From the NCBI GenBank assembly GCA_021807675.1, contig JAKBCR010000002.1:22803-86802 (forward strand): a stretch of DNA of 64,000 nucleotides, given 5' to 3'. Numbering within the stretch: the stretch's first letter is position 1; every line of letters begins with the position of its first letter. Shown piece by piece: positions 1 to 64,000 of this stretch. A model generated the notes under the pieces. The model was not told the origin of the DNA, made no database searches, and worked only from the letters and a program-made list of their open reading frames with translations. The translations under genes and the position numbers were made by a program. The DNA is from Pseudomonadota bacterium. Lineage in GTDB: Bacteria; Pseudomonadota; Gammaproteobacteria; Steroidobacterales; Steroidobacteraceae.

Positions 1-2
1 AG

Positions 3-146
3 CGGATCGAGCGCCGGCTCGCGGAGATCAGCGAGGCGCTGTCGAGCAAGCAGGCGGAGGCGGAGGAGCCGGTCGCTGGATATTGCGCGCGGCTGAATCG
101 GCTCGTCGGAGCCATGCTGACGGAGTCGCGGGCGGGGCGGGCGTAG
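3..146 (+). CDS. C-terminal fragment of an upstream protein of unknown function (truncated by window edge)
   Basis: Open frame 3 from window start: RIERRLAEISEALSSKQAEAEEPVAGYCARLNRLVGAMLTESRAGRA, stop TAG at 144-146. Confidence 0.35.
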   Translation, partial: RIERRLAEISEALSSKQAEAEEPVAGYCARLNRLVGAMLTESRAGRA

Positions 147-373
147 CACGGCCCTTTGGCTTTCCATTCGGCTACGTTCCTTGCACGTGCTGGCTGGGCC
201 GTGCACTGACCCTCCCTGGCGGCGGGGCCCCCGGGCCGCGTATTTCGCTGCGCTGTCCCTGCTCTGCGAAAGCCCATGCGCCGGCGCTCGCACGATTCTT
301 GCTCAGCTTGGGCTGGGTAGGTGTCCAGGAGCACGCTGCTGTGGGATGCTCGAGTCTTGCAGGAGAGATTGTC

Positions 374-766
374 GTGGAGGACTTGCCGCACGCGCAGGTG
401 CCGCTCAAGGTTCTGGTGGTGGACGATCAGGTGGATTCCGCCGACGCAGTGGCCTGTCTGCTGTCGATGATGGGTCACGAAGTCCACACGGCCTACGGAC
501 CCCACGAGGCCCTGGAGAAGTACCGGCAGGTGCGCCCCGAGGTCGTGTTCATGGATATCAGCATGCCGGAGCTGAGCGGCCTGGAGACTGCCGCGCGCAT
601 TCGCTCCATGCCGGAGGGCACCTCTACCACCATCATCGCTCTCACCGGTCTCGGTCACGAGGCCGACCGGCGCCGCTCGCGTGAGGCGAGCATCGATCAC
701 CACGTCGTCAAGCCCGCCTCGCCCGCCGTACTTCACAGGCTACTGAGCGGCATTCACCACGCCTGA
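374..766 (+). CDS. Stand-alone response regulator receiver (REC) domain protein
   Basis: VLVVDDQVDSADAVACLLSMMGHEV...VVFMDISMPELSGLE...IIALTG...HHVVKPASP: REC fold with DD, phospho-Asp and K motifs; likely GTG start at 374 inside longer ORF 83..766. Confidence 0.8.
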   Translation: MEDLPHAQVPLKVLVVDDQVDSADAVACLLSMMGHEVHTAYGPHEALEKYRQVRPEVVFMDISMPELSGLETAARIRSMPEGTSTTIIALTGLGHEADRRRSREASIDHHVVKPASPAVLHRLLSGIHHA

Positions 767-780
767 CCGCTGCGGCCGTC

Positions 781-894
781 CGCAAGCAAGTGATTAAAGC
801 GGCCCAGGGCCGCTCCCTGGGCCGCGAGATCGACCCCTGTACGTCGGCTGGCCGCGCACAAAGCGACGCCAGGCGACTTTGCGCCAATCGACTA
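781..894 (+). repeat. R2 structured intergenic repeat, copy A
   Basis: CGCAAGCAAGTGATTAAAGCGGCCCAGGGCCGCTCCCTGGGCCGCG...GCGCACAAAGCGACGCCAGGCGACTTTGCGCCAATCGACTA; two hairpins; similar copies near 22954, 29605, 39831. Confidence 0.8.
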
Positions 895-2952
895 GAGCAA
901 GGGGATCATCAACAGGGCGACGATGTTGATGATCTTGATCAGGGGATTGATGGCCGGGCCGGCGGTGTCCTTGTACGGGTCGCCGACTGTGTCACCGGTT
1001 ACGGCGGCTTTGTGTGCATCGGAGCCCTTGCCGCCGTAGTTGCCTTCCTCGATGTACTTCTTGGCGTTATCCCAGGCGCCACCGCCGGTGGTCATGGAGA
1101 CCGCGATGAAGAAGCCGGTCACGATGGTGCCGATGAGAAGACCGCCGAGTGCCTTGATGCCGGCGCCTGGGCCGAGCAGGTAGTTCATGACCACTACCAG
1201 CACGATGGGCACCACGATCGGCAACAGCGAGGGAATGATCATCTCGCCGATGGCGGCACGGGTCAGCAGGTCGACGGCCCGCGAGTAGTCGGGCTTGGCG
1301 GTTCCCTCCATGATGCCCTTGATCTCGCGGAACTGGCGCCGGACTTCGGTGACCACCGAGCCGGCGGCCCGTCCCACCGCCTCCATGGCGAGCGCGCCGA
1401 AGAGGTAGGGCACCATGCCACCGATGAAGAGCCCGATGATGACCGCCGGATCGGAGAGGGAGAAGGTCGTGAGCTTGCCGGCGGCCTCGAGGTTATGCGT
1501 GTAGTCGGCGAAGAGCACCAGCGCCGCAAGGGCCGCGGAGCCGATCGCATAGCCCTTGGTCACCGCTTTGGTCGTATTGCCGACCGCATCGAGCGGATCG
1601 GTGATGTCGCGCACCTGCTTGGGCAGGCCCGCCATCTCGGCGATGCCGCCGGCGTTGTCGGTAATCGGGCCATACGCGTCGAGCGCCACGATCATGCCGG
1701 TCATCGACAGCATGGCGGTGGCGGCGATCGCGATGCCGTAGAGGCCGGCGCCGCTCGCCTCACCCAGCCTGAACGAGCTCCAGATCGCCAGGCACACGGC
1801 GATGACGGGCAGCGCCGTCGCCTTCATGGAGACGCCGAGGCCTGCGATGATGTTCGTCGCATGGCCGGTCTGCGATGCGGCGGAGATCTTGCGGACCGGG
1901 CTGTATTCCGTGGCCGTGTAGTACTCCGTGATGACGATGAGCGCGCCAGTGAGCCCGAGGCCGATGAGCGAGCAGCCGAAGAGCGGGTTGCCCTGCGCGG
2001 GCATCAGCGCGTGCGTGATGAAGTAGAAGCCGATCGCCGAGACGATGGCGGCGACGACGACACCCTTGTAGAGCGCGTTCATGATCTTGCCGCCCTCGCG
2101 GGCCGAGACGAAGAACGTGCCGATGATGGAGGAGACGATCGACATCGCGCCGAGGGCGAGCGGGTAAATGGCCGCGTGCAAGCCGGCAGCACGGCCCTGC
2201 TTCCCGAAAATCAGACCGCCCAGCAGCATGGTGGCCACCACGGTGACGGCGTAGGTCTCGAACAGATCTGCTGCCATCCCGGCGCAATCGCCAACGTTGT
2301 CGCCAACGTTGTCGGCGATCACCGCGGGGTTGCGCGGGTCGTCCTCGGGGATACCCGCTTCCACCTTTCCCACGAGGTCGGCGCCGACATCCGCGCCCTT
2401 CGTGAAGATGCCGCCGCCGAGCCGCGCGAAGATCGAGATCAGCGAGCCGCCAAAGGCGAGGCCCACCAGCGCGTGCAGCGCCGGCTCGTCGCCGATGAAG
2501 TGGCGCAGAATGGCGAAGTAGCCTGAGACGCCGAGCAGGCCCAGCCCGACGACCAGCATGCCGGTGATTGCACCGCCGCGGAACGCCACGGAGAGGGCGG
2601 CGTTGAGACCTCGCGTAGCGGCTTCGGCCGTGCGCACGTTCGCGCGCACGGAGATGTTCATTCCGATGTAGCCGGTCGCGCCGGAGAGGAAGGCCCCGAT
2701 GGCAAATCCTCCAGCGGTGGGCCAGCCGAGGAAGAAGCCGAGGAGCAGGAAGAGCACGATGCCCACGATGAGGATCGTGGTGTACTGGCGATTGAGGTAC
2801 GCCTGCGCCCCGGCCTGGATGGCGGCGGCGATCTCCTGCATGCGGGCGTTGCCGGTGGGCAGGCGCAGGATGGCGGTCATGGACACGACGCCGTAGAGAA
2901 CGGCAAGTACACCGGCCGCGATCGCGGCCCACAGCCACGTGGTGGCATGCAT
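892..2952 (-). CDS. hppA: Membrane-bound proton-translocating pyrophosphatase
   Basis: 686 aa multi-TM protein with [19 protein letters not shown] and [10 protein letters not shown] motifs of H+-PPases. Confidence 0.95.
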
Positions 2953-3099
2953 CAGGCTATCTCCCCCGGAACGATGAATGGCTTACAAAAAAGGCCGCGA
3001 ACTATACCACGAGCCTCGAAAGCACCCAGCATGATGGCTGGCGATGCCGTGGTGGCCGGAGGGCGGGCGTGTAGAAAGCCCGGAGCACCGGCCGTGAGC

Positions 3100-4401
3100 T
3101 CAGGAAAGCTTGAATTCGGTCCGCAGCCGCTTGCGAACGGGTACTCCCTTGATGCGGACATAGTCGGGCAGGCCGTCGCGGTAGGGCGGATAGGCCTCGC
3201 CGGCGACCAGAGGCTCGAGATAGCGGCGGCACGCCTTCGTGATGCCAAAGCCATCCTCCGTAATGTACTCGCGGGGCACCTTCTTCTCGCGATTGGCCAC
3301 TTCCGCCAGAGGCACGTGGCCCACAGACCACTTGTACGGCTTGGACGCCCTGCGGACGATGACCGGCATGACGGCGTTCATTCCCTTGACGGCCAGCTCG
3401 ACCGCCGCCTTGCCCACGGCGTAGGCCTGCTCCACGTCCACTTTGGAGGCGATATGCCGGGCCGAGCGTTGCAGATAGTCGGCGACCGCCCAGTGGTACT
3501 TGTAGCCGTGTGCCTCGCGGATCATGTCAGCCACCACGGGGCCCACGCCGCCCAGCTGGGCATGACCGAAGGCGTCGCGGGTACCGGCTTCCGCCAGGAA
3601 CTTGCCGTCGGGATAGGCGGTGCCCTCCGAGACCACCACAACGCAATAGCCGACCGTGGTGACGCATTGCTTGACCTTTTCCAGGAATCGCTCGCGCTCG
3701 AAGGGGATCTCGGGGAACAGAATGACGTGTGGCGGCTCTCCCGCCAGCGTGGAACGGACACCGCGCGTGCGGCCCGCGAGCCCGGCGGCCGCTGCAATCC
3801 AACCGGCGTGCCGGCCCATCACCTCGAAGACGAACACCTTGGTCGAGGTCCGCGCCATGGAGGCGACATCGAGCGCCGCCTCGCGGGTGGATACCGCGAT
3901 GTACTTGGCCACGGAGCCGAACCCCGGGCAGCAGTCGGTAAGCGGCAGATCGTTGTCCACCGTTTTCGGCACGCCGACGCAGGTGATGGGGTAGCCCAGC
4001 GACTCGCCGATCTGCGAGACCTTCAGGGCAGTGTCCATGGAGTCATTGCCGCCGTTGTAAAAGAAATAGCCGATATCGTGGGCACGGAAGACCTCGATCA
4101 GCCGCTCGTACTCCGCGCGGTTCTGCTCGATGCCCTTCAGCTTGAACCGTGCAGAGCCGAAGGCTCCGGCCGGCGTGTGCTTGAGCCCGCGGATGACGGC
4201 GGGACTCTCGCGGCTGACGTCGATCAGGTCCTCCGTGAGTGCGCCGACAATGCCGTCACGGCCGGCGTAGACCTTGCCGATGTAGCGCGATTGCCGCATC
4301 GCGGTCTCGATGACGCCGCAGGCCGAGGCATTGATCACGGCGGAGACCCCGCCGGATTGTGCATAGAACGCGTTCCTTTTCTTGGGCGTCGCCTTTTTCA
4401 T
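3100..4401 (-). CDS. pfp: 6-phosphofructokinase, PPi-dependent type
   Basis: MKKATPKKRNAFYAQSGGVSAVINASA..., NGGNDSMDTA, PKTVDND, MGRHAGWIAA motifs; start inside longer ORF 3100..4635. Confidence 0.9.
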   Translation of the reverse strand: MKKATPKKRNAFYAQSGGVSAVINASACGVIETAMRQSRYIGKVYAGRDGIVGALTEDLIDVSRESPAVIRGLKHTPAGAFGSARFKLKGIEQNRAEYERLIEVFRAHDIGYFFYNGGNDSMDTALKVSQIGESLGYPITCVGVPKTVDNDLPLTDCCPGFGSVAKYIAVSTREAALDVASMARTSTKVFVFEVMGRHAGWIAAAAGLAGRTRGVRSTLAGEPPHVILFPEIPFERERFLEKVKQCVTTVGYCVVVVSEGTAYPDGKFLAEAGTRDAFGHAQLGGVGPVVADMIREAHGYKYHWAVADYLQRSARHIASKVDVEQAYAVGKAAVELAVKGMNAVMPVIVRRASKPYKWSVGHVPLAEVANREKKVPREYITEDGFGITKACRRYLEPLVAGEAYPPYRDGLPDYVRIKGVPVRKRLRTEFKLS

Positions 4402-4643
4402 AGCTTCGGGGGAATTCGTCGGTGAGGGGTGATTCCGAGGGAGCCGGCCGCGCGAGCGGCGCGCCCGCGAGAGGATACGCGGGCGGCTCTGAGCGCGGCA
4501 ATCGCGAAGCGGGGAGCGCCTGCGGGCCACCCGGCAAGCGACCGGCCGCCGGCAGGCATCGCCTGCGCCCAGGTGTTTGACCTCGTCCCCTGGCGCCGGT
4601 AACGTGAACGGCCTTTTCGCAGTTTCAGGTCTCAATCAGTCTC

Positions 4644-5303
4644 ATGCGCATCGTCCTTTTGGGGGCCCCGGGATCGGGGAAGGGCACGCAGTCTCAGCGC
4701 TTGGTCGAGCGTCACGGCATACCGCAGGTGTCCACGGGGGACCTGCTGCGCGCCGCCGTGGGCAAGGGCACACCGCTCGGGCTGAAGGCCAAGGAAGCCA
4801 TGGCGGCGGGCCGCCTGGTTGCCGACGAGATCGTGCTCGGCATGATCCGGGAGCGGCTTGCCGAGCCCGACACTCGAGGCGGCTTCATCCTGGATGGGTT
4901 CCCGCGCAATCTGGCGCAGGCTCGCGCCCTCGATCCACTGCTGCGCGAGATCGGTCAGCCGCTCGATGCCGTGGTGCAGATGGAGGTCGATTATGGCGAG
5001 CTGTCCCGCCGTATTGCCGGTCGCCGTACCTGCACCGATTGCGGGCGGGTGGCGAATCTCCTCACCTCGCCGCCAGACGAAGCGCAGAGCGAGACCTGTC
5101 CGAAGACCGGCAAGCCTCACCGCCTCTTCCAGCGCCCCGATGACAACGAGGCCACGGTGGCCGAGCGGCTGAAGGTCTACGATCAGCAGACCCGACCGCT
5201 GGTGGACTACTACCGCGAACAGGGCCTGCTGCGCACCATCGACGCCGAAGGCCCGGTGGCCGAGGTGGAGCAGCGCCTGGAAAGCGCCCTGCAGCGGGGC
5301 TAG
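4644..5303 (+). CDS. adk: Adenylate kinase
   Basis: MRIVLLGAPGSGKGTQSQRLVERHGIPQVSTGDLLRAAV...GGFILDGFPRN. Confidence 0.96.
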   Translation: MRIVLLGAPGSGKGTQSQRLVERHGIPQVSTGDLLRAAVGKGTPLGLKAKEAMAAGRLVADEIVLGMIRERLAEPDTRGGFILDGFPRNLAQARALDPLLREIGQPLDAVVQMEVDYGELSRRIAGRRTCTDCGRVANLLTSPPDEAQSETCPKTGKPHRLFQRPDDNEATVAERLKVYDQQTRPLVDYYREQGLLRTIDAEGPVAEVEQRLESALQRG

Positions 5304-6430
5304 ATCGCCCGCAGCAGCTTTTCCCCGATGACATCGCGCCGCCAACCGCGCAGCGCGGGGATCTCGTGGTCGCCCTCCGCCAGCCGCTCGAGGTCGCGCC
5401 GAGTGGCCAGTACTTCCGGGCCGATGCCCAGCTCCGTCGCCACGGCCTGATTCGCGGCGCCCAGCTTCTTGACGAGCGCGGTCTTCACCGGATCGGGCCG
5501 CTGCCGCATATCCACTGCCGGCGCGGGATCCGGAACCTGTGCCGATGCGATGCACGCGAGCAGCTCCTCGCCGCAGTGGCGCACCACGCCCGCCGGCAGC
5601 TCCGGGATCGACTGCAATGCCGCCCGCGAGCGCGGCACCCGCAGGATCAGCTCACGCAGGCCGGCATCATCGAGAATCCAGCCCCGCGGGCGGTTGCGCT
5701 CCATGGCGCGCAGCTCCCGCCACGCGGCCAATCCGCGCGCCAACCGCTCCCTGGCGGGGTCCAGGCTCCGCAGCCCCTTGACGCGGCGCCAGGCCTCTTC
5801 CGGATCCGTGGACAGACCGCGCGCGTCCGCGAGCCCCGCAAGCTCCTCGGTAAGCCAAGCGAGCCGGCCTAGCGTCTCGAGCTTCTCCTCGAGCGCGAGC
5901 TTCAGCGGTATCAGGTGCCGCACGTCGTCCACTGCGTACTCGATCTGCTCCGGCGACAGCGGCCGGCGCGACCAGTCGGTCCGTGTATGCGCTTTCGGCA
6001 GCTCGATGCCGAGCAGCCGGCGCACGAGCTCCGCGTATCCGACTTGCGCAGCGAATCCCGCGAGCGCGGCTGCGATCTGGGTGTCGAAAACCGGTCGCAC
6101 CAGTCCGATGGCGGGCAGGAGAACCTCGAGATCCTGACGCGATGCATGCATCACCTTGACGACTGTGGCCGCGGTAAGCGGACCCGCGAGCGCGCCGATG
6201 TCCGTGACCGCGATGGGGTCGACACAGACGGCCTCGTCGGCGGCCGATACCTGCAGCAGGCAGAGCTCCGCGCGATAGGTGCGCTCGCGCAGAAATTCAG
6301 TGTCGAGGCCGATGCTCGTCTGCGTCGCGAGGCGCGCGGCGAGATCGGTGACGGCGTCGGCAGTGTCGGCGATGGGTTGCAACGGGACGAAGGATGATCT
6401 GTAGAATCTCCGCCTATTATGCATGTGCAT
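5300..6430 (-). CDS. rnd: Ribonuclease D
   Basis: DTEFLRERTYRAELCLLQVSA...KVMHASRQDLEVLLPAIG...YAVDDVRHLIPLKLALEEKL (DEDD exonuclease + HRDC). Start ATG at 6430 or TTG at 6382. Confidence 0.9.
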   Translation of the reverse strand: MHMHNRRRFYRSSFVPLQPIADTADAVTDLAARLATQTSIGLDTEFLRERTYRAELCLLQVSAADEAVCVDPIAVTDIGALAGPLTAATVVKVMHASRQDLEVLLPAIGLVRPVFDTQIAAALAGFAAQVGYAELVRRLLGIELPKAHTRTDWSRRPLSPEQIEYAVDDVRHLIPLKLALEEKLETLGRLAWLTEELAGLADARGLSTDPEEAWRRVKGLRSLDPARERLARGLAAWRELRAMERNRPRGWILDDAGLRELILRVPRSRAALQSIPELPAGVVRHCGEELLACIASAQVPDPAPAVDMRQRPDPVKTALVKKLGAANQAVATELGIGPEVLATRRDLERLAEGDHEIPALRGWRRDVIGEKLLRAI

Positions 6431-7834
6431 ATCCTCGGCGTTTGCGGGACTTTCATGGGCGGCATCGCCGCCGTCGCGCGCGCCGCCGGCCACCGCGTGA
6501 CCGGGTCCGATGGCAACGTCTACCCGCCGATGAGCACGCAGCTCGAGGCGCTCGGGATAGAGCTCATCGAAGGCTATGACGCCGCACAGCTCGATCCTGC
6601 GCCGGACGTCGTCGTCGTCGGCAATGTCATGAGGCGCGGCCAATCCGTCGTCGAGGCGCTGCTGGACCGCGGGATTCCTTATGCATCGGGTCCGGAGTGG
6701 CTCGCGCGCGAGGTATTGCGGGACCGCTGGGTGCTCGCGGTGGCGGGTACACACGGCAAGACCACCACTTCGTCGGTTCTCGCCTGGATCCTCGAGCATG
6801 CCGGACTCGATCCCGGGTTCCTGATCGGCGGCGTGCCCGCAAACTTCGAGACGAGCGCCCGGCTCGGGGGGGCGTCCTTTTTCGTCATCGAGGCGGACGA
6901 GTACGACACGGCTTTCTTCGACAAGCGGGCGAAGTTCGTCCATTACCGCCCGCGCACGCTGATCCTGAACAACCTCGAGTACGACCACGCGGACATCTAT
7001 CCCGACGTCGCTGCGATCGAGCGCCAGTTCCATCATCTGGTGCGAACAGTCCCTGGGGGCGGCCGTATCCTCTGGAATGCGGGGGATGCGCATCTGAAGG
7101 AGACGCTCGCAATGGGATGCTGGACGCCGCTGGAGGGATTCGCCGGCCATCCCGTTGCGGAGGCGCACTGGACGGGACGTCCGACGGGTGGTGTCGAGGA
7201 TTTCTCCCGCTTCGATGTTCTCGAGCTTGGCCGCCCGCGGGGTACGGTGCAATGGGGACTCATCGGCGCGCACAACATGGAGAACGCGCTAGCGGCCATC
7301 GCGGCCGCGAGCCACGCCGGGGTGACCGTCGAGCGCTCGATCGAGGCTTTGCATTCGTTCGCGGGCGTTGCACGGCGCATGCAGCTTCGTGGCGAGATCA
7401 ATGGCGTGCGCGTGTACGATGACTTCGCCCATCATCCGACGGCGATTGCAACTACCCTCGACGGGCTGCGGCGGCGTGTCGGATCGGCGCGGATCATCGC
7501 CGTCCTGGAGCCCCGCTCCAATACCATGCGCATGGGCGTTCATCGCGACTCCCTCGCAGGCTCTCTGGCCGGGGCGGACGAAGTCTGGCTGTATACGCCC
7601 GCCGACCTGGGCTGGGACCCGGGCGGAGTGGTTGCCGGGCTTGGCGGACGAGGCCACGGACGCGGTGACGTCGCGGTGCTTGCGAGGGACCTCGCGCGGA
7701 CTCTACGGCCGGGGGACCACGTGCTCATCATGAGCAACGGCGGCTTTGGCGGCCTGCACGAGAAGCTGCTGTCGGAGCTCCGAGCGCATCACGAAATGTC
7801 TCTTGGCCAGGACGACGTGAATTCATTGCGCTGA
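6419..7834 (+). CDS. mpl: UDP-N-acetylmuramate:L-alanyl-gamma-D-glutamyl-meso-diaminopimelate ligase
   Basis: MHVHILGVCGTFMGGIAAVARAAGHRVTGSD...[20 protein letters not shown]...YDDFAHHPTAI. Confidence 0.95.
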   Translation: MHVHILGVCGTFMGGIAAVARAAGHRVTGSDGNVYPPMSTQLEALGIELIEGYDAAQLDPAPDVVVVGNVMRRGQSVVEALLDRGIPYASGPEWLAREVLRDRWVLAVAGTHGKTTTSSVLAWILEHAGLDPGFLIGGVPANFETSARLGGASFFVIEADEYDTAFFDKRAKFVHYRPRTLILNNLEYDHADIYPDVAAIERQFHHLVRTVPGGGRILWNAGDAHLKETLAMGCWTPLEGFAGHPVAEAHWTGRPTGGVEDFSRFDVLELGRPRGTVQWGLIGAHNMENALAAIAAASHAGVTVERSIEALHSFAGVARRMQLRGEINGVRVYDDFAHHPTAIATTLDGLRRRVGSARIIAVLEPRSNTMRMGVHRDSLAGSLAGADEVWLYTPADLGWDPGGVVAGLGGRGHGRGDVAVLARDLARTLRPGDHVLIMSNGGFGGLHEKLLSELRAHHEMSLGQDDVNSLR

Positions 7835-7911
7835 GCAATCCATGCGCCGCGCAAGCCCAGGGTGCCCATCCCTGGGCGCCTGGCCAAGAGGCATTTTGCG
7901 CTGCGGTCTCC

Positions 7912-8814
7912 TCACACGAGGAGCTGGGAAACGCGTAGCTTGCTCTGCTTTCGCCTGTAGAACCGGTAGAGGCCGACGCCCAACACCACCGTCCAGCCGA
8001 GCACCAGCCAGCCGGTGAAGCCGTCATGACGGCTGAGAAGGAAGGAGAGCGGGGAGGCGCGATTCGGTTCCGACAACCCGTGAACCACCAGCATCACCCA
8101 GACCCAGCCGGCATGAAGACCCATTCCGGCCGCGGTATTGCCGGTGATCGAGCGCACGATCGCGAGCACCACGCCGACCGCCGTCAGACACAGGAACGCA
8201 TCCGCGATTCCAAGCGGATGCGCCAGCGACTGCAGCTCGCCGGCGACCAGCGCCACGCCGCTCCAGGCGCTGATATGCGCGGCGGGAATGTGGAAGGCGC
8301 CGATGAAATGTGTCCAGGCGTAGACCACGGAGGTCAGCGCGATCGCGACCGCGGTGCCGGACTCCCGCTGAATGCCGGTGTACATCGCACCGCGCAGCGC
8401 GGTTTCTTCGATGAGCCCGACAGCGAGGCCGCTGGCGAGCCGCTTTGCGACCAGCGCGGCGACCGCGCCGGCGCCGTAGCCCGCGGCCTGCCGGAAATCG
8501 AGCAGCCCGAGGGCCACCATGGATGCCGCGACCACTGACATCGTGACGACGCCCAGCGCCAGGCCGATGCCGAGCTCACGGAGGTAAACGGCGCGCGGCG
8601 CACCGAAGCCGAGACTGCCGCGGTCTGCGAGCCGCAGCCGGCGCGCCACCAACAGGAAGCCGACGAGGAACCCCAGCATCGCGATCCGCTCACCGATGCG
8701 ATTGAAGGGGAAGTCGAAATACGGATGCAGCAGCAGCCACGCCGGGTAGGTGAACGCGGCCATCGCAGCCAGGCTGCCGGCGATCAACAGGAAGAACCAG
8801 GCGAAGGCGCGCAT
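7912..8814 (-). CDS. CPBP family intramembrane metalloprotease
   Basis: Multi-TM protein with VGLIEETALRGAMY (EExxxR) and THFIGAFHI motifs; start MRAFAWFFLLIAG at 8814. Confidence 0.8.
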   Translation of the reverse strand: MRAFAWFFLLIAGSLAAMAAFTYPAWLLLHPYFDFPFNRIGERIAMLGFLVGFLLVARRLRLADRGSLGFGAPRAVYLRELGIGLALGVVTMSVVAASMVALGLLDFRQAAGYGAGAVAALVAKRLASGLAVGLIEETALRGAMYTGIQRESGTAVAIALTSVVYAWTHFIGAFHIPAAHISAWSGVALVAGELQSLAHPLGIADAFLCLTAVGVVLAIVRSITGNTAAGMGLHAGWVWVMLVVHGLSEPNRASPLSFLLSRHDGFTGWLVLGWTVVLGVGLYRFYRRKQSKLRVSQLLV

Positions 8815-8982
8815 ACGATCGAATCCTCGGAAGGGGTGCGCAATGTACGGGGAAGCCGCCTTTGGGCGCAAATCCGTAATAAACCCCCCAAATCGGCGTG
8901 AACGCGCAACTTCTCGCTCTGGTTGCGTCCGCGAGAGCCCGCTGACAATTGCCACCAGTCACCACGCGAGCGGAGAGCCGTC

Positions 8983-9432
8983 ATGACGCAGACCAGGGCA
9001 AGACAGATCTTGCAGTCGCTCATCCAGGGGATGGACCCCGTCACCGGCGAGGAGTTGCCGCACGAGACCGTGCTCCAGCACGCCGACGTGCTGCGGGCGC
9101 TGCTTGCCGGTCTCAACGCGATCGAGCAGACGGCCGCCCGCGCACAGCGGCGGGCACAGCTGCCTGACAACGTCGGTCAGGCATGGACGGCCGAAGAGGA
9201 AGGCAGGCTCGTCGCCGCATTCAAGAGCGGTGATTCGCCGCTCGCCATAGCGCGCCAGCACGGACGAACGCTGCGCGCGATCGAAGCGCGTCTGGAAAAG
9301 CTTGGAATGATCACGGCGGAGCAACGTACGACGCGCGGTGGCTTCACCGGTGTTTCCGAAGCAGCGCCGCGGGCGCGCATCGCGCGCCGCGCTGCGTTGG
9401 GACGCAGGAGAGCTCAGCGCCGGTCGAGGTGA
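8983..9432 (+). CDS. Small hypothetical protein with C-terminal Myb/HTH-like motif
   Basis: MTQTRARQILQSLIQGMDPVTGEELPHE...AWTAEEEGRLVAAFKSGDSPLAIARQHGRTLRAIEARLEKLGMI, then a basic tail. Confidence 0.65.
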   Translation: MTQTRARQILQSLIQGMDPVTGEELPHETVLQHADVLRALLAGLNAIEQTAARAQRRAQLPDNVGQAWTAEEEGRLVAAFKSGDSPLAIARQHGRTLRAIEARLEKLGMITAEQRTTRGGFTGVSEAAPRARIARRAALGRRRAQRRSR

Positions 9433-9508
9433 GTCGACGACCCCATGTCAATCATGCGAGCTTCGCGGCAAGGAAGACCGTTCGCCGCTCTGGGCGAGCG
9501 AAGACGCG

Positions 9509-10396
9509 TCAGTGGCCCGGATCCGATGCGCCCGCCAGCATGGACCAGCGCGCGCGATACAGACGCATCCACAGCCGCAGGTCGCTCATGTCGAGCTTGC
9601 GGCTGGAGCGCCGCCGTCGAAGGGCTCGGTGCGCGAGATCGATCTCACGCTGCCTGAGCGCATGTTTGATGAAGCGGCGCATCCGAAAGCTGGCGAATAC
9701 GCTGTCCGGAGCGTTCGCGATGAAATCCTCGAATTCCTCGGAAGAGAGAACACACAGCAGATTGTGCACGCCATGGAATCCGAATGCCGATGGGCTGAGG
9801 TACAGGTCCTCGATGGCGAAGCGGGAGGCGGTCGGTCGGTCGGCGTACCGAATGTCGTGATGGCGCTCGAGAGCGTCCCTGTACTCCAACGCGATACATA
9901 CATCCTCCGCCTTATCCGACTCGATCCGCTCGTCGAGCAGTGCGGTAAGGAGGCGGCGGGAACGCAGGGTGAATCCTCCGGTGCAGCTGCAGCGCTCCTG
10001 ATTCTGAAGACGCTCCCAGATCGGGCCGATGTAGTCGAACCTCAGAAAGTCGTCGCTCCACATGGAGGGGTCGAGTACGAAGCCGTCCCATTGTATTACC
10101 AGGCAGTGCGAGGTCTTCACGTAGGGTGACAGCCCGCGCAGCATGAATTTGGAGTAATCCTGCACGGTGCGGATGGTTCCATCGGTGACGAGCCGCAGGC
10201 CGGGAGGGGGGGGCGACAGGCCGTGATGCGGACGCGTGATCAACACCGCCGCGCCGAAGTCGATCCACGCCATCGAGCGTGCGACCGCGTACAGAGCGAG
10301 CTTGGGATGCGCGGTATCGACACAGATCAACGTGACGTCGGGCAGGCTCAGCTTCCGTTCGATTACCGCATGGTCGGCCAACATCACTGGCTGCAT
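9509..10396 (-). CDS. DUF5672-like (glycosyltransferase-like) protein
   Basis: LPDVTLICVDTAHPKLALYAVARSM...LVIQWDGFVLDPSMWSDDFLRFDYIGPIW...IRYADRPTASRFAIEDLYLSPSAFGFHGVHN; likely start MQPVMLADHAVIERK. Confidence 0.65.
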   Translation of the reverse strand: MQPVMLADHAVIERKLSLPDVTLICVDTAHPKLALYAVARSMAWIDFGAAVLITRPHHGLSPPPPGLRLVTDGTIRTVQDYSKFMLRGLSPYVKTSHCLVIQWDGFVLDPSMWSDDFLRFDYIGPIWERLQNQERCSCTGGFTLRSRRLLTALLDERIESDKAEDVCIALEYRDALERHHDIRYADRPTASRFAIEDLYLSPSAFGFHGVHNLLCVLSSEEFEDFIANAPDSVFASFRMRRFIKHALRQREIDLAHRALRRRRSSRKLDMSDLRLWMRLYRARWSMLAGASDPGH

Positions 10397-10759
10397 CCGA
10401 CGCAGGCGCCTGAAGGTTGGAAGGATCGTGCTCACGCTCTTTGATCTTCCGCGAGTCGGGTTGATGTGTCGTCTCGATTTCGAGCGTGGGAAGCATCTCG
10501 GAGGAGATGCTCCTTCTGCCCCAAGACGCTTCAAAAGATTAGCAAGTCCAAGCCGCGATGCAAAGCCCGCGGGCGCCGGGGCGCGTCTCCAACCGCCGGC
10601 GGCGTCCGCCGCGAAGCGGGATTCGCCTCGGCCGGCGCTCCGGGCGCCTCGAGGCGGCGCCTGGTCGGGAACAACGGCGAGCGCCTCACCGGCCAGCCCG
10701 GCAGGAGTTCCCGAGTGCCGCCATGGCTTTCGTGCGCGTGGGCGGCACTTCCGGGCATA

Positions 10760-11896
10760 ATGGCTGCCATGGGCGACTCGCAGCCATTGCTCCGCGGCGA
10801 AGCACCGGAGCGCGTCCTTCGGCGCACCGTGGTCGCTTCTTCGATGATCTCGCGATCCCTGCATCCGTTCGTCATCCGGCACGCGCGGGTAGGGGACATG
10901 ATCATGTTGACGGCGCTGCTCGATCTCCTGCGTCGGCGCTATGGTGGCCCCTGTGATGTCGTCGGCGCGGGACCGTGGAACGACAGCATCTTTCTCGGCC
11001 ATCCGGATGTCCGGCAGTGCTGGGTCCTGCCGCGGCACATACCTTTCGTGCTCGCCTCGACATGGCCGCGGCTGGTGCTGGCATTGCGTCGCGCCGCGCC
11101 GGGTCCAATTTACGTTGCGGAACATCATCACAGCCAATTGCCACGAATCAAGCGTCTGCTCGCGACGAGCGGCATCGACATGAGGCGATGCGTGTTCATT
11201 GATGAGGTGCCCGGTCAAAGAGGGCATTGGACGGACGCGCTGCTTGCGCTCGGCAAGCGCACGCCACCGGCGTTAAAGGCGGCCGAGTACCCGTTGCCGG
11301 AAGACTGCGCTTCCTGTGCGCCGCGGCTCGCTGTGCTCGATTCAGAGCGCGTGCAGCGTGATGCATGGCTGCGAGAGCGCGGTTGGTCAGGCCGGCCGCT
11401 CGTTCTCATCCAGCCCGGAAACCATCGCAGCATGACCTCGCGAAGTCGACGGCGATGGCTTCATCGCGATGACAAATCGTGGCCCGTCGAGCATTGGCAC
11501 GAGCTTCTGTGCGCAATCCGCGCAAGGCTGCCTGATGCCGTGCTCGCCCTGCGCGGTGCGGTCGACGAATTGCCCATGCTTCGGCAGATGAGAGCAGCCA
11601 TCGGCCTCGATGGGGTCGAGGCGCTCGGCACCGAGCTGCGTCCATTGTTCGCCCTGATCGAGATTGCCCACAGCATGATCTCCGTCGATACGGGCCCCGC
11701 GCATGCCGCCGCTGCCCTTGGACTGCCCGTGGTCGTGCTGTACGGCGCGCATTCCCCCGGCGTTTGGCTGCCGCGCAGCCCTTCCGGGTCCGCGGTGATC
11801 GGGCTCGGCGGTCCGCCGGTGGCGCAGCGCGCCGATCAAATCGAGGCTGCGGAAGTGCTCGAGGCCTGGTGCTCGCTCAGCGTGCCGGTGCGATGA
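10760..11896 (+). CDS. Glycosyltransferase family 9 (heptosyltransferase-like), paralog 1
   Basis: ARVGDMIMLTALLDLLRRRYGGPCDVVGAGPWND...MISVDTGPAHAAAALGLPVVVLYG. Confidence 0.82.
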   Translation: MAAMGDSQPLLRGEAPERVLRRTVVASSMISRSLHPFVIRHARVGDMIMLTALLDLLRRRYGGPCDVVGAGPWNDSIFLGHPDVRQCWVLPRHIPFVLASTWPRLVLALRRAAPGPIYVAEHHHSQLPRIKRLLATSGIDMRRCVFIDEVPGQRGHWTDALLALGKRTPPALKAAEYPLPEDCASCAPRLAVLDSERVQRDAWLRERGWSGRPLVLIQPGNHRSMTSRSRRRWLHRDDKSWPVEHWHELLCAIRARLPDAVLALRGAVDELPMLRQMRAAIGLDGVEALGTELRPLFALIEIAHSMISVDTGPAHAAAALGLPVVVLYGAHSPGVWLPRSPSGSAVIGLGGPPVAQRADQIEAAEVLEAWCSLSVPVR

Positions 11897-12071
11897 TCAG
11901 GCAATCCGATATCCCATTTCGGTCCCGCGGGGTCGGATGGAGGCCCGCTCGTGGTGGCTGCTGCTCTCGGGCGTCCTGCTCCGGCCTCGCCTGGCTTGCG
12001 GATTGCTTTGCGGCTCCGTCGGGGAGATCTCGTGCCGCAGCGGCGTCGCGATCGCGTCAAAACCGGTCGCG

Positions 12072-13145
12072 GTGCGCGTCGTGACCGCTGTCTTGTTCTA
12101 CGACCCGCTATGCCTTCGTCCGTACGATACGCAGACCCTGCAGCAGCAAGCGCTGGGCGGAACGGAGGCGACCGTCGTGCGCATCGCCGATGCGCTGGGC
12201 GCGCTAGTCGCCCAGCATAACCGCAAGGCCGCCGCCGGCCGCTATTTGCCGCCGACGCGCGACCCCTCCATCGGCTGTGTAGTCGTCAATCGCGACTCCC
12301 GCGCCTTGCCTGCGGTGCGCGAGCTCTATCCGAACGCCAGGGTGTTTCTCTGGCTGCATGACAGGATGCGTCCGGGTTCCCGGCGCGCCCGCTGGCTGGC
12401 TTCGACCGCGGGGCTGTTGCGCGCGCTCGATGTCCGGATCATTTGTGTATCGGACACTCAACGGGAAGCCGTCGAGGCGACTCTGCGGCGCATCGAGGTG
12501 GACGACCACGTCCGCGCATGCACGATCTACAATGCCGTGGAGGACTCACTGCAGCCGGATGGCTCGCCGGTCGACGAGCGCAAACTGGTGTTCCTGTCAT
12601 CACCCAACAAGGGGTTGCGATTCGCTCTGGACGCCTTCCGGGAGATGCGGCGGCGCATGCCGGATCTGCGGCTGGTCGTCGGCAACCCGGGATACAAGGC
12701 CGGCGAGCGCGCCCCAATCGACGGGGCGGAATACCTCGGGCCCCAGCCGCAACGGCGAATGCACACCGAGGTGCGGACGGCATTGTGCACCTTCGCGCCG
12801 AATTTCGTGATTCCGGAGACCTTCGGCCTGGTGTTCGCCGAATCCAAGGCGCTCGGCACGCCGGTGCTGACCTTCGACTGCGGTGCCGCTCGGGAGGTGA
12901 TCGGCGACGACCGGCAACTCCTGCCGGTCAGGACGGGTCATCGCGTCTACGAGATGTTGCTGGGGGGCTGTCCGTCTCGTCGGCGCGCCGTCCCGGCCCG
13001 CATTGCCGCGAGCATCGGACTTTTCGATGACCTGTGCGACCGTATCCGCCTGTGGCGCTCGGGACAGCGGCCGGTGCCCACCCCGGATCCGAGATTCCGG
13101 CTGTCCGTCGTGGCGCGGCGATGGCGCGAGGTTCTGTCGCTTTGA
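12072..13145 (+). CDS. Glycosyltransferase family 4/1
   Basis: LGGTEATVVRIADAL...LWLHDRM...VSDTQREAVE...FLSSPNKGLRFALDAF...IPETFGLVFAESKALGTPVLTFDCGAAREVI; GTG start at 12072 or 12081. Confidence 0.8.
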   Translation: MRVVTAVLFYDPLCLRPYDTQTLQQQALGGTEATVVRIADALGALVAQHNRKAAAGRYLPPTRDPSIGCVVVNRDSRALPAVRELYPNARVFLWLHDRMRPGSRRARWLASTAGLLRALDVRIICVSDTQREAVEATLRRIEVDDHVRACTIYNAVEDSLQPDGSPVDERKLVFLSSPNKGLRFALDAFREMRRRMPDLRLVVGNPGYKAGERAPIDGAEYLGPQPQRRMHTEVRTALCTFAPNFVIPETFGLVFAESKALGTPVLTFDCGAAREVIGDDRQLLPVRTGHRVYEMLLGGCPSRRRAVPARIAASIGLFDDLCDRIRLWRSGQRPVPTPDPRFRLSVVARRWREVLSL

Positions 13146-13149
13146 TGCC

Positions 13150-14250
13150 ATGGGCATGATGGCTGCCGTTGACGAAGCGCCGATCGGGCCGGACGGTCTC
13201 GCCGCGAAGCGGCCGCTCAATCCGGTCGTGATCCTGTTTGGCCGGGTCGGAGACATGATCATGCTCACGGCCGCGCTGAGCGTCCTGCATCGCCGCTACG
13301 GTGCGGCCTGTCAGGTGGTCGGCGCCGGGCCGTGGAACCGGGTCCTCTATCAGGGGCACCCCGACGTTGCGCGGTGCTGGACCTTGCCGCGACATGCGCC
13401 GTTCGCAACCACATTCGCGTGGCTGGGAGTCGCGCGCGCGCTGCGCCGCAGCGCGCCGGCGCCGATTTACGTCGCCGAGGCGATGCCTCGCCAGGTCTCC
13501 CGTATCGAGCGCTTGCTGGCGCTCAGCCGCATCGATGCCGCGCGCTGCGTGCTCGTGGATGAGCGGCCGCGCCAAGGCGAGCATTACATCGATGCACTGT
13601 TGCGGCTCTGCGAGCGCACGCCCGCAGCCGTCGCCGCAACGGACTACCCGTTGCCCCCCCGGGCGTGCGCGCCCCGGCTGGTGACGCTCGAGGCGGAGCG
13701 ATCGCAGTGCGATGCCCTGCTGCGGCAGCGGGGTTGGAGCGGACGCCCGCTCGTGCTCATCCAGCCGGGCACGGCGCGAACCATCAGCGCGCGCAGCCGC
13801 AAGCGCTGGCAGCGCGACAACGACCGGTCCTGGCCCGTCGCTCGCTGGCGCGGGCTGTTGCATGCCTTGCATGCCCGGCATCCGCGGGCAGTTCTGGTGC
13901 TGCGCGGCGCGGTCGGCGAGCTGCCGTATCTGCGCGAGCTGCACACTGCCATCGGTCTCGAGGGCCTGGAGGTCGTCGGGCTCGGTCTGCGTGCGAGTTT
14001 CGCCCTGATGGAAGTCGCCGAAAGCATGATCTCCATGGATACGGGCATGGCTCACGCCGCCGCGGCGCTTGGTCTGCCCGTGGTCGTGATCATGGGCTCC
14101 AATCCTCAGTCGCTCGTGTTGCCGCGCAGCCCCGGCGGCTCCCCGGTAATCGGCGTTGGCGGCCCGCCGCAGAGCGGCCGCGCCGACCAGATTCCGCTCG
14201 AAGCCGTGCTCGATGCCTGGTGCTCGCTGCCGGTGTCCCGTAACGAGTGA
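13150..14250 (+). CDS. Glycosyltransferase family 9 (heptosyltransferase-like), paralog 2
   Basis: VVILFGRVGDMIMLTAALSVLHRRYGAACQVVGAGPWNRVLYQGHPDVARCW...MISMDTGMAHAAAALGLPVVVIMGSN; collinear with 10760..11896. Confidence 0.85.
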   Translation: MGMMAAVDEAPIGPDGLAAKRPLNPVVILFGRVGDMIMLTAALSVLHRRYGAACQVVGAGPWNRVLYQGHPDVARCWTLPRHAPFATTFAWLGVARALRRSAPAPIYVAEAMPRQVSRIERLLALSRIDAARCVLVDERPRQGEHYIDALLRLCERTPAAVAATDYPLPPRACAPRLVTLEAERSQCDALLRQRGWSGRPLVLIQPGTARTISARSRKRWQRDNDRSWPVARWRGLLHALHARHPRAVLVLRGAVGELPYLRELHTAIGLEGLEVVGLGLRASFALMEVAESMISMDTGMAHAAAALGLPVVVIMGSNPQSLVLPRSPGGSPVIGVGGPPQSGRADQIPLEAVLDAWCSLPVSRNE

Positions 14251-14351
14251 TATCCGCGGGCCGGCCAGAGTCCCGCGCCTCCAGCATTGATCTTTATCCC
14301 CCCGATGGCTACCGTGGCCAGCTTGTCCGCGCAAGCAAGAAAGACCGACGA

Positions 14352-16358
14352 ATGAGTCGCCGAGAGCCGCTGGCCTTTGCATTGATCGCTTCTCTGGCCC
14401 TGTGGCAAGGAGCAGCCGCCCGTGGCGTCACCCCTTACCTGCCCCTGAACCTCGATCCCGACGTCGAGAGCGCGATCGAGCGGGTGCTGATCCTCGGGGA
14501 CGAGCCGGTCATGTCCCGCCCCATACCGGCGGCGCTCGTTCTCGAGGCCCTGCCCAAGGCCTGCAAGGTGGACCGGCCCCTGTGCGAGCTCGTTCGCCAT
14601 TATCTCGCCCGCTACATGCACGGCAGCGGCGTGGAATTCTTCAGCGCGTCGCTGGCGGATACGACGGGCGGGTCGAACATCACCCTGCCCAACCAGCATG
14701 GCATGAAGGCTCAAAGCCCCTACCAGATCTCGGGCGCGGCCTACATCCAACCTAACTCCTACATGCTGCTCAACGTCGGCGGCGAGGCCTACCAGGGTCG
14801 CGCCACTCCCACCGGTACGATGCTCAGCCTGGGATTCGATTGGGCGCAGCTCGATATCGGCTGGCGCGACCACTGGTGGTCGCCCATGACCGACAGCTCG
14901 ATGCTGATCAGCACCGAGGCGCCCACCATGCCCTCCATCACCCTCTCCAATTATCAGCCGCTCACCCGGCTGGGATTGCACTACGAGGTGTTCGTGGCGC
15001 GCATGTCGGAATCGAGCCGGATCCAGCTCACCACCGGTGGCCTCACTCGCGGCTATCCCAACATGGGCGGGACGATGGTGAGCATCGAGCCGGTGAGCGG
15101 GTGGTCGTTCTCGGCCCAGCGGGTGCTGATCTGGGGCGGCGGCGCGGCCGGCCCGGTCCCGATCAGCCAGGTCCTCAATGCGTTCTTCAACCCCGCCAAG
15201 GCCCAGTCCAGCGGCTTCGGCACAGGCATCCACGTCATCGGCAAGCAGGAAGCCTCGTTCACCAGCCGGTTCATCTTCCCGGGACCGCATCCGTTCTCGG
15301 TCTATTTCGAGTACGCCGGCAACGACACCAACGCCGGCAGGAACTACCTTTTCGGAAAGCCCGATATCTCCGCCGGCATCGAGTTCCCGCGTCTCGGGCC
15401 CTTTGATCTGACCTACGAGATCTCCTCGTGGGCGCCCACCTGGTACGTCCATGGCGCCTCGAGCGTGCAGACAGGCTATCTCGATGGCATCGTCAACTAC
15501 GGCGACAGCATCGGACACTGGTTCGGGGATCAGCGGGTGCTCGCCACCCCTAACTCGCTGGCGGACGCGGTCGGCGGCCAGAGCAACATGCTGCGGCTCG
15601 GCTGGACTCCGTCCTTCGGGGGCTACATGCAGCTGCAGCTGCGCGCTCTCGCCAACGAAGGACAGACCTTCTACGCGACCTTCCCGTACCGGAACGAGTA
15701 CCTGGGCTCGCTCAGCTATTCCTATCCCTGGCACGGCTACGCCATCGGCGCGGAGCTCGATGCCGGGCGGGATGTCTTCGGCAACCACTATGTCAGGATC
15801 GAGGGGTATTTCCGCGACGGCGATGCGCTCTTCAGCCACGGCGACACGGCTTCCGCGTTCACCGGAGCCCGCCCGAAGGGGGACGAGGTCTACGTCGAGA
15901 CCGGTGTCAACTACTACCGCGTTCAGGACAGCCCGCTGAGCACCATCCGCGTTTACACTCCGTGGACGGTAGGGCCGCACTTCGCAATCGGGGCATGGCG
16001 GCGCGTCTCGCTGCACCAGGATCTGGGAGTGGCGCTGGATGCAGACGAGATACAGGGGCGGGCGCTGCTTGGCGTACACATGATCAATTATCGCTACCGC
16101 TTCGGCCGACACCTGGCTCTGCTCGCCATGGCCGGCGCGGTGCGCTATTCGCTGGCGACACCGGCGTACGGCCTGTACCTCGGCGGTGGCTTCCAGTGGC
16201 GCAATATCCTGCCCGGCTGGGACGTCGGCCTCGAGTACCACCGCGTGATCAATGCGCAGCGCATGCGGGACCTGCCGACCGATCCGCAGGGCGGCACGCG
16301 CCCCGACTCCTTCCACAATATCTATTCCTGGGGCTTGTACCTGTCGCGTAATTTCTAG
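14352..16358 (+). CDS. Capsule assembly Wzi-like outer-membrane protein
   Basis: Signal-peptide-like N-terminus, YLPLNLDPDVESAIERVLILGDEPVMSRPI, long beta-rich aromatic-alternating sequence ending in YSWGLYLSRNF. Confidence 0.75.
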   Translation: MSRREPLAFALIASLALWQGAAARGVTPYLPLNLDPDVESAIERVLILGDEPVMSRPIPAALVLEALPKACKVDRPLCELVRHYLARYMHGSGVEFFSASLADTTGGSNITLPNQHGMKAQSPYQISGAAYIQPNSYMLLNVGGEAYQGRATPTGTMLSLGFDWAQLDIGWRDHWWSPMTDSSMLISTEAPTMPSITLSNYQPLTRLGLHYEVFVARMSESSRIQLTTGGLTRGYPNMGGTMVSIEPVSGWSFSAQRVLIWGGGAAGPVPISQVLNAFFNPAKAQSSGFGTGIHVIGKQEASFTSRFIFPGPHPFSVYFEYAGNDTNAGRNYLFGKPDISAGIEFPRLGPFDLTYEISSWAPTWYVHGASSVQTGYLDGIVNYGDSIGHWFGDQRVLATPNSLADAVGGQSNMLRLGWTPSFGGYMQLQLRALANEGQTFYATFPYRNEYLGSLSYSYPWHGYAIGAELDAGRDVFGNHYVRIEGYFRDGDALFSHGDTASAFTGARPKGDEVYVETGVNYYRVQDSPLSTIRVYTPWTVGPHFAIGAWRRVSLHQDLGVALDADEIQGRALLGVHMINYRYRFGRHLALLAMAGAVRYSLATPAYGLYLGGGFQWRNILPGWDVGLEYHRVINAQRMRDLPTDPQGGTRPDSFHNIYSWGLYLSRNF

Positions 16359-16359
16359 T

Positions 16360-16510
16360 ATGAAGCGCTGGATCCGGCCCTCCTGGCCGGCCCAGCGCGC
16401 CTCGAGCAAAAAGCGCGGTTTTTTGCTCGAGGCTCGCTCGGCGGAGCGAAGCAGTGCTTCGCTGAAAGCACCGCCTCGCCCTGCGGCGGCGGGGCACCTC
16501 CCTGTGCCTG
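16360..16510 (+). repeat. R1 structured repeat, copy 1
   Basis: GCGCTGGATCCGGCCCTCCTGGCCGGCCCAGCGC hairpin + GCCTCGAGCAAAAAGCGCGGTTTTTTGCTCGAGGC hairpin (16399-16433) + AGCGAAGCAGTGCTTCGCT + GGCACCTCCCTGTGCC; begins 2 bp after the stop of the Wzi-like gene. Confidence 0.88.
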
Positions 16511-16529
16511 GGTGCCTACCGATGGCGAC

Positions 16530-17312
16530 TCACGCGGCCGATGCGGTTCCGAGGCCCACGTTGCCGTCCAACCAGACCACTTCGGTGGCGATAGAGCCGT
16601 CGGGTCTCAGCTCGAGTGTCCGGTAGGCAGGCGGCCGTGGGTCGAGCGCGAACTGCTCCGAGTGGGGGAGGAACTGTGCGCAGGTGGACGGGGTTGCGAG
16701 CAGCCGCACGCCCTTGCGGAGCGCGTCGTAGCTCTGGTGGACATGGCCCCAGACGATTCCGCGAACGCTGGGATGCCGGTCGATGATGTCGAAAAATTCC
16801 TCGGCATTCTGCAAACCGACTTGGTCAAGCCAACGGCTGCCGAGTGGCACCGGGTGATGGTGCAGACAAACGAGCGCATGGCGCTGCGGCGCGCCGGCAA
16901 GGGCCGCCTGCAGACCCGCCAGGGACTGCGTGCTGAGGCGTCCGGCAGCCGATCCCGGAATGGTGCTGTCGAGCAGCACGATGCGCCAGAGCCCGAGATC
17001 GGTCGCTCCGCCGATGATGAAGGGCTCGCGGTCGAGCGCGCGACGCATTGCCTCCGGGTCATCGTGATTGCCGGGCAGGCAGAGCACCGGCAACCGCAGC
17101 GACCCGAGCAGACGCCCGAAATGCGAGTATCCCGCGGGGTCGTCCTGCACGATATCGCCCGTGACCAGCACGGCATCCGGCGGCCAGTCGCGCCTACGCG
17201 CATGAGAGAGGGCTGCCTGAAGCGACGGCAGGGTCTTAATGCCGCGCAGTAGCTCGTGCTCGGTGCCGTAGAGATGCGGGTCCGTGAGATGAGTCAGGCG
17301 CACTACGCTCAT
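16530..17312 (-). CDS. Metallophosphoesterase, CpdA-like 3',5'-cyclic-nucleotide phosphodiesterase
   Basis: MSVVRLTHLTDPHLYG...VLVTGDIVQDDPAGYSHFGRLL...LPGNHDD...VCLHHHPVPLGSRWLD...GHVHQSYD. Confidence 0.85.
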   Translation of the reverse strand: MSVVRLTHLTDPHLYGTEHELLRGIKTLPSLQAALSHARRRDWPPDAVLVTGDIVQDDPAGYSHFGRLLGSLRLPVLCLPGNHDDPEAMRRALDREPFIIGGATDLGLWRIVLLDSTIPGSAAGRLSTQSLAGLQAALAGAPQRHALVCLHHHPVPLGSRWLDQVGLQNAEEFFDIIDRHPSVRGIVWGHVHQSYDALRKGVRLLATPSTCAQFLPHSEQFALDPRPPAYRTLELRPDGSIATEVVWLDGNVGLGTASAA

Positions 17313-18015
17313 GGGTAAAGCGTAACAGAGACCTGGCGCCGGACTGCAGTGAACTGGGTCGCTTCGACCCGGCGCAGCGTGGCCGAATGGCGAAAAGCGT
17401 GATGGATGCCAATCGAACATAAGTCGCTGTCGGGCGACGGTGACGTGCGGCTCCGGTCGGCTCCCCGGGCTGCACTGGTCGCGATGCATCAATGCCCCGC
17501 CTGCGGCGCATCGAGACGGCGGCACAGGCGTTGCTCCACGCGACACATTGAGCCCCGGCGGTGTCTCGTGGAAAATGCCCATCGTCCATTTCCGTTTCCT
17601 GGCGCTCGTCGTCCACAGTGCCGGGACTCATGAGGAGCCAATCGCTACGCGAGCTCGGGTCCAGAGGGCCCCGGAGGCTTCGCCGCTCGTTTCCAAGCGC
17701 CGCAGATCGCCGGAAAGGCCGTATGACCAGACGCCGTGAGCATCGCTACGGCGCCTCCGGCAAGGGCACGGAGGTGCTCGCGTAGTTCGGCTTCACCGCC
17801 GAGCATGTCGATCGAGAGGTGAGGGAGCGGCTCGATGCCGTAACATAGTGACTTCAGGCGCCAGGCGCCGCTGGCTGGGCAAGGTGGGCCAGGACCGTTC
17901 CAGCACCCGGGGCGGCTCGGCTCGAGGTGGCGGGCCTCACAGGTTCCGCGCCGAATGTGTAATGTGTCACGGCAATCGCCTCGGCGATTTCCGCCAATAA
18001 ACGAGAGTTCGAGAC

Positions 18016-19029
18016 ATGGCAATCAAGGTGGGAATCAACGGCTACGGCCGAATCGGCCGCAATATTCTGCGCGCGCTCTACGAGAGCCGGCGCACGGGGG
18101 AGGTGCAGATCGTCGCCCTCAACGATCTCGGCGACGCGAAAACCAACGCGCACCTCACTCGGTACGATACGGTGCACGGCCGCTTTCCCGGAGAGGTCAG
18201 GGTCGACGGAGATTCGATGGTCGTCAACGGCGATCGCATCCGTGTGCTCGCGGAGCGCGATCCCGCGAAGCTGCCGTGGGGATCGCTGGGAGTCGAGTAT
18301 GTGCTCGAGTGCACCGGGCTCTTCACCAGCAAGGCGAAGGCTTCGGCGCACCTGACCGGCGGCGCGAAAAGGGTGGTCATTTCCGCTCCCGGGGGCGAGG
18401 ACGTCGATGCGACCATCGTCTATGGCGTCAACACGGAAGTCCTCTCCAGCCGCCATACGGTGATCTCCAATGCGTCGTGCACCACCAACTGCCTCGCGCC
18501 GGTCGCGAAGGTATTGCACGAGGCGGTCGGCATCTCGGCCGGCATCATGACGACGGTACACTCGTATACCAACGATCAGGTGCTGACGGACGTCTATCAC
18601 CAGGATCTGCGTCGCGCCCGCTCGGCAACCATGTCGCAAATCCCGACCAAGACGGGGGCCGCCGCCGCAGTGGGGTTGGTGCTGCCCGAGCTGAAAGGCC
18701 GCCTCGACGGCTTTGCCGTGCGTGTTCCCACCATCAACGTCTCTCTCGTCGACCTCACGTTCACGGCCAAGCGTGCGACGACGGTGGACGAGGTCAATCA
18801 GGCGCTGCGCGCCGCAGCGGGCGGGGCGCTGCGCGGCGTGCTCGCGTACAACGAGGCGCCGCTGGTATCGATCGACTTCAATCACGATGCTCACTCGGCG
18901 GTCTTCGATGCCACGCTCACCAAGGTGATCGGCGGGACGCTGGTGAAGGCCTGCGCCTGGTACGACAACGAGTGGGGCTTCTCCAATCGCATGATCGACA
19001 CCACGCTCGCGTGGGCCAAGGCGTCATGA
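18016..19029 (+). CDS. gap: Type I glyceraldehyde-3-phosphate dehydrogenase
   Basis: [23 protein letters not shown]...[19 protein letters not shown]...[12 protein letters not shown]. Confidence 0.96.
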
Positions 19030-20204
19030 AAGTCCTGCGCATGACGGACATGGACCTGTGTGGCAAGCGGGTCCTGATTCGCGAGGACCTCAATGTCCCG
19101 GTCCAGGAGGGTGTGGTCACCAGCGATGCGCGCATTCGTGCGGCGCTGCCTACGATCCGGCACGCGATCGATCAGCGTGCGAAGGTCCTCATCCTCTCGC
19201 ATCTCGGCCGGCCCGAGGAAGGCACGCTCGATGAGGCGCTGTCGCTGAAGCCCGTGGCGGCGCGTCTCTCGGAGCTGCTCGGCCAGGCCGTGCCGCTCAA
19301 GCGCGACTGGCTCGACGGGGTCGATTGCGAGGCCGGCACGGGCGTGCTCTGCGAGAACGTGCGTTTCAACAGGGGCGAGAAGAAGGACGATCCGGGGCTC
19401 GCCCGCAGGATGGCCGATCTGTGCGACGTGTTCGTGATGGATGCATTCGGCACCGCGCACCGGGCGGAGGCGAGCACGCACGGCGTCGTGCGCTTCGCGA
19501 AGAGCGCCTGCGCGGGACCGCTGTTGGTCGGTGAGCTCGAAGCGCTCGAGCGCGCGCTCGAGAAGCCCGCGAGGCCGCTGGTCGCCATCGTCGGGGGGTC
19601 CAAGGTCTCGACCAAGCTCACGGTGCTCGAGTCGCTTCTCGCCAAGGTGGACAAGCTCATCGTCGGCGGTGGTATCGCCAACACCTTCCTGGCCGCGACC
19701 GGGGTGGCGGTGGGCAGGTCTCTCTACGAGGCGGACCTCCTCGAGGTCGCTCGCCGTCTCATGGCTCAGGCGCGCGCGCGCGGCGCGGAGATCCCTCTGC
19801 CGACCGATGTCGTGGTTGCCAAGGAGCTCGCGGCCACCGCACACGCGGACGTCCGGCCCATCCACGAGGTGCGCCCGGAGGAGAGAATTCTCGACATTGG
19901 CCCGGATACCGCCGACCGGCTGAGCGACATGCTGCAGTCGGCAGGCACCATCATCTGGAACGGCCCCGTCGGCGTCTTCGAGTTCGAGCAGTTCGGCGAG
20001 GGCACGCGAGCCATCGCTCAGGCGATCGCACGCAGCAAGGCGTTCTCTCTGGCGGGCGGCGGCGATACGTTGGCCGCGATCGAGAAGTACGGGGTCGAGG
20101 ACGGGATTTCCTACATCTCCACGGGCGGCGGCGCCTTCCTCGAGTTCGTCGAAGGCAAGACCCTGCCGGCCGTCGCCGCCCTCGAGGAGCGCGCAAGCGG
20201 TTGA
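19026..20204 (+). CDS. pgk: Phosphoglycerate kinase
   Basis: [15 protein letters not shown]...[10 protein letters not shown]...[13 protein letters not shown]...[10 protein letters not shown]...[16 protein letters not shown] at 19026 overlaps the gap stop. Confidence 0.96.
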
Positions 20205-20208
20205 GAGC

Positions 20209-21639
20209 ATGCTGAGACGAACGAAGATCGTGGCGACCGTCGGTCCGGCGACCGACGATGTCGGCGTGTTGACCGACATGATGCGTGCCGGAATGGACGT
20301 GGCGCGGCTCAATGCCTCGCACGGGACGCTGGAGGAGCGCCGGCGGCGGCTGGACATGGTGCGCGACGCCGCCCAGCGGGCCAACAAGTGCGTCGGGGTG
20401 CTCCTCGATCTGGGTGGACCGAAGATCCGCATCGAGAGCTTCCGCGACAGAAAGGTGATGCTGCGGGAGGGTCAGGCGTTCGCGCTCGATACGGCACTCG
20501 ACCCCAAGGCGGGCACGGCTCAGGAAGTCGGCGTGGCCTACAAAGATCTCCCGAAGGACGTCGGTGCGGGCGACACCCTGCTGCTCGGCGACGGCCAGAT
20601 CGTGCTCGGCGTCGAGCGGGTGAGCGGAACGAGAGTCGAGACGAGCGTGCGCGTCGGCGGCGAGCTGTCGGATCGCAAGGGCCTCAACCGCCAGGGCGGC
20701 GGCATTTCCGCGCCGGCGATCTCGGACAAGGACCGGGAAGACATCCGCTTCGCGGCCCAGGAGCAGGTCGACTACCTTGCCGTCTCGTTCGCGCGAGATG
20801 CCGATGACGTAGAGCAGGCGCGCACGCTGGTTCGCCAGGCGGGCGGCGAAGCGCGGATCGTGGCGAAGGTGGAGCGGCACGAGGCCATCTCCAACCTGTC
20901 GGGCATCGTCGAAGCTGCGGATGTAGTCATGGTGGCGCGCGGCGATCTCGGTGTCGAAATGGGCTACGCCGAGGTGACGGGTCTGCAGAAGACCATCATC
21001 CATCAGACGCGCGGCAAGAATCGCGTTGTGATCACCGCCACCCAGATGATGGAGTCGATGATCCAGAACCCGGTGCCGACACGTGCCGAGGTCAGCGACG
21101 TGGCCAATGCGGTCATGGACGGCACGGATGCGGTGATGCTGTCCGCGGAGACCGCCGCGGGCCGCTATCCGGTGAAGGCCGTGGAGGCGATGGCGCAGGT
21201 CATCGAGGGCGCGGAGAAATACCAGCTCGCCCACAGCCGGACCCGCCACCGCACCGAGGGCCATTTCAAGGGATTGGAGGAGGCGATCGCCATGGCCGTG
21301 ATGTATACGGCCAACCACCTGAAGGTGCGCGCCATCGTCGCTCTCACGGAGTCGGGAGCGACACCTCTGTGGATGTCGCGCATCCGATCCGATATCCCCA
21401 TCTATGCCTTCACGCGACACGAGCCCACGCGGCGCCGCGTCACGATCTACCGAGGGGTGTACCCCGTCATTTTCGACGTGACGCGCGCCACGTCCACCGG
21501 GGAGCTCTACGGCGCCCTGTTCTCGCGGCTGCTCGAGCTCGATCTGGTCAAGCGCAGGGATCTGGTGATCCTCACCAAAGGGGAGCAGTCGGGGGTCCAG
21601 GGCGGCACGAATTCCATGCAGATCCTGGAAGTTGCGTAG
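20209..21639 (+). CDS. pyk: Pyruvate kinase
   Basis: MLRRTKIVATVGPATDD...MDVARLNASHGTLEE...LGGPKIRI...MVARGDLGVEMGY...TATQMMESMIQNPVPTRAEVSDVANAVMDGTDAVMLSAETAAGRYP. Confidence 0.96.
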   Translation: MLRRTKIVATVGPATDDVGVLTDMMRAGMDVARLNASHGTLEERRRRLDMVRDAAQRANKCVGVLLDLGGPKIRIESFRDRKVMLREGQAFALDTALDPKAGTAQEVGVAYKDLPKDVGAGDTLLLGDGQIVLGVERVSGTRVETSVRVGGELSDRKGLNRQGGGISAPAISDKDREDIRFAAQEQVDYLAVSFARDADDVEQARTLVRQAGGEARIVAKVERHEAISNLSGIVEAADVVMVARGDLGVEMGYAEVTGLQKTIIHQTRGKNRVVITATQMMESMIQNPVPTRAEVSDVANAVMDGTDAVMLSAETAAGRYPVKAVEAMAQVIEGAEKYQLAHSRTRHRTEGHFKGLEEAIAMAVMYTANHLKVRAIVALTESGATPLWMSRIRSDIPIYAFTRHEPTRRRVTIYRGVYPVIFDVTRATSTGELYGALFSRLLELDLVKRRDLVILTKGEQSGVQGGTNSMQILEVA

Positions 21640-21750
21640 TAATTCGTGGGGGCCTCGGGGCGGACGGCTCCCGGCCCCGCACTCGATCGATTTCGGGCTA
21701 TGGGGACGGCAAGGTTGTAATCTAGGCGGTAGTCCCCTTGGCATTTATCA

Positions 21751-22956
21751 ATGGATGCGCCCGTCGAAGCCGCGAGAAAAACGCCACAAAGACCGACCGT
21801 CGGACTGGTGCTGACCGGCGGCGGCGCGCGCTCGGCCTACCAGGTCGGCGTGCTGCTCGCGCTGACCGAGCTCCTGCCGCGAGCCCGTAATCCTTTCCCA
21901 GTCATCGTGGGCACTTCCGCGGGCGCGGTGGCCTCGAGCGTGCTCGCGGCGGAGGCGCACCGCTGGCGCCGCGCGGTGTCTGGGCTCGAGAGCGTCTGGG
22001 CCAACTTCCGCACCGGCCAGGTGTTTCAGGTCGATCCCGTACACATGCTGCGCGCCGGCGCGCATTGGGTGCTCGCGCTGCTTTCCGGCGGGCTCGTACT
22101 CTCGCCACCGAAGGCGCTGCTCGACAACAGCCCGCTGCGGCAGCTCCTGGCGACACACGTGGACTGCGCGAGCATTCATCGCAGCATCACCCGGGGACAT
22201 CTGCAGGGCTTCGCGCTCTGCGCAACGAGCTATGCCACGGGTCAATCGGTCGCCTTTTTCGACGGCCGGGAGTCGATCCCGGAATGGACCCGCGCGCAGC
22301 GCATCGGCCGGCGCACGGAGCTGACCCTCGACCACTTGATGGCGAGCGCCGCGATCCCGCTGCTCTTCCCGCCAGTGTGCATCGGCCGGGAATATTTCGG
22401 CGACGGGGCCATGCGGCAGTTGAATCCCTTGAGTCCGGCCATCCATCTCGGAGCCGATCGGCTGCTGATCGTCGGTGTGCGGGCGCGGCGGGCCGCCGGC
22501 GTGGGCGCCGGCAGCGGCACCAGCCGCACCATGCCGACGCCGGGCGAGGTGCTCGGCTACATGATCGACACGCTGTTCACCGACCAGGTCTTTGGGGATC
22601 TGGAGCAGATCGAGCGCATCAACCAGCTCGTGAAGGAGGCGCCGTTCGCCGCGCGTGGTCTCAGGTCCGTCGACACTCTGATGCTGGCGCCGAGCATCGA
22701 TCCGCCCGAGATCGCCGCTCGATACACGGATGACATGCCACGGAGCCTGCGCGCTTTGCTGCGAGTCATCGGTGGGCGGGATGTCTCGGGATACCAGCTG
22801 GCCAGTTACCTGATGTTCGAGGCGGGCTATACGCGGGCCCTCATCGAGCTCGGCTATCGGGATGCCATGGAGGCGCAGTCGGCCCTGGTGGCGTTCATGA
22901 GTGGCGAGCGGCTGCCGCCGATCATGACGGCGGCAGGCGTCGCCCAGGCGACGTAG
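21751..22956 (+). CDS. Patatin-like phospholipase family protein
   Basis: LVLTGGGARSAYQVGVL, VGTSAGAVASSVLAAE (GxSxG) and DGAMRQLNPLSPAI motifs. Confidence 0.88.
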   Translation: MDAPVEAARKTPQRPTVGLVLTGGGARSAYQVGVLLALTELLPRARNPFPVIVGTSAGAVASSVLAAEAHRWRRAVSGLESVWANFRTGQVFQVDPVHMLRAGAHWVLALLSGGLVLSPPKALLDNSPLRQLLATHVDCASIHRSITRGHLQGFALCATSYATGQSVAFFDGRESIPEWTRAQRIGRRTELTLDHLMASAAIPLLFPPVCIGREYFGDGAMRQLNPLSPAIHLGADRLLIVGVRARRAAGVGAGSGTSRTMPTPGEVLGYMIDTLFTDQVFGDLEQIERINQLVKEAPFAARGLRSVDTLMLAPSIDPPEIAARYTDDMPRSLRALLRVIGGRDVSGYQLASYLMFEAGYTRALIELGYRDAMEAQSALVAFMSGERLPPIMTAAGVAQAT

Positions 22957-23070
22957 TTGATTGGCGCAAATCGCTCCCGGCGATTTGCGCAGCCAGCCCA
23001 GTGACTTTCTCGACCCCGCGGCTCAGGGGGCGGCCCTGAGCCGCTTCGTCACTTGCTTTCGCACGGACTT
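22954..23070 (-). repeat. R2 structured intergenic repeat, copy D
   Basis: Reverse complement: GTGCGAAAGCAAGTGACGAAGCGGCTCAGGGCCGCCCCCTGAGCCGCGGGGTCGA...GCGCAAATCGCCGGGAGCGATTTGCGCCAATCAACTA. Confidence 0.85.
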
Positions 23071-23081
23071 CGACTACCGAG

Positions 23082-23942
23082 CTACCGGCTCAAGCCTGTG
23101 TGACGGGCCGTCAGCGTGGGGAATTCGGTGCCGAACTGCGCCGCCAGCTGATCGACGATGTAGACGGAGCGATGCTGGCCCCCGGTGCAGCCGATCGCCA
23201 CGGTGAGATACCCGCGGTTGCTCGCGACGTACTCGGGAATTCTCGCGCGGACGAATCGCGCGATATCGGTGACCAGCGCCGCGACATGGGTCTGCCCCTC
23301 GAGGAAGCGGACGACCTCGGCGTTGTGTCCGGTGAGACCGCGCAGGGCAGGCTCCCAGTATGGATTCGGCAGAGAGCGCGCGTCGAACACGAAATCGGCA
23401 TCGCCCGGGATCCCGTGCTTGAAGCCGAACGACTCGAAGGTGAGCGACAGCCGGCCGGCGTGCGGCTCCCCGACGCGCAGCTTGATCAAATCCCGCAGCG
23501 CGTGCACGCCCAGCCGGGAGGTGTCTATGACGAGATCGGCCGCGTAGATGATGGGCTCCAGCACCTGCCGCTCCATCGCTATCGCCGTGCGCAGGTCGAC
23601 ATCGTGCCGGCTCATCGGGTGCTTGCGGCGCGTTTCGGCGAAGCGGCGCAGCAGCTCCTCGTCCGTGGTCGTCAGGAAGATGACCTCGCACTCGATCCCG
23701 CTGCGCCGCAGCTCGTCGACGAGCTGCGGAACGGTCGCGATCTCCGCGGCCGTGTTGCGGGCATCGAGCCCGACCGCCGAGCGCTCATAGGTGCGCTCCG
23801 GACTGCGCACGGCCTGGGAGATGAAGGGCTTCAGCAGCGCCGCGGGTATGTTGTCGATGCAGTAGAAGCCCAGGTCCTCGAGCATGTGCAGAGCCACGCT
23901 CTTGCCCGCGCCGGATAGCCCGCTGACCACGACGATTCGCAC
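23082..23942 (-). CDS. rapZ: RNase adapter protein RapZ
   Basis: MRIVVVSGLSGAGKSVALHMLEDLGFYCIDNIPAALL...IGCTGGQHRSVYIVDQL. Confidence 0.95.
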   Translation of the reverse strand: MRIVVVSGLSGAGKSVALHMLEDLGFYCIDNIPAALLKPFISQAVRSPERTYERSAVGLDARNTAAEIATVPQLVDELRRSGIECEVIFLTTTDEELLRRFAETRRKHPMSRHDVDLRTAIAMERQVLEPIIYAADLVIDTSRLGVHALRDLIKLRVGEPHAGRLSLTFESFGFKHGIPGDADFVFDARSLPNPYWEPALRGLTGHNAEVVRFLEGQTHVAALVTDIARFVRARIPEYVASNRGYLTVAIGCTGGQHRSVYIVDQLAAQFGTEFPTLTARHTGLSR

Positions 23943-23981
23943 GGCGGCATCGGCCCTTGACGTCCTCGGGTGGGCGATGCG

Positions 23982-24299
23982 TCAGGCACGCAACGCCCGG
24001 CCCTCCACGGCGTGATGATCCGTCAGCTTCTCCTTGTGCTTCTTGATGCATCGGTCGAGCTTGTCGGCCAATAGATCGATGGCAGCATACATGTCCTCCT
24101 CGGTCGCATCCGCGTGGATCGAGTGGCCGCTCACGCGCAGGGTTGCCTCGGCTTTCTGTCGCAGCTTCTCCACCGTCAGGACGCAATGCACGTCGATGAC
24201 CTGCTCGAAATGTCGTCCGATGCGCTCGAGCTTCTTCTCCACATAGCCTCGCAGGGCGGGGGTGACCTCGACGTGGTGGCCGGTGACGTTGAGCTGCAT
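23982..24299 (-). CDS. hpf: Ribosome hibernation promoting factor (HPF/YfiA family)
   Basis: MQLNVTGHHVEVTPALRGYVEKKLERIGRHFEQVIDVHCVL...MYAAIDLLADKLDRCIKKHKEK. Confidence 0.93.
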   Translation of the reverse strand: MQLNVTGHHVEVTPALRGYVEKKLERIGRHFEQVIDVHCVLTVEKLRQKAEATLRVSGHSIHADATEEDMYAAIDLLADKLDRCIKKHKEKLTDHHAVEGRALRA

Positions 24300-24333
24300 A
24301 GCCGTCTCCTTCTCACGTGTTGTGGCTGACAAT

Positions 24334-25782
24334 TTACATCTGACCCAGACTCGCGCGCCGTCGCTCGTTGGAGGGGGCGATACCCATCGCCTCGCGGTAT
24401 TTCGCGACTGTGCGGCGTGCGACCGGGATGCCTTCCGCCGAAAGGAGCTCGGCGATGCGGCCGTCACTCAACGGCGATTCCGCATCCTCGTCCTTGACGA
24501 GCTTCTTGATCTTGGCGCGGATGGCGGTCGAGGAGGTGCCCGATCCGTCCGCGCCCTCGACGTGGCTCGAGAAGAAATAGCGCAGCTCGAACACGCCGCG
24601 CGGGGTATGCATGTACTTGCCGGAGGTGACGCGGGAGATGGTCGACTCGTGCATGCCGATCGCCTCGGCGATGTCCTTGAGAATCATCGGCCGCATGTGC
24701 TCCTCGCCGTGCTCGAGGAAGGCCGTCTGACGCTCGACGATCGAGCGGGCGACCTTGATCAGCGTCTCGTGACGGATCTCCAGGCTCTTCAGCAGCCAGC
24801 GCGCTTCCTGCAGCTGGGCGCGCATGGTGGCGTGACTGGCGTTTCGGCCGATGAGGCTCGCATAGCTCTGATTGAGGCGCACCCGCGGCAGCGTGGCCGA
24901 GTTGATTTCCACCGCCCACCCGTGCTCGGTCCGTCGGACGAACACATCGGGCACAACGTACTCGGCCGAACCGGCGCTCACCGTGGCACCCGGGCGCGGA
25001 TGGCAGGAGCGCACCAAGGCCAGAGCGCAGGCGAGGTCCTCGTCGCTGACCCGCAGCTCCCGCTTGACGACCGCGAGCTCCCTCCCGGCGATACGCTCGA
25101 GGTGATGCCGGGCGATCTCGATCGCGGCCTCGAAACCCGGGGTCGCGGGGTCGAGCTGACGCAGCTGCAGCTCGATGCACTCACCCACAGAGCGCGCGCC
25201 CACCCCGGGAGGGTCCAAGGCCTGAACATCGGCGAGCGCAGCCTCGACCTCGGCGGCGTCGCAGAGGATCTCGGGCCTAAGGGTGTTCGCGATCTCCTCC
25301 AGCGGCTCCGTCAGGTAGCCATCGTCGCTGATCGCGTCGACGATGGCCCGTGCGATCGCGAGCTCTCGCGCCTCGAGCCTGGCGAGCTCGAGCTGGGAGA
25401 GAAGGTATTCCTGCAGGGATTGACCCGTCGAGTCGGCGAATTCCTGCTGCCGGTCGTCGTCGTCCCCGCTCCAGGGGGCCTCCGCCGGGCCGACGCTGTG
25501 CTCACCCCAGCCCTCGTCGACCACCTCGACGGCGCTCTCGCGCGGGCCCTCCTCCGGCGCCTCGGTCGGCTCTGGCGCTGCCGCATGCTCGAGCGCACCG
25601 GTATCGAAGCCTTCCTCAGGGCCATCGTCCACCGGCTCGAGCATCACATTGGATTCGAGAAGCTCTCGGATGTGCGCCTGCAGCTCAAGGGCGGGCAGCT
25701 GCAGGAGCCGGATCGCCTGCTGCAGCTGCGGGGTCATCGTCAGTTGCTGACCCAGCTTGAGCTGCAGGGAGGGTTTCAGCAT
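24334..25782 (-). CDS. rpoN: RNA polymerase sigma-54 factor
   Basis: LKLGQQLTMTPQLQQAIRLLQLPALELQ...DIAEAIGMHESTISRVTSGKYMHTPRGVFELRYFFSS...ARRTVAKYREAMGIAPSNERR (RpoN box). Confidence 0.96.
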   Translation of the reverse strand: MLKPSLQLKLGQQLTMTPQLQQAIRLLQLPALELQAHIRELLESNVMLEPVDDGPEEGFDTGALEHAAAPEPTEAPEEGPRESAVEVVDEGWGEHSVGPAEAPWSGDDDDRQQEFADSTGQSLQEYLLSQLELARLEARELAIARAIVDAISDDGYLTEPLEEIANTLRPEILCDAAEVEAALADVQALDPPGVGARSVGECIELQLRQLDPATPGFEAAIEIARHHLERIAGRELAVVKRELRVSDEDLACALALVRSCHPRPGATVSAGSAEYVVPDVFVRRTEHGWAVEINSATLPRVRLNQSYASLIGRNASHATMRAQLQEARWLLKSLEIRHETLIKVARSIVERQTAFLEHGEEHMRPMILKDIAEAIGMHESTISRVTSGKYMHTPRGVFELRYFFSSHVEGADGSGTSSTAIRAKIKKLVKDEDAESPLSDGRIAELLSAEGIPVARRTVAKYREAMGIAPSNERRRASLGQM

Positions 25783-25870
25783 GCGGGCACGAGCGGGGCG
25801 CTAAGCCTTTCCAAATATAAGTCTCTGATATTGCATACATTTATCAACCATCGTTCCGCGACCCCAAGGC

Positions 25871-25985
25871 ATGAAGCCAGGCGCGAGGAGGTGCCCCCCG
25901 CCGCAGGCGGCGAGCGGTGAGCAACGTCGCGCCTTTTGCTCGCACGCCGGGCCGGGCGGGATGTGCCCGGATCCAGCGGTGCATG
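25871..25985 (-). repeat. R1 structured repeat, copy 2
   Basis: Reverse complement: GCACCGCTGGATCCGGGCACATCCCGCCCGGCCCGGCGTGCGAGCAAAAGGCGCGACGTTGCTCACCGC...CGGGGGGCACCTCCTCGCGCCTGG; abuts the lptB stop. Confidence 0.75.
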
Positions 25986-26711
25986 CTAAAGCCGGAACGA
26001 CTCGCCCAAGTACACCTCACGCACTTGGGGGTTGGCAAGGATTTCTTCCGCAGTTCCTTGAGCGATTACCGCTCCCTGGTTGACGATATATGCCCGGCCG
26101 CAGACCCCCAGGGTCTCGCGTACATTGTGGTCAGTGATCAGCACCCCAATGCCGCGGCTCGTCAGCTCGCGGATGATGCGCTGAATATCGAGCACCGAGA
26201 GCGGATCGACGCCCGCGAACGGCTCATCGAGGAGCATGAAGCGGGGCTCGGCCGCGAGTGCCCGCGCGATTTCGACGCGCCGCCGCTCCCCGCCCGAGAG
26301 TGACAGCCCGAGGCTGCGGCGCACGTGTCCGATGCGCAGCTCCTCGAGGAGCTCCTCGAGCCGCTGCTCGCGTGCGGCGCGCTCGAGATCGCGCCGCGTC
26401 TCGAGGATGGCGAGCACATTGTTCTCGACCGACAGCTTGCGGAAGACGGAAGCCTCCTGGGGCAAGTACCCCAGTCCGAGCTGCGCACGGCGGTGCATCG
26501 GCAGCAGCGTAAGGTCCGTGTCGCCGAGATGGATGCTGCCGGCGTCGCAGGGTACGAGGCCGACCATCATGTAGAAGGCCGTGGTCTTGCCGGCTCCGTT
26601 GGGACCGAGGAGGCCCACCACCTCGCCGTTCGAGACCTCGAGACTGATGTTGTGGACGACTTTGCGGGATTTGTAGCTTTTCTCGAGCCCGCTCGCGCGC
26701 AGGGTCGTCAT
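25986..26711 (-). CDS. lptB: LPS export ABC transporter ATP-binding protein
   Basis: [20 protein letters not shown]...[19 protein letters not shown]...[16 protein letters not shown]...[14 protein letters not shown]. Confidence 0.96.
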
Positions 26712-27505
26712 GAACGGCCCGGGGGCGCGAAGTCGGCCCCCCCTCCTGCCTTGGAGGCGGGGCTCAGCGCTTGGGCGGGGGGCGCGCTCGAGGCGCGTGG
26801 CGGGCTCGCCGCCTCTTTCCTCGCTCTGCTGTCCTTGGGCGGGGCCGGCTTCGGCGGAGCTTGGGGTGTGATCGTGATGTGCACGCCCTGACTGCCGCCG
26901 GGAGAGGTTGCCTGAACCCTCTCCTCGCGGATGTTGTAGGAGATCGAGGGTCCGCTCATCTCGTTGCGGCCGTCCGAGAGCCAGGCGTCGTTGGTGAGGA
27001 GCACCGTGCCCTGGCCGACGTCATACACGATCTGATCCGCATGGCCCTTTGCTGCGCCCAGATTGCTCGCGCGCTGCTGCTCGAACTCCGCGGGGTTGCC
27101 GGTGACCGTCGCGCGCACGATGCGATTATCGCGCACTACCACCGTCGCCTGATCCGAGCGCAGATTGCCGTGCGGCTGCGCATCGATTCGGACGTTTCCC
27201 TTGAATGTCCAGCGGTTGTCCTGGCAATTCATGCAAGTGGCCTCAGCCTGGTCGGCGCGAACGACGGTATTGCCTTGAGACAGCACAATGCTCTTGCACA
27301 TCATCGCGTGCGTCTTGTAATCCGTGTCGCAGGAAGCGGCATCGAAATGATAGGGCTGCTGCGGATTGATGAGCAGCGGCGGTGCCGCCGCGGGGGCGGT
27401 ATGCGCCGCGGCGCCGGGGGCGGCGGCGATATCGGCGCGCGCGACGACCGGCGCGAGCGCGAGCGCGAGGCAGAACAGGCAAAGACTACTTGGAGAAGGT
27501 GCCAT
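26708..27505 (-). CDS. lptA: LPS transport periplasmic protein LptA
   Basis: Signal peptide + LptA/OstA repeats; located between lptB and lptC. Confidence 0.9.
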
Positions 27506-28040
27506 GTACCGCGGATTCTAAATGGACGCGGTCGTCCTTCAAATTGGCGGTGAGACCGGTGGAGCTCAGCTGCTGCCCGGACCACAGCAGGTGTACCGGA
27601 TCCTTCGTGCTCACGATATCCCGGTGGATGTCGACCGACAGCGTCGCGCTGACGATCTGTGCCGGCTGAGAGGCAAAGATGCCAGAGACGTGCACGTCGC
27701 CCGAAAGCTTCACCTGCCCCGCGGCCTGCTCGAGCTCGCCCTGATCGGCGGTGGCAGTCCACGGGTCGCCCTCGGGATCATGAAAGCTCATCTGCACCTG
27801 CGTGAGCTCAACCTGGCCCTCGTTCGGCAACTGTCGGATGCTGGCGGCGTCCAGAGCGTAGAGCGGCAGCCCGTCCGCACCGGTTTCGACGAGCTTGGCA
27901 TTGCGTGCCGAGTATCCTTCACCCCAGGGATTCCGTTGGACGGTGGTGGATGGAGGAGCCCCACCCTGCTGCCGCGCGAGCAGCAGCGATGCCAGGATCA
28001 CTGCGACGATGGTCAGGACGGCGAAGATTCGGTAGATCAC
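27486..28040 (-). CDS. lptC: LPS export protein LptC
   Basis: Single N-terminal TM + YSARNAKLVETGADGLPLYALDAASIRQLP; position between lptA and kdsC. Confidence 0.9.
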   Translation of the reverse strand: MIYRIFAVLTIVAVILASLLLARQQGGAPPSTTVQRNPWGEGYSARNAKLVETGADGLPLYALDAASIRQLPNEGQVELTQVQMSFHDPEGDPWTATADQGELEQAAGQVKLSGDVHVSGIFASQPAQIVSATLSVDIHRDIVSTKDPVHLLWSGQQLSSTGLTANLKDDRVHLESAVHGTFSK

Positions 28041-28567
28041 GTCGCGAATGGCGCCCGGTCCCCGCGGGCCGCCAGCAGGTAATCGCAGATTTCGCGAACC
28101 GCCCCCCTCCCGCCGGGAAGACTCGTGACAATGTGCGCGGCGCTGCGTGCGCGTGGATGGGCGTCCGCTACCGCGAACGAGAGGGCCACCTCACGCATCA
28201 ATGGCACGTCCGGCACGTCATCGCCCACACAGGCGCAATCGGCAGAGGTCAGCTTGAGCTTGCGGCGCAGCTGATCATACGCGCCGAGCTTGTCGTCCAC
28301 CCCCTGCAGCAGATGACGTACTCCCAGCTCCCGGCAACGAGCGCGCGTCATGGAGGAGCGCCGTCCCGAGATGACTGCGACACGAATTCCAGCTGCGGCA
28401 AGCAGCTTCAGGCCGAGCCCGTCACGAACGTGAAAGACTTTCAGCGCCTCACCGCGCGGCCCGTAGTACAGCCGCCCATCGGTCAGGACGCCGTCGACAT
28501 CCAGCACCAGGAGGCGAACGCGGGCAGCGGCGTTGGTCACGCGCTTAGAGGAGGTAGAGCGGCTCAC
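28037..28567 (-). CDS. kdsC: 3-deoxy-D-manno-octulosonate 8-phosphate phosphatase
   Basis: RLLVLDVDGVLTDGRLYYGPRGEALKVFHVRDGLGLKLL...VGDDVPDVPLM. Confidence 0.95.
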   Translation of the reverse strand: MSRSTSSKRVTNAAARVRLLVLDVDGVLTDGRLYYGPRGEALKVFHVRDGLGLKLLAAAGIRVAVISGRRSSMTRARCRELGVRHLLQGVDDKLGAYDQLRRKLKLTSADCACVGDDVPDVPLMREVALSFAVADAHPRARSAAHIVTSLPGGRGAVREICDYLLAARGDRAPFAT

Positions 28568-29556
28568 ACTACGCCGGCGCGGAAGAGATCGTGCACATTG
28601 AGTGCGCCAATCAGGCGCCCCTGCTCATCGGCTACCGGCAGAGCGGTGATCCGGTGTACTTCCATCAGGTGCACCGCCTCGGCCGCAAGGTCCTGTGGGG
28701 CGATGGTCCTGCAGGGCGAGGTCATCACCTCGCTCATGTTGGCGCTGTGGACATCGACTTGGGCGTCGAGCGCGCGGCGCAGGTCGCCATCCGTGAACAC
28801 TCCGAGGATTCTGTTGCCGTCGTCCACGATGACAGTCATGCCCAGACCCTTGCGGGACATCTCCAGCAACCCTTCACCGAGTCGCGTTTGCGGGCCGACG
28901 CGCGGTAGCGTCTCGCCGGTGCGCATGATCTGCTCGACGTGCAACAGCAGCTGTCGTCCCAGAGCCCCACCCGGGTGCGAGCGCGCGAAGTCCTGCTTGG
29001 TGAAGCCGCGCGCCTCGAGAACGGCGACCGCCAGCGCATCTCCCATCGCGAGTGTCGCCGTCGTGCTGGCAGTGGGCGCCAGGTTGAGAGGGCACGCCTC
29101 TTCCGGCACGCTGACATCGAGCGTCACGGTGGCCGCCCGCCCCAGAGTCGAATCCGTCTTGCCCGCCATGACGATGAGGGGCACCGCGAGACGCTTCAGG
29201 TGCGGCAGCAGCAGCAGCAGCTCCGGCGTCTCGCCGGAATTCGAGAGGGCGAGGACTGCGTCCCCGCGCGTGATCATGCCGATATCGCCATGGCTGGCTT
29301 CGGCGGGGTGCAGGAAAAATGCCGGTGTCCCGGTGCTGGCCAGTGTCGCCGCGACCTTGCGCGCGATGTGCCCTGATTTGCCCATGCCGGTGACGACCAC
29401 TCGGCCCTGGCATTGCAGGCACACCCGGCTGGCGGCGGCAAAGCGGTCATCGAGGCGCTCGAGCAGTGCCTCGACGGCCCGTGCCTCGATGGCGAGGGCG
29501 CGGCGGGCAGCGGCGAGCAGGCGGCTATGGTCGGCGGAGGCGGCGGCGGGGCTCAT
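28564..29556 (-). CDS. kdsD: Arabinose-5-phosphate isomerase (SIS + CBS domains)
   Basis: VVVTGMGKSGHIARKVAATLASTGTPAFFLHPAEASHGD...ALSNSGETPELL...CBS pair; start MSPAAASADHSR. Confidence 0.94.
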   Translation of the reverse strand: MSPAAASADHSRLLAAARRALAIEARAVEALLERLDDRFAAASRVCLQCQGRVVVTGMGKSGHIARKVAATLASTGTPAFFLHPAEASHGDIGMITRGDAVLALSNSGETPELLLLLPHLKRLAVPLIVMAGKTDSTLGRAATVTLDVSVPEEACPLNLAPTASTTATLAMGDALAVAVLEARGFTKQDFARSHPGGALGRQLLLHVEQIMRTGETLPRVGPQTRLGEGLLEMSRKGLGMTVIVDDGNRILGVFTDGDLRRALDAQVDVHSANMSEVMTSPCRTIAPQDLAAEAVHLMEVHRITALPVADEQGRLIGALNVHDLFRAGVV

Positions 29557-29604
29557 TACCGATGATAATATCCGACCCTTGAGGGCCACCGGAAAGGTTG
29601 CGAA

Positions 29605-29712
29605 CGTGCGAAAGCGATTGAGTAAGCGGCCCAGGGCCGCTCCCTGGGCCGCGAGGTCGACTCCGGCGATGGCCGCGCGCTCGCGTGACAAAATCGCCGG
29701 GAGCGATATTAC
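29605..29712 (+). repeat. R2 structured intergenic repeat, copy B (distal half degenerate)
   Basis: CGTGCGAAAGCGATTGAGTAAGCGGCCCAGGGCCGCTCCCTGGGCCGCGAGGTCGACTCC...CAAAATCGCCGGGAGCGATATT. Confidence 0.72.
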
Positions 29713-29761
29713 TCGGCGCATCCCTGCGCCTCGGCCCCGCGGACCCGCCCTGCCGGGCGTT

Positions 29762-29851
29762 CAAAATTGCTCCAGGCAATTTTGTGGACGGCGCAGCCGG
29801 CCCGAAGGGCTCGGTGCAGGATGCACCGAGCAACCGGCAGGATGCCGACAT
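29762..29851 (+). repeat. R3 structured repeat, copy a
   Basis: CAAAATTGCTCCAGGCAATTTTG / CCGGCCCGAAGGG / CTCGGTGCAGGATGCACCGAG / CGGCAGGATGCCG consecutive hairpins. Confidence 0.8.
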
Positions 29852-29859
29852 CGTGCCGG

Positions 29860-31357
<1,498 letters not shown>

Positions 31358-31358
31358 A

Positions 31359-31450
31359 CATCGACCGGCGGCTGACCGCCGAACCATCAAGCGGTACGAC
31401 ACGGCAGCCGGGCACAGGGAGGCGCGCGTGGATTGCGCAGGAGCCCGGAT
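31359..31450 (-). repeat. R1 remnant, internally deleted, in imperfect tandem with R1 copy 3
   Basis: CATCGACCGGCGGCTGACCGCCGAACCATCAAGCGGTACGACACGGCAGCCGGGCACAGGGAGG is repeated as CATCGACCAGCGGTCGACCCCGAAACCATGAAGCGGTGCGCAGGCATGACCCAGGCACAGGGAGG at 31466-31530; ends CCCGGATCCA as in R1. Confidence 0.6.
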
Positions 31451-31514
31451 CCATCTTAGCTCCCCATCGACCAGCGGTCGACCCCGAAACCATGAAGCGG
31501 TGCGCAGGCATGAC

Positions 31515-31767
31515 CCAGGCACAGGGAGGTGCCCGGCCGCCGCAGGGCGAGGCGGTGCTTTCAGCGAAGCACTGCTTCGCTCCGCCGAGCGAGCCTCGGG
31601 CAAAAAACCGCGCTTTTTGCTCGAGGCGCGCTGGGCCGGCCAGGGTGCGACGCATGCGTCGCACGGGTGGCCATGGAGGGACACCCCGGGCAGGCCCGGT
31701 TGGACCCGGGACGTGCGCGGAGCAGGGACCGCGCAGCGCAATGGCCGGATCCAGCGCTTCATAATTC
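31515..31767 (-). repeat. R1 structured repeat, copy 3 (expanded by ~95 bp in first hairpin loop)
   Basis: Reverse complement starts ATGAAGCGCTGGATCCGGCC and ends GGGCACCTCCCTGTGCCTGGGTCATGCC; contains GCCTCGAGCAAAAAGCGCGGTTTTTTGCCCGAGGC (31593-31627). Confidence 0.85.
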
Positions 31768-31855
31768 AGTGGCTGAACCGATGCCTGTCAGAGATGTCTG
31801 ACAGCGCGTCGGGCGACTGCAGCGTACACTGCAGCGCAACCCCTCGGAGGTCCGT

Positions 31856-32953
31856 ATGCGAATCGGAATGGTCGGGCTCGGGCGCATGGGCGCGAACATG
31901 GTGCGCCGCCTGATGCGAGGCGGTCATGAATGCGTCGCCTTTGACAGGTCGCGCGAGGCCGTGCAGGGGGTCGCGGCCGACGGAGCCATCGCCGCCAATT
32001 CGCTCGCGGAGCTTGCCGCCGCCCTTACTCCGCCGCGCGCAGTGTGGATCATGGTGCCCGCGGCGCTCGTCGACAGCGTTATCGCGGAGCTGCGGCCGCT
32101 GCTCGCATCCGGCGATATCCTCATCGATGGAGGCAACTCCCACTACCACGATGACATCCGTCGCGCCGAGGAGCTGCGCCCCGCGGGCCTGCACTACGTC
32201 GATGCGGGGACGAGTGGCGGCGTGCTCGGTCTCGAGCAGGGCTACTGTCTGATGATCGGCGCCGAGCCGGCCGTCTTCAGCACGCTCGAGCCGGTTTTCG
32301 CCACGCTCTCTCCGGGCGGGCGGCGGCCGCAGACCCAGGGCGGGAAGGCCGCCGCTCGAGCCATGGCCGAGATGGGCTATCTGCACTGCGGACCGAACGG
32401 CGCCGGGCACTTCGTGAAGATGGTGCACAACGGTATCGAGTACGGGATAATGGCGGCGTACGCGGAAGGCCTCAATCTGCTCCAACATGCCGATGCCGGC
32501 TTGAAACGCGAGGAGGCCGATGCCGAGACCGCTCCGCTTTCCGATCCGCGCTTTTTCCAATACCAGCTCGATACCGCCGCGGTGGCGGAGGTCTGGCGGC
32601 ATGGCAGCATCATCTCCTCGCGCCTTCTCGATCTGACCGCCGAAGCGCTGGCAGCCGATCCGGTGCTCGGACGGTTCGGCGGCCGCGTGTCGGATTCCGG
32701 GGAAGGACGCTGGACGGTGCAGGCAGCCGTCGAGATCGGTGTGCCGGCGCATGTGCTTTCCGCCGCGCTCTACTCTCGCTTCGAGTCGCGTGGACGCGCG
32801 GCATTCGCCGACAAGCTGCTCTCCGCCATGCGGCTCGGGTTCGGTGGCCATCTCGAGAAGACAGAATCTTCCACACCATCGCAGGAGCGATCCTCGACGG
32901 CGCACGCCGGCCCGAAAGGGCGTGGCGCAGGGACCGGGCCGAGCAAATCCTGA
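31856..32953 (+). CDS. gnd: 6-phosphogluconate dehydrogenase (decarboxylating, GndA/YqeC type)
   Basis: MRIGMVGLGRMGANMVRRLMRGGHECVAFDRS...DGGNSHYHDDIRRAEELRPAGLHYVDAGTSGGVLGLEQGYCLMIGAE...HCGPNGAGHFVKMVHNGIEYG. Confidence 0.94.
   Translation: MRIGMVGLGRMGANMVRRLMRGGHECVAFDRSREAVQGVAADGAIAANSLAELAAALTPPRAVWIMVPAALVDSVIAELRPLLASGDILIDGGNSHYHDDIRRAEELRPAGLHYVDAGTSGGVLGLEQGYCLMIGAEPAVFSTLEPVFATLSPGGRRPQTQGGKAAARAMAEMGYLHCGPNGAGHFVKMVHNGIEYGIMAAYAEGLNLLQHADAGLKREEADAETAPLSDPRFFQYQLDTAAVAEVWRHGSIISSRLLDLTAEALAADPVLGRFGGRVSDSGEGRWTVQAAVEIGVPAHVLSAALYSRFESRGRAAFADKLLSAMRLGFGGHLEKTESSTPSQERSSTAHAGPKGRGAGTGPSKS
32878..32950 (+). repeat. R3 structured repeat, copy c (inside the 3' end of gnd)
   Basis: ATCGCAGGAGCGAT..CGACGGCGCACGCCGGCCCGAAAGGGCGTGGCGCAGGGACCGGGCCGAGCAAATCCTG; collinear with R3 copies a and b. 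Confidence 0.65.
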
Positions 32954-32965
32954 CCGGAGGGACTG

Positions 32966-34405
32966 ATGGAGCGACGTGACAGTGACACTCTGGTGCTCTT
33001 CGGGGCGACCGGGGACCTTTGCTACCGCAAAATATTTCCCTCCCTCTACAGCCTGGTGCACCGCGGGCTGCTGCACGTGCCCGTGATCGGGGTCGCGCGC
33101 GCGGGGTGGAACCTCGAGCAGTTGAAAGATCGGGTACGCGAGAGCATCACGGCTTTCGTCCCGTCGCCGGATCAGGACACGCTCGCGCGCTTGCTCGGCC
33201 TGCTGCGCTATCACGACGGCGACTATCAGGACCGGGACACATTCGTCGCGCTTCGCCAGGCGCTGGGAGACTCGCAGCGGCCGCTGTACTACCTCGCCAT
33301 CCCGCCCAGCATGTTTCCGGTCGTGATCGACCACCTCGGCGGCTCCGGCGGCGCCCAGGGCGCGCGTGTCGTGGTCGAGAAGCCGTTCGGACGCGATCTC
33401 GTCGAGGCGAGGACGCTGAATCAGGTGCTGCACAAGCAGTTTCCGGAGGCCAGCATCTTCCGCATCGACCACTATCTCGGCAAGGAGGCGGTGCAGAACC
33501 TCCTCTATTTCCGCTTCGCCAACTCCTTCCTGGAGCCTATCTGGAACCGTAACTTCGTGGAGAGCGTGCAGATCACCATGGCGGAGACGATCGGGGTGGC
33601 TGGCCGCGGGAAGTTCTACGAGGAAGCAGGCGCCATCCGGGACGTCATGCAGAATCATCTGCTGCAGATCCTGGCGCTGCTGACTCTCGAGCCGCCGGTG
33701 AACTCGGAGGGCGAGTCATTGCGTGACGAGAAGGTGAAGGTGCTGAAGGCCGTGCGGCCGGTCACGCCGGAAGCGATCGTGCGCGGGCAGTTCAACAGCT
33801 ACCGGCAGGAACCGGGCGTGTCGCCGGACTCCAAGGTCGAGACGTACGCGGCGATGCGGCTCGAGATCGACTCGTGGCGCTGGAGCGGGGTGCCGTTCTA
33901 TCTGCGTGCGGGCAAGTGCCTGCCGGTGACGGCGACGGAGGTGGTGGTGGACCTCAAGCCGCCGCCGGCGCGCCTCTTTGGCGAGCTCGGGCCGGATTAT
34001 CCCAATTTCGTCCGCTTTCGCGTGGGTCCGGACGTGGCAATCGCGTTGGGAGCGCACGCCAAGAAGGCTGGTGCCGCCATGCAGGGGAAGGAGGTGGAGC
34101 TCTTCGTCGCGCAGCACGAGGCGGATGCCATGGATGCCTACGAGCGGCTGATCAGCCTGGCGCTCATCGGGGATACGGCCCATTTCGCACGGGAGGACGA
34201 GGTGGAGGCTGCCTGGGCGATCGTCGATCAGGTGTTGGGAGCGGGTGAGGCGCCTTACACCTACACCCGCGGCACTTGGGGACCGCAGGAGGCGGAGCGG
34301 CTGCTCGTCGGAGCATGCAGTTGGCACAATCCGGGGGCGGAGCCGCAGGGGTGGACGCGGTCGTGCGCGCCGTCGCATTTGACGATGGGTAAGTTCGCAC
34401 CTTAG
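32966..34405 (+). CDS. zwf: Glucose-6-phosphate 1-dehydrogenase
   Basis: [22 protein letters not shown]...[11 protein letters not shown]...[23 protein letters not shown]. Confidence 0.96.
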
Positions 34406-34445
34406 CCCTGGGTGCTGCACGAGATGCGAGCTCCGGGCCCCTCTC

Positions 34446-35159
34446 TCACATTCGCGGGGGCTGTTGCTCCGCTGCGCGGTCGAGCCAAATCTCCACGCGC
34501 GCGTGGCCGGCTACGGCGCGCAGGGCGATGAGGTTGGGGTCTTGGCGGATGAAGGAGGCTATGGCGTCGTGCTTGCCGCTGCCCGCTACCACGAAAAGCG
34601 GCTCGGAGACGTTGGCCAGGAAATCGGGGGTGACACTGATGCCCTGCATGCCGTCGGGGCGTTGGACGGCGATGGCGAGACGGCCGCGGGACTGCAGCAG
34701 GTGCTTAGGTAGGAAGAGGGAGGCGGTGTGGCCGTCGGGTCCTAGACCGAGGAGCGCCAAGCCGATGCGCGCGCCCGCATCCAGCAGGGTGCGCAGGCGG
34801 CCTTCGTAATCGCGAGCGGCTTCCTCGAGGGGGAGCTCGGTCTTGATACGCAGCACCCGCGCCTCAGGGAGGGCCAGCGCGTCGAGGAATGGGCGTGTTG
34901 CGTGATAGTTGCTGGCGTCGGAATCGGCGGGGACGTAGCGGTCGTCGGAATAGATGACCGTCAGTGGACTGCCTTGCGGCGGGCGTCGCCGGGCGACTTC
35001 GCGATACGCGGGGAGCGGTGTGTGGCCGCCGGAGAGCATGATGACCGGAGGGCCGCCGCCCGATTGCGTGGCTGCAGCGCGAATCGCCTGCTCGAGACGA
35101 TCCGCGAGCGCGTCGTCGAGCTCGCAGCGGGTGGAGAAGCGGCGAACGTCTATTTGCAT
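34446..35159 (-). CDS. pgl: 6-phosphogluconolactonase
   Basis: VIMLSGGHTPLPAYREVARRRPPQGSPLTVIYSDDRYVPADSDASNYHATRPFLD...LALLGLGPDGHTASLFL. Confidence 0.92.
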   Translation of the reverse strand: MQIDVRRFSTRCELDDALADRLEQAIRAAATQSGGGPPVIMLSGGHTPLPAYREVARRRPPQGSPLTVIYSDDRYVPADSDASNYHATRPFLDALALPEARVLRIKTELPLEEAARDYEGRLRTLLDAGARIGLALLGLGPDGHTASLFLPKHLLQSRGRLAIAVQRPDGMQGISVTPDFLANVSEPLFVVAGSGKHDAIASFIRQDPNLIALRAVAGHARVEIWLDRAAEQQPPRM

Positions 35160-35196
35160 GATGATGATCCTCGGCAGTTGATGACGCCGTGCCTCT

Positions 35197-35253
35197 GGCC
35201 GTCCGTGGCGGCAGGGCCCCCGGCCCAGCCCATCCGGGGCCGGGCGTTCGGGC
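35197..35253 (+). repeat. R4 GC-rich motif, copy b
   Basis: CTGGCCGTCCGTGGCGGCAGGGCCCCCGGCCC, shared with 195-241 and 54071-54120. Confidence 0.5.
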
Positions 35254-35260
35254 GGATCGG

Positions 35261-35277
35261 CGACACTTTAAGTGTCG
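35261..35277. promoter_or_regulatory. 17-bp palindrome upstream of pgl (operator or terminator stem)
   Basis: CGACACTT-T-AAGTGTCG, perfect 8-bp arms, in the pgl/degS-like intergenic region. Confidence 0.4.
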
Positions 35278-35295
35278 TCGATGAAGGCGCCGCCC

Positions 35296-36453
35296 TCACC
35301 CCGCAGTGAGCGGTGTCTCGGCGACCCGCACCTTCACGTCGAACTGGCTGCTGCCCCGCTGATCGTGGAGGGTCAGCGTCGAGCCGGGCTTGCTGCTGGC
35401 AATCCGGGCGCGCGCGTCCTCGGCGGAAGTCACGGGAACGCCATTGATCGAGAGCAGGAGGTCCCCCGGTTTCAATCCCGCCTGCTGCCCGGGACTTCCG
35501 ACATAGAGATTGGCGATGATCACGCCACCGTGGGCGAGGCCGAGCTGCTGCGCCTGCGCGTCGGACATGTCCTCCGGCACAATGCCGATCCAGCCGCGGA
35601 TCACCCGCCCGTATTTGATGATGTCGTGCAGCACGCCGCGCACCATGTCGACGGGAATCGCAAAGCCGATGCCTTCGACTCCCAGGCTCTTGGCGACGAT
35701 GGCGGTATTGATGCCGATCAATTTGCCGCTGGAATCGACCAGCGCGCCCCCGGAATTGCCGAAATTGATCGGCGCATCCGTCTGGATGAAGTCCTCGAAC
35801 GTCGTGATCCCGAGATGCCCTCGGGCGGTGGCGCTGACGATGCCGTGGGTCACCGTTTGCGAGAGCCCGAGAGGGTCGCCGATGGCGAGCACGACATCGC
35901 CGACCCGCAGAGTGTCGGAGCGCCCGAATGTGATCACCGGAAGGTTCGGCAGGTTGATCTTGAGGACGGCGAGGTCGGTGTCCGGGTCGACGCCCACGAC
36001 CTGCGGAGTCGCGATCCGGCCGTCCGCGAGCTGCACGCGGATGGCCCCGGCGTTCGCGATGACGTGGTAGTTCGTCACGATATGGCCGCCCTTGTCGACG
36101 ATGACGCCAGACCCGAGGCTGCGCTCGATCCGCTGCCTGTACTGCGGCAGGACATTGCCGAAGAGCTCTCCGAGCGGCGAGGGATCGATGCGCTCCGTGA
36201 CCAGCCGGGCGGTATAAATATTGACCACGGCCGGAGCTGCGCGCTCCACGGCTGATGCATACGATACGCGTAGGGGCCTGCGCGTGGCGTGCGCGCTCGC
36301 AGCCGGGGCCGCGGTCGACGCCGGCGGCGGCCGCGAGCCGGCTTCCCCGCGGATGAGGTCCGGCCGCAGTGCGACGATCACGAAGGCGAGCGCCAGCCCG
36401 CCCACGACCGATCCTGCAATGAACGTCAACCCGCGACTCAGTCGCTCCAGCAT
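35296..36453 (-). CDS. Trypsin-like periplasmic serine protease with PDZ domain (DegS/AlgW-like)
   Basis: MLERLSRGLTFIAGSVVGGLALAF (TM), TNYHVIANA, DTDLAVLKI, NFGNSGGALVD, then PDZ GVIIANLYVGSPGQQAGLKPGDLLLSING. Confidence 0.92.
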   Translation of the reverse strand: MLERLSRGLTFIAGSVVGGLALAFVIVALRPDLIRGEAGSRPPPASTAAPAASAHATRRPLRVSYASAVERAAPAVVNIYTARLVTERIDPSPLGELFGNVLPQYRQRIERSLGSGVIVDKGGHIVTNYHVIANAGAIRVQLADGRIATPQVVGVDPDTDLAVLKINLPNLPVITFGRSDTLRVGDVVLAIGDPLGLSQTVTHGIVSATARGHLGITTFEDFIQTDAPINFGNSGGALVDSSGKLIGINTAIVAKSLGVEGIGFAIPVDMVRGVLHDIIKYGRVIRGWIGIVPEDMSDAQAQQLGLAHGGVIIANLYVGSPGQQAGLKPGDLLLSINGVPVTSAEDARARIASSKPGSTLTLHDQRGSSQFDVKVRVAETPLTAG

Positions 36454-36567
36454 GTGTTCACCTCTCGCTGTGTATAATGCCGCGCGACCGCGGGAATTGG
36501 GGAGCCTGCCGATGAACGTACGCCTTAAGGCTGTCACCGGGCCCGTCCTCTCGAGGGGAGGCGCCTG

Positions 36568-37866
36568 ATGGCGACGACAGAGCGCGAAACCGAGTTGCGT
36601 TCGCCGAGCGAGCCGCTGCCGCCCGGCGCAACACTCGTGTCCAAGAAGCGAGGCTTCTGGGCCTGGATAAACGAGCGCCTGCCCCTCGACGAGTTCATCG
36701 CCAAGGAGCTGACCGGCTATTTCGCGCCGAAGAACTTCAATTTCTGGTATTTCTTCGGCTCGCTGGCGATGCTCGTGCTGGTCATCCAGCTCGTCAGCGG
36801 CATCTTCCTCGCGATGTTCTACAAGCCGAGCGCGGTCGCCGCGTTCGGCTCCGTGCAGTACATCATGCGCGAGGTCGACTGGGGATGGCTGATCCGGTAC
36901 ATCCATTCCACGGGCGCGTCGATGTTCTTCGTCGTTGTCTATCTGCACATGTTCCGCTCCCTGATGTACGGCTCGTACCGGCAGCCACGGGAGCTCCTGT
37001 GGCTGATCGGCATGGTGGTGTACTTCGCGCTGATGGCCGAGGCGTTCATGGGATACGTGCTGCCCTGGGGCAACATGTCCTTCTGGGGCGCGCAGGTGAT
37101 CGTCAACATCTTCGGCACCGTGCCGTTCATCGGGACGGGACTGACGCAGTGGATCCGCGGCGATTACGGCATCTCCGATGCCACGCTGAACCGCTTCTTC
37201 GCCCTGCACGTCGCGGCCGTGCCGATCATCCTGCTGCTGCTCGTGATGCTGCACCTCGTTGCGCTGCACCAGACCGGCTCGAACAATCCCGACGGCATCG
37301 AGATCAAGGAGCACCTGGGCCCGGACGGCAAGCCCCTCGATGGCATCCCGTTCCATCCGTATTACACGGTGAAGGACTTCGTGGGCGTCGGGGTGTTCCT
37401 CGTCATCTTCGCACTGATCGTGTTCTACGTCCCGACCTTCCATGGGATTTTCCTCGAAAAGGCGAACTTCGAGCCGGCGAATCTGCTGTCGACGCCGGCC
37501 GAGATCCACCCGGTGTGGTACTTCACGCCCTTCTACGCCATCCTGCGCGGAGTACCGAACAAGGGCATAGGTGCGCTCCTCCTGCTGCTTGCGCTGGTCT
37601 CGCTCCTCGTGCTGCCATGGCTCGATCGCTCGCCGGTCAAGTCCATCCGCTACAAGGGCTGGATCTCGCGCCTCATGCTCACCGTGTTCGTGATCTCCTT
37701 CGTCGGACTGGGGTACCTCGGCATGCAGCCTGCCGAAGGGATCTACATCATCCTCTCGCGCTTCTGCATGGTCGGCTACTTCGCCTTCTTCTGGCTGATG
37801 CCGTTTTATTCACGATTCGACCGGGTGAAGCCGGTCCCGGATAGAGTGGTCTACCATGCGCATTAG
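36568..37866 (+). CDS. petB: Cytochrome b subunit of the bc1 complex
   Basis: WYFFGSLAMLVLVIQLVSGIFLAMFYKPS...RYIHSTGASMFFVVVYLHMFR...HPVWYFTPFYAILR. Confidence 0.96.
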   Translation: MATTERETELRSPSEPLPPGATLVSKKRGFWAWINERLPLDEFIAKELTGYFAPKNFNFWYFFGSLAMLVLVIQLVSGIFLAMFYKPSAVAAFGSVQYIMREVDWGWLIRYIHSTGASMFFVVVYLHMFRSLMYGSYRQPRELLWLIGMVVYFALMAEAFMGYVLPWGNMSFWGAQVIVNIFGTVPFIGTGLTQWIRGDYGISDATLNRFFALHVAAVPIILLLLVMLHLVALHQTGSNNPDGIEIKEHLGPDGKPLDGIPFHPYYTVKDFVGVGVFLVIFALIVFYVPTFHGIFLEKANFEPANLLSTPAEIHPVWYFTPFYAILRGVPNKGIGALLLLLALVSLLVLPWLDRSPVKSIRYKGWISRLMLTVFVISFVGLGYLGMQPAEGIYIILSRFCMVGYFAFFWLMPFYSRFDRVKPVPDRVVYHAH

Positions 37867-38659
37867 AGCTCACCAGAGAGTCGTCCATGCGCTGGTGCTC
37901 GCGGCGGCGCTCGCGGCGGGGGCAGGTTACGCCACTCGCGCTCTTGCCGAAGGCGGCATGGCCTCCGATGCGAACTGGCAAAGCTGGAAGGCGAACGCCA
38001 ACGTTGCGGACGTCGCCTCCCTGCAGCGCGGTGCGCGCGATTTCGCGGGCTATTGCCTCGGCTGCCACTCGCTGAGGTACGAGCGCTGGTCGCGGCTCGC
38101 GCACGATCTGAAGATCCCCAAGGCGCTGCTCGTCAAGGACCTGATTCCGCCGGGAGAGAAGCCGACGGGCTACATCCTCTCCCCGATGATACCCGCGGAT
38201 GCCGAGAATTGGTTCGGCAAGGCGCCGCCCGATCTGTCGCTGATCGCGCGCCTGCGCGGCACCAACTATCTCTACCGGTATCTCAAGACGTTCTACGTCG
38301 ATTCGGATCGGGCGACGGGCGCGAATAACCTGGCGTTTCCGCAGACCGCAATGCCCGACGTCGTCTCGCCGCTCGAGGGCCTGAAAATCCCGGTGTACAA
38401 GACTATCGAGACGCCGGGTCCCAACGGGAAAATGATCGAGGAGAAGGTTTTCGAGCATTTCAAGCAGATCGCCCCCGGCCGCATGACACCGCAGCAATAC
38501 GATCAATTCGTGCACGATGTCGTCAACTTCCTGGATTATGTCGGCGATCCGGAGCGCGAGGTACGCCGGGCCATGGGTGTCTGGGTGATCCTTTTCCTGC
38601 TCGGCTTCACCTGGCTGGCCTGGCTCCTGAAGCGCGAATTCTGGAAGGACGTCAAGTAG
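37856..38659 (+). CDS. petC: Cytochrome c1
   Basis: GARDFAGYCLGCHSLRYERWSRLAHDL (CxxCH)...C-terminal TM anchor MGVWVILFLLGFTWLAWLLKREFWKDVK. Confidence 0.95.
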   Translation: MRIRAHQRVVHALVLAAALAAGAGYATRALAEGGMASDANWQSWKANANVADVASLQRGARDFAGYCLGCHSLRYERWSRLAHDLKIPKALLVKDLIPPGEKPTGYILSPMIPADAENWFGKAPPDLSLIARLRGTNYLYRYLKTFYVDSDRATGANNLAFPQTAMPDVVSPLEGLKIPVYKTIETPGPNGKMIEEKVFEHFKQIAPGRMTPQQYDQFVHDVVNFLDYVGDPEREVRRAMGVWVILFLLGFTWLAWLLKREFWKDVK

Positions 38660-38724
38660 GAGCGCCGCGAACTCGGTAAAGTAAGGGAAAGCCGAGGTGC
38701 TGGCTGGCCCGCGGGAGCGGAATT

Positions 38725-39345
38725 GTGTCGAGCAGACGTTCCACCATAACGCTGTTTTCCGCGCCGAGAGATCCGTGGAGCCACCGCACCCGTATAGTGC
38801 TCGCCGAGAAGAACATCGGTATCGACGTGGTCGATGTGGAGCCCGGCAAGTACCCCGAGGATCTGCTGGACCTCAACCCGTATCACACCGTGCCCACGCT
38901 CGTGGACCGAGATCTCGTGCTCTACGACTCCCGGGTGATCATTGAATACCTGGACGAGCGCTTTCCCCATCCGCCGCTGATGCCGGTCGATCCGGTGACC
39001 CGGGCGCAGTTCCGGCTGGCGCTGTATCGCATCGAGCGCGACTGGTACACGCTGCTGCAGCAGATCGAGGTGGAGGACGACAAGAAGCTGCTTCCAAAGC
39101 TGCGCAAGGTTCTGGCGGATACCATCGTTCAGGGTGTGGATCTCTTCAAGGTGAAGCCGTTCTTCATGTCGGACGAGTTCTCGCTGGTCGATGCAACCAT
39201 TGCGCCGATCCTGTGGCGATTACCGCACTACGAGGTCGAGTTGCCCGCCAAGGCGCAACCGATCCTCAAGTATGCAAGCCAGATCTTCTCCCGCGCCGCA
39301 TTCCGTGGGTCGCTGTCGGAGCGGGAGCGGGAGATGCGGCTTTGA
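38725..39345 (+). CDS. sspA: Stringent starvation protein A (GST-fold)
   Basis: ITLFSAPRDPWSHRTRIVLAEKNIGIDVVDVEPGKYPEDLLDLNPYHTVPTLVDRDLVLYDSRVIIEYLDERFPHPPLMPVDP. Confidence 0.95.
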   Translation: MSSRRSTITLFSAPRDPWSHRTRIVLAEKNIGIDVVDVEPGKYPEDLLDLNPYHTVPTLVDRDLVLYDSRVIIEYLDERFPHPPLMPVDPVTRAQFRLALYRIERDWYTLLQQIEVEDDKKLLPKLRKVLADTIVQGVDLFKVKPFFMSDEFSLVDATIAPILWRLPHYEVELPAKAQPILKYASQIFSRAAFRGSLSEREREMRL

Positions 39346-39353
39346 GGCGCTGA

Positions 39354-39770
39354 GTGATGCTCAAAGCTCCCCCCAAGCGTCCCTATCTGCTGCGCGCGAT
39401 GCATCAATGGATCACCGACAGCGGCCATACTCCACATGTGATCGTCGATGCGGAGCGCGCGGGCAGCGATGTGCCACGCGCGTATGTGCAGGAAGGAAAG
39501 ATCGTCCTCAACCTGAGCTACACGGCGACGCAGCGGCTGAAGATCGATAACGACGTCGTGGAATTCGATGCTCGGTTCGCTGGCGTGGTGCATCACGTCC
39601 GGTTCCCGGTCAGCGCCGTCATGGGCATTTATGCGCGTGAGACGGGCGAAGGCATGATGTTCGCCGAGCAGGATGCGGGGCCTGAGACACCTCCTCCGTC
39701 ATCCGGGCCGGCACCCTCCGAGGAAGGGGGCGGTGGCCCCAAGCGCCCACAACTTCGCGTCGTCAAGTAG
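39354..39770 (+). CDS. sspB: ClpXP protease specificity-enhancing factor SspB
   Basis: KRPYLLRAMHQWITDSGHTPHVIVDA...KIVLNLSYTATQRLKIDNDVVEFDARFAGVVHHVRFPVSAVMGIYARETGEGM. Confidence 0.95.
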   Translation: MMLKAPPKRPYLLRAMHQWITDSGHTPHVIVDAERAGSDVPRAYVQEGKIVLNLSYTATQRLKIDNDVVEFDARFAGVVHHVRFPVSAVMGIYARETGEGMMFAEQDAGPETPPPSSGPAPSEEGGGGPKRPQLRVVK

Positions 39771-39830
39771 CTATCTCGCGGCCCTCTTTCACATGAGAAG
39801 GAGAGCCGGCCTCAGCCTCACTACGTCCCC

Positions 39831-39946
39831 GTGCGAAAGCAAGTGAATGAGCGGCCCCCGGGCCGCTCCCGGGGACGCGGGATGAAAGGCGGTCATAGGG
39901 CCGCGCTCGCCCAAAGCGGCGAAGCCGACTTTGGGCCAATAAACGA
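39831..39946 (+). repeat. R2 structured intergenic repeat, copy C
   Basis: GTGCGAAAGCAAGTGAATGAGCGGCCCCCGGGCCGCTCCCGGGGACGCGG...GCCCAAAGCGGCGAAGCCGACTTTGGGCCAATAAACGAGG. Confidence 0.82.
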
Positions 39947-40363
39947 GGAGAGCCGGCCTGTAAGCCGGGTTCTGTCGAGGGCAATCATTCCTCTGCGATC
40001 CACGTCGCCGTGGACCTCTAGCGGCCTACCCGGAAGCGCGCGCGGATCGGCGCTGCACACTCTGTTGCCAGAGCCCGCTGCTTCCCTATTTGGCCTTGCT
40101 CCAGGTGGGGTTTGCCGTGCCAGCCTTGTTACCAAGGCCGCGGTGCGCTCTTACCGCACCGTTTCACCCTTGCCGTCCCTCGCGGCAGCGTGCGCTGCAC
40201 TGCAGCACAAGCGTTCACCACGAGAGCTTAGGCGGTTTGCTCTCTGTTGCACTTTCCGTGGGCTCGCGCCCCCCAGGCGTTACCTGGCACCTGATCCGCC
40301 GGAGCCCGGACTTTCCTCCCCCCCGACCGAAGTCGGAGCAGCGATTGCCCGGCCGGCTCTCCT
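39947..40363 (-). ncRNA. rnpB: RNase P RNA, bacterial type A
   Basis: Minus strand GGAGAGCCGGCC...GGGGGGAGGAAAGTCCGGGCTCC...CAGGTGCCAGGTAACGCCTGGGGGGC...GAAAGTGCAACAGAGAGCAAACCGCC...CGACAGAACCCGGCTTACAGGCCGGCTCTCC; ends estimated from P1 pairing. Confidence 0.95.
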
Positions 40364-40379
40364 GCTCATTATGGCGCAA

Positions 40380-40490
40380 AGAGCGGCATCCTGCCGCATT
40401 GCTCGGCCCATCCTGGGCCTCGCCCCTTCGGGGCCGGCACTTCGCGCCGTCCAAAATCGCTCCTGCGATTTTGTCACGGCGTCCCCGCGG
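40380..40490 (-). repeat. R3 structured repeat, copy b
   Basis: Reverse complement: TGACAAAATCGCAGGAGCGATTTTGGACGGCGCGAAGTGCCGGCCCCGAAGGGGCGAGGCCCAGGATGGGCCGAGCAATGCGGCAGGATGCCGCTC. Confidence 0.82.
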
Positions 40491-40522
40491 AGAAGGCATT
40501 TATACAGTCGAGGCCCCGGAGA

Positions 40523-41398
40523 TCAACGCTTCTCAGAGTGTCGTACGGCAAGCGCATAGGCTTCACTGCGCGTTGCCCCCGTCAGCTGCGCGGCGATCGC
40601 GGCCGCTCTGCTCGGCGACATCTCCTTCGACAGCAGATCGACAGCGCGGCGAAGAAGGCCGGTGTCGACCCCCGCGGCTTCGCGCGCGACACCCGCCACC
40701 ACGACCGTGATCTCGCCCCGCCTGAAGTTTTCCTCGCCCGCCGCCCTTTGCGCCAGCTCCGCGAGCGTGCCTCGATAGAGGGTCTCGTGCGCCTTGGTGA
40801 GCTCGCGCGCGACCACTGCGCGACGATCGCCGCCGAGCTCCCCGGCGAGGTCGGCAAGGGTCGCGGCGATGCGATGGGGCGCCTCGAAGAAGACGAGCGT
40901 GCGGGGCTCGTCGGCGAGTTGCGAGAGATGCGCCCGCCGCTCGCGCTCGCGCGTCGGCAGAAAGCCCTCGAAGCAAAAGCGGCTGACGGGCAGTCCCGCG
41001 ACGGCCAGTGCGGCCGTGATGGCGCAGGGACCGGGGATGGATTCGACATCGATGCCCGCGTCGCTTGCGGCTCGCACCAGCTCATAACCCGGGTCGGACA
41101 GTAGCGGTGTGCCGGCATCGCTGACCAGCGCGATGGTCTCGCCCGCGGCGAGCCGCGCCAGGATCTCTGGAACGCGCCGTGTCTCGTTGTGCGCATGCAG
41201 CGACAGCAACGGCCGCGCGATGCCGAGCGCCTGCAGCAGCGCCCCGGTGCGGCGCGTGTCTTCCGCGGCAATTGCGGCCGCGCTCTCGAGCGCCTGCCGG
41301 GCCCGTGCGCTGACATCTCCCATGTTGCCGATCGGCGTCGCGACGACTTGTAACCGGCCTCGCGGCTTGCCCACTATAATCCTCTCCTCATGCCGCAC
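40523..41398 (-). CDS. rsmI: 16S rRNA (cytidine(1402)-2'-O)-methyltransferase
   Basis: LQVVATPIGNMGDVSARARQALESAAAIAAEDTRRTGALL...LVSDAGTPLLSDPGYELVR...RFCFEGFLP. Confidence 0.95.
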   Translation of the reverse strand: MRHEERIIVGKPRGRLQVVATPIGNMGDVSARARQALESAAAIAAEDTRRTGALLQALGIARPLLSLHAHNETRRVPEILARLAAGETIALVSDAGTPLLSDPGYELVRAASDAGIDVESIPGPCAITAALAVAGLPVSRFCFEGFLPTRERERRAHLSQLADEPRTLVFFEAPHRIAATLADLAGELGGDRRAVVARELTKAHETLYRGTLAELAQRAAGEENFRRGEITVVVAGVAREAAGVDTGLLRRAVDLLSKEMSPSRAAAIAAQLTGATRSEAYALAVRHSEKR

Positions 41399-41452
41399 CC
41401 CGAAGCTCCGGGGCGGTCATAAGCTCGACTCTGGCACAAAGGCTTCTCAACC

Positions 41453-43297
41453 ATGCAAGCGCGATGGACCGTCAGCCTGGCTGCGCTCGCCGCAGTCACT
41501 TTAGTCCTCGCGGGCTGCGCGAGTGTTCCGCGCGGCCCCGCACCCTCCGCCGAGGGGGCCGCGGCGCTTGCCCGCCAGGGCAACCCCGTCGGCGCCGCCC
41601 GAATGTATGGCGCGCTTGCGCACGAGAGCCGCGGCGCGCAGCGCAACGGCTTCGTCATCCAGGCGGCGCAAGCCTATCTCATGGGGCGACGCCCGGACGA
41701 TGCGGCTCGCGTCCTTGATCTGCTTGTCTCCCCGCTGGCGGCCCCCGAGACGTTCGATCGTTCGCTGATCGAAGTCCGCATCGCGTTGCAGCGCCACCAA
41801 GCGGCGCATGCCTGGGATCTGATCCAGTCCATCACCGTGCCGCGGCAAGCGCAGCCCGCGACTCGGTACCTGCGCTTGAGACAAAGCGTCGCCTTCGCTG
41901 CCGGGCATCCGGCCGCGGGGGTCAAGGCGGAAATGCAGCTCGAGCACTGGCTGCTCAATGCGGCGGCCGTGCAACAAAGCCGGGTTACGCTCCTCGATGA
42001 CTTGCGCGACGCGGCGGAACGCGGCATCAAAATGCAGCCGCGTACCCAGAGAAGCCCCGTCGTCCGGGGCTGGCTCGAGCTGGCGCCCCTCGCGGCGGAG
42101 GAGGCACGCAACCCGACCATGGCGACGGCCGAGCTGTCCACGTGGCTTTCCGCTCATCCCGGCCATCCCGCCATTGAGATCGTGCGCAGCAAGCTGCTCG
42201 GCGAGCAGCCGCAGCCTCTCGCCGCGCAGGCTCATATCGCCTTGCTGCTACCCATCACCGGCCCCATGGGGCCGCTGGCTGCCAGTGTGCGTGACGGCTT
42301 CCTTACCGCATATTATCAATCACCGGTGCGGCAGCGGCCCGTCGTCCGCCTCTACGATACGGGGGGGGACAAGTCCATTCCCGATGTCATTGCCTCTGCG
42401 ACTCGCGCCGGTGCCGACATCATCGTGGGGCCCCTCACGCGCCAGGCAGTAGCGGCAGCAGCCGCGGACCGGGCACAGCGCCCGCCGTTACTGGCGCTCA
42501 ATTTCCTGCCGGAAGGAGAGCCAGCGCCGCCGCTCTTTTTCCAATTCGCCCTTTCGCCGGTGTCGGAGGCCAGGATGGTCGCCCGCCGCGTTCTGAGCGA
42601 CGGGCACCGGTTGGGGATAGCGATCGTGCCAGCGGGAGAATGGGGCTCGCGCGTGCTTGCTGCCTTTACGCAGCGGCTGCAGAGCGGCGGCGGCACGGTG
42701 CTCGCCAGCACGATGATCGATCCGTCGGAGGCCGACTATTCCGCCGAGCTCAAGCAGGTGCTGGGCATCGACCAGAGCCGCGCCCGGCTCGAGCGGTTGG
42801 AATCCCTTCTGGGTACGCGCCTGAAGTTCGTACCGCGACGCCGTGAAGACATCCAGTTCATTTTCGCGCCCGCGCCGCCGGGCATCGAGCGGCTGCTGCA
42901 GCCGCAATTGCGGTTCTTCTACGCCGGCGGCCTCCCGACCTATTCGACGTCCGATGCCTTCGATCCCGATCCGCGCGCCAACGAGGACCTCGACGGGCTC
43001 ATGTTTCCCGACATGCCGTGGATGCTCGGCAGCCCGCTGGCCGAGGCCGTCCGGTCGGCTGCCACCCAGGCGTGGCCCGCCGGTGGGCCGGAGCAGGGGC
43101 GCCTCTTTGCCTTCGGGTTCGACGCCTATCGGCTCGCCGAGGCACTGCGGCAGAACTCGGCCCCATCGGCGCTGGATATCAGTGGCCTTACGGGGCAGTT
43201 GACATTGGAGCCCGACGGACGCATCCATCGCCACCTCATCTGGGCCCAGCTCCATGACGGTGAGGCTGCGGAGCTTCCAAGCGCCCCGGGGTCCTGA
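41453..43297 (+). CDS. Penicillin-binding protein activator, LpoA family lipoprotein
   Basis: Lipobox LVLAGCASVP; TPR-like N-half; HIALLLPITGPMGPLAASVRDGFLTAYY...; located between rsmI and yraN. Confidence 0.88.
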   Translation: MQARWTVSLAALAAVTLVLAGCASVPRGPAPSAEGAAALARQGNPVGAARMYGALAHESRGAQRNGFVIQAAQAYLMGRRPDDAARVLDLLVSPLAAPETFDRSLIEVRIALQRHQAAHAWDLIQSITVPRQAQPATRYLRLRQSVAFAAGHPAAGVKAEMQLEHWLLNAAAVQQSRVTLLDDLRDAAERGIKMQPRTQRSPVVRGWLELAPLAAEEARNPTMATAELSTWLSAHPGHPAIEIVRSKLLGEQPQPLAAQAHIALLLPITGPMGPLAASVRDGFLTAYYQSPVRQRPVVRLYDTGGDKSIPDVIASATRAGADIIVGPLTRQAVAAAAADRAQRPPLLALNFLPEGEPAPPLFFQFALSPVSEARMVARRVLSDGHRLGIAIVPAGEWGSRVLAAFTQRLQSGGGTVLASTMIDPSEADYSAELKQVLGIDQSRARLERLESLLGTRLKFVPRRREDIQFIFAPAPPGIERLLQPQLRFFYAGGLPTYSTSDAFDPDPRANEDLDGLMFPDMPWMLGSPLAEAVRSAATQAWPAGGPEQGRLFAFGFDAYRLAEALRQNSAPSALDISGLTGQLTLEPDGRIHRHLIWAQLHDGEAAELPSAPGS

Positions 43298-43376
43298 CCG
43301 GGCGACAGGATCGCTCCTCGATCCAAGGACAGGGCTCGCCCCTTCGGAAGGTCCCGTCGAGACCTGCGCGCAGCGC

Positions 43377-43757
43377 ATGAAGAGCGCCCTCACAGAGCGG
43401 CAGCGGCTTGGAAATCGAGCCGAGGATGCCGCGGTCTCGTACCTGCGCGCGCAGGGTGCGCTCATCCTCCTCAGGAATTACCGCTGTCGCTGCGGTGAGC
43501 TCGACATCATCGCCCAGGTCGCAGAGCGCGAGCTGGCGATCGTGGAGGTCCGCACGCGCTCATCGCGAGCCTATGGAGGAGCTGCGGCGAGCGTTGACGC
43601 CGGCAAGCGACAGCGGCTGATCCGGGCAGCGAGCCGGCTTCTGCAGCAAAGAAGAGACCTCGCCCGCTTACGCGCCCGGTTCGACGTCATCGTCGTATCC
43701 GACCCGTGTGGTGATGCGCCGCAGATCGAGTGGATCAAACATGCATTTTCGACCTGA
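43377..43757 (+). CDS. YraN/UPF0102 family putative endonuclease
   Basis: RQRLGNRAEDAAVSYLRAQGALILLRNYRCRCGELDIIAQ...LAIVEVRTRSS. Confidence 0.88.
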   Translation: MKSALTERQRLGNRAEDAAVSYLRAQGALILLRNYRCRCGELDIIAQVAERELAIVEVRTRSSRAYGGAAASVDAGKRQRLIRAASRLLQQRRDLARLRARFDVIVVSDPCGDAPQIEWIKHAFST

Positions 43758-43911
43758 AAAAAGCCTGAGGCCGAGGTCGAGATAACCTACTGGATAAGAT
43801 TATTCAGGCAAGCTGCTGATTGCTAAGACGAATGACTCCAAGGTGCTGTTTGAAGCTCCTTCCGGTTCTACATAACTCCCTGTGAATGCGACGAATTTCT
43901 CACTATTTCAA

Positions 43912-43940
43912 TTGACATGGCGCGCCCGCGATTTCATAGT
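43912..43940 (+). promoter_or_regulatory. Putative sigma-70 promoter of mraZ/dcw operon
   Basis: TTGACA (43912-43917), 17-bp spacer, CATAGT (43935-43940). Confidence 0.6.
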
Positions 43941-43949
43941 GGCAGCAAG

Positions 43950-43974
43950 TGGGAGAAAGTGGGAGGAGATGGGT
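43950..43974 (+). promoter_or_regulatory. MraZ box: three TGGGN direct repeats with 5-bp spacers
   Basis: TGGGA-gaaag-TGGGA-ggaga-TGGGT directly upstream of mraZ and just after the predicted promoter. Confidence 0.85.
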
Positions 43975-43993
43975 AGATCCCTCGCACGAGTGC

Positions 43994-44446
43994 ATGTTTC
44001 GCGGCGCCACAAAAGTCACCCTGGATGAGAAAGGTCGGATGGTCATGCCCACCCGTTATCGGGAGCAGATCGTCGAGCGCGCCCAGGGAAGACTGGTGGT
44101 CACCGTCGACCGGGACCGCTGCCTTCTCATTTACCCGCTGCCCGAGTGGGAGCTGATCGAGAGCAAGCTGATGAGTCTGCCGACCCTGCATGCGCAGGCG
44201 CGGCGGCTGCAGCGCCTCATGGTTGGCCATGCGAACGACCTCGAGCTCGATGGGCATGGCCGGATTCTACTGCCACCCGAGCTGCGCGAGTTCGCGGGCC
44301 TCGAGCGTCATGGGATGTTGATCGGCCAGGGCAACCGCTTCGAATTGTGGAACGAGTCGCGCTGGGGCGAGCGGCTCGATGACTGGCTGAAGAGCGAGGA
44401 GGCTGCGACGGACCTGCCGTCGGAGCTCGACTCGTTGGCGTTGTAA
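43994..44446 (+). CDS. mraZ: Transcriptional regulator MraZ
   Basis: MFRGATKVTLDEKGRMVMPTRYREQI...DGHGRILLPPELREFAGLERHGMLIGQGNRFELWNESRW. Confidence 0.96.
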   Translation: MFRGATKVTLDEKGRMVMPTRYREQIVERAQGRLVVTVDRDRCLLIYPLPEWELIESKLMSLPTLHAQARRLQRLMVGHANDLELDGHGRILLPPELREFAGLERHGMLIGQGNRFELWNESRWGERLDDWLKSEEAATDLPSELDSLAL

Positions 44447-44457
44447 GAGTCGGGGCT

Positions 44458-45390
44458 GTGGCTGTGGTCGAGCACATCCCGGTGCTCGCAGATGAGGCGC
44501 TCGGGGCATTAGCCCCCGAGCCGGACGGTTATTATGTCGATGCGACGTTCGGGCGCGGCGGTCATACGGCACTCCTACTCCAGGCCCTGGGTCGAGAGGG
44601 CCGCGTGCTCGCGATCGACCGGGACCCGCAGGCCGTCGCGGCCGGCCGGCAGCGCTTCGCCGGCGAAATGCGGCTTGCGCTCGTGCACGCGCCGTTTGCC
44701 GATATTGGTGCGCTCGTGCCGGCTCACGCGGGCGGCCGCGCTTGCCGGGGTATTCTGTTCGACCTCGGCGTTTCCTCGCCCCAGCTCGACGACCCGGCGC
44801 GCGGCTTCAGCTTCCGGGCCGACGGTCCGCTCGATATGCGCATGGACCCGACACGGGGCGAGCCGGTCAGCGCGTGGCTCGCTCGCGCGAGCGTCGACGA
44901 GATTCGCGAGGTGATCGCCACTCTGGGTGAAGAGCGCTTCGCGCGCCGCGTGGCACAGGCGATCGTCGCAGCGAGGCGCGAGCGGCCGATCGAGCGCACG
45001 CGTGAGCTCGCGGAGCTGGTTGCGCGCGCCGTGAGGACGCGGGAGCCGGGGAAGCATCCCGCCACCCGCACCTTCCAGGCGCTGCGAATGTACGCCAACG
45101 ACGAGCTCGGACAGCTCGAACAGGCGCTCACCGGCGCGGTCGACTCGCTCTCCTTGGGCGGACGCCTGGCGGTGATCAGCTTCCATTCGCTCGAGGATCG
45201 TCTGGTCAAGCGCTTCATGCAGCGTGAGTCCCAGCTCGATCCCGCCGTGGCGTCTCTGCCGATCGTGCCGCCGCAGCTCACGCCGCGCTTGAAGCTGGTC
45301 GGCCGCAAGATCCGCCCGAGCCGGGAGGAAGTCGCGCGCAATCCCCGAGCGCGCAGCGCGTTGCTGCGCGTGGCGGAGAAGGCGGTATGA
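44458..45390 (+). CDS. rsmH: 16S rRNA (cytosine(1402)-N4)-methyltransferase
   Basis: HIPVLADEALGALAPEPDGYYVDATFGRGGHT...FDLGVSSPQLDDPARGFSFRADGPLDMRMD. Confidence 0.97.
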   Translation: MAVVEHIPVLADEALGALAPEPDGYYVDATFGRGGHTALLLQALGREGRVLAIDRDPQAVAAGRQRFAGEMRLALVHAPFADIGALVPAHAGGRACRGILFDLGVSSPQLDDPARGFSFRADGPLDMRMDPTRGEPVSAWLARASVDEIREVIATLGEERFARRVAQAIVAARRERPIERTRELAELVARAVRTREPGKHPATRTFQALRMYANDELGQLEQALTGAVDSLSLGGRLAVISFHSLEDRLVKRFMQRESQLDPAVASLPIVPPQLTPRLKLVGRKIRPSREEVARNPRARSALLRVAEKAV

Positions 45391-45668
45391 GGCTCGCGAG
45401 GACCACACTCGGGGTTGCCATCGCGGCGCTCTGGGTGGGAGTGCTGGTGTCCGCGGGCGGTGCGGTCTACTGCACATTCCGCGCGCGCCAGCTGTTTATC
45501 CGGCTGGAGCAGCTGGACACCCAACGCGACAACCTGGACATCCAATGGGGTCAGCTGCAGCTCGAGCAGAGTGCCTGGTCCTCGCATGCCTTGGTCGAGA
45601 GCGTCGCGGGCACCAAGCTGCACATGAGCATGCCGGCGCCCAAGGACATCGTGGTCGTGTATCCATGA
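45387..45668 (+). CDS. ftsL: Cell division protein FtsL
   Basis: Short single-TM protein between rsmH and ftsI; ...QLFIRLEQLDTQRDNLDIQWGQLQLEQSAW. Confidence 0.9.
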   Translation: MRLARTTLGVAIAALWVGVLVSAGGAVYCTFRARQLFIRLEQLDTQRDNLDIQWGQLQLEQSAWSSHALVESVAGTKLHMSMPAPKDIVVVYP

Positions 45669-47383
45669 GGACCCGCAGCGCACGACACAACGCGCCTCGC
45701 GCCTTCCGCTGGCGGGCGCATTTTCTCGTTGGGGTGCTCGTTCTGATCGCGGCGGCGCTCGTCGGCCGTGCAATCGACCTGCAGCTGTTCGAGTACTCCT
45801 TCCTGTCGAAGCAGGGTGATGCCCGCTTCACGCGCATCGTCGACATCCCGGCGCACCGCGGCACCATCACCGACCGCTACGGCGAGCCTCTTGCGGTGAG
45901 CACGCCGGTCGATTCGATCTGGGTCAACCCCAAGCAGATCGCGCTCGTGCCCAAGCAGATCCCGCGCCTGGCCGCCGCGCTCCACATCAACCCCCAGGAC
46001 CTGGAGCGCCACATCACGAGCAATCTGGATCGCGATTTCCTCTACGTCTCGCGCCAGCGTCAGCCGGCGTTCGCCGAGCGGATCAAGGCGTTCGGCATTC
46101 CGGGCGTGTACCTCTCGCGCGAGTACCGGCGGTACTACCCGGCCGGTGAGGTGACGGGACAGCTCATCGGCTTCACCAATATCGACGACCAGGGGCAGGC
46201 CGGACTCGAGCTTGCTTACGACCAATGGCTCACGGGCATCGACGGCGAGAAGCGCGTCATCCAGGACAACTACGGCAGGATAGTTCAGGACGTCGAGAGC
46301 ATCCGTCCGGCGCGCCCCGGGCGCGATCTCGTCCTCTCCATCGACATGCGTATCCAGTACCTCGCTTATCGCGCGTTGAAAGCGCAGGTGGCTGCGCAGG
46401 ATGCACGCTCCGGCTCCATGGTGGTGATCGACATCGCCACGGGCGAGGTGCTCGCCATGGTCGACCAGCCGGCCTTCAATCCGAATGACCGTGACCAGAT
46501 GCTGCCACGGCTCTATCGCAACCGGGCGGTGACCGACATCTTCGAGCCGGGCTCCTCCATGAAGCCGTTCTTCGTCGCGGCCGGGCTCATCTCCGGCGAG
46601 TACAACGATCACTCGATCATCAATACCTCGCCCGGTTACATCACCGTCGAGGGGCACACCTTCACCGACGAGGCGGATTTCGGGCCAATCGACCTCTCCC
46701 TGGTGCTCGCCCACAGCTCGAATGTCGGCATGGCGCACGTCGCCCTGTCCCTGCAGCCGAAACTCATTTGGACGACGCTCCACGATTTCGGGTTCGGGCA
46801 ACTGGCGAGCAACGGTTATCCGGGAGAGTCGGCCGGGCTGCTCACCTACTACTCGCAGTGGCGGCCGATCGATATCGCCACGATGGCGCACGGCTACGGC
46901 ATCGCCGTGACGGCGCTGCAGCTTGCGCATGCCTACGCCACGATCGGCGCGTTCGGCATCGAGCGGCCGATCTCGTTCCTGCGGGTCGACTCGCCGCCGC
47001 TGGGCAAGCGTGTCATGAGCGCGCGGCTGTGCCGCGAGCTCATCGGGCTGATGCGCGCGGTGATCTCGCCCATAGGCACGGCGCCTGGGGCGGCCATTCC
47101 GGGCTACAGTGTTTCCGGCAAGACCGGCACGGCGTGGATTGCCGACGACGGCAGCTACCGCGAACACCACTTCGTTGCGGACTTCGAGGGCATGGCGCCG
47201 GCCAGCGCTCCGCGCCTCGCGGCCGCGGTCATCATCGACGACCCGCGGCACGGTCCGCACCAGGGCGGCCAGGTGGCGGCGCCCGTGTTCGCGAAGGTGA
47301 TCGGCCGGGCGCTTCGCCTGATGGGGGTAGCGCCGGACGAGCCGGTGGGGCAATCGGAAGAGCTGCAGGCGTCAATCCAATGA
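45665..47383 (+). CDS. ftsI: Peptidoglycan transpeptidase FtsI (PBP3)
   Basis: RGTITDRYGEPLAVSTPVDSIWVNPKQ...FEPGSSMKPF (SxxK)...SSNVGM...SGKTGTAW; start MRTRSARHN at 45665. Confidence 0.96.
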   Translation: MRTRSARHNAPRAFRWRAHFLVGVLVLIAAALVGRAIDLQLFEYSFLSKQGDARFTRIVDIPAHRGTITDRYGEPLAVSTPVDSIWVNPKQIALVPKQIPRLAAALHINPQDLERHITSNLDRDFLYVSRQRQPAFAERIKAFGIPGVYLSREYRRYYPAGEVTGQLIGFTNIDDQGQAGLELAYDQWLTGIDGEKRVIQDNYGRIVQDVESIRPARPGRDLVLSIDMRIQYLAYRALKAQVAAQDARSGSMVVIDIATGEVLAMVDQPAFNPNDRDQMLPRLYRNRAVTDIFEPGSSMKPFFVAAGLISGEYNDHSIINTSPGYITVEGHTFTDEADFGPIDLSLVLAHSSNVGMAHVALSLQPKLIWTTLHDFGFGQLASNGYPGESAGLLTYYSQWRPIDIATMAHGYGIAVTALQLAHAYATIGAFGIERPISFLRVDSPPLGKRVMSARLCRELIGLMRAVISPIGTAPGAAIPGYSVSGKTGTAWIADDGSYREHHFVADFEGMAPASAPRLAAAVIIDDPRHGPHQGGQVAAPVFAKVIGRALRLMGVAPDEPVGQSEELQASIQ

Positions 47384-48972
47384 CCGCGGCCATGAATCCA
47401 GCCTCGACACACCGCGCCCGGCTCGTGGAGCTCGCCGCCGGGCTGGCCGATGCCCCTGCGACGCTCGAGGTCAGCGACGTCACGCTCGACTCGCGCGCGG
47501 CCAGTCCGGGGGCGTTGTTTCTTGCCTGCCGCGGCCACGGCCGCCACGGCGCACAGTTCGCCGGTGAGGCGCTGGCGCGCGGGGCGAGCGCGGTGCTCTA
47601 CGAGCCGTCTCCTGGGGCATCAGAGCTCATACAGGCGGGTCTCAGCGGGTCGACTCGCGCTGGGGAGGTGTTCGTCGCGCCCGTGCCGGAGCTCTCCTCC
47701 CAGGCCGGAATCATCGCCGATCGGTTCTTCGGCCGGCCATCGCAGGCCCTGACGGTTGTAGGGATCACCGGCACGAATGGCAAGACGACTTGCGCGTGGC
47801 TTCTCGCCCAGGCGCTGCGCCCGCGCACGCATGCGCCCGCTGGCGGGTCTGCCGCCACGGGACGCCGCTGGCGCGGCCCTGCCGCCTACATGGGCACGCT
47901 CGGGTACGGTTTTCCAGGCGCGCTGACTCCTACGGACAACACCACGCCTGATGCCGTTTCCGTTCACCGCCGCCTTGCTGCGATGAAGGCTCTGGGTGCC
48001 GAAGTGGTAAGCATGGAAGTGTCCTCGCACGCGCTCGATCAGGATCGGGTGGGTGGAGTGCGCTTCCATACCGCCGCGTTCACCAATCTCACACGCGAGC
48101 ATCTCGACTATCACGGGACGATGGCGGCCTACGCGCAGGCGAAGGCGCGGCTCTTCGCCTGGCCCGGCCTCGCAATGCGGGTGATCAACGTGGACGATGA
48201 GCTCGGGGCGCGACTCGCCGGGCAACTTTCCGAGGCGCAGCTGGTCATCACCACGCGAGGCAGCGCTGAGCCGCCGGCGGCGCATGCCGCGAAAGTGGTG
48301 CGCGCAACGCGCGTCGAGGCTGCTGTGTCCGGCCTGCGCATCGACGTGCAATCAAGCTGGGGAGCGACAAAACTCGACGTGCCGCTGATCGGTGACTTCA
48401 ACGCCGACAACGCCCTCACGGTGCTCGCCGTGCTGCTCGCCTGGGGAGTCCCGCTCGCCGAGGCGACCGCGGCGCTCGGGACATGTCGGGCGGCGCCTGG
48501 ACGGATGGAAGCGTTCGGCGGCCGCGCCGGAGTGCCGCTCGCCATCGTCGACTATGCCCACACGCCCGATGCGCTCGCGAAGGCGCTGCGCGCCGCCCGC
48601 CTGCACTGCCGCGGGCGGCTGCGGGTCGTCTTCGGCTGCGGCGGCGATCGCGATCCAGGCAAGCGGCCGATGATGGGGCGTATCGCCGCCGAGCTCGCGG
48701 ATGAGTCGGTGGTGACAGATGACAACCCGCGCAGCGAGCCTCCCGAGCGGATCGTGCGGCAGATCCTGGCGGGCCTTCCCCACGCCGCCGCGGCTCGGGT
48801 CGAGCACGACCGTGCGCTGGCGATCCAGGCCACGCTCGCGCGATCGGGACCGCAGGACGTGGTGTTGATTGCTGGGAAGGGGCATGAGGAGTATCAGATC
48901 TACGGCGGTGAGCGCCGTCCGTTCAGCGACCAGGGCGTGGTACGTGCGGCACTGGAGGCGACGGAGCCGTGA
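47380..48972 (+). CDS. murE: UDP-MurNAc-L-Ala-D-Glu:meso-DAP ligase
   Basis: [21 protein letters not shown]...EVSSHALDQDRVGGVRFHTAAFTNLTREHLDYHGTM...DDNPRSEPPERI; ATGA overlap with ftsI. Confidence 0.96.
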   Translation: MTAAMNPASTHRARLVELAAGLADAPATLEVSDVTLDSRAASPGALFLACRGHGRHGAQFAGEALARGASAVLYEPSPGASELIQAGLSGSTRAGEVFVAPVPELSSQAGIIADRFFGRPSQALTVVGITGTNGKTTCAWLLAQALRPRTHAPAGGSAATGRRWRGPAAYMGTLGYGFPGALTPTDNTTPDAVSVHRRLAAMKALGAEVVSMEVSSHALDQDRVGGVRFHTAAFTNLTREHLDYHGTMAAYAQAKARLFAWPGLAMRVINVDDELGARLAGQLSEAQLVITTRGSAEPPAAHAAKVVRATRVEAAVSGLRIDVQSSWGATKLDVPLIGDFNADNALTVLAVLLAWGVPLAEATAALGTCRAAPGRMEAFGGRAGVPLAIVDYAHTPDALAKALRAARLHCRGRLRVVFGCGGDRDPGKRPMMGRIAAELADESVVTDDNPRSEPPERIVRQILAGLPHAAAARVEHDRALAIQATLARSGPQDVVLIAGKGHEEYQIYGGERRPFSDQGVVRAALEATEP

Positions 48973-50375
48973 GCGGTGATTCGACAGTCGAGCGGACGCT
49001 GCGCAGCTTTGCGCGGGCCTGCGATGGGCGGCTCGAGGGGGTCGACCGCGCCTTTACCGGTGTGTCGAGCGACAGCCGGACGCTCGCCGCGGGCGATCTG
49101 TTCATCGCCTTGCGAGGTCCGCGCTTCAACGGCCATGAGTTCGTCGGCACCGCGCTGGCGGCCGGTGCGGCCGGGGCCCTCGTCGATGCGCCGCAGCCGA
49201 TCGCCCTGGCTCAGATCGTCGTCGCCGACACGCAAGCCGCGCTCTCGCGCGCGGGACACGCATGGCGTGAGGCGCTCTCCATTCCGGTCATCGGTGTGGC
49301 GGGCAGCAATGGCAAGACGACGGCCAAGGAAATGACGGCGGCGATCCTCTCGCGGGCTGGAAGCACTCTGGCCACTCGGGGCAATCTCAACAACCACATC
49401 GGCGTGCCCCTGACGCTGCTGCGGCTCGAGCCCGGACACCGCTTCGCCGTCATCGAGATGGGGGCCAACCGAGCGGGCGAAGTGGCGGAACTGGTCAACG
49501 TGGCGCGCCCGACAGTCGGGCTCATCACCAACGCGGGCGCGGAGCATCTCGAAGGCTTCGGCAGCCTCGAGGGAGTGGCTCGCGCGGAGGGCGAGACGGT
49601 CGCGGGCCTCGCGCCGGACGCCACGGCGGTGTTGAACGCGGACGATGAATTCGTGAATCTCTGGCGCGGCATGACGAGCGCGCGGGTCGTGACCTTCGGG
49701 ATCGCGAGCACCGCGGACTTCCGCGCATCGGACCTGCGCACGACCCCCGGCGCGGAGGGCTTCCTCACGCGATTCCGCCTCTCGAGCCCGCTTGGGCAGG
49801 CGGACATCGAGCTTCACGTCGGGGGGCGACACAACGTCGCGAATGCTCTCGGGGCCGCCGCGGCGGCAGCCGCTGCCGGCGCAACGCTCGAGCACATCGT
49901 CGCAGGCCTCGGCGCAATGCGGCCGGTGCCGGGACGCCTGCAGCTGAAACGGGCCGCCTGCGGCGCCTGGATCCTCGATGATTCCTACAACGCCAATCCG
50001 AGCTCGCTGCGCGCCGGGATCGAGGTGCTCGCATCGCTCGAAGGCCGGCGCTGGCTCGTGCTCGGTGACATGGCCGAGCTCGGCGAGTTCGCTGCGGACG
50101 CGCACACGCAGATCGGCGCTTTCGCCCGAGAGCGCGGGGTGGAGCGTCTGCTCGCCACTGGCCCGCTCGCGGCGCTCGCCGTGGAGCGCTTCGGCCCCGG
50201 GGGACAGTGGTTCCCCGATACCGAGGCGCTGACTCACGAGCTCCTGCGCACGCTGTCCGCCGAGAAGACGGCCGATACCGTGCGCCTGCTCGTCAAGGGC
50301 TCGCGAGTCAACAGGCTCGAGCGCGTGGTGAGCGCGCTCGTGGGCGGCGCCAACGACATTTCGGACGGACATTAA
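48969..50375 (+). CDS. murF: UDP-MurNAc-tripeptide:D-Ala-D-Ala ligase
   Basis: GVAGSNGKTTAKEMTAAIL...NNHIGVPLTLLRL...LDDSYNANPSSLRAGIEVLASL. Confidence 0.96.
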   Translation: MSGDSTVERTLRSFARACDGRLEGVDRAFTGVSSDSRTLAAGDLFIALRGPRFNGHEFVGTALAAGAAGALVDAPQPIALAQIVVADTQAALSRAGHAWREALSIPVIGVAGSNGKTTAKEMTAAILSRAGSTLATRGNLNNHIGVPLTLLRLEPGHRFAVIEMGANRAGEVAELVNVARPTVGLITNAGAEHLEGFGSLEGVARAEGETVAGLAPDATAVLNADDEFVNLWRGMTSARVVTFGIASTADFRASDLRTTPGAEGFLTRFRLSSPLGQADIELHVGGRHNVANALGAAAAAAAAGATLEHIVAGLGAMRPVPGRLQLKRAACGAWILDDSYNANPSSLRAGIEVLASLEGRRWLVLGDMAELGEFAADAHTQIGAFARERGVERLLATGPLAALAVERFGPGGQWFPDTEALTHELLRTLSAEKTADTVRLLVKGSRVNRLERVVSALVGGANDISDGH

Positions 50376-51461
50376 GTGCTCTACTGGATCGCACAACGAC
50401 TGACCGCCTGGTATACCGGCTTCAACGTCTTCTCGTACCTGACTTTCCGCGCCATCTTGGCGACGGTGTCCTCGCTCGCCATATCGCTCATCCTGGGGCC
50501 GGGCCTGATCGAGCGGCTGTCGCGCTATCAGATAGGCCAGGTCGTGCGCGATGACGGCCCCAAGACGCACCTGCCCAAGGCGGGTACGCCGACGATGGGC
50601 GGTACCCTGATCCTGGTGACGACGCTCGTGAGCACGCTCCTCTGGGTCGACCTTTCGAACCGCCTCGTCTGGACGGTGCTTGCAGTCACTTTCGCCTACG
50701 GCCTCATCGGCTTCTATGACGATTATCTGAAGCTCGTGGTGCGCAATCCGCGGGGTCTCGCCGCGCGCTGGAAATATTTCTGGCAATCGGTGGCGGGTCT
50801 TGCGACCGCGGCGGCGCTCTATTTCACCGCGACCACGGCGGCGGAGAAGACCCTCTTCCTGCCGTTCGTCAAAACGTTCGCCGCACCGCTGTCAGCGCCC
50901 GTCTTCATCGTGATCGCCTACTTCATGATCGTCGGCATGAGCAACGCCGTGAATCTCACGGACGGGCTCGATGGTCTCGCCATCATGCCCGCGGCGCTGG
51001 TCTCCGCCGCGCTCGGCATCTTCGCCTACGCGAGCGGTAACCATGTCTTCGCGCACTATCTCGAGATTCCTGAGATTCCCGGGGCCGGTGAGCTGCTGAT
51101 CTTCTGCTCGGCATTGAGCGGAGCGGGCCTCGGCTTTCTTTGGTTCAACGCTTATCCCGCGCAGGTGTTCATGGGCGATGTCGGAGCGCTCGCGATAGGC
51201 GCGGCGCTTGGCGTCATTGCCGTGATCGTGCGCCAGGAGGTGGTGGCGCTCGTCATGGGGGGCCTGTTCGTGCTCGAGACCGCCTCAGTCATCCTGCAGG
51301 TCGCCTCGTTCAAGCTCACCGGCCGGCGCATCTTCCGCATGGCGCCGCTCCATCACCATTTCGAGCTCAAGGGCTGGGCGGAGCCGAAGGTGATCGTGAG
51401 GTTCTGGATCATCTCCCTCATTCTCGTCCTGGCGGGGCTCGCCACTCTCAAGCTGCGATGA
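50376..51461 (+). CDS. mraY: Phospho-MurNAc-pentapeptide transferase
   Basis: [15 protein letters not shown]...[12 protein letters not shown]...IGFYDDYLK...[16 protein letters not shown]...[15 protein letters not shown]. Confidence 0.97.
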
Positions 51462-52816
51462 GCGCACCATCGCACAAGCCCTCTTCCGCCGTCATCGTCG
51501 GCCTCGGCCGGACGGGGCTTTCCTGCGCCCGATACTTGCGCGAGCGGGGCTGGCGGCTCTCGGTCACCGACACGCGACCCGAGCCACCGCAGCTCGCCGC
51601 GCTGCGCGCGCTCGATGCGCAGATCCCGGTGCGGCTGGGCGTGCTCGATGCGCGGCTCCTCGACGATGCGCTCTGCGTGGTGGTCTCGCCGGGGGTGCCG
51701 CTGGAGCAGCCCTTCTTCACCGAGGCACGGCGCCGTGGGCTCGAGATCGTCGGTGACATCGAGCTCTTCGCGCGCGCCGTGGATGCGCCGGTCGTCGGGA
51801 TCACCGGCACCAACGGGAAGAGCACGGTGACGACCCTGATCGGGCGCATGGCGGCGAGGGCCGGAGTGAACGTGCGGGTGGGGGGCAATCTCGGCGAGCC
51901 CGCGCTCGATCTGCTCGCGGCGGCGCATCGCACCGGGGAATCCGTCGGGCTTTACGTGCTCGAGCTCTCGAGCTTCCAACTCGAGGCGACTCGATCGCTC
52001 GATCTGGCGGCGGCGGCCGTGCTCAACGTCAGCCCGGACCATCTGGACCGTTACGCCTCGGTGGCGGCTTATGCCGATGCGAAGGCGCGGATCTTCGCGC
52101 GAACCGACACGGCAGTGATCAATCTCGACGATCCGCTCGTGGTCGCCATGCCGCATCCGGGTCAGCGCACGCTGAGCTTCTCACTGCGCGCCGCGATCGG
52201 CGCCGACTACGCGGTGGCCCTGTGCGAGGGAGGCGCGTGGCTCACGCGCTGGAGCGAGCCGCTGCTGCCGATCTCGGCCATGCGCGTCCGTGGCTTTCAC
52301 AACGCCGCCAACGCTCTCGCGGCTCTCGCGCTCGGTGAGGCTCTGGGACTGCCGTTGCCTGCGATGCTCGCGGAGCTCGAGGCGTTCCCGGGCCTGGACC
52401 ACCGCACCCAATGGATCGCGGAGGTGGCGGGCGTCACTTATATCGACGATTCCAAGGGCACCAACGTCGGCGCCACCCTCGCCGCCGTGGCTGGGATGGA
52501 GGGGCCGCTGGTCGTCATCGCCGGCGGCGACGGCAAGAAGCAGGACTTCGGGCCTCTTGCGGCGACCTTTCGCGACAAGGTGCGTCACGCGGTGCTCATC
52601 GGGCGCGACGGCCGCCTCGTTGGCGAGGCGCTGCGCGGAGTCTGCACGACGGAGTACTGCGCCTCACTCGAGGAGGCGGTCCGCGCGGCGGCGGCGGCGG
52701 CGCGGGCTGGCGACACCGTGCTGCTCTCGCCCGCCTGCGCGAGCCTCGACATGTTCCGCGACTATGCTCATCGAGGCGCCGTGTTCGCCCGTGCGGTGAG
52801 GGAGTTGGCGGCATGA
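51458..52816 (+). CDS. murD: UDP-MurNAc-L-Ala:D-Glu ligase
   Basis: [29 protein letters not shown]...[16 protein letters not shown]...[17 protein letters not shown]; start [10 protein letters not shown]. Confidence 0.96.
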
Positions 52817-54009
52817 TGGAAGAAACCCCGCGCGCTTCCTCCGGCGCCACGGCTCGTGGACGAGGCGCCGCCGTCCACATCGACAGCGTGACCCTCGCGC
52901 TCGTGCTGGCGCTGCTCCTCTTCGGACTGGTGATGGTGACGTCGGCTTCCATCTCCATCGCGGCCCAGGACACGGGAAATCCCTTCTACTTTCTCGAGCG
53001 GCAGCTGCTGACCGCGGTCGCCGGCGCGGTGGCGGCGGTGATCGTCTTCTGCTTCAGGATGGACAATTGGGAGCGGCTCTCGCACCTGCTCTTCGCCGGC
53101 GCGATCATCATGCTGCTCGCGGTGCTCGTCCCCGGCCTCGGTGAAGTGGTGAACGGCGGCCGGCGCTGGCTGCGGCTCGCGGGATTCACCTTTCAGGTCT
53201 CGGAGCTCGCCCGGGTGCTGGTGTTGATCTACATCGCCAGCTACGCCGCGCGACGGCAGGACGAGCTGCGCGAGACCTTCAGCGGCCTGCTCAAGCCGCT
53301 GCTGGCCCTCGCTCTCGTGGCGGTGTTGCTTCTCGGGGAGCCCGACTTCGGCGCCGCCACGGTCCTCTTCGCCACGGGTTTCGGCATGCTTTTCCTCGCC
53401 GGCGCGCGGCTGCGGTGGGTGATCGTGCTGACCGCGGTGGCCGCCGCTCTCTTCGCGGTGCTCGCCGTCACCTCCGCTTACCGGCTGCGGCGTCTGACGG
53501 GTTTCATGGACCCGTGGGCGAACCCCTACAGCACGGGGTTCCAGCTCACCCAGTCGTTGATCGCGATCGGCCGCGGCAAATGGTTCGGCGTAGGGCTCGG
53601 CAACAGTGTCCAGAAGCTCTTCTACCTGCCGGAGGCGCATACCGATTTCCTCTTCGCGGTGCTTGCCGAGGAGCTGGGGCTCTTCGGGGTGCTGCTCACG
53701 CTCGGGCTCTTCGTCGCGCTCATCTGGCGCTCGTTCTACATCGCGAGGCTCGCCTCGCAGGCGGGCCTCGATTTCCAGAGCTATCTTGCCGCCGGCTTCG
53801 GGCTCTGGATGGGAATGCAGGCCTTCATCAACATCGGTGTCAACATGGGCGTGCTGCCGACCAAGGGACTGACACTGCCGATGATGAGCTACGGGCGCTC
53901 GAGCCTCATCGTGACCCTGGTGTGGATAGGCATGCTGCTTCGCATCTATCACGAGACGATGATGGAGCGGCGCGGCTCGGCCAGCATCATGGCGCGGGGT
54001 GCCTCGTGA
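52813..54009 (+). CDS. ftsW: Lipid II polymerase FtsW
   Basis: LLLFGLVMVTSASISIA...GGRRWLRLAGFTFQVSELARV...YSTGFQLTQSLIAIGRGKWFGVGLG...AHTDFLFAVLAEE. Confidence 0.96.
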   Translation: MMEETPRASSGATARGRGAAVHIDSVTLALVLALLLFGLVMVTSASISIAAQDTGNPFYFLERQLLTAVAGAVAAVIVFCFRMDNWERLSHLLFAGAIIMLLAVLVPGLGEVVNGGRRWLRLAGFTFQVSELARVLVLIYIASYAARRQDELRETFSGLLKPLLALALVAVLLLGEPDFGAATVLFATGFGMLFLAGARLRWVIVLTAVAAALFAVLAVTSAYRLRRLTGFMDPWANPYSTGFQLTQSLIAIGRGKWFGVGLGNSVQKLFYLPEAHTDFLFAVLAEELGLFGVLLTLGLFVALIWRSFYIARLASQAGLDFQSYLAAGFGLWMGMQAFINIGVNMGVLPTKGLTLPMMSYGRSSLIVTLVWIGMLLRIYHETMMERRGSASIMARGAS

Positions 54010-54145
54010 GCGGGCGGGCCGACTCGGGCGGTGGGCGCCTGGCTTCTGCTTCGGGCGAGGCCGTACCAATGGCCATCCCTGGCGGCCGGGCCCCCGGCCC
54101 GGACGTCGTGTCCGGGCGCTCGCCTCCTGAGTCGGCTCGCCCACC
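54010..54145 (+). repeat. Imperfect inverted repeat with GC-rich R4 core between ftsW and murG
   Basis: Arm 1 GGGCGGGCCGACTCGGGCG (after the ftsW stop); arm 2 CCTGAGTCGGCTCGCCC; center GGCCGGGCCCCCGGCCCGGACGTCGTGTCCGGGC. Confidence 0.7.
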
Positions 54146-54170
54146 ACGGACGGTCGCTGGCACGGCCCCG

Positions 54171-55250
54171 ATGACCGTACTCATCATGGCAGGCGGAACC
54201 GGCGGGCATGTGTTCCCCGCCTTGGCCCTCGCGCGCCGCCTGCGCGAGGAATCCATCGAGGTCGTCTGGCTCGGCACGCGCCGCGGGCTCGAGGCTCGTG
54301 TCGTTCCCGCCGAGGGTATCGCGATCGAATGGCTGTCGGTCGGCGGTCTGCGCGGGAAAGGATGGCGGACGCTGCTCGCAGCGCCGTGGCGGCTCACCGT
54401 CGCGCTGGCGCAGGCGCTGCGAGTCATGTGGCGGCACCGGCCCGCGATCGTCGTTGGCCTGGGCGGCTTCGTGACCGGACCGGGCGGGATTGCCGCCTGG
54501 CTCAGCCGCCGGCCGCTCGTCATTCACGAGCAGAATGCGATCGCCGGCTTCACCAACCGCTGCCTGGCTCACCTCGCGCGCGAGGTGCTGGAAGCGTTTC
54601 CGGACAGCTTCGCCGGGAGCGTGAAAGCGCGCACGGTCGGCAATCCCGTCCGCCGGGACATCAGTGCACTGAGGCCGCCGGCGGAGCGCTTCTCCGGGCG
54701 GGAGGGGGCCGTGCGGATCCTCGTAATCGGAGGCAGTCAGGGCGCGGTCCGACTCAACACCGTGGTGCCTTACGCGCTGGCACGGCTCGCCGGCACAATC
54801 CGTTTCGATGTTCGCCATCAGGCAGGCGAGCGTTGGATCGAGGCGGGTCGGCAGAGCTACGCCGACGCGGGCGTGCGCGCGGACCTGCGGCCCTTCATCG
54901 AGGACATGGCCGAAGCCTACGGGTGGGCGGACCTCGTGATCTGCCGATCGGGGGCTCTCACCGTGTCGGAGCTGGCCGCTGCCGGCGTGGGCGCCGTGCT
55001 GGTGCCGTTCCCGGCGGCAGTCGACGACCATCAGAGTCACAACGCGCGGTTCCTGGTGAGTGCGGGCGCGGCCGTGCTGATCGCCGACCGCGAGCTGACG
55101 GCCGAGCGCCTCGCGGCGGATCTTGCGCGGCTATGCGCCCGTCGCGAGACACTCCTCGCGATGGCCGAGCGCGCGCGGCGGCTCGCCCGCCCCAACGCCA
55201 CCGAGGAGCTCGCCGCCTCCTGTCTTCAGCTCGCGCGGAGGGCCGCATGA
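54171..55250 (+). CDS. murG: UDP-GlcNAc:lipid I GlcNAc transferase
   Basis: [27 protein letters not shown]...[17 protein letters not shown]...[35 protein letters not shown]. Confidence 0.96.
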
Positions 55251-56731
55251 TCGAGGAGCGGCGAACGCTGCTGGAGCGTCCTTCCTTGGAGCGGCGCAGG
55301 AGCTCCGACCGGCGCGACCGGATGCGCCGCATCAATACCATTCATTTCGTCGGCATCGCCGGCAGCGGCATGAGCGGCATCGCCGAAGTCCTGCTCAATC
55401 TCGGCTATGCCGTGCAGGGGTCGGACCTCAAGGCAGGACCGGTAACGGAATGGCTCAGCCGGCTCGGAGCACGGGTGCGGCTCGGACATGCGGCGCAGAA
55501 CGTCGACGGCGCGGACGTGGTGGTGGTCTCGAGCGCCGTCGCCAGAGACAACCCCGAGGTCGACACCGCGCTCGCGCGTCGGGTGCCGGTGGTTTCGCGC
55601 GCTGAGATGCTGGGCGAGCTCATGCGGTTCCGCTACTCGATCGCGGTGGCGGGGACGCACGGCAAGACGACGACTACCAGCCTCATCGCCAGCATACTGG
55701 CGGAAGGCGGCGAGGATCCGACATTCGTGATCGGCGGGCGCCTGAAGAGCGCGGGTAGCCACGCCCGCCTCGGCACCGGGCGCTACCTCGTCGCCGAGGC
55801 CGATGAGAGCGACGCCTCGTTCATGCATCTGCAGCCGCTCATCGCGGTCGTCACCAACATCGACAACGATCACCTGGGCACCCATGGCGGGGATTTCGAG
55901 CGCCTGAAGCAGAGCTTCGTCGAGTTCCTGCACAACCTGCCGTTCTACGGGCTCGCGGTGCTGTGCCTCGACGATGAGAACGTGCGGGGCATCCTGAAGC
56001 GGGTGGGCCGGCCGGTTCTGACATATGGTCTCGACGCGGCGGCCGACGTGCGGGCGGTCGAGGTCAGCCGGATGGGGCTGCAGACGAGATTCCGGGTCGT
56101 ACGATCGGGCGACGCCTCGCTCGAAGTCACCGTCAACCTGCCTGGGGCCCACAACGTGTTGAACTCGCTTGCCGCGATTGCGGTGGCGACGGAGCTCGGC
56201 ATCGAAGATGCCGCCATCGGGCGCGCCCTCACGGGTTTCCAAGGTATCGACCGCAGGATGCAGCACGTCGCGGATATCCACACCGCGGTGGGTGCCGTCA
56301 CGGTGATCGATGACTACGGTCACCATCCCACCGAGGTGGCGGCGACTCTCGAGGCGCTGCGTCAGGGCTATCCCGGCCGGCGCATCGTGCTGGCCTTCCA
56401 ACCTCATCGTTACACGCGCACCCACGATCTGATCGACGATTTCGGCAACGTGTTGTCGAAGGCGGACGTGCTCCTCGTGACGGAGGTCTACGCCGCGGGC
56501 GAGACCCCGATCGCCGGTGCCGACGGGCGTGCGATCTGCCGCGCCGTGCGCAGTCGCGGACAGGTGGAGCCGCTCTTCGTCGAGCGCGTCGAGGAGCTGG
56601 CGAATTCGTTGAAGGATGTGATCCGCGACGGCGATGTGATCGTGACCATGGGCGCGGGCAACATCAGCGCGATGGCGCACAGCCTGCAGGAGCGCTTCGC
56701 CATCCTGCTGCCGCCGCGGAGGAGCGCCTGA
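55247..56731 (+). CDS. murC: UDP-MurNAc:L-Ala ligase
   Basis: [23 protein letters not shown]...[18 protein letters not shown]...[16 protein letters not shown]. Confidence 0.97.
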
Positions 56732-57657
56732 TGCTCGCCCTCGCCAGGGAGTTTCTGCCGCGCATCCGGCGCGACGAGCCGATGAGCCGCCATACCTCGT
56801 GGCACGTGGGCGGTCCGGCCGAGATCTACTTCACGCCGGTCGATCGGGCGGACCTCGCGGCGTTCCTCAAGAGCGTGCCGGCCGAGGTGCCGGTGTGCTG
56901 GGTCGGGCTCGGCAGCAATCTGCTGGTGCGAGATGGAGGAGTCACGGGCGTCGTCATCAGCACGCACGGTACGTTGGATCGGCTGGAGCGCGCCGGTTCC
57001 GACATGGTGTATGGAGAGGCGGGGGTTCCCTGCGCGCGCATCGCCAGACAGTGCATCAAATGGGGCCTCGGCCCGGCGGAGTTTTTCGCAGGCATCCCGG
57101 GTACCCTGGGTGGAGCGCTCGCGATGAATGCCGGCGCATTCGGCGGCGAGACGTGGCGTCACGTCATCGAGGTCGAGACGATCGACCGCTGCGGCCGCGA
57201 GCATCGCCGGCCCGCGAGCGAGTACCAGGTGAGCTACCGTCACGTCGAGCCGCCCGTGGCGGAGGAATGGTTCCTGGCCGCGAGGCTCAGGTTCGAAGCG
57301 CAGGAAGGCGAGGACGCCGAGCGCTCCCAGGAGCGCCAACGGCGGCTGGACGAGCTTCTCGAGCGGCGAAAGGCGACCCAGCCGATCGGCGAGTGGAGCT
57401 GCGGATCGGTATTCACCAACCCGCCGGGCGATCACGCCGCACGCCTCATCGAAGCCGCGGGCCTGAAAGGCCTGGCTGTCGGCGACGCGTCGGTGTCCCA
57501 GAAGCACGCCAACTTCATCGTCAATCACGGAGCCGCCACGGCTGCGGATGTCGAATGCCTGATCGGGCGAGTGCAGGATGAGGTGCAGCGCGCGCACGGC
57601 GTGCGGCTGCATCCCGAGGTGCGCATCCTGGGCCGAGCCGCGCAGGAGAGGCGCTGA
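56731..57657 (+). CDS. murB: UDP-MurNAc dehydrogenase (enolpyruvylglucosamine reductase)
   Basis: MSRHTSWHVGGPAEIYFTP...VGLGSNLLVRDGGVTGVVI...FAGIPGTLGGALAMNAGAFGGE...GSVFTNPPGDHAARLIEAAGLKG. Confidence 0.96.
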   Translation: MLALAREFLPRIRRDEPMSRHTSWHVGGPAEIYFTPVDRADLAAFLKSVPAEVPVCWVGLGSNLLVRDGGVTGVVISTHGTLDRLERAGSDMVYGEAGVPCARIARQCIKWGLGPAEFFAGIPGTLGGALAMNAGAFGGETWRHVIEVETIDRCGREHRRPASEYQVSYRHVEPPVAEEWFLAARLRFEAQEGEDAERSQERQRRLDELLERRKATQPIGEWSCGSVFTNPPGDHAARLIEAAGLKGLAVGDASVSQKHANFIVNHGAATAADVECLIGRVQDEVQRAHGVRLHPEVRILGRAAQERR

Positions 57658-58676
57658 TGCGGCTCGCTTACGATCCTACCCGCGCGCGCCATGCCACCGA
57701 TCCGAAGGAGTTCGGCCGGGTGGCCGTCCTGCTCGGCGGTGACTCGAGCGAGCGGGAGATATCGCTTCTCTCCGGCAATGCCGTGCTCGCGGCGCTCGGC
57801 CGCCGCGGCGTCGAGGCGGTGGCCTTCGATCCGGGCGAGCGCCCGCTGTCCGAGCTGATCGAGCAGCGCTTCGATCGGGTATGGATCGCACTGCACGGCG
57901 CGGGCGGTGAGGACGGGACCGTCCAGGGCGCTCTCGAGTACCTCGGTATTCCCTACACCGGCAGCGGTGTGGCGGGCTCGGCTACGGCGATGGACAAGCT
58001 GCGCACGAAGCGTCTGGCGCAGGCGATCGGGGTGGCATCGCCCGATGCTGTGGAGCTACGCGGCCCGCAGGACTTCGAGCTGGCGCTCGAGCGCCTGCGG
58101 CTGCCGCTCATCGTGAAGCCGGCGACCCAGGGCTCGAGTGTCGGGATGACGAAAGTCGAGAGCGCTGAGGCGCTTGCCGCCGCCTACGCGGCAGCGGCCG
58201 CCGTGGACCGCAGTGTCTTCGCGGAGCCGTGGATCACCGGTGGCGAGTACACCGTGGCGCTGCTGCAGGGCAACGCCCTCCCGTCGATCCGCATCGAGGC
58301 ACCGCAGGGCTTCTACGACTATCAGGCGAAGTACTTCCGCGAGGACACGCGCTATCTCTGTCCTTCGGGTCTCTCGCGGCCGGCCGAGCAGCACCTGAGG
58401 AGCCTCGCGCTCGCCGCGATGGAGGCCGTTGGCGCGGAGGGCTGGGGCCGGGCGGATTTCATGATGGATGCCGCCGGGCGGGCGCTCCTGCTCGAGGTCA
58501 ACACCGTCCCCGGGATGACCCGCCACAGCCTGGTGCCCATGGCCGCGCGCGCGGCCGGGATCGATTTCGACGAGCTCGTGTGGCGGGTGCTCGAGACGAG
58601 CTTCGTTCGGTTTCCCGGGACCTCCCCCGGGAGCTCGCACGCTCATGGGCGGGACGTCGAGGCTGAGCATGCGTAA
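57657..58676 (+). CDS. ddl: D-alanine--D-alanine ligase
   Basis: GRVAVLLGGDSSEREISLLSGNAVLAAL...ALHGAGGEDGTVQGALEYLGIPYTGSGVAGSATAMDK...LEVNTVPGMTRHSLVPMAARAAGIDF. Confidence 0.96.
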   Translation: MRLAYDPTRARHATDPKEFGRVAVLLGGDSSEREISLLSGNAVLAALGRRGVEAVAFDPGERPLSELIEQRFDRVWIALHGAGGEDGTVQGALEYLGIPYTGSGVAGSATAMDKLRTKRLAQAIGVASPDAVELRGPQDFELALERLRLPLIVKPATQGSSVGMTKVESAEALAAAYAAAAAVDRSVFAEPWITGGEYTVALLQGNALPSIRIEAPQGFYDYQAKYFREDTRYLCPSGLSRPAEQHLRSLALAAMEAVGAEGWGRADFMMDAAGRALLLEVNTVPGMTRHSLVPMAARAAGIDFDELVWRVLETSFVRFPGTSPGSSHAHGRDVEAEHA

Positions 58677-59434
58677 GCTCGTCATGTCGAAGCGCTCCCG
58701 CAACCGGATCAAAGCCCGCGAGACGGCCCCGAAACGGCCACTCGTCCCGTGGCGCCTCGTCGGGCGGGTGCTCGCCATCGGCGGGGCGGCCCTCGCGACT
58801 CTGATCGTTGTGTTCTGGGCGCTCGATCAACCGATCCGCACCGTACAGGTGACGGGCCGTTTCCAACACGTCTCGCCGGCAGCCATCGAGCGGATCGTCG
58901 CCCGACAGGTGCGCGGCCAGGGCCTGCTGACGGTCGATCTCGCGGCGGTGAGCCGCGCGATCCATGCGCTTCCCTGGGTCGATGCCGTGAGCGTCGAGCG
59001 CGAGTGGCCCAACGGCCTCTCGGTGCTGGTCGTCGAGCAAGTCGCCGCCGCCCGATGGGACGCGGACGGTCTCGTCAACGCCAGCGGGGCGCTTTTCGCG
59101 ACAGGCCTCAGCGATTTCCCGGCAGGTCTCGCGCGGCTGTCAGGACCTGAGGGCTCCGAGGCCGAAGTCACCGCGCACTACCTCGCGATGCAGCGGCGCA
59201 TGGCGCCCGCTGGCCTCACCATCACCGCGCTGCGGCTCGATGCGCGGGGCGCGTGGCAGCTGCACCTCGCCAACGGCATCACCGTGAGGCTCGGGCGGTC
59301 TCAAGTCGACGAGCGGTTCGATGAATTCATGACCGCGGCGCTTCGAATCGTCGAGCAGCGCGCGGGGGACATCTCATACGTGGACATGCGCTATACCAAC
59401 GGGTTTGCCATCGGCTGGAAGTCGGGTGCGAGTC

Positions 59435-59442
<8 letters not shown>
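58669..59442 (+). CDS. ftsQ: Cell division protein FtsQ
   Basis: Single TM then QPIRTVQVTGRFQHVSPAAIERIVARQVRGQGLLTVDLAAVSRAIHALPWVDAVSVEREWPNGLSVLVVEQ (POTRA); start 58669 or 58684. Confidence 0.93.
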
Positions 59443-60667
<1,225 letters not shown>

Positions 60668-60751
60668 CGCTGACAGACCCAGACCCAGATCGTTGACGAT
60701 AACGACAACTACTTTTCCAACCAACCGAATCTCTCTCGAGGAGCACGCGCA

Positions 60752-61981
60752 ATGTTCGAACTAATGGACGCCTACAGCCAAAGCGCTGTCATCAAAGTCA
60801 TCGGGGTGGGCGGCGGCGGCGGCAACGCCGTGGCCCACATGGTCACCTCCGGCATCGAGGGGGTGGAGTTCATGTGCGTCAACACCGATTCGCAGGCCCT
60901 GAAGCACGCGAAGGTGAAGACGGCCCTGCAGATCGGCTGCAACATCACCAAGGGCCTTGGAGCCGGGGCGGACCCGGAGGTCGGGCGCCAGGCGGCGATG
61001 GAGGACCGCGATCGCATCGTCGAGCTGGTGGAGGGCTGTGACATGCTCTTCATCACCGCCGGGATGGGCGGCGGCACCGGCACGGGCGGGGCGCCCGTGG
61101 TCGCGCAGGTCGCCAAGGAGCTGGGGATCCTGACGGTGGCGGTGGTCACGAAGCCCTTCGAGATGGAGGGAAACAAGCGCTCGTATGTCGCCGATCACGG
61201 CATCGCCGAGCTCGGCAAGTACTGCGACTCGCTCATCACCATTCCCAACCAGAAGCTGCTCACGGTGCTGGGCCCCCAGACGACCCTGCTCGATGCCTTC
61301 AAGTCGGCGAACCAGGTGCTCCAGGGGGCGGTGCAGGGCATCGCGGAGCTCATCACCCGCCCGGGCCTCATCAACGTCGACTTCGCCGACGTGCGCACGG
61401 TCATGGCGGAGACCGGCATGGCCATGATGGGCTCGGGAGCGGCGAGCGGCGAGGGACGCGCACGCGCGGCGGCGGAGGCGGCGATATCGTCTCCGCTGCT
61501 CGAGGACATCAATCTCGCGGGCGCGCACGGGATTCTCGTGAACGTCACTGCGGGCATGGACCTCTCGATCGGCGAGTTCCAGGAGGTCGGCCAGATCGTG
61601 AAGCAGTTCGCCTCCGAGGACGCCACGGTCGTCGTGGGCACGGTGATCGATCCGGAGCTCAGCAACCAGGTGCGGGTGACGGTGGTCGCCACCGGCCTCG
61701 GCCGCCCGGCCGCCGCGGCTCGGCCGCAACCGGTCGGTGCGGTCCGCCAGACCGAGGCCGCCGCGGGGCGAGGCGAGCCGGCGCGCGAGCGGGAGACCCG
61801 GGAGACGCGGGAGCCGCCCATGCGGGTGGTGCGCCGCAGCCCCCTCTCGAACAGCGATTACGCTCAGCTCGACAAGCCGACGGTCCAGCGGCAGCGGGCC
61901 GTGGGCGATGGGCTGCGGCAGGACGTGCAGCCGGATGACCTGCTTGACATTCCGGCATTCCTGCGTCGCCAAGCTGATTGA
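60752..61981 (+). CDS. ftsZ: Cell division protein FtsZ
   Basis: [18 protein letters not shown]...[18 protein letters not shown]...C-terminal [15 protein letters not shown]. Confidence 0.98.
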
Positions 61982-62009
61982 GCGCAACTGGCCAGCTTGT
62001 GATAGGGTA

Positions 62010-62119
62010 GCGCGCCGCTTCGCGCTGCGGGACCGGCGGTCCGCCGCAGCCTCTGCGAAGCTTGGGGTCGCTCTGGGCTCTCAAGGGCCTCAGGCCCGAC
62101 GGCCCGCGAAGCGGCGCGC
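62010..62119. repeat. 15-bp perfect inverted repeat bracketing an 80-bp hairpin-rich spacer between ftsZ and lpxC
   Basis: GCGCGCCGCTTCGCG (62010-62024) / CGCGAAGCGGCGCGC (62105-62119); inner GGACCGGCGGTCC. Confidence 0.8.
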
Positions 62120-62184
62120 CGCGGTCACGTTATCCGCGGACTGCTCAGCTCGTTGAGAGACTAAGGACTTACGCAGCTATAAAG

Positions 62185-63111
62185 ATGATCGGTCAGCGGA
62201 CGCTCAAGAATTCGATCCGCGCTACGGGCGTCGGGCTTCATACAGGCAAGAAGGTCCTGATGACGCTCCGTCCGGCTCCTCCTGATACAGGAATCGTGTT
62301 CCGGCGGACCGATCTGCCCCAGCCGGCGGAGGTGGCGGCGCACGCGGAGAATGTCGGCGATACCATGCTCGGGACGACGCTCTTGCGCGGTAATGCGCGG
62401 GTGTCCACCGTGGAGCACCTGCTGTCGGCTTTCGCCGGCCTAGGGATAGACAATGCCATCGTGGAGCTGTCGGCGCCAGAGGTGCCGATCATGGATGGAA
62501 GTGCCGGGCCGTTCGTCTTTTTGCTTCAGTCGGCGGGCATCGAGGAGCAGCACGAGCCGAAGTACTTCATCCGCATCAAGAAGCGGATGCGGGTGCAGGA
62601 TGGAGACAAGTGGGCGGAGTTCAGTCCCTTCGGCGGCTTCAAAGTGAACTTCGAGATCGAGTTCAGTCACCCGATTTTCAAGCGGCGGGCGCAGAGGGCG
62701 TCGATGGACTTCTCGACGACTTCCTTCCTGAAAGAGGTGAGCCGGGCGCGTACGTTCGGATTCATGCGGGACCTGGAATCGCTCCGGGCACGCAATCTCG
62801 CGCTCGGTGGCAACCTGGACAATGCGGTCGTGCTGGACGACTTCCGGGTGCTCAACGAAGATGGGCTCCGGTATGAGGATGAGTTCGTCAAGCACAAGAT
62901 CCTGGATGCCATTGGGGACCTCTACCTGCTCGGGCACAGTCTGATCGGAGAGTTCAGCGGGCACAAATCGGGACATGCGCTGAACAATCGGCTGTTGCGG
63001 GCATTGCTCGCGGACCCGAGCGCGTGGGAGAAGGTGGCGTTTCAGTCCTACTCGGACGCGCCCATCTCCTACATCGACGCGCCAGCGCTGTCCGGGGCCG
63101 GAGGGAGCTAA
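62185..63111 (+). CDS. lpxC: UDP-3-O-acyl-N-acetylglucosamine deacetylase
   Basis: [31 protein letters not shown]...[22 protein letters not shown]...[21 protein letters not shown]...[17 protein letters not shown]. Confidence 0.97.
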
Positions 63112-63167
63112 CTATCGGTGGGCGGCCGCCTGCTACCCGGCCGGTTGCGGCGCCGGGCTGTTTCGCG

Positions 63168-63821
63168 GTGGTGATGCTCGTTGGCTCGTGGCTGGCGCCG
63201 GCGGCGTGGCCCGCAACGCGCGCGCCAGCCGCAGACGCACTGGGTACGCCGGCGCAGCCGCTGGTCGTGCAGGCGGTCTTTTCCTATGTCGACTACAAGA
63301 CCGACACGGCGGTCTTCAAGGACGTCGCCATCTCACAAGGCGACACTCGAGTGAGCGCCCGGCAGGCTCAGGCGGCGGGACTGGGCTTCGGCAGCAGCAG
63401 GTGGACGTTCGAAGGCAACGTCATCATTCTCATGCGGAGCCGGGGGAGGCTCAGCTCCCAGCGGGCGATAGTCGAGTTTCGCAATAACCGTGTCACGCGT
63501 GCGACGGTCACCGGAAGCCCTGCCGTGTTCGAGGGGCAGCGCGGGGGCTCACGCCCGGCGGTGCAGGGCCACGCCGATCGGATCGTTTACGACTCCAAGC
63601 TTGACACCGTACGCCTCTCGGGAGAGGCATGGCTGTCGGGTGAACACAACGAACGGCTCAGTGGGCCTCTGCTCATCTACAGCATTCGCAACCAGAGCCT
63701 GGAAGCCGTCTCGTCGGGGTCGGGTCGGAGGGTCCACATCACCGTCATCCCCCAGGCACCGCGCGAGTCCGCCTCCAGGAGGCGCTCGACGCCGCCCACG
63801 AGGGCTGCAGGCCCCCGATGA
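63168..63821 (+). CDS. Second LptA/OstA-family protein (paralog of lptA at 26708-27505)
   Basis: FSYVDYKTDTAVFKDVAISQGDTRVSARQAQAAG...RWTFEGNVIILMRSRGRLSSQRAIVEFRNNRVTRATVTGSPAVFEGQRGG...GHADRIVYDSKLDTVRLSGEAWLSGEHNERLSGPLLIYSIRNQSLEAVSSGSGRRVHITVIPQAP aligns along its length with LptA. Confidence 0.82.
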   Translation: MVMLVGSWLAPAAWPATRAPAADALGTPAQPLVVQAVFSYVDYKTDTAVFKDVAISQGDTRVSARQAQAAGLGFGSSRWTFEGNVIILMRSRGRLSSQRAIVEFRNNRVTRATVTGSPAVFEGQRGGSRPAVQGHADRIVYDSKLDTVRLSGEAWLSGEHNERLSGPLLIYSIRNQSLEAVSSGSGRRVHITVIPQAPRESASRRRSTPPTRAAGPR

Positions 63822-63876
63822 GTGCGGCGACGCATACCCCGCACCGGGGCCGACATCGGTCGATGGGAAACTACTA

Positions 63877-63991
63877 AGAAACGCTGGATCGGGGCATCCT
63901 GCCCCGCCCAGCGTGCCTGGGGCAAAAAGCGCGGTTTTTTGCCCCAGGCTCCGCCACCTGCGGCGGCGGGGCACAGTCCCTGTGCCTGGGC
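63877..63991 (+). repeat. R1 structured repeat, copy 4 (may continue past the window edge)
   Basis: ACGCTGGATCGGGGCATCCTGCCCCGCCCAGCGT + GCCTGGGGCAAAAAGCGCGGTTTTTTGCCCCAGGC (63915-63949) + GGCACAGTCCCTGTGCC. Confidence 0.88.
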
Positions 63992-64000
63992 ACCGGCTCG

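Follow-up and report, generated by a model that had tools for sequence, protein, structure and literature searches.

The window, meaning the whole 64,000-nt stretch of DNA analyzed here, comes from a Steroidobacteraceae-type metagenome-assembled genome (MAG) of 5.1 Mb in 430 contigs and carries a hairpin-rich repeat in four intergenic places. A sequence-only reading had proposed these four copies as one repeat, and the sequences found at all four places, on the strands given, bear it out. A covariance model based on 36 cores matched the window with E ≤ 2.9e-5 at exactly 16363-16508 (+), 63879-63986 (+), 31518-31655 (−) and 25880-25981 (−), the remaining matches being reverse strands of the four copies or having E ≥ 0.29. 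The central core sequence GCAAAAAGCGCGGTTTTTTGC occurs three times in the window, compared with 0.00 expected from shuffles.

Copy 1 opens with the left end motif CTAGTAT (16355-16361, +), whose TAG at 16356-16358 is the stop codon of an upstream Wzi-like gene (14247-16358). The motif is followed on the same strand by a GAAG tag and hairpin H1 (16362-16398; GCGCTGG-AT-CCGGCC / GGCCGG-C-CCAGCGC), which has a conserved AT/C internal bulge, and by hairpin H2 (16399-16433), in which a 9-bp covarying outer stem encloses a near-invariant A5-GCGCGG-T6 center. A long-form H3 module (16434-16492) with about 44 nt of additional GCTCGGCGGAGCGAAGCAGTGCTTCGC hairpin leads into H4 (16493-16508; GGCAC/GTGCC), and the right-end remnant CGATGGCGA-CTCA (16520-16532) abuts the stop codon (16530-16532) of a convergent phosphoesterase gene (16530-17303). 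None of the relatives examined carries an element at this site, and neither promoter nor terminator signatures were found in copy 1.

The degenerate copy 2 (25844-25987, −) lies directly 3′ of the TAG stop (25986-25988) of an LptB-like ABC ATPase gene (25986-26711) and precedes rpoN (24334-25782). These two genes, which are often neighbors, are thus kept apart by the repeat within 24334-26711. Copy 3 (31450-31766, −), with one A·C mismatch in its second hairpin, is a full element including the right-end hairpin, and its H1 loop holds an M module of about 95 nt (31646-31740, −) at the site AT^CCT. It is in tandem with a second, truncated copy (31352-31445, −) that ends at the 3′ end of murA (30098-31357). 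Copy 4 follows in tandem on the right-end remnant CATCGGTCGATGGGAAA of a preceding copy (63848-63870, +), starts with the left end motif CTACTAA (63871-63877, +), and continues as a member of the CTAC subfamily (63878-63991, +) with H1 at 63881-63914, H2 at 63915-63949 and H3/H4 to about 63987; it is cut because window position 64000 is the end of its contig, C95. Elsewhere in the window, positions 7827-7881 (+) give a weak M-module match where no recognized element lies, and 39945-40360 (−) is a full-length covariance-model match to class A bacterial RNase P RNA (RF00010).

The boundaries first assigned to the copies proved too narrow. The full element begins at a CTA-N4 motif and includes, beyond the fourth hairpin, another hairpin at the right end followed by GGGNAA-CTAN4, which is why the end of copy 3 is placed near 31450; its true size, the right-end hairpin, the tandem arrays and the 7-nt CTA-N4 end motifs had all been missed. 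In the aligned copies, the order of a full unit is CTA-N4, GAAG, H1, H2, H3, H4, a CGCTTCAT arm complementary to ATGAAGCG of the left end, H5, GGGNAA and CTA-N4. The H1 consensus is GCGCTGG-AT-CCGGSC...GSCCGG-C-CCAGCGC, H2 has its 9-bp variable outer stem around A5-GCGCGG-T6, the H4 stem is GGCAC/GTGCC, and H5, the right-end hairpin, is TCGAC/GTCGA with the variants TGGAC/GTCCA and TCGGC/GCCGA. A short form of about 172 bp and a long form of 216 bp differ by the roughly 44 additional nucleotides in H3. A loop module can add up to 100 bp: the M module, about 75-95 nt long, sits in the H1 loop at AT^CCT or in the H4 loop and can be doubled. The possibility that it is an independent element was rejected, as it is present almost only within these repeats. 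Units in tandem meet at GGGNAA-CTAN4-GAAG, and arrays that lack the right end have a period of about 110 bp. The right end is absent from many copies, and H1 is broken in a minority (3′ arm GCGCGAACGAAGCGC), so copies can persist without H1 pairing. The element has no protein of its own. In the assembly from which the window comes (G000), the H3 module at C428:110400-110740 (L160) holds several further perfect hairpins of another type, e.g., GAATGAATCGC-ctgga-GCGATTCATG, and the copy at C428:93940 is bordered by a GCCCCGAAGGGGC hairpin. The stop-codon repeat seems to share its places with a second family of hairpin repeats.

With up to one mismatch allowed, the H2 core matched the window's genome 53 times on the forward and 62 times on the reverse strand, compared with 0 and 0 for a reversed control, giving at least 115 copies of the central hairpin. 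Many contigs break inside the repeat (C125, C140, C213, C216, C326 and C407, as well as the end of the window), and copy numbers from the assembly are therefore lower bounds. The fully read 124-kb contig C428 carries about one element per 15-18 kb, a density that, if typical, suggests about 300 copies and fragments in the genome. The named genomes in which the core occurs belong to Steroidobacteraceae or are MAGs of unclassified Proteobacteria/Gammaproteobacteria; one further match, at core level only, lies in a Treponema MAG contig. Among 36 sampled members of the genus, 16 showed the family, as against 0 of 23 genomes from other genera in the order; the covariance model placed it in 1 genus of 60. 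It is restricted to one genus. Searches of 50,697 phage and 72,556 plasmid records for a phage or plasmid origin gave 0 matches, no Rfam family matched above its gathering score, and the literature yielded nothing specific on this family or lineage. We regard it as close to certain that this is a dispersed, structured, genus-specific repeat family.

Information content falls to zero just beyond a 7-nt motif on both sides of the element. The left motif is (C)TANTAT, with CTAGTAT or CTACTAA as the best left ends, and the right motif is CTAN[TG][AG][AT]. The tag GAAG is present in most left ends, as seen in one set whose search pattern asked for GA-type tags and in another made without that restriction. 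Within copies, left and right 7-mers in a pair list compiled by hand agree at 106 of 189 positions, little more than the 97 of shuffled pairs, and the two motifs are therefore not a target duplication. Terminal inverted repeats were absent from three intact copies. Motif variants track the subfamily at right position 4 (C or G, p=0.001-0.002) and left position 7 (A, p=0.005), and the right end is CTACTGA in GCCTGGGGC/GCTTTGGGC copies. Because the variants go with the subfamily, the element most likely brings its right motif with it and finds the left one at the site of insertion. Some arrays, C61 (L041) and L241 among them, present another pattern: an unusual variant (CTAGTTT and CTGGTTT, respectively) is common to the left and internal motifs, and the rightmost motif differs. 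For these, a unit carrying the left motif, or unequal exchange, would fit better than insertion after an element-encoded right motif.

The left end lies within 8 nt of an upstream stop codon in 35 of 51 cases, most often at exactly +3 (16 cases). TAG is over-used at those stops (18/35 vs 60/265 elsewhere, p=7e-4), and right ends sometimes abut the stops of convergent genes. At copy 1, the G014 ortholog of the Wzi-like gene stops at the same codon (TTCTGA); at copy 2, the LptB-like protein upstream ends in VYLGESFRL, which we take to be the usual ending of LptB. On these grounds, the stops at both copies look native rather than supplied by the element. Since CTAG is depleted about elevenfold in the genome (108 observed vs 1163 expected) and occurs mostly at stops and between genes, copies targeted to it would end up beside stop codons that stay readable. 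The scarcity of CTAG, together with an element that has the motif on both sides, explains this placement.

The paired changes noted in the window copies are correct as read in the sequences: the H1 inner stem appears as CCGGCC/GGCCGG, CCGGGC/GCCCGG and CGGGGC/GCCCCG, the closing stem changes from GCGCTGG/CCAGCGC to ACGCTGG/CCAGCGT, and the second hairpin changes from GCCTCGAGC/GCTCGAGGC to GCCTGGGGC/GCCCCAGGC. The A5-GCGCGG-T6 core is likewise kept in general, but not in degenerate copy 2, which reads AAAAGGCGCGACGTT. Across the alignment of 36 cores (A1), the predicted pairs are formed in 97.8% of cells, compared with 37-48% when one side is slid by 1-3 columns; shuffles of A1 are on average 89.2% paired. 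Double changes affect 12 of the 37 pairs. Seven pairs, six in the H2 outer stem and one in H1, reached E<0.05 against a tree-based null in which the substitutions of each branch of a FastTree tree were redistributed over columns, a procedure that imitates R-scape and is not R-scape itself. No unpaired column pair exceeded the all-pairs threshold, neighboring stem columns also correlate, and RNAalifold independently returned nearly the same structure. Over all loci, H2 is represented by 149 distinct copies with 55 arm pairs, 18 of them perfect and different, and 13 of the 17 links joining these perfect stems are single base-pair replacements. Thus, the paired changes are not chance, and covariation of this significance means that pairing is maintained beyond simple copying. 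Recent copying is clearly ongoing as well, since unrelated sites hold copies of a subfamily with 96-100% identity; the element thus spreads while its structure is conserved. The nearest species are only 70-79% identical, with flanks too diverged for empty sites to be identified by synteny.

Palindrome correction by mutation could contribute to the paired changes. In its strongest form, this explanation involves no selection on structure at all: mutation itself, through quasi-palindrome correction and template switching in hairpins, would keep the palindromes perfect, and gene conversion or homologous recombination between repeats would spread the copies. In keeping with it, the H2 stem of A1 shows double changes but hardly any intermediates altered on one side, neighboring stem columns change as blocks, and the H1 bulge of one copy (C127:2614-2779) has been corrected to a perfect palindrome. 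However, all 36 cores otherwise retain the AT side of the H1 bulge, the H2 loop hardly varies, and precise placement at new CTA-N4 sites is beyond what gene conversion could achieve by itself, which together make this account improbable.

Whether the hairpins act as RNA or as DNA was approached through mismatches and orientation. On the element strand, H2 of all copies contains 6 G·T and 10 A·C mismatches (p=0.45), and all stems of A1 contain 11 and 8, respectively; copies between codirectional genes are sense in 23 cases and antisense in 17. With G·T and A·C equally frequent and orientation to transcription unbiased, nothing points to RNA. The mismatch symmetry fits a role at the DNA level, the counts being small and no proof against RNA. 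The initial description of a real, intergenic, dispersed repeat with covarying hairpins stands, and its pull towards RNA is not supported. An RNA element would be part of the 3′ UTR of upstream genes, its hairpins serving as mRNA stabilizers, processing sites or roadblocks and its covariation reflecting selection for RNA pairing. Copies directly 3′ of stop codons, strong covariation and very stable folds (z of about −6 to −9 with DNA parameters) would suit such an element, although both strands fold about equally well as DNA. We nevertheless consider it quite improbable, given that G·T is not favored over A·C on the element strand, that there is no orientation bias relative to transcription, that right ends abut the stops of convergent genes too, and that Rfam offers no match. 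The view that the repeat is not a standard Rho-independent terminator was upheld, since the T-run lies inside the stem and a terminator-like site was not found.

A search for a mobilizing enzyme found no Y1 transposase (PF01797) in the element-rich genomes G032 (97% complete), G200, G035 and G002, with control genomes including E. coli positive, and neither Y1 nor RAYT in G007 and G014. A Y1 transposase was rejected as the current partner, because Y1 genes are not distributed with the element across the genus. The only Y1 trace in the window's assembly is a decayed IS200-like TnpA gene (C373:9575-9936, L033), whose ends are unrelated to the element. A related autonomous copy with a Y1 transposase and the same ends was not found in these draft assemblies, which may miss it. 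IS91/ISCR Y2 transposases gave no match, yet the control genomes gave none either. Orphan right ends were also sought in G032, G200, G035 and G062 as a route to an autonomous copy. Most of the 30 right ends there directly follow an element body, only the distal part is present at three in G200 (L240, L242 and L249), and no carrier gene was identified.

IS630-type DDE_3 genes are present in 11 of the 12 genus members tested, including most of the element-rich ones, and IS630 prefers CTAG targets. Both points would accord with a MITE mobilized by a DDE transposase with CTAG or TA preference (IS630/Tc1-mariner type), cut and pasted as double-stranded DNA with its hairpins incidental. This is unlikely, however: the three intact copies lack terminal inverted repeats, left and right 7-mers differ within copies, and the right motif is subfamily-specific. 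DDE_3 genes are also present in element-free genomes and absent from element-bearing G002, and no element ends were found around the DDE_3 genes examined. IS630 DDE_3 was accordingly rejected as a partner, being widespread but unlinked.

Taken as a whole, the repeat is probably a previously undescribed, non-autonomous mobile DNA family in an uncultured gammaproteobacterial genome. In lacking terminal inverted repeats, and in having unequal motifs at their two ends, subterminal hairpins and tandem junctions, the copies examined look like elements moved as single strands. In H1, the GAAG tag adjoins the stem with its conserved bulge, and both junctions contain CT; the TnpA-REP of E. coli requires both its tag and a bulge and cuts at CT (PMC8266576). 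Our preferred reading, to which we assign a probability of roughly 0.55, is a hairpin-dependent, non-autonomous mobile DNA repeat that is targeted to CTA/CTAG sites and moves in a REP/IS200-type mode with single-strand recognition. Under this reading, the hairpins would act at the DNA level, where a trans-acting enzyme similar to TnpA-REP or the TnpA of IS200/IS605 would recognize folded single strands through the GAAG-tagged, bulged H1 and through H5. Copies would insert directly 3′ of a CTA-N4 motif and thereby acquire CTA-N4 on both sides, tandem arrays would arise when the right-end motif of one copy serves as the target for the next, and pairing would be kept because unpaired copies do not move. 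The mover may be lost, missing from the draft assemblies, or of another class.

That last option can be stated as a separate, doubtful reading: the hairpin-dependent family would be driven by an enzyme that is neither Y1/RAYT nor a DDE transposase dependent on terminal inverted repeats, from a class so far without a known connection to repeats of this type. The family's CTA-N4 target, in effect stop codons, would be specified by the element, given that the motifs at both ends differ between subfamilies. Identification of the enzyme would extend the set of transposases known to mobilize short hairpin repeats, and the link between end motifs and subfamilies would make guide-sequence models of target choice directly testable. 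In addition, the H2 outer stem is a clean natural example of a stem that has taken at least 18 sequences without losing its pairing; nothing indicates RNA as the cause, and each genome provides many copies for comparison.

Among known systems, the repeat resembles REP/BIME/REPIN sequences in its intergenic location, high copy number, tetranucleotide tag beside a stem with a conserved bulge (in A1 cores the AT/C bulge of H1, a feature of E. coli-type REPs), CT junctions, arrays and position downstream of genes. It differs in its tag, GAAG rather than the GTAG or CGTC by which REPs are defined (PMC3733652), in its size of 110-300 bp with four to five hairpins rather than a single palindrome of 20-40 bp, and in the absence from its carriers of the RAYT (TnpA-REP) that accompanies REPs. 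With PATEs, non-autonomous members of IS200/IS605, it shares the lack of terminal inverted repeats, subterminal hairpins at both ends, the absence of a simple target duplication and a left flank that resembles the right end; an associated Y1 transposase is lacking here, and the CTA-N4 target and internal covarying hairpins set it apart. GC-rich hairpins 3′ of stop codons recall intrinsic terminators, whose T-run is not enclosed in the stem as it is here. MITEs such as ERIC, Correia/NEMIS and RUP are, like this repeat, short non-coding dispersed elements near gene ends, but the present family has neither terminal inverted repeats nor an exact target duplication; it is not an ordinary MITE, because its end motifs are not identical within a copy and it lacks those repeats. 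Streptococcal BOX elements, compared by description only, are modular hairpin repeats with an optional or repeated middle module, as here, whereas the present repeat is confined to one gammaproteobacterial genus. Overall, the repeat is of one kind with REP, BIME and MITE repeats, although each described family has testable defining features that it lacks.

Follow-up and report, generated by a model that had tools for sequence, protein, structure and literature searches.

The 64-kb window analysed in the present study (positions 22803-86802 of contig C95 in G000, the window's own genome, a 5.1-Mb, 430-contig assembly) contains a short repeat, R2, made of a leader, two hairpins joined by a linker, and a tail. 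It raises the question of what such a repeat is: a structured RNA selected copy by copy, a relic whose palindromes are kept by mutation, or a DNA element that once moved. A sequence-only reading had described R2 as the second repeat family of the window and placed four copies, reporting the family at the one designated copy B here, and all four were found within a few bases of those positions (Table 1). The leader pattern occurs without mismatch in three of the four, as compared with a mean of 0.01 matches in shuffled sequence. Details of that reading were revised. The hairpin-1 variant TCAGGG..CCCTGA belongs to the copy at 22954. Moreover, the distal half of the copy at 29605, which had been called degenerate, is indeed altered, but the cause is replacement or interruption of hairpin 2 by a palindromic repeat (CAAAATCGC..GCGAT.TT, of the type that the reading had named R1) rather than point mutation.

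Table 1. R2 copies and copies of a third multi-hairpin repeat in the 64-kb window.
Feature	Position	Strand	Parts	Surroundings
R2 copy A	776..892	+	leader ~776-798, more divergent (CGTCCGCAAGCAAGTGATTAAAGCGGC); hairpin 1 799-825; linker; hairpin 2 854-884; tail CAATCGAC 885-892	tail adjoins TAG stop (CTA at 892-894) of H+-pyrophosphatase gene 892-2952 (-)
R2 copy B	22956..23066	-	leader ~23045-23066; hairpin 1 23018-23044, loop CCGCC; linker 22991-23017; hairpin 2 22964-22990; tail 22956-22963	tail adjoins TAG stop (22954-22956) of patatin-like gene 21808-22956 (+); rapZ (23082-23942, -) convergent on opposite side
R2 copy C	29604..29712	+	leader and hairpin 1 (29626-29652) intact; distal half is another palindromic repeat from ~29685	between SIS/CBS-domain gene (28564-29556, -) and bolA-like gene (29860-30096, +)
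R2 copy D	39829..39944	+	leader ~39829-39850; hairpin 1 39851-39878; hairpin 2 39909-39936; tail CAATAAAC 39937-39944	tail adjoins 3' end of RNase P RNA gene rnpB (39945-40360, -); sspB on opposite side
Third repeat	16356-16513	+	CTAGTATGAAGCGCTGGATCC...CTCGAGCAAAAAGCGCGGTTTTTTGCTCGAG...	directly after TAG stop at 16356-16358
Third repeat	31513-31644	-	CTAGTATGAAGCGCTGGATCC...CTCGAGCAAAAAGCGCGGTTTTTTGCTCGAG...	
Third repeat	63871-63958	+	CTAGTATGAAGCGCTGGATCC...CTCGAGCAAAAAGCGCGGTTTTTTGCTCGAG...	

Extent and architecture of the R2 family

The expectation that further copies exist genome-wide was borne out by a covariance model built from 15 intact copies, which returned 89 matches at E<1e-3 in the G000 assembly. 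Run against 60 relatives, this first model gave matches confined to the same genus, an uncultured genus of Gammaproteobacteria. A second model, built from an alignment with the leader left out (A4), matched 25 of 41 genomes of that genus, the richest of which carry 28 to 88 matches, and none of the genomes searched outside it (147 genomes of the order were searched, with ten other genera from the same family). Database records containing the exact leader were metagenome-assembled Gammaproteobacteria or Proteobacteria only; a viral origin was considered and rejected, as viral contigs lacked the exact leader pattern. R2 is thus a real genome-wide family of short non-coding repeats, present in about 90 copies in G000 and restricted to one genus.

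The core common to R2 across the genus consists of hairpin 1 (loop CCGY or CCRCG), a linker, hairpin 2, and the tail GCCAATNNAC. Copies are about 85-155 bp long, with palindromes of 11 bp and 8-12 bp, respectively, and in one variant hairpin 1 contains an extension of ~40 nt. In G000 the consensus runs CCGTNCGAAAGCAAGTGANTRA, hairpin 1, linker, hairpin 2, GCCAATNNACNAA, and it ends sharply on both sides, information having dropped to background level at 6 nt 5' of GAAAGC and, on the tail side, at ~12 nt 3' of the G in GCCAAT. The leader GAAAGCAAGTGA is strongly conserved but limited to the clade of G000, whereas elsewhere in the genus species carry another leader (..CCGGCMTGC..) or no recognisable one, together with a shorter linker ending in TGTCCGC. 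The proposal that the conserved leader is co-conserved with the hairpins did not hold: other clades keep hairpins, linker, and tail without that leader, and among 76 copies from G000 and its relative G032 the leader match is uncorrelated with the number of hairpin-1 mismatches (Spearman rho -0.04, p 0.74). Two other roles for the leader were rejected. It is not an independent motif or a pre-existing target, because nearly all examined leader matches are followed, at least partly, by the hairpin-1 foot; and for pairing with GTCAC of the linker, compensating changes were not seen by eye. Five copies (L112, L119, L123, and L126 in G000 and L204 in G032) form a subfamily that lacks the R2 leader, has the linker GGCGAAATGTGTGGGGTCTCGC, and is close to the type found in the genome G002; some copies of this subfamily sit just upstream of tRNA genes.

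Placement at gene ends and sites shared between species

Against gene calls from a simple codon model, 82 of the 84 copies in G000 fall between genes; 26 lie in convergent and 8 in divergent gaps, and the remainder mostly in codirectional gaps in both orientations, the orientation being near even (26 vs 20). In 800 kb of G032, 12 copies are in convergent, 17 in codirectional, and 3 in divergent gaps, as against 3.5, 17.9, and 10.6 expected from gap length (p 2.6e-6), giving densities per kb of 1.22, 0.34, and 0.10, in the order convergent, codirectional, divergent. A slight orientation bias is found in the codirectional gaps of G032 (13 same, 4 opposite). R2 copies therefore avoid promoters and concentrate in convergent gaps.

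Placement at the tail side is more precise still. The stop codon of the tail-side convergent gene falls inside the tail (at most 14 nt from the G of GCCAAT) in 61 of 85 copies, and at the exact offset of 9 in 26 of them. Stops at offsets 9 or 10 are TAG in 26 of 34 cases, as compared with 21% among 584 G032 genes; this excess comes in part from the tail's own preference for C/A there, and accordingly hints at target choice without proving it. Leader-side stops are spread out, with TGA/TRA of the leader supplying 15 of 84. An intrinsic terminator, in which a run of T comes directly after a GC-rich hairpin, was rejected: none of 61 G000 copies fits one inside R2, and 3 of the 61 have one nearby.

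Most of the sites compared between G000 and G032 are shared. By reading of alignments, both genomes have R2 at about 14 of the 20 sites mapped, where flanks are mostly 75-90% identical, and the orthologous copies differ by swaps of whole arms (whole hairpins) as well as by single-sided changes. Paralogues have a median identity of 69%; the two most alike (91%) stand in tandem, and dispersed copies reach 87.5% at most, values that give no sign of recent R2 copying. Copy B has an orthologous site in other species, and at the place orthologous to copy C no R2 was found in G032. No clean pre-insertion (empty) site was found; R2-free versions at two sites retain parts of both ends, which marks them as deletions and not as original absence. 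At site B, G062 has just the two R2 ends, fused (CCGAAAGC-AATAAACC), and in G035 the TAG stop held by copy B in G000 is occupied by a different multi-hairpin repeat, the third repeat of Table 1. Stubs without hairpins showed no excess over the control, in a weak test whose pattern had one extra base and would miss the G062 scar. Among internally deleted copies (L391, G062:C140:6655, and L379, G032:C29:121885) the left joint varies, whereas the right one invariably falls at the tail (CAAT.AACT). At one orthologous gap (L107 in G000, G032:C20:97277-97432) R2 lies in opposite orientations in the two genomes.

Stem pairing and the origin of R2

The two-hairpin architecture and its strong covariation, both claimed from the window alone, were upheld. 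In 20 diverse copies, which had been chosen as good ones, 97.8% of cells are paired and 16 of 23 pairs have changed on both sides, a result reached by none of 500 shuffles; only 1 of 451 cells is G-U, and covariation is similar in a second alignment (A2). An unaligned census of 184 copies gave 2805 Watson-Crick pairs, 47 G-T, 47 A-C, and 74 other mismatches. In an RNA maintained for its one-strand fold, G-U would be expected to outnumber A-C, so covariation that is strand-symmetric and without a G-U excess is not in itself an argument for a structured RNA. This near-pure Watson-Crick covariation looks more like that of maintained DNA palindromes, or of hairpins needed on both strands, than like that of one folded RNA; between DNA-level and bidirectional RNA-level selection the symmetry does not discriminate, because RNA folding on both strands would suppress G-U too. 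Stem covariation in a genomic repeat thus need not mean a functional RNA, and counting G-U against A-C provides a simple check.

These counts bear directly on the idea that R2 is a cis-acting structured RNA, either a 3'-UTR element or a processed RNA, whose one-strand fold is selected copy by copy and whose leader is a protein- or RNA-binding site. The very stable RNA folds (z -2.8 to -3.6), the covariation of both stems, the leader strongly conserved in one clade, the position at gene 3' ends, and the slight codirectional bias in G032 are all consistent with it. We nevertheless regard it as unlikely, given that G-U equals A-C overall and is not significantly in excess on the transcribed strand in codirectional gaps (37 G-U vs 26 A-C), that orientation in G000 is near even, that Rfam gave no match at curated thresholds, and that other clades lack the leader while the hairpins persist. 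A mutational account, in which template switching copies arm onto arm, would make the stems palindromic without present function and the copies decaying relics. Almost strictly Watson-Crick, strand-symmetric pairing, stem perfection that is independent of leader decay, and whole-hairpin changes between orthologous copies are in keeping with such an account, and template-switch mutation in quasipalindromes is a known process in Escherichia coli (PMC7202029). Pure arm correction, however, would not preserve the inner left arm of hairpin 1, which is nearly free of T (4 in 815), or the loop, which is conserved genus-wide, and single-sided changes also occur in orthologous copies. As the main explanation template switching is therefore improbable; it could help keep the R2 arms matched, while a further cause is needed for the T-poor arm and the conserved loop.

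R2 shows no terminal inverted repeats, has hairpins close to both of its precise ends, is anchored by one end at a short target, and is dispersed between genes, which is the geometry expected for elements of the IS200/IS605 type. On that ground R2 could derive, as a non-autonomous form, from a transposon of the IS200/IS605 or RAYT type (single-strand, Y1 HUH). Against this, neither palindrome has a GTAG tag at its foot, and the enzyme is wanting. The single match to the Y1 family (PF01797) in G000 is a decayed IS200-type gene (L031, G000:C373:9575-9936), broken in two and with an in-frame TGA, and the 3.1 kb of its locus that were read contain no R2; no Y1 transposase was found in the R2-rich genomes G032 (97% complete), G033, G027, G028, and G035, nor in G002, and G062 has fragments only. 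The suggested link to RAYT genes thus failed, and a Y1 derivation is very unlikely. An IS91/ISCR (Y2 HUH) partner was also rejected: PF04986 was found in only 3 of 42 genomes of the genus, namely G016 and G029 (both without R2) and G061 (the one R2-rich genome to have it), and not in G000, G032, G062, G033, or G002. The terminal inverted repeats of a MITE mobilised by a DDE transposase were not encountered, the ends CCGTNCGAAAGC and GCCAATNNAC not being inverted repeats, and inspection of the listed flanks by eye showed no duplication.

R2 is probably an old, non-autonomous, REP/ERIC-like DNA element that spread in the ancestor of the genus and is now resident at gene ends. The spread would most likely have been that of a hairpin-forming mobile unit, single-stranded or cruciform, whose tail end may have been joined next to gene ends by a putative mobilising enzyme that is not detectable now; the case for past transposition is drawn from dispersal, sharp ends, and a related, active-looking repeat rather than from a direct before-and-after pair. 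Most present copies would have been inherited where they lie, next to gene 3' ends; the palindrome is predicted to give a strong hairpin on both strands there, and R2 may act as a bidirectional block at mRNA 3' ends or may simply be tolerated. A more speculative proposal, to which we assign a low probability, is that R2 and the similarly built third repeat at 16356-16513 are both products of an undescribed single-strand or hairpin mobilisation system, neither Y1 nor Y2, which sets a constant end of the element beside the ends of genes (at stop codons and, in this case, also at the 3' end of an RNA gene). If this is true, such a system would provide genes with a ready-made hairpin cap that works on two strands.

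R2 among known and neighbouring palindromic repeats

The GTAG and CGTC super-families of REP/BIME repeats are high-copy intergenic palindromes found downstream of genes and in convergent gaps, and their termini often supply the TAG stop of flanking ORFs; the CGTC REPs have a CGTC (or TGTC) tag, a stem of 8-9 bp, CCA tails, and no known transposase, and frequent GT pairing has been reported for the GTAG REPs (PMC3733652). R2 resembles them as a short, high-copy, intergenic palindromic repeat located 3' of genes and in convergent gaps, with termini that often give flanking ORFs a TAG stop, but its unit comprises two unlike palindromes in a fixed order. It differs from the GTAG REPs in having no GTAG at either foot (hairpin 1 has NTRA, hairpin 2 GGCCGC or TGTCCGC) and in that G-T pairing is no commoner than A-C. 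Like the CGTC REPs, R2 has CCA(AT) after hairpin 2, and a TGTC/CGTC-like motif precedes it in G002-type copies alone; the window's clade, in contrast, lacks CGTC at hairpin 2, and the stem ends lack the AT pairs of that super-family. REPINs are composed of two inverted copies of one REP and are accompanied by a RAYT gene (PMC3116915). R2 shares with them a length of ~100 bp, two palindromic modules with a spacer, compensatory hairpin changes, and an extragenic location, although its hairpins 1 and 2 are unrelated in sequence and no RAYT was found. ERIC/IRU, YPAL, and other MITE-like intergenic repeats are 100-170 bp long and have strong hairpins, often with no known mobiliser (reviewed in PMC2229807); R2 is likewise intergenic with strong hairpins, a likeness that was judged by description only, but, unlike in a classical MITE, its two hairpins are separate and no inverted repeats are seen at its termini. 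R2 is best filed as a new two-palindrome, genus-restricted family within the REP/ERIC class. It enlarges the small set of extragenic palindromes that have spread without a recognisable RAYT, being genus-wide and present in about 90 copies per genome, and its measured traits (near-strict Watson-Crick covariation, a fixed stop-codon offset, and sites shared across species) make the spread and persistence of such repeats testable.

Two other palindromic repeats were encountered. Two copies of the third repeat are 98% alike over 132 nt, so that in this genus one or more palindromic repeats with such a placement have moved or been copied recently. The loop GCGCGG of the third repeat and the hairpin-1 loop CCGCGC of R2 copies in other clades are reverse complements. 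The other repeat, CGTCCAAAATCGC..GCGATTTTG plus GCCGGCCCGAAGGGCTCGG, lies at ~29685-29830 of the window, inside or replacing hairpin 2 of R2, and is also present at many other R2 loci (L026, L028, L012, L016, L020, and L022); its CGTC start recalls the CGTC REPs.
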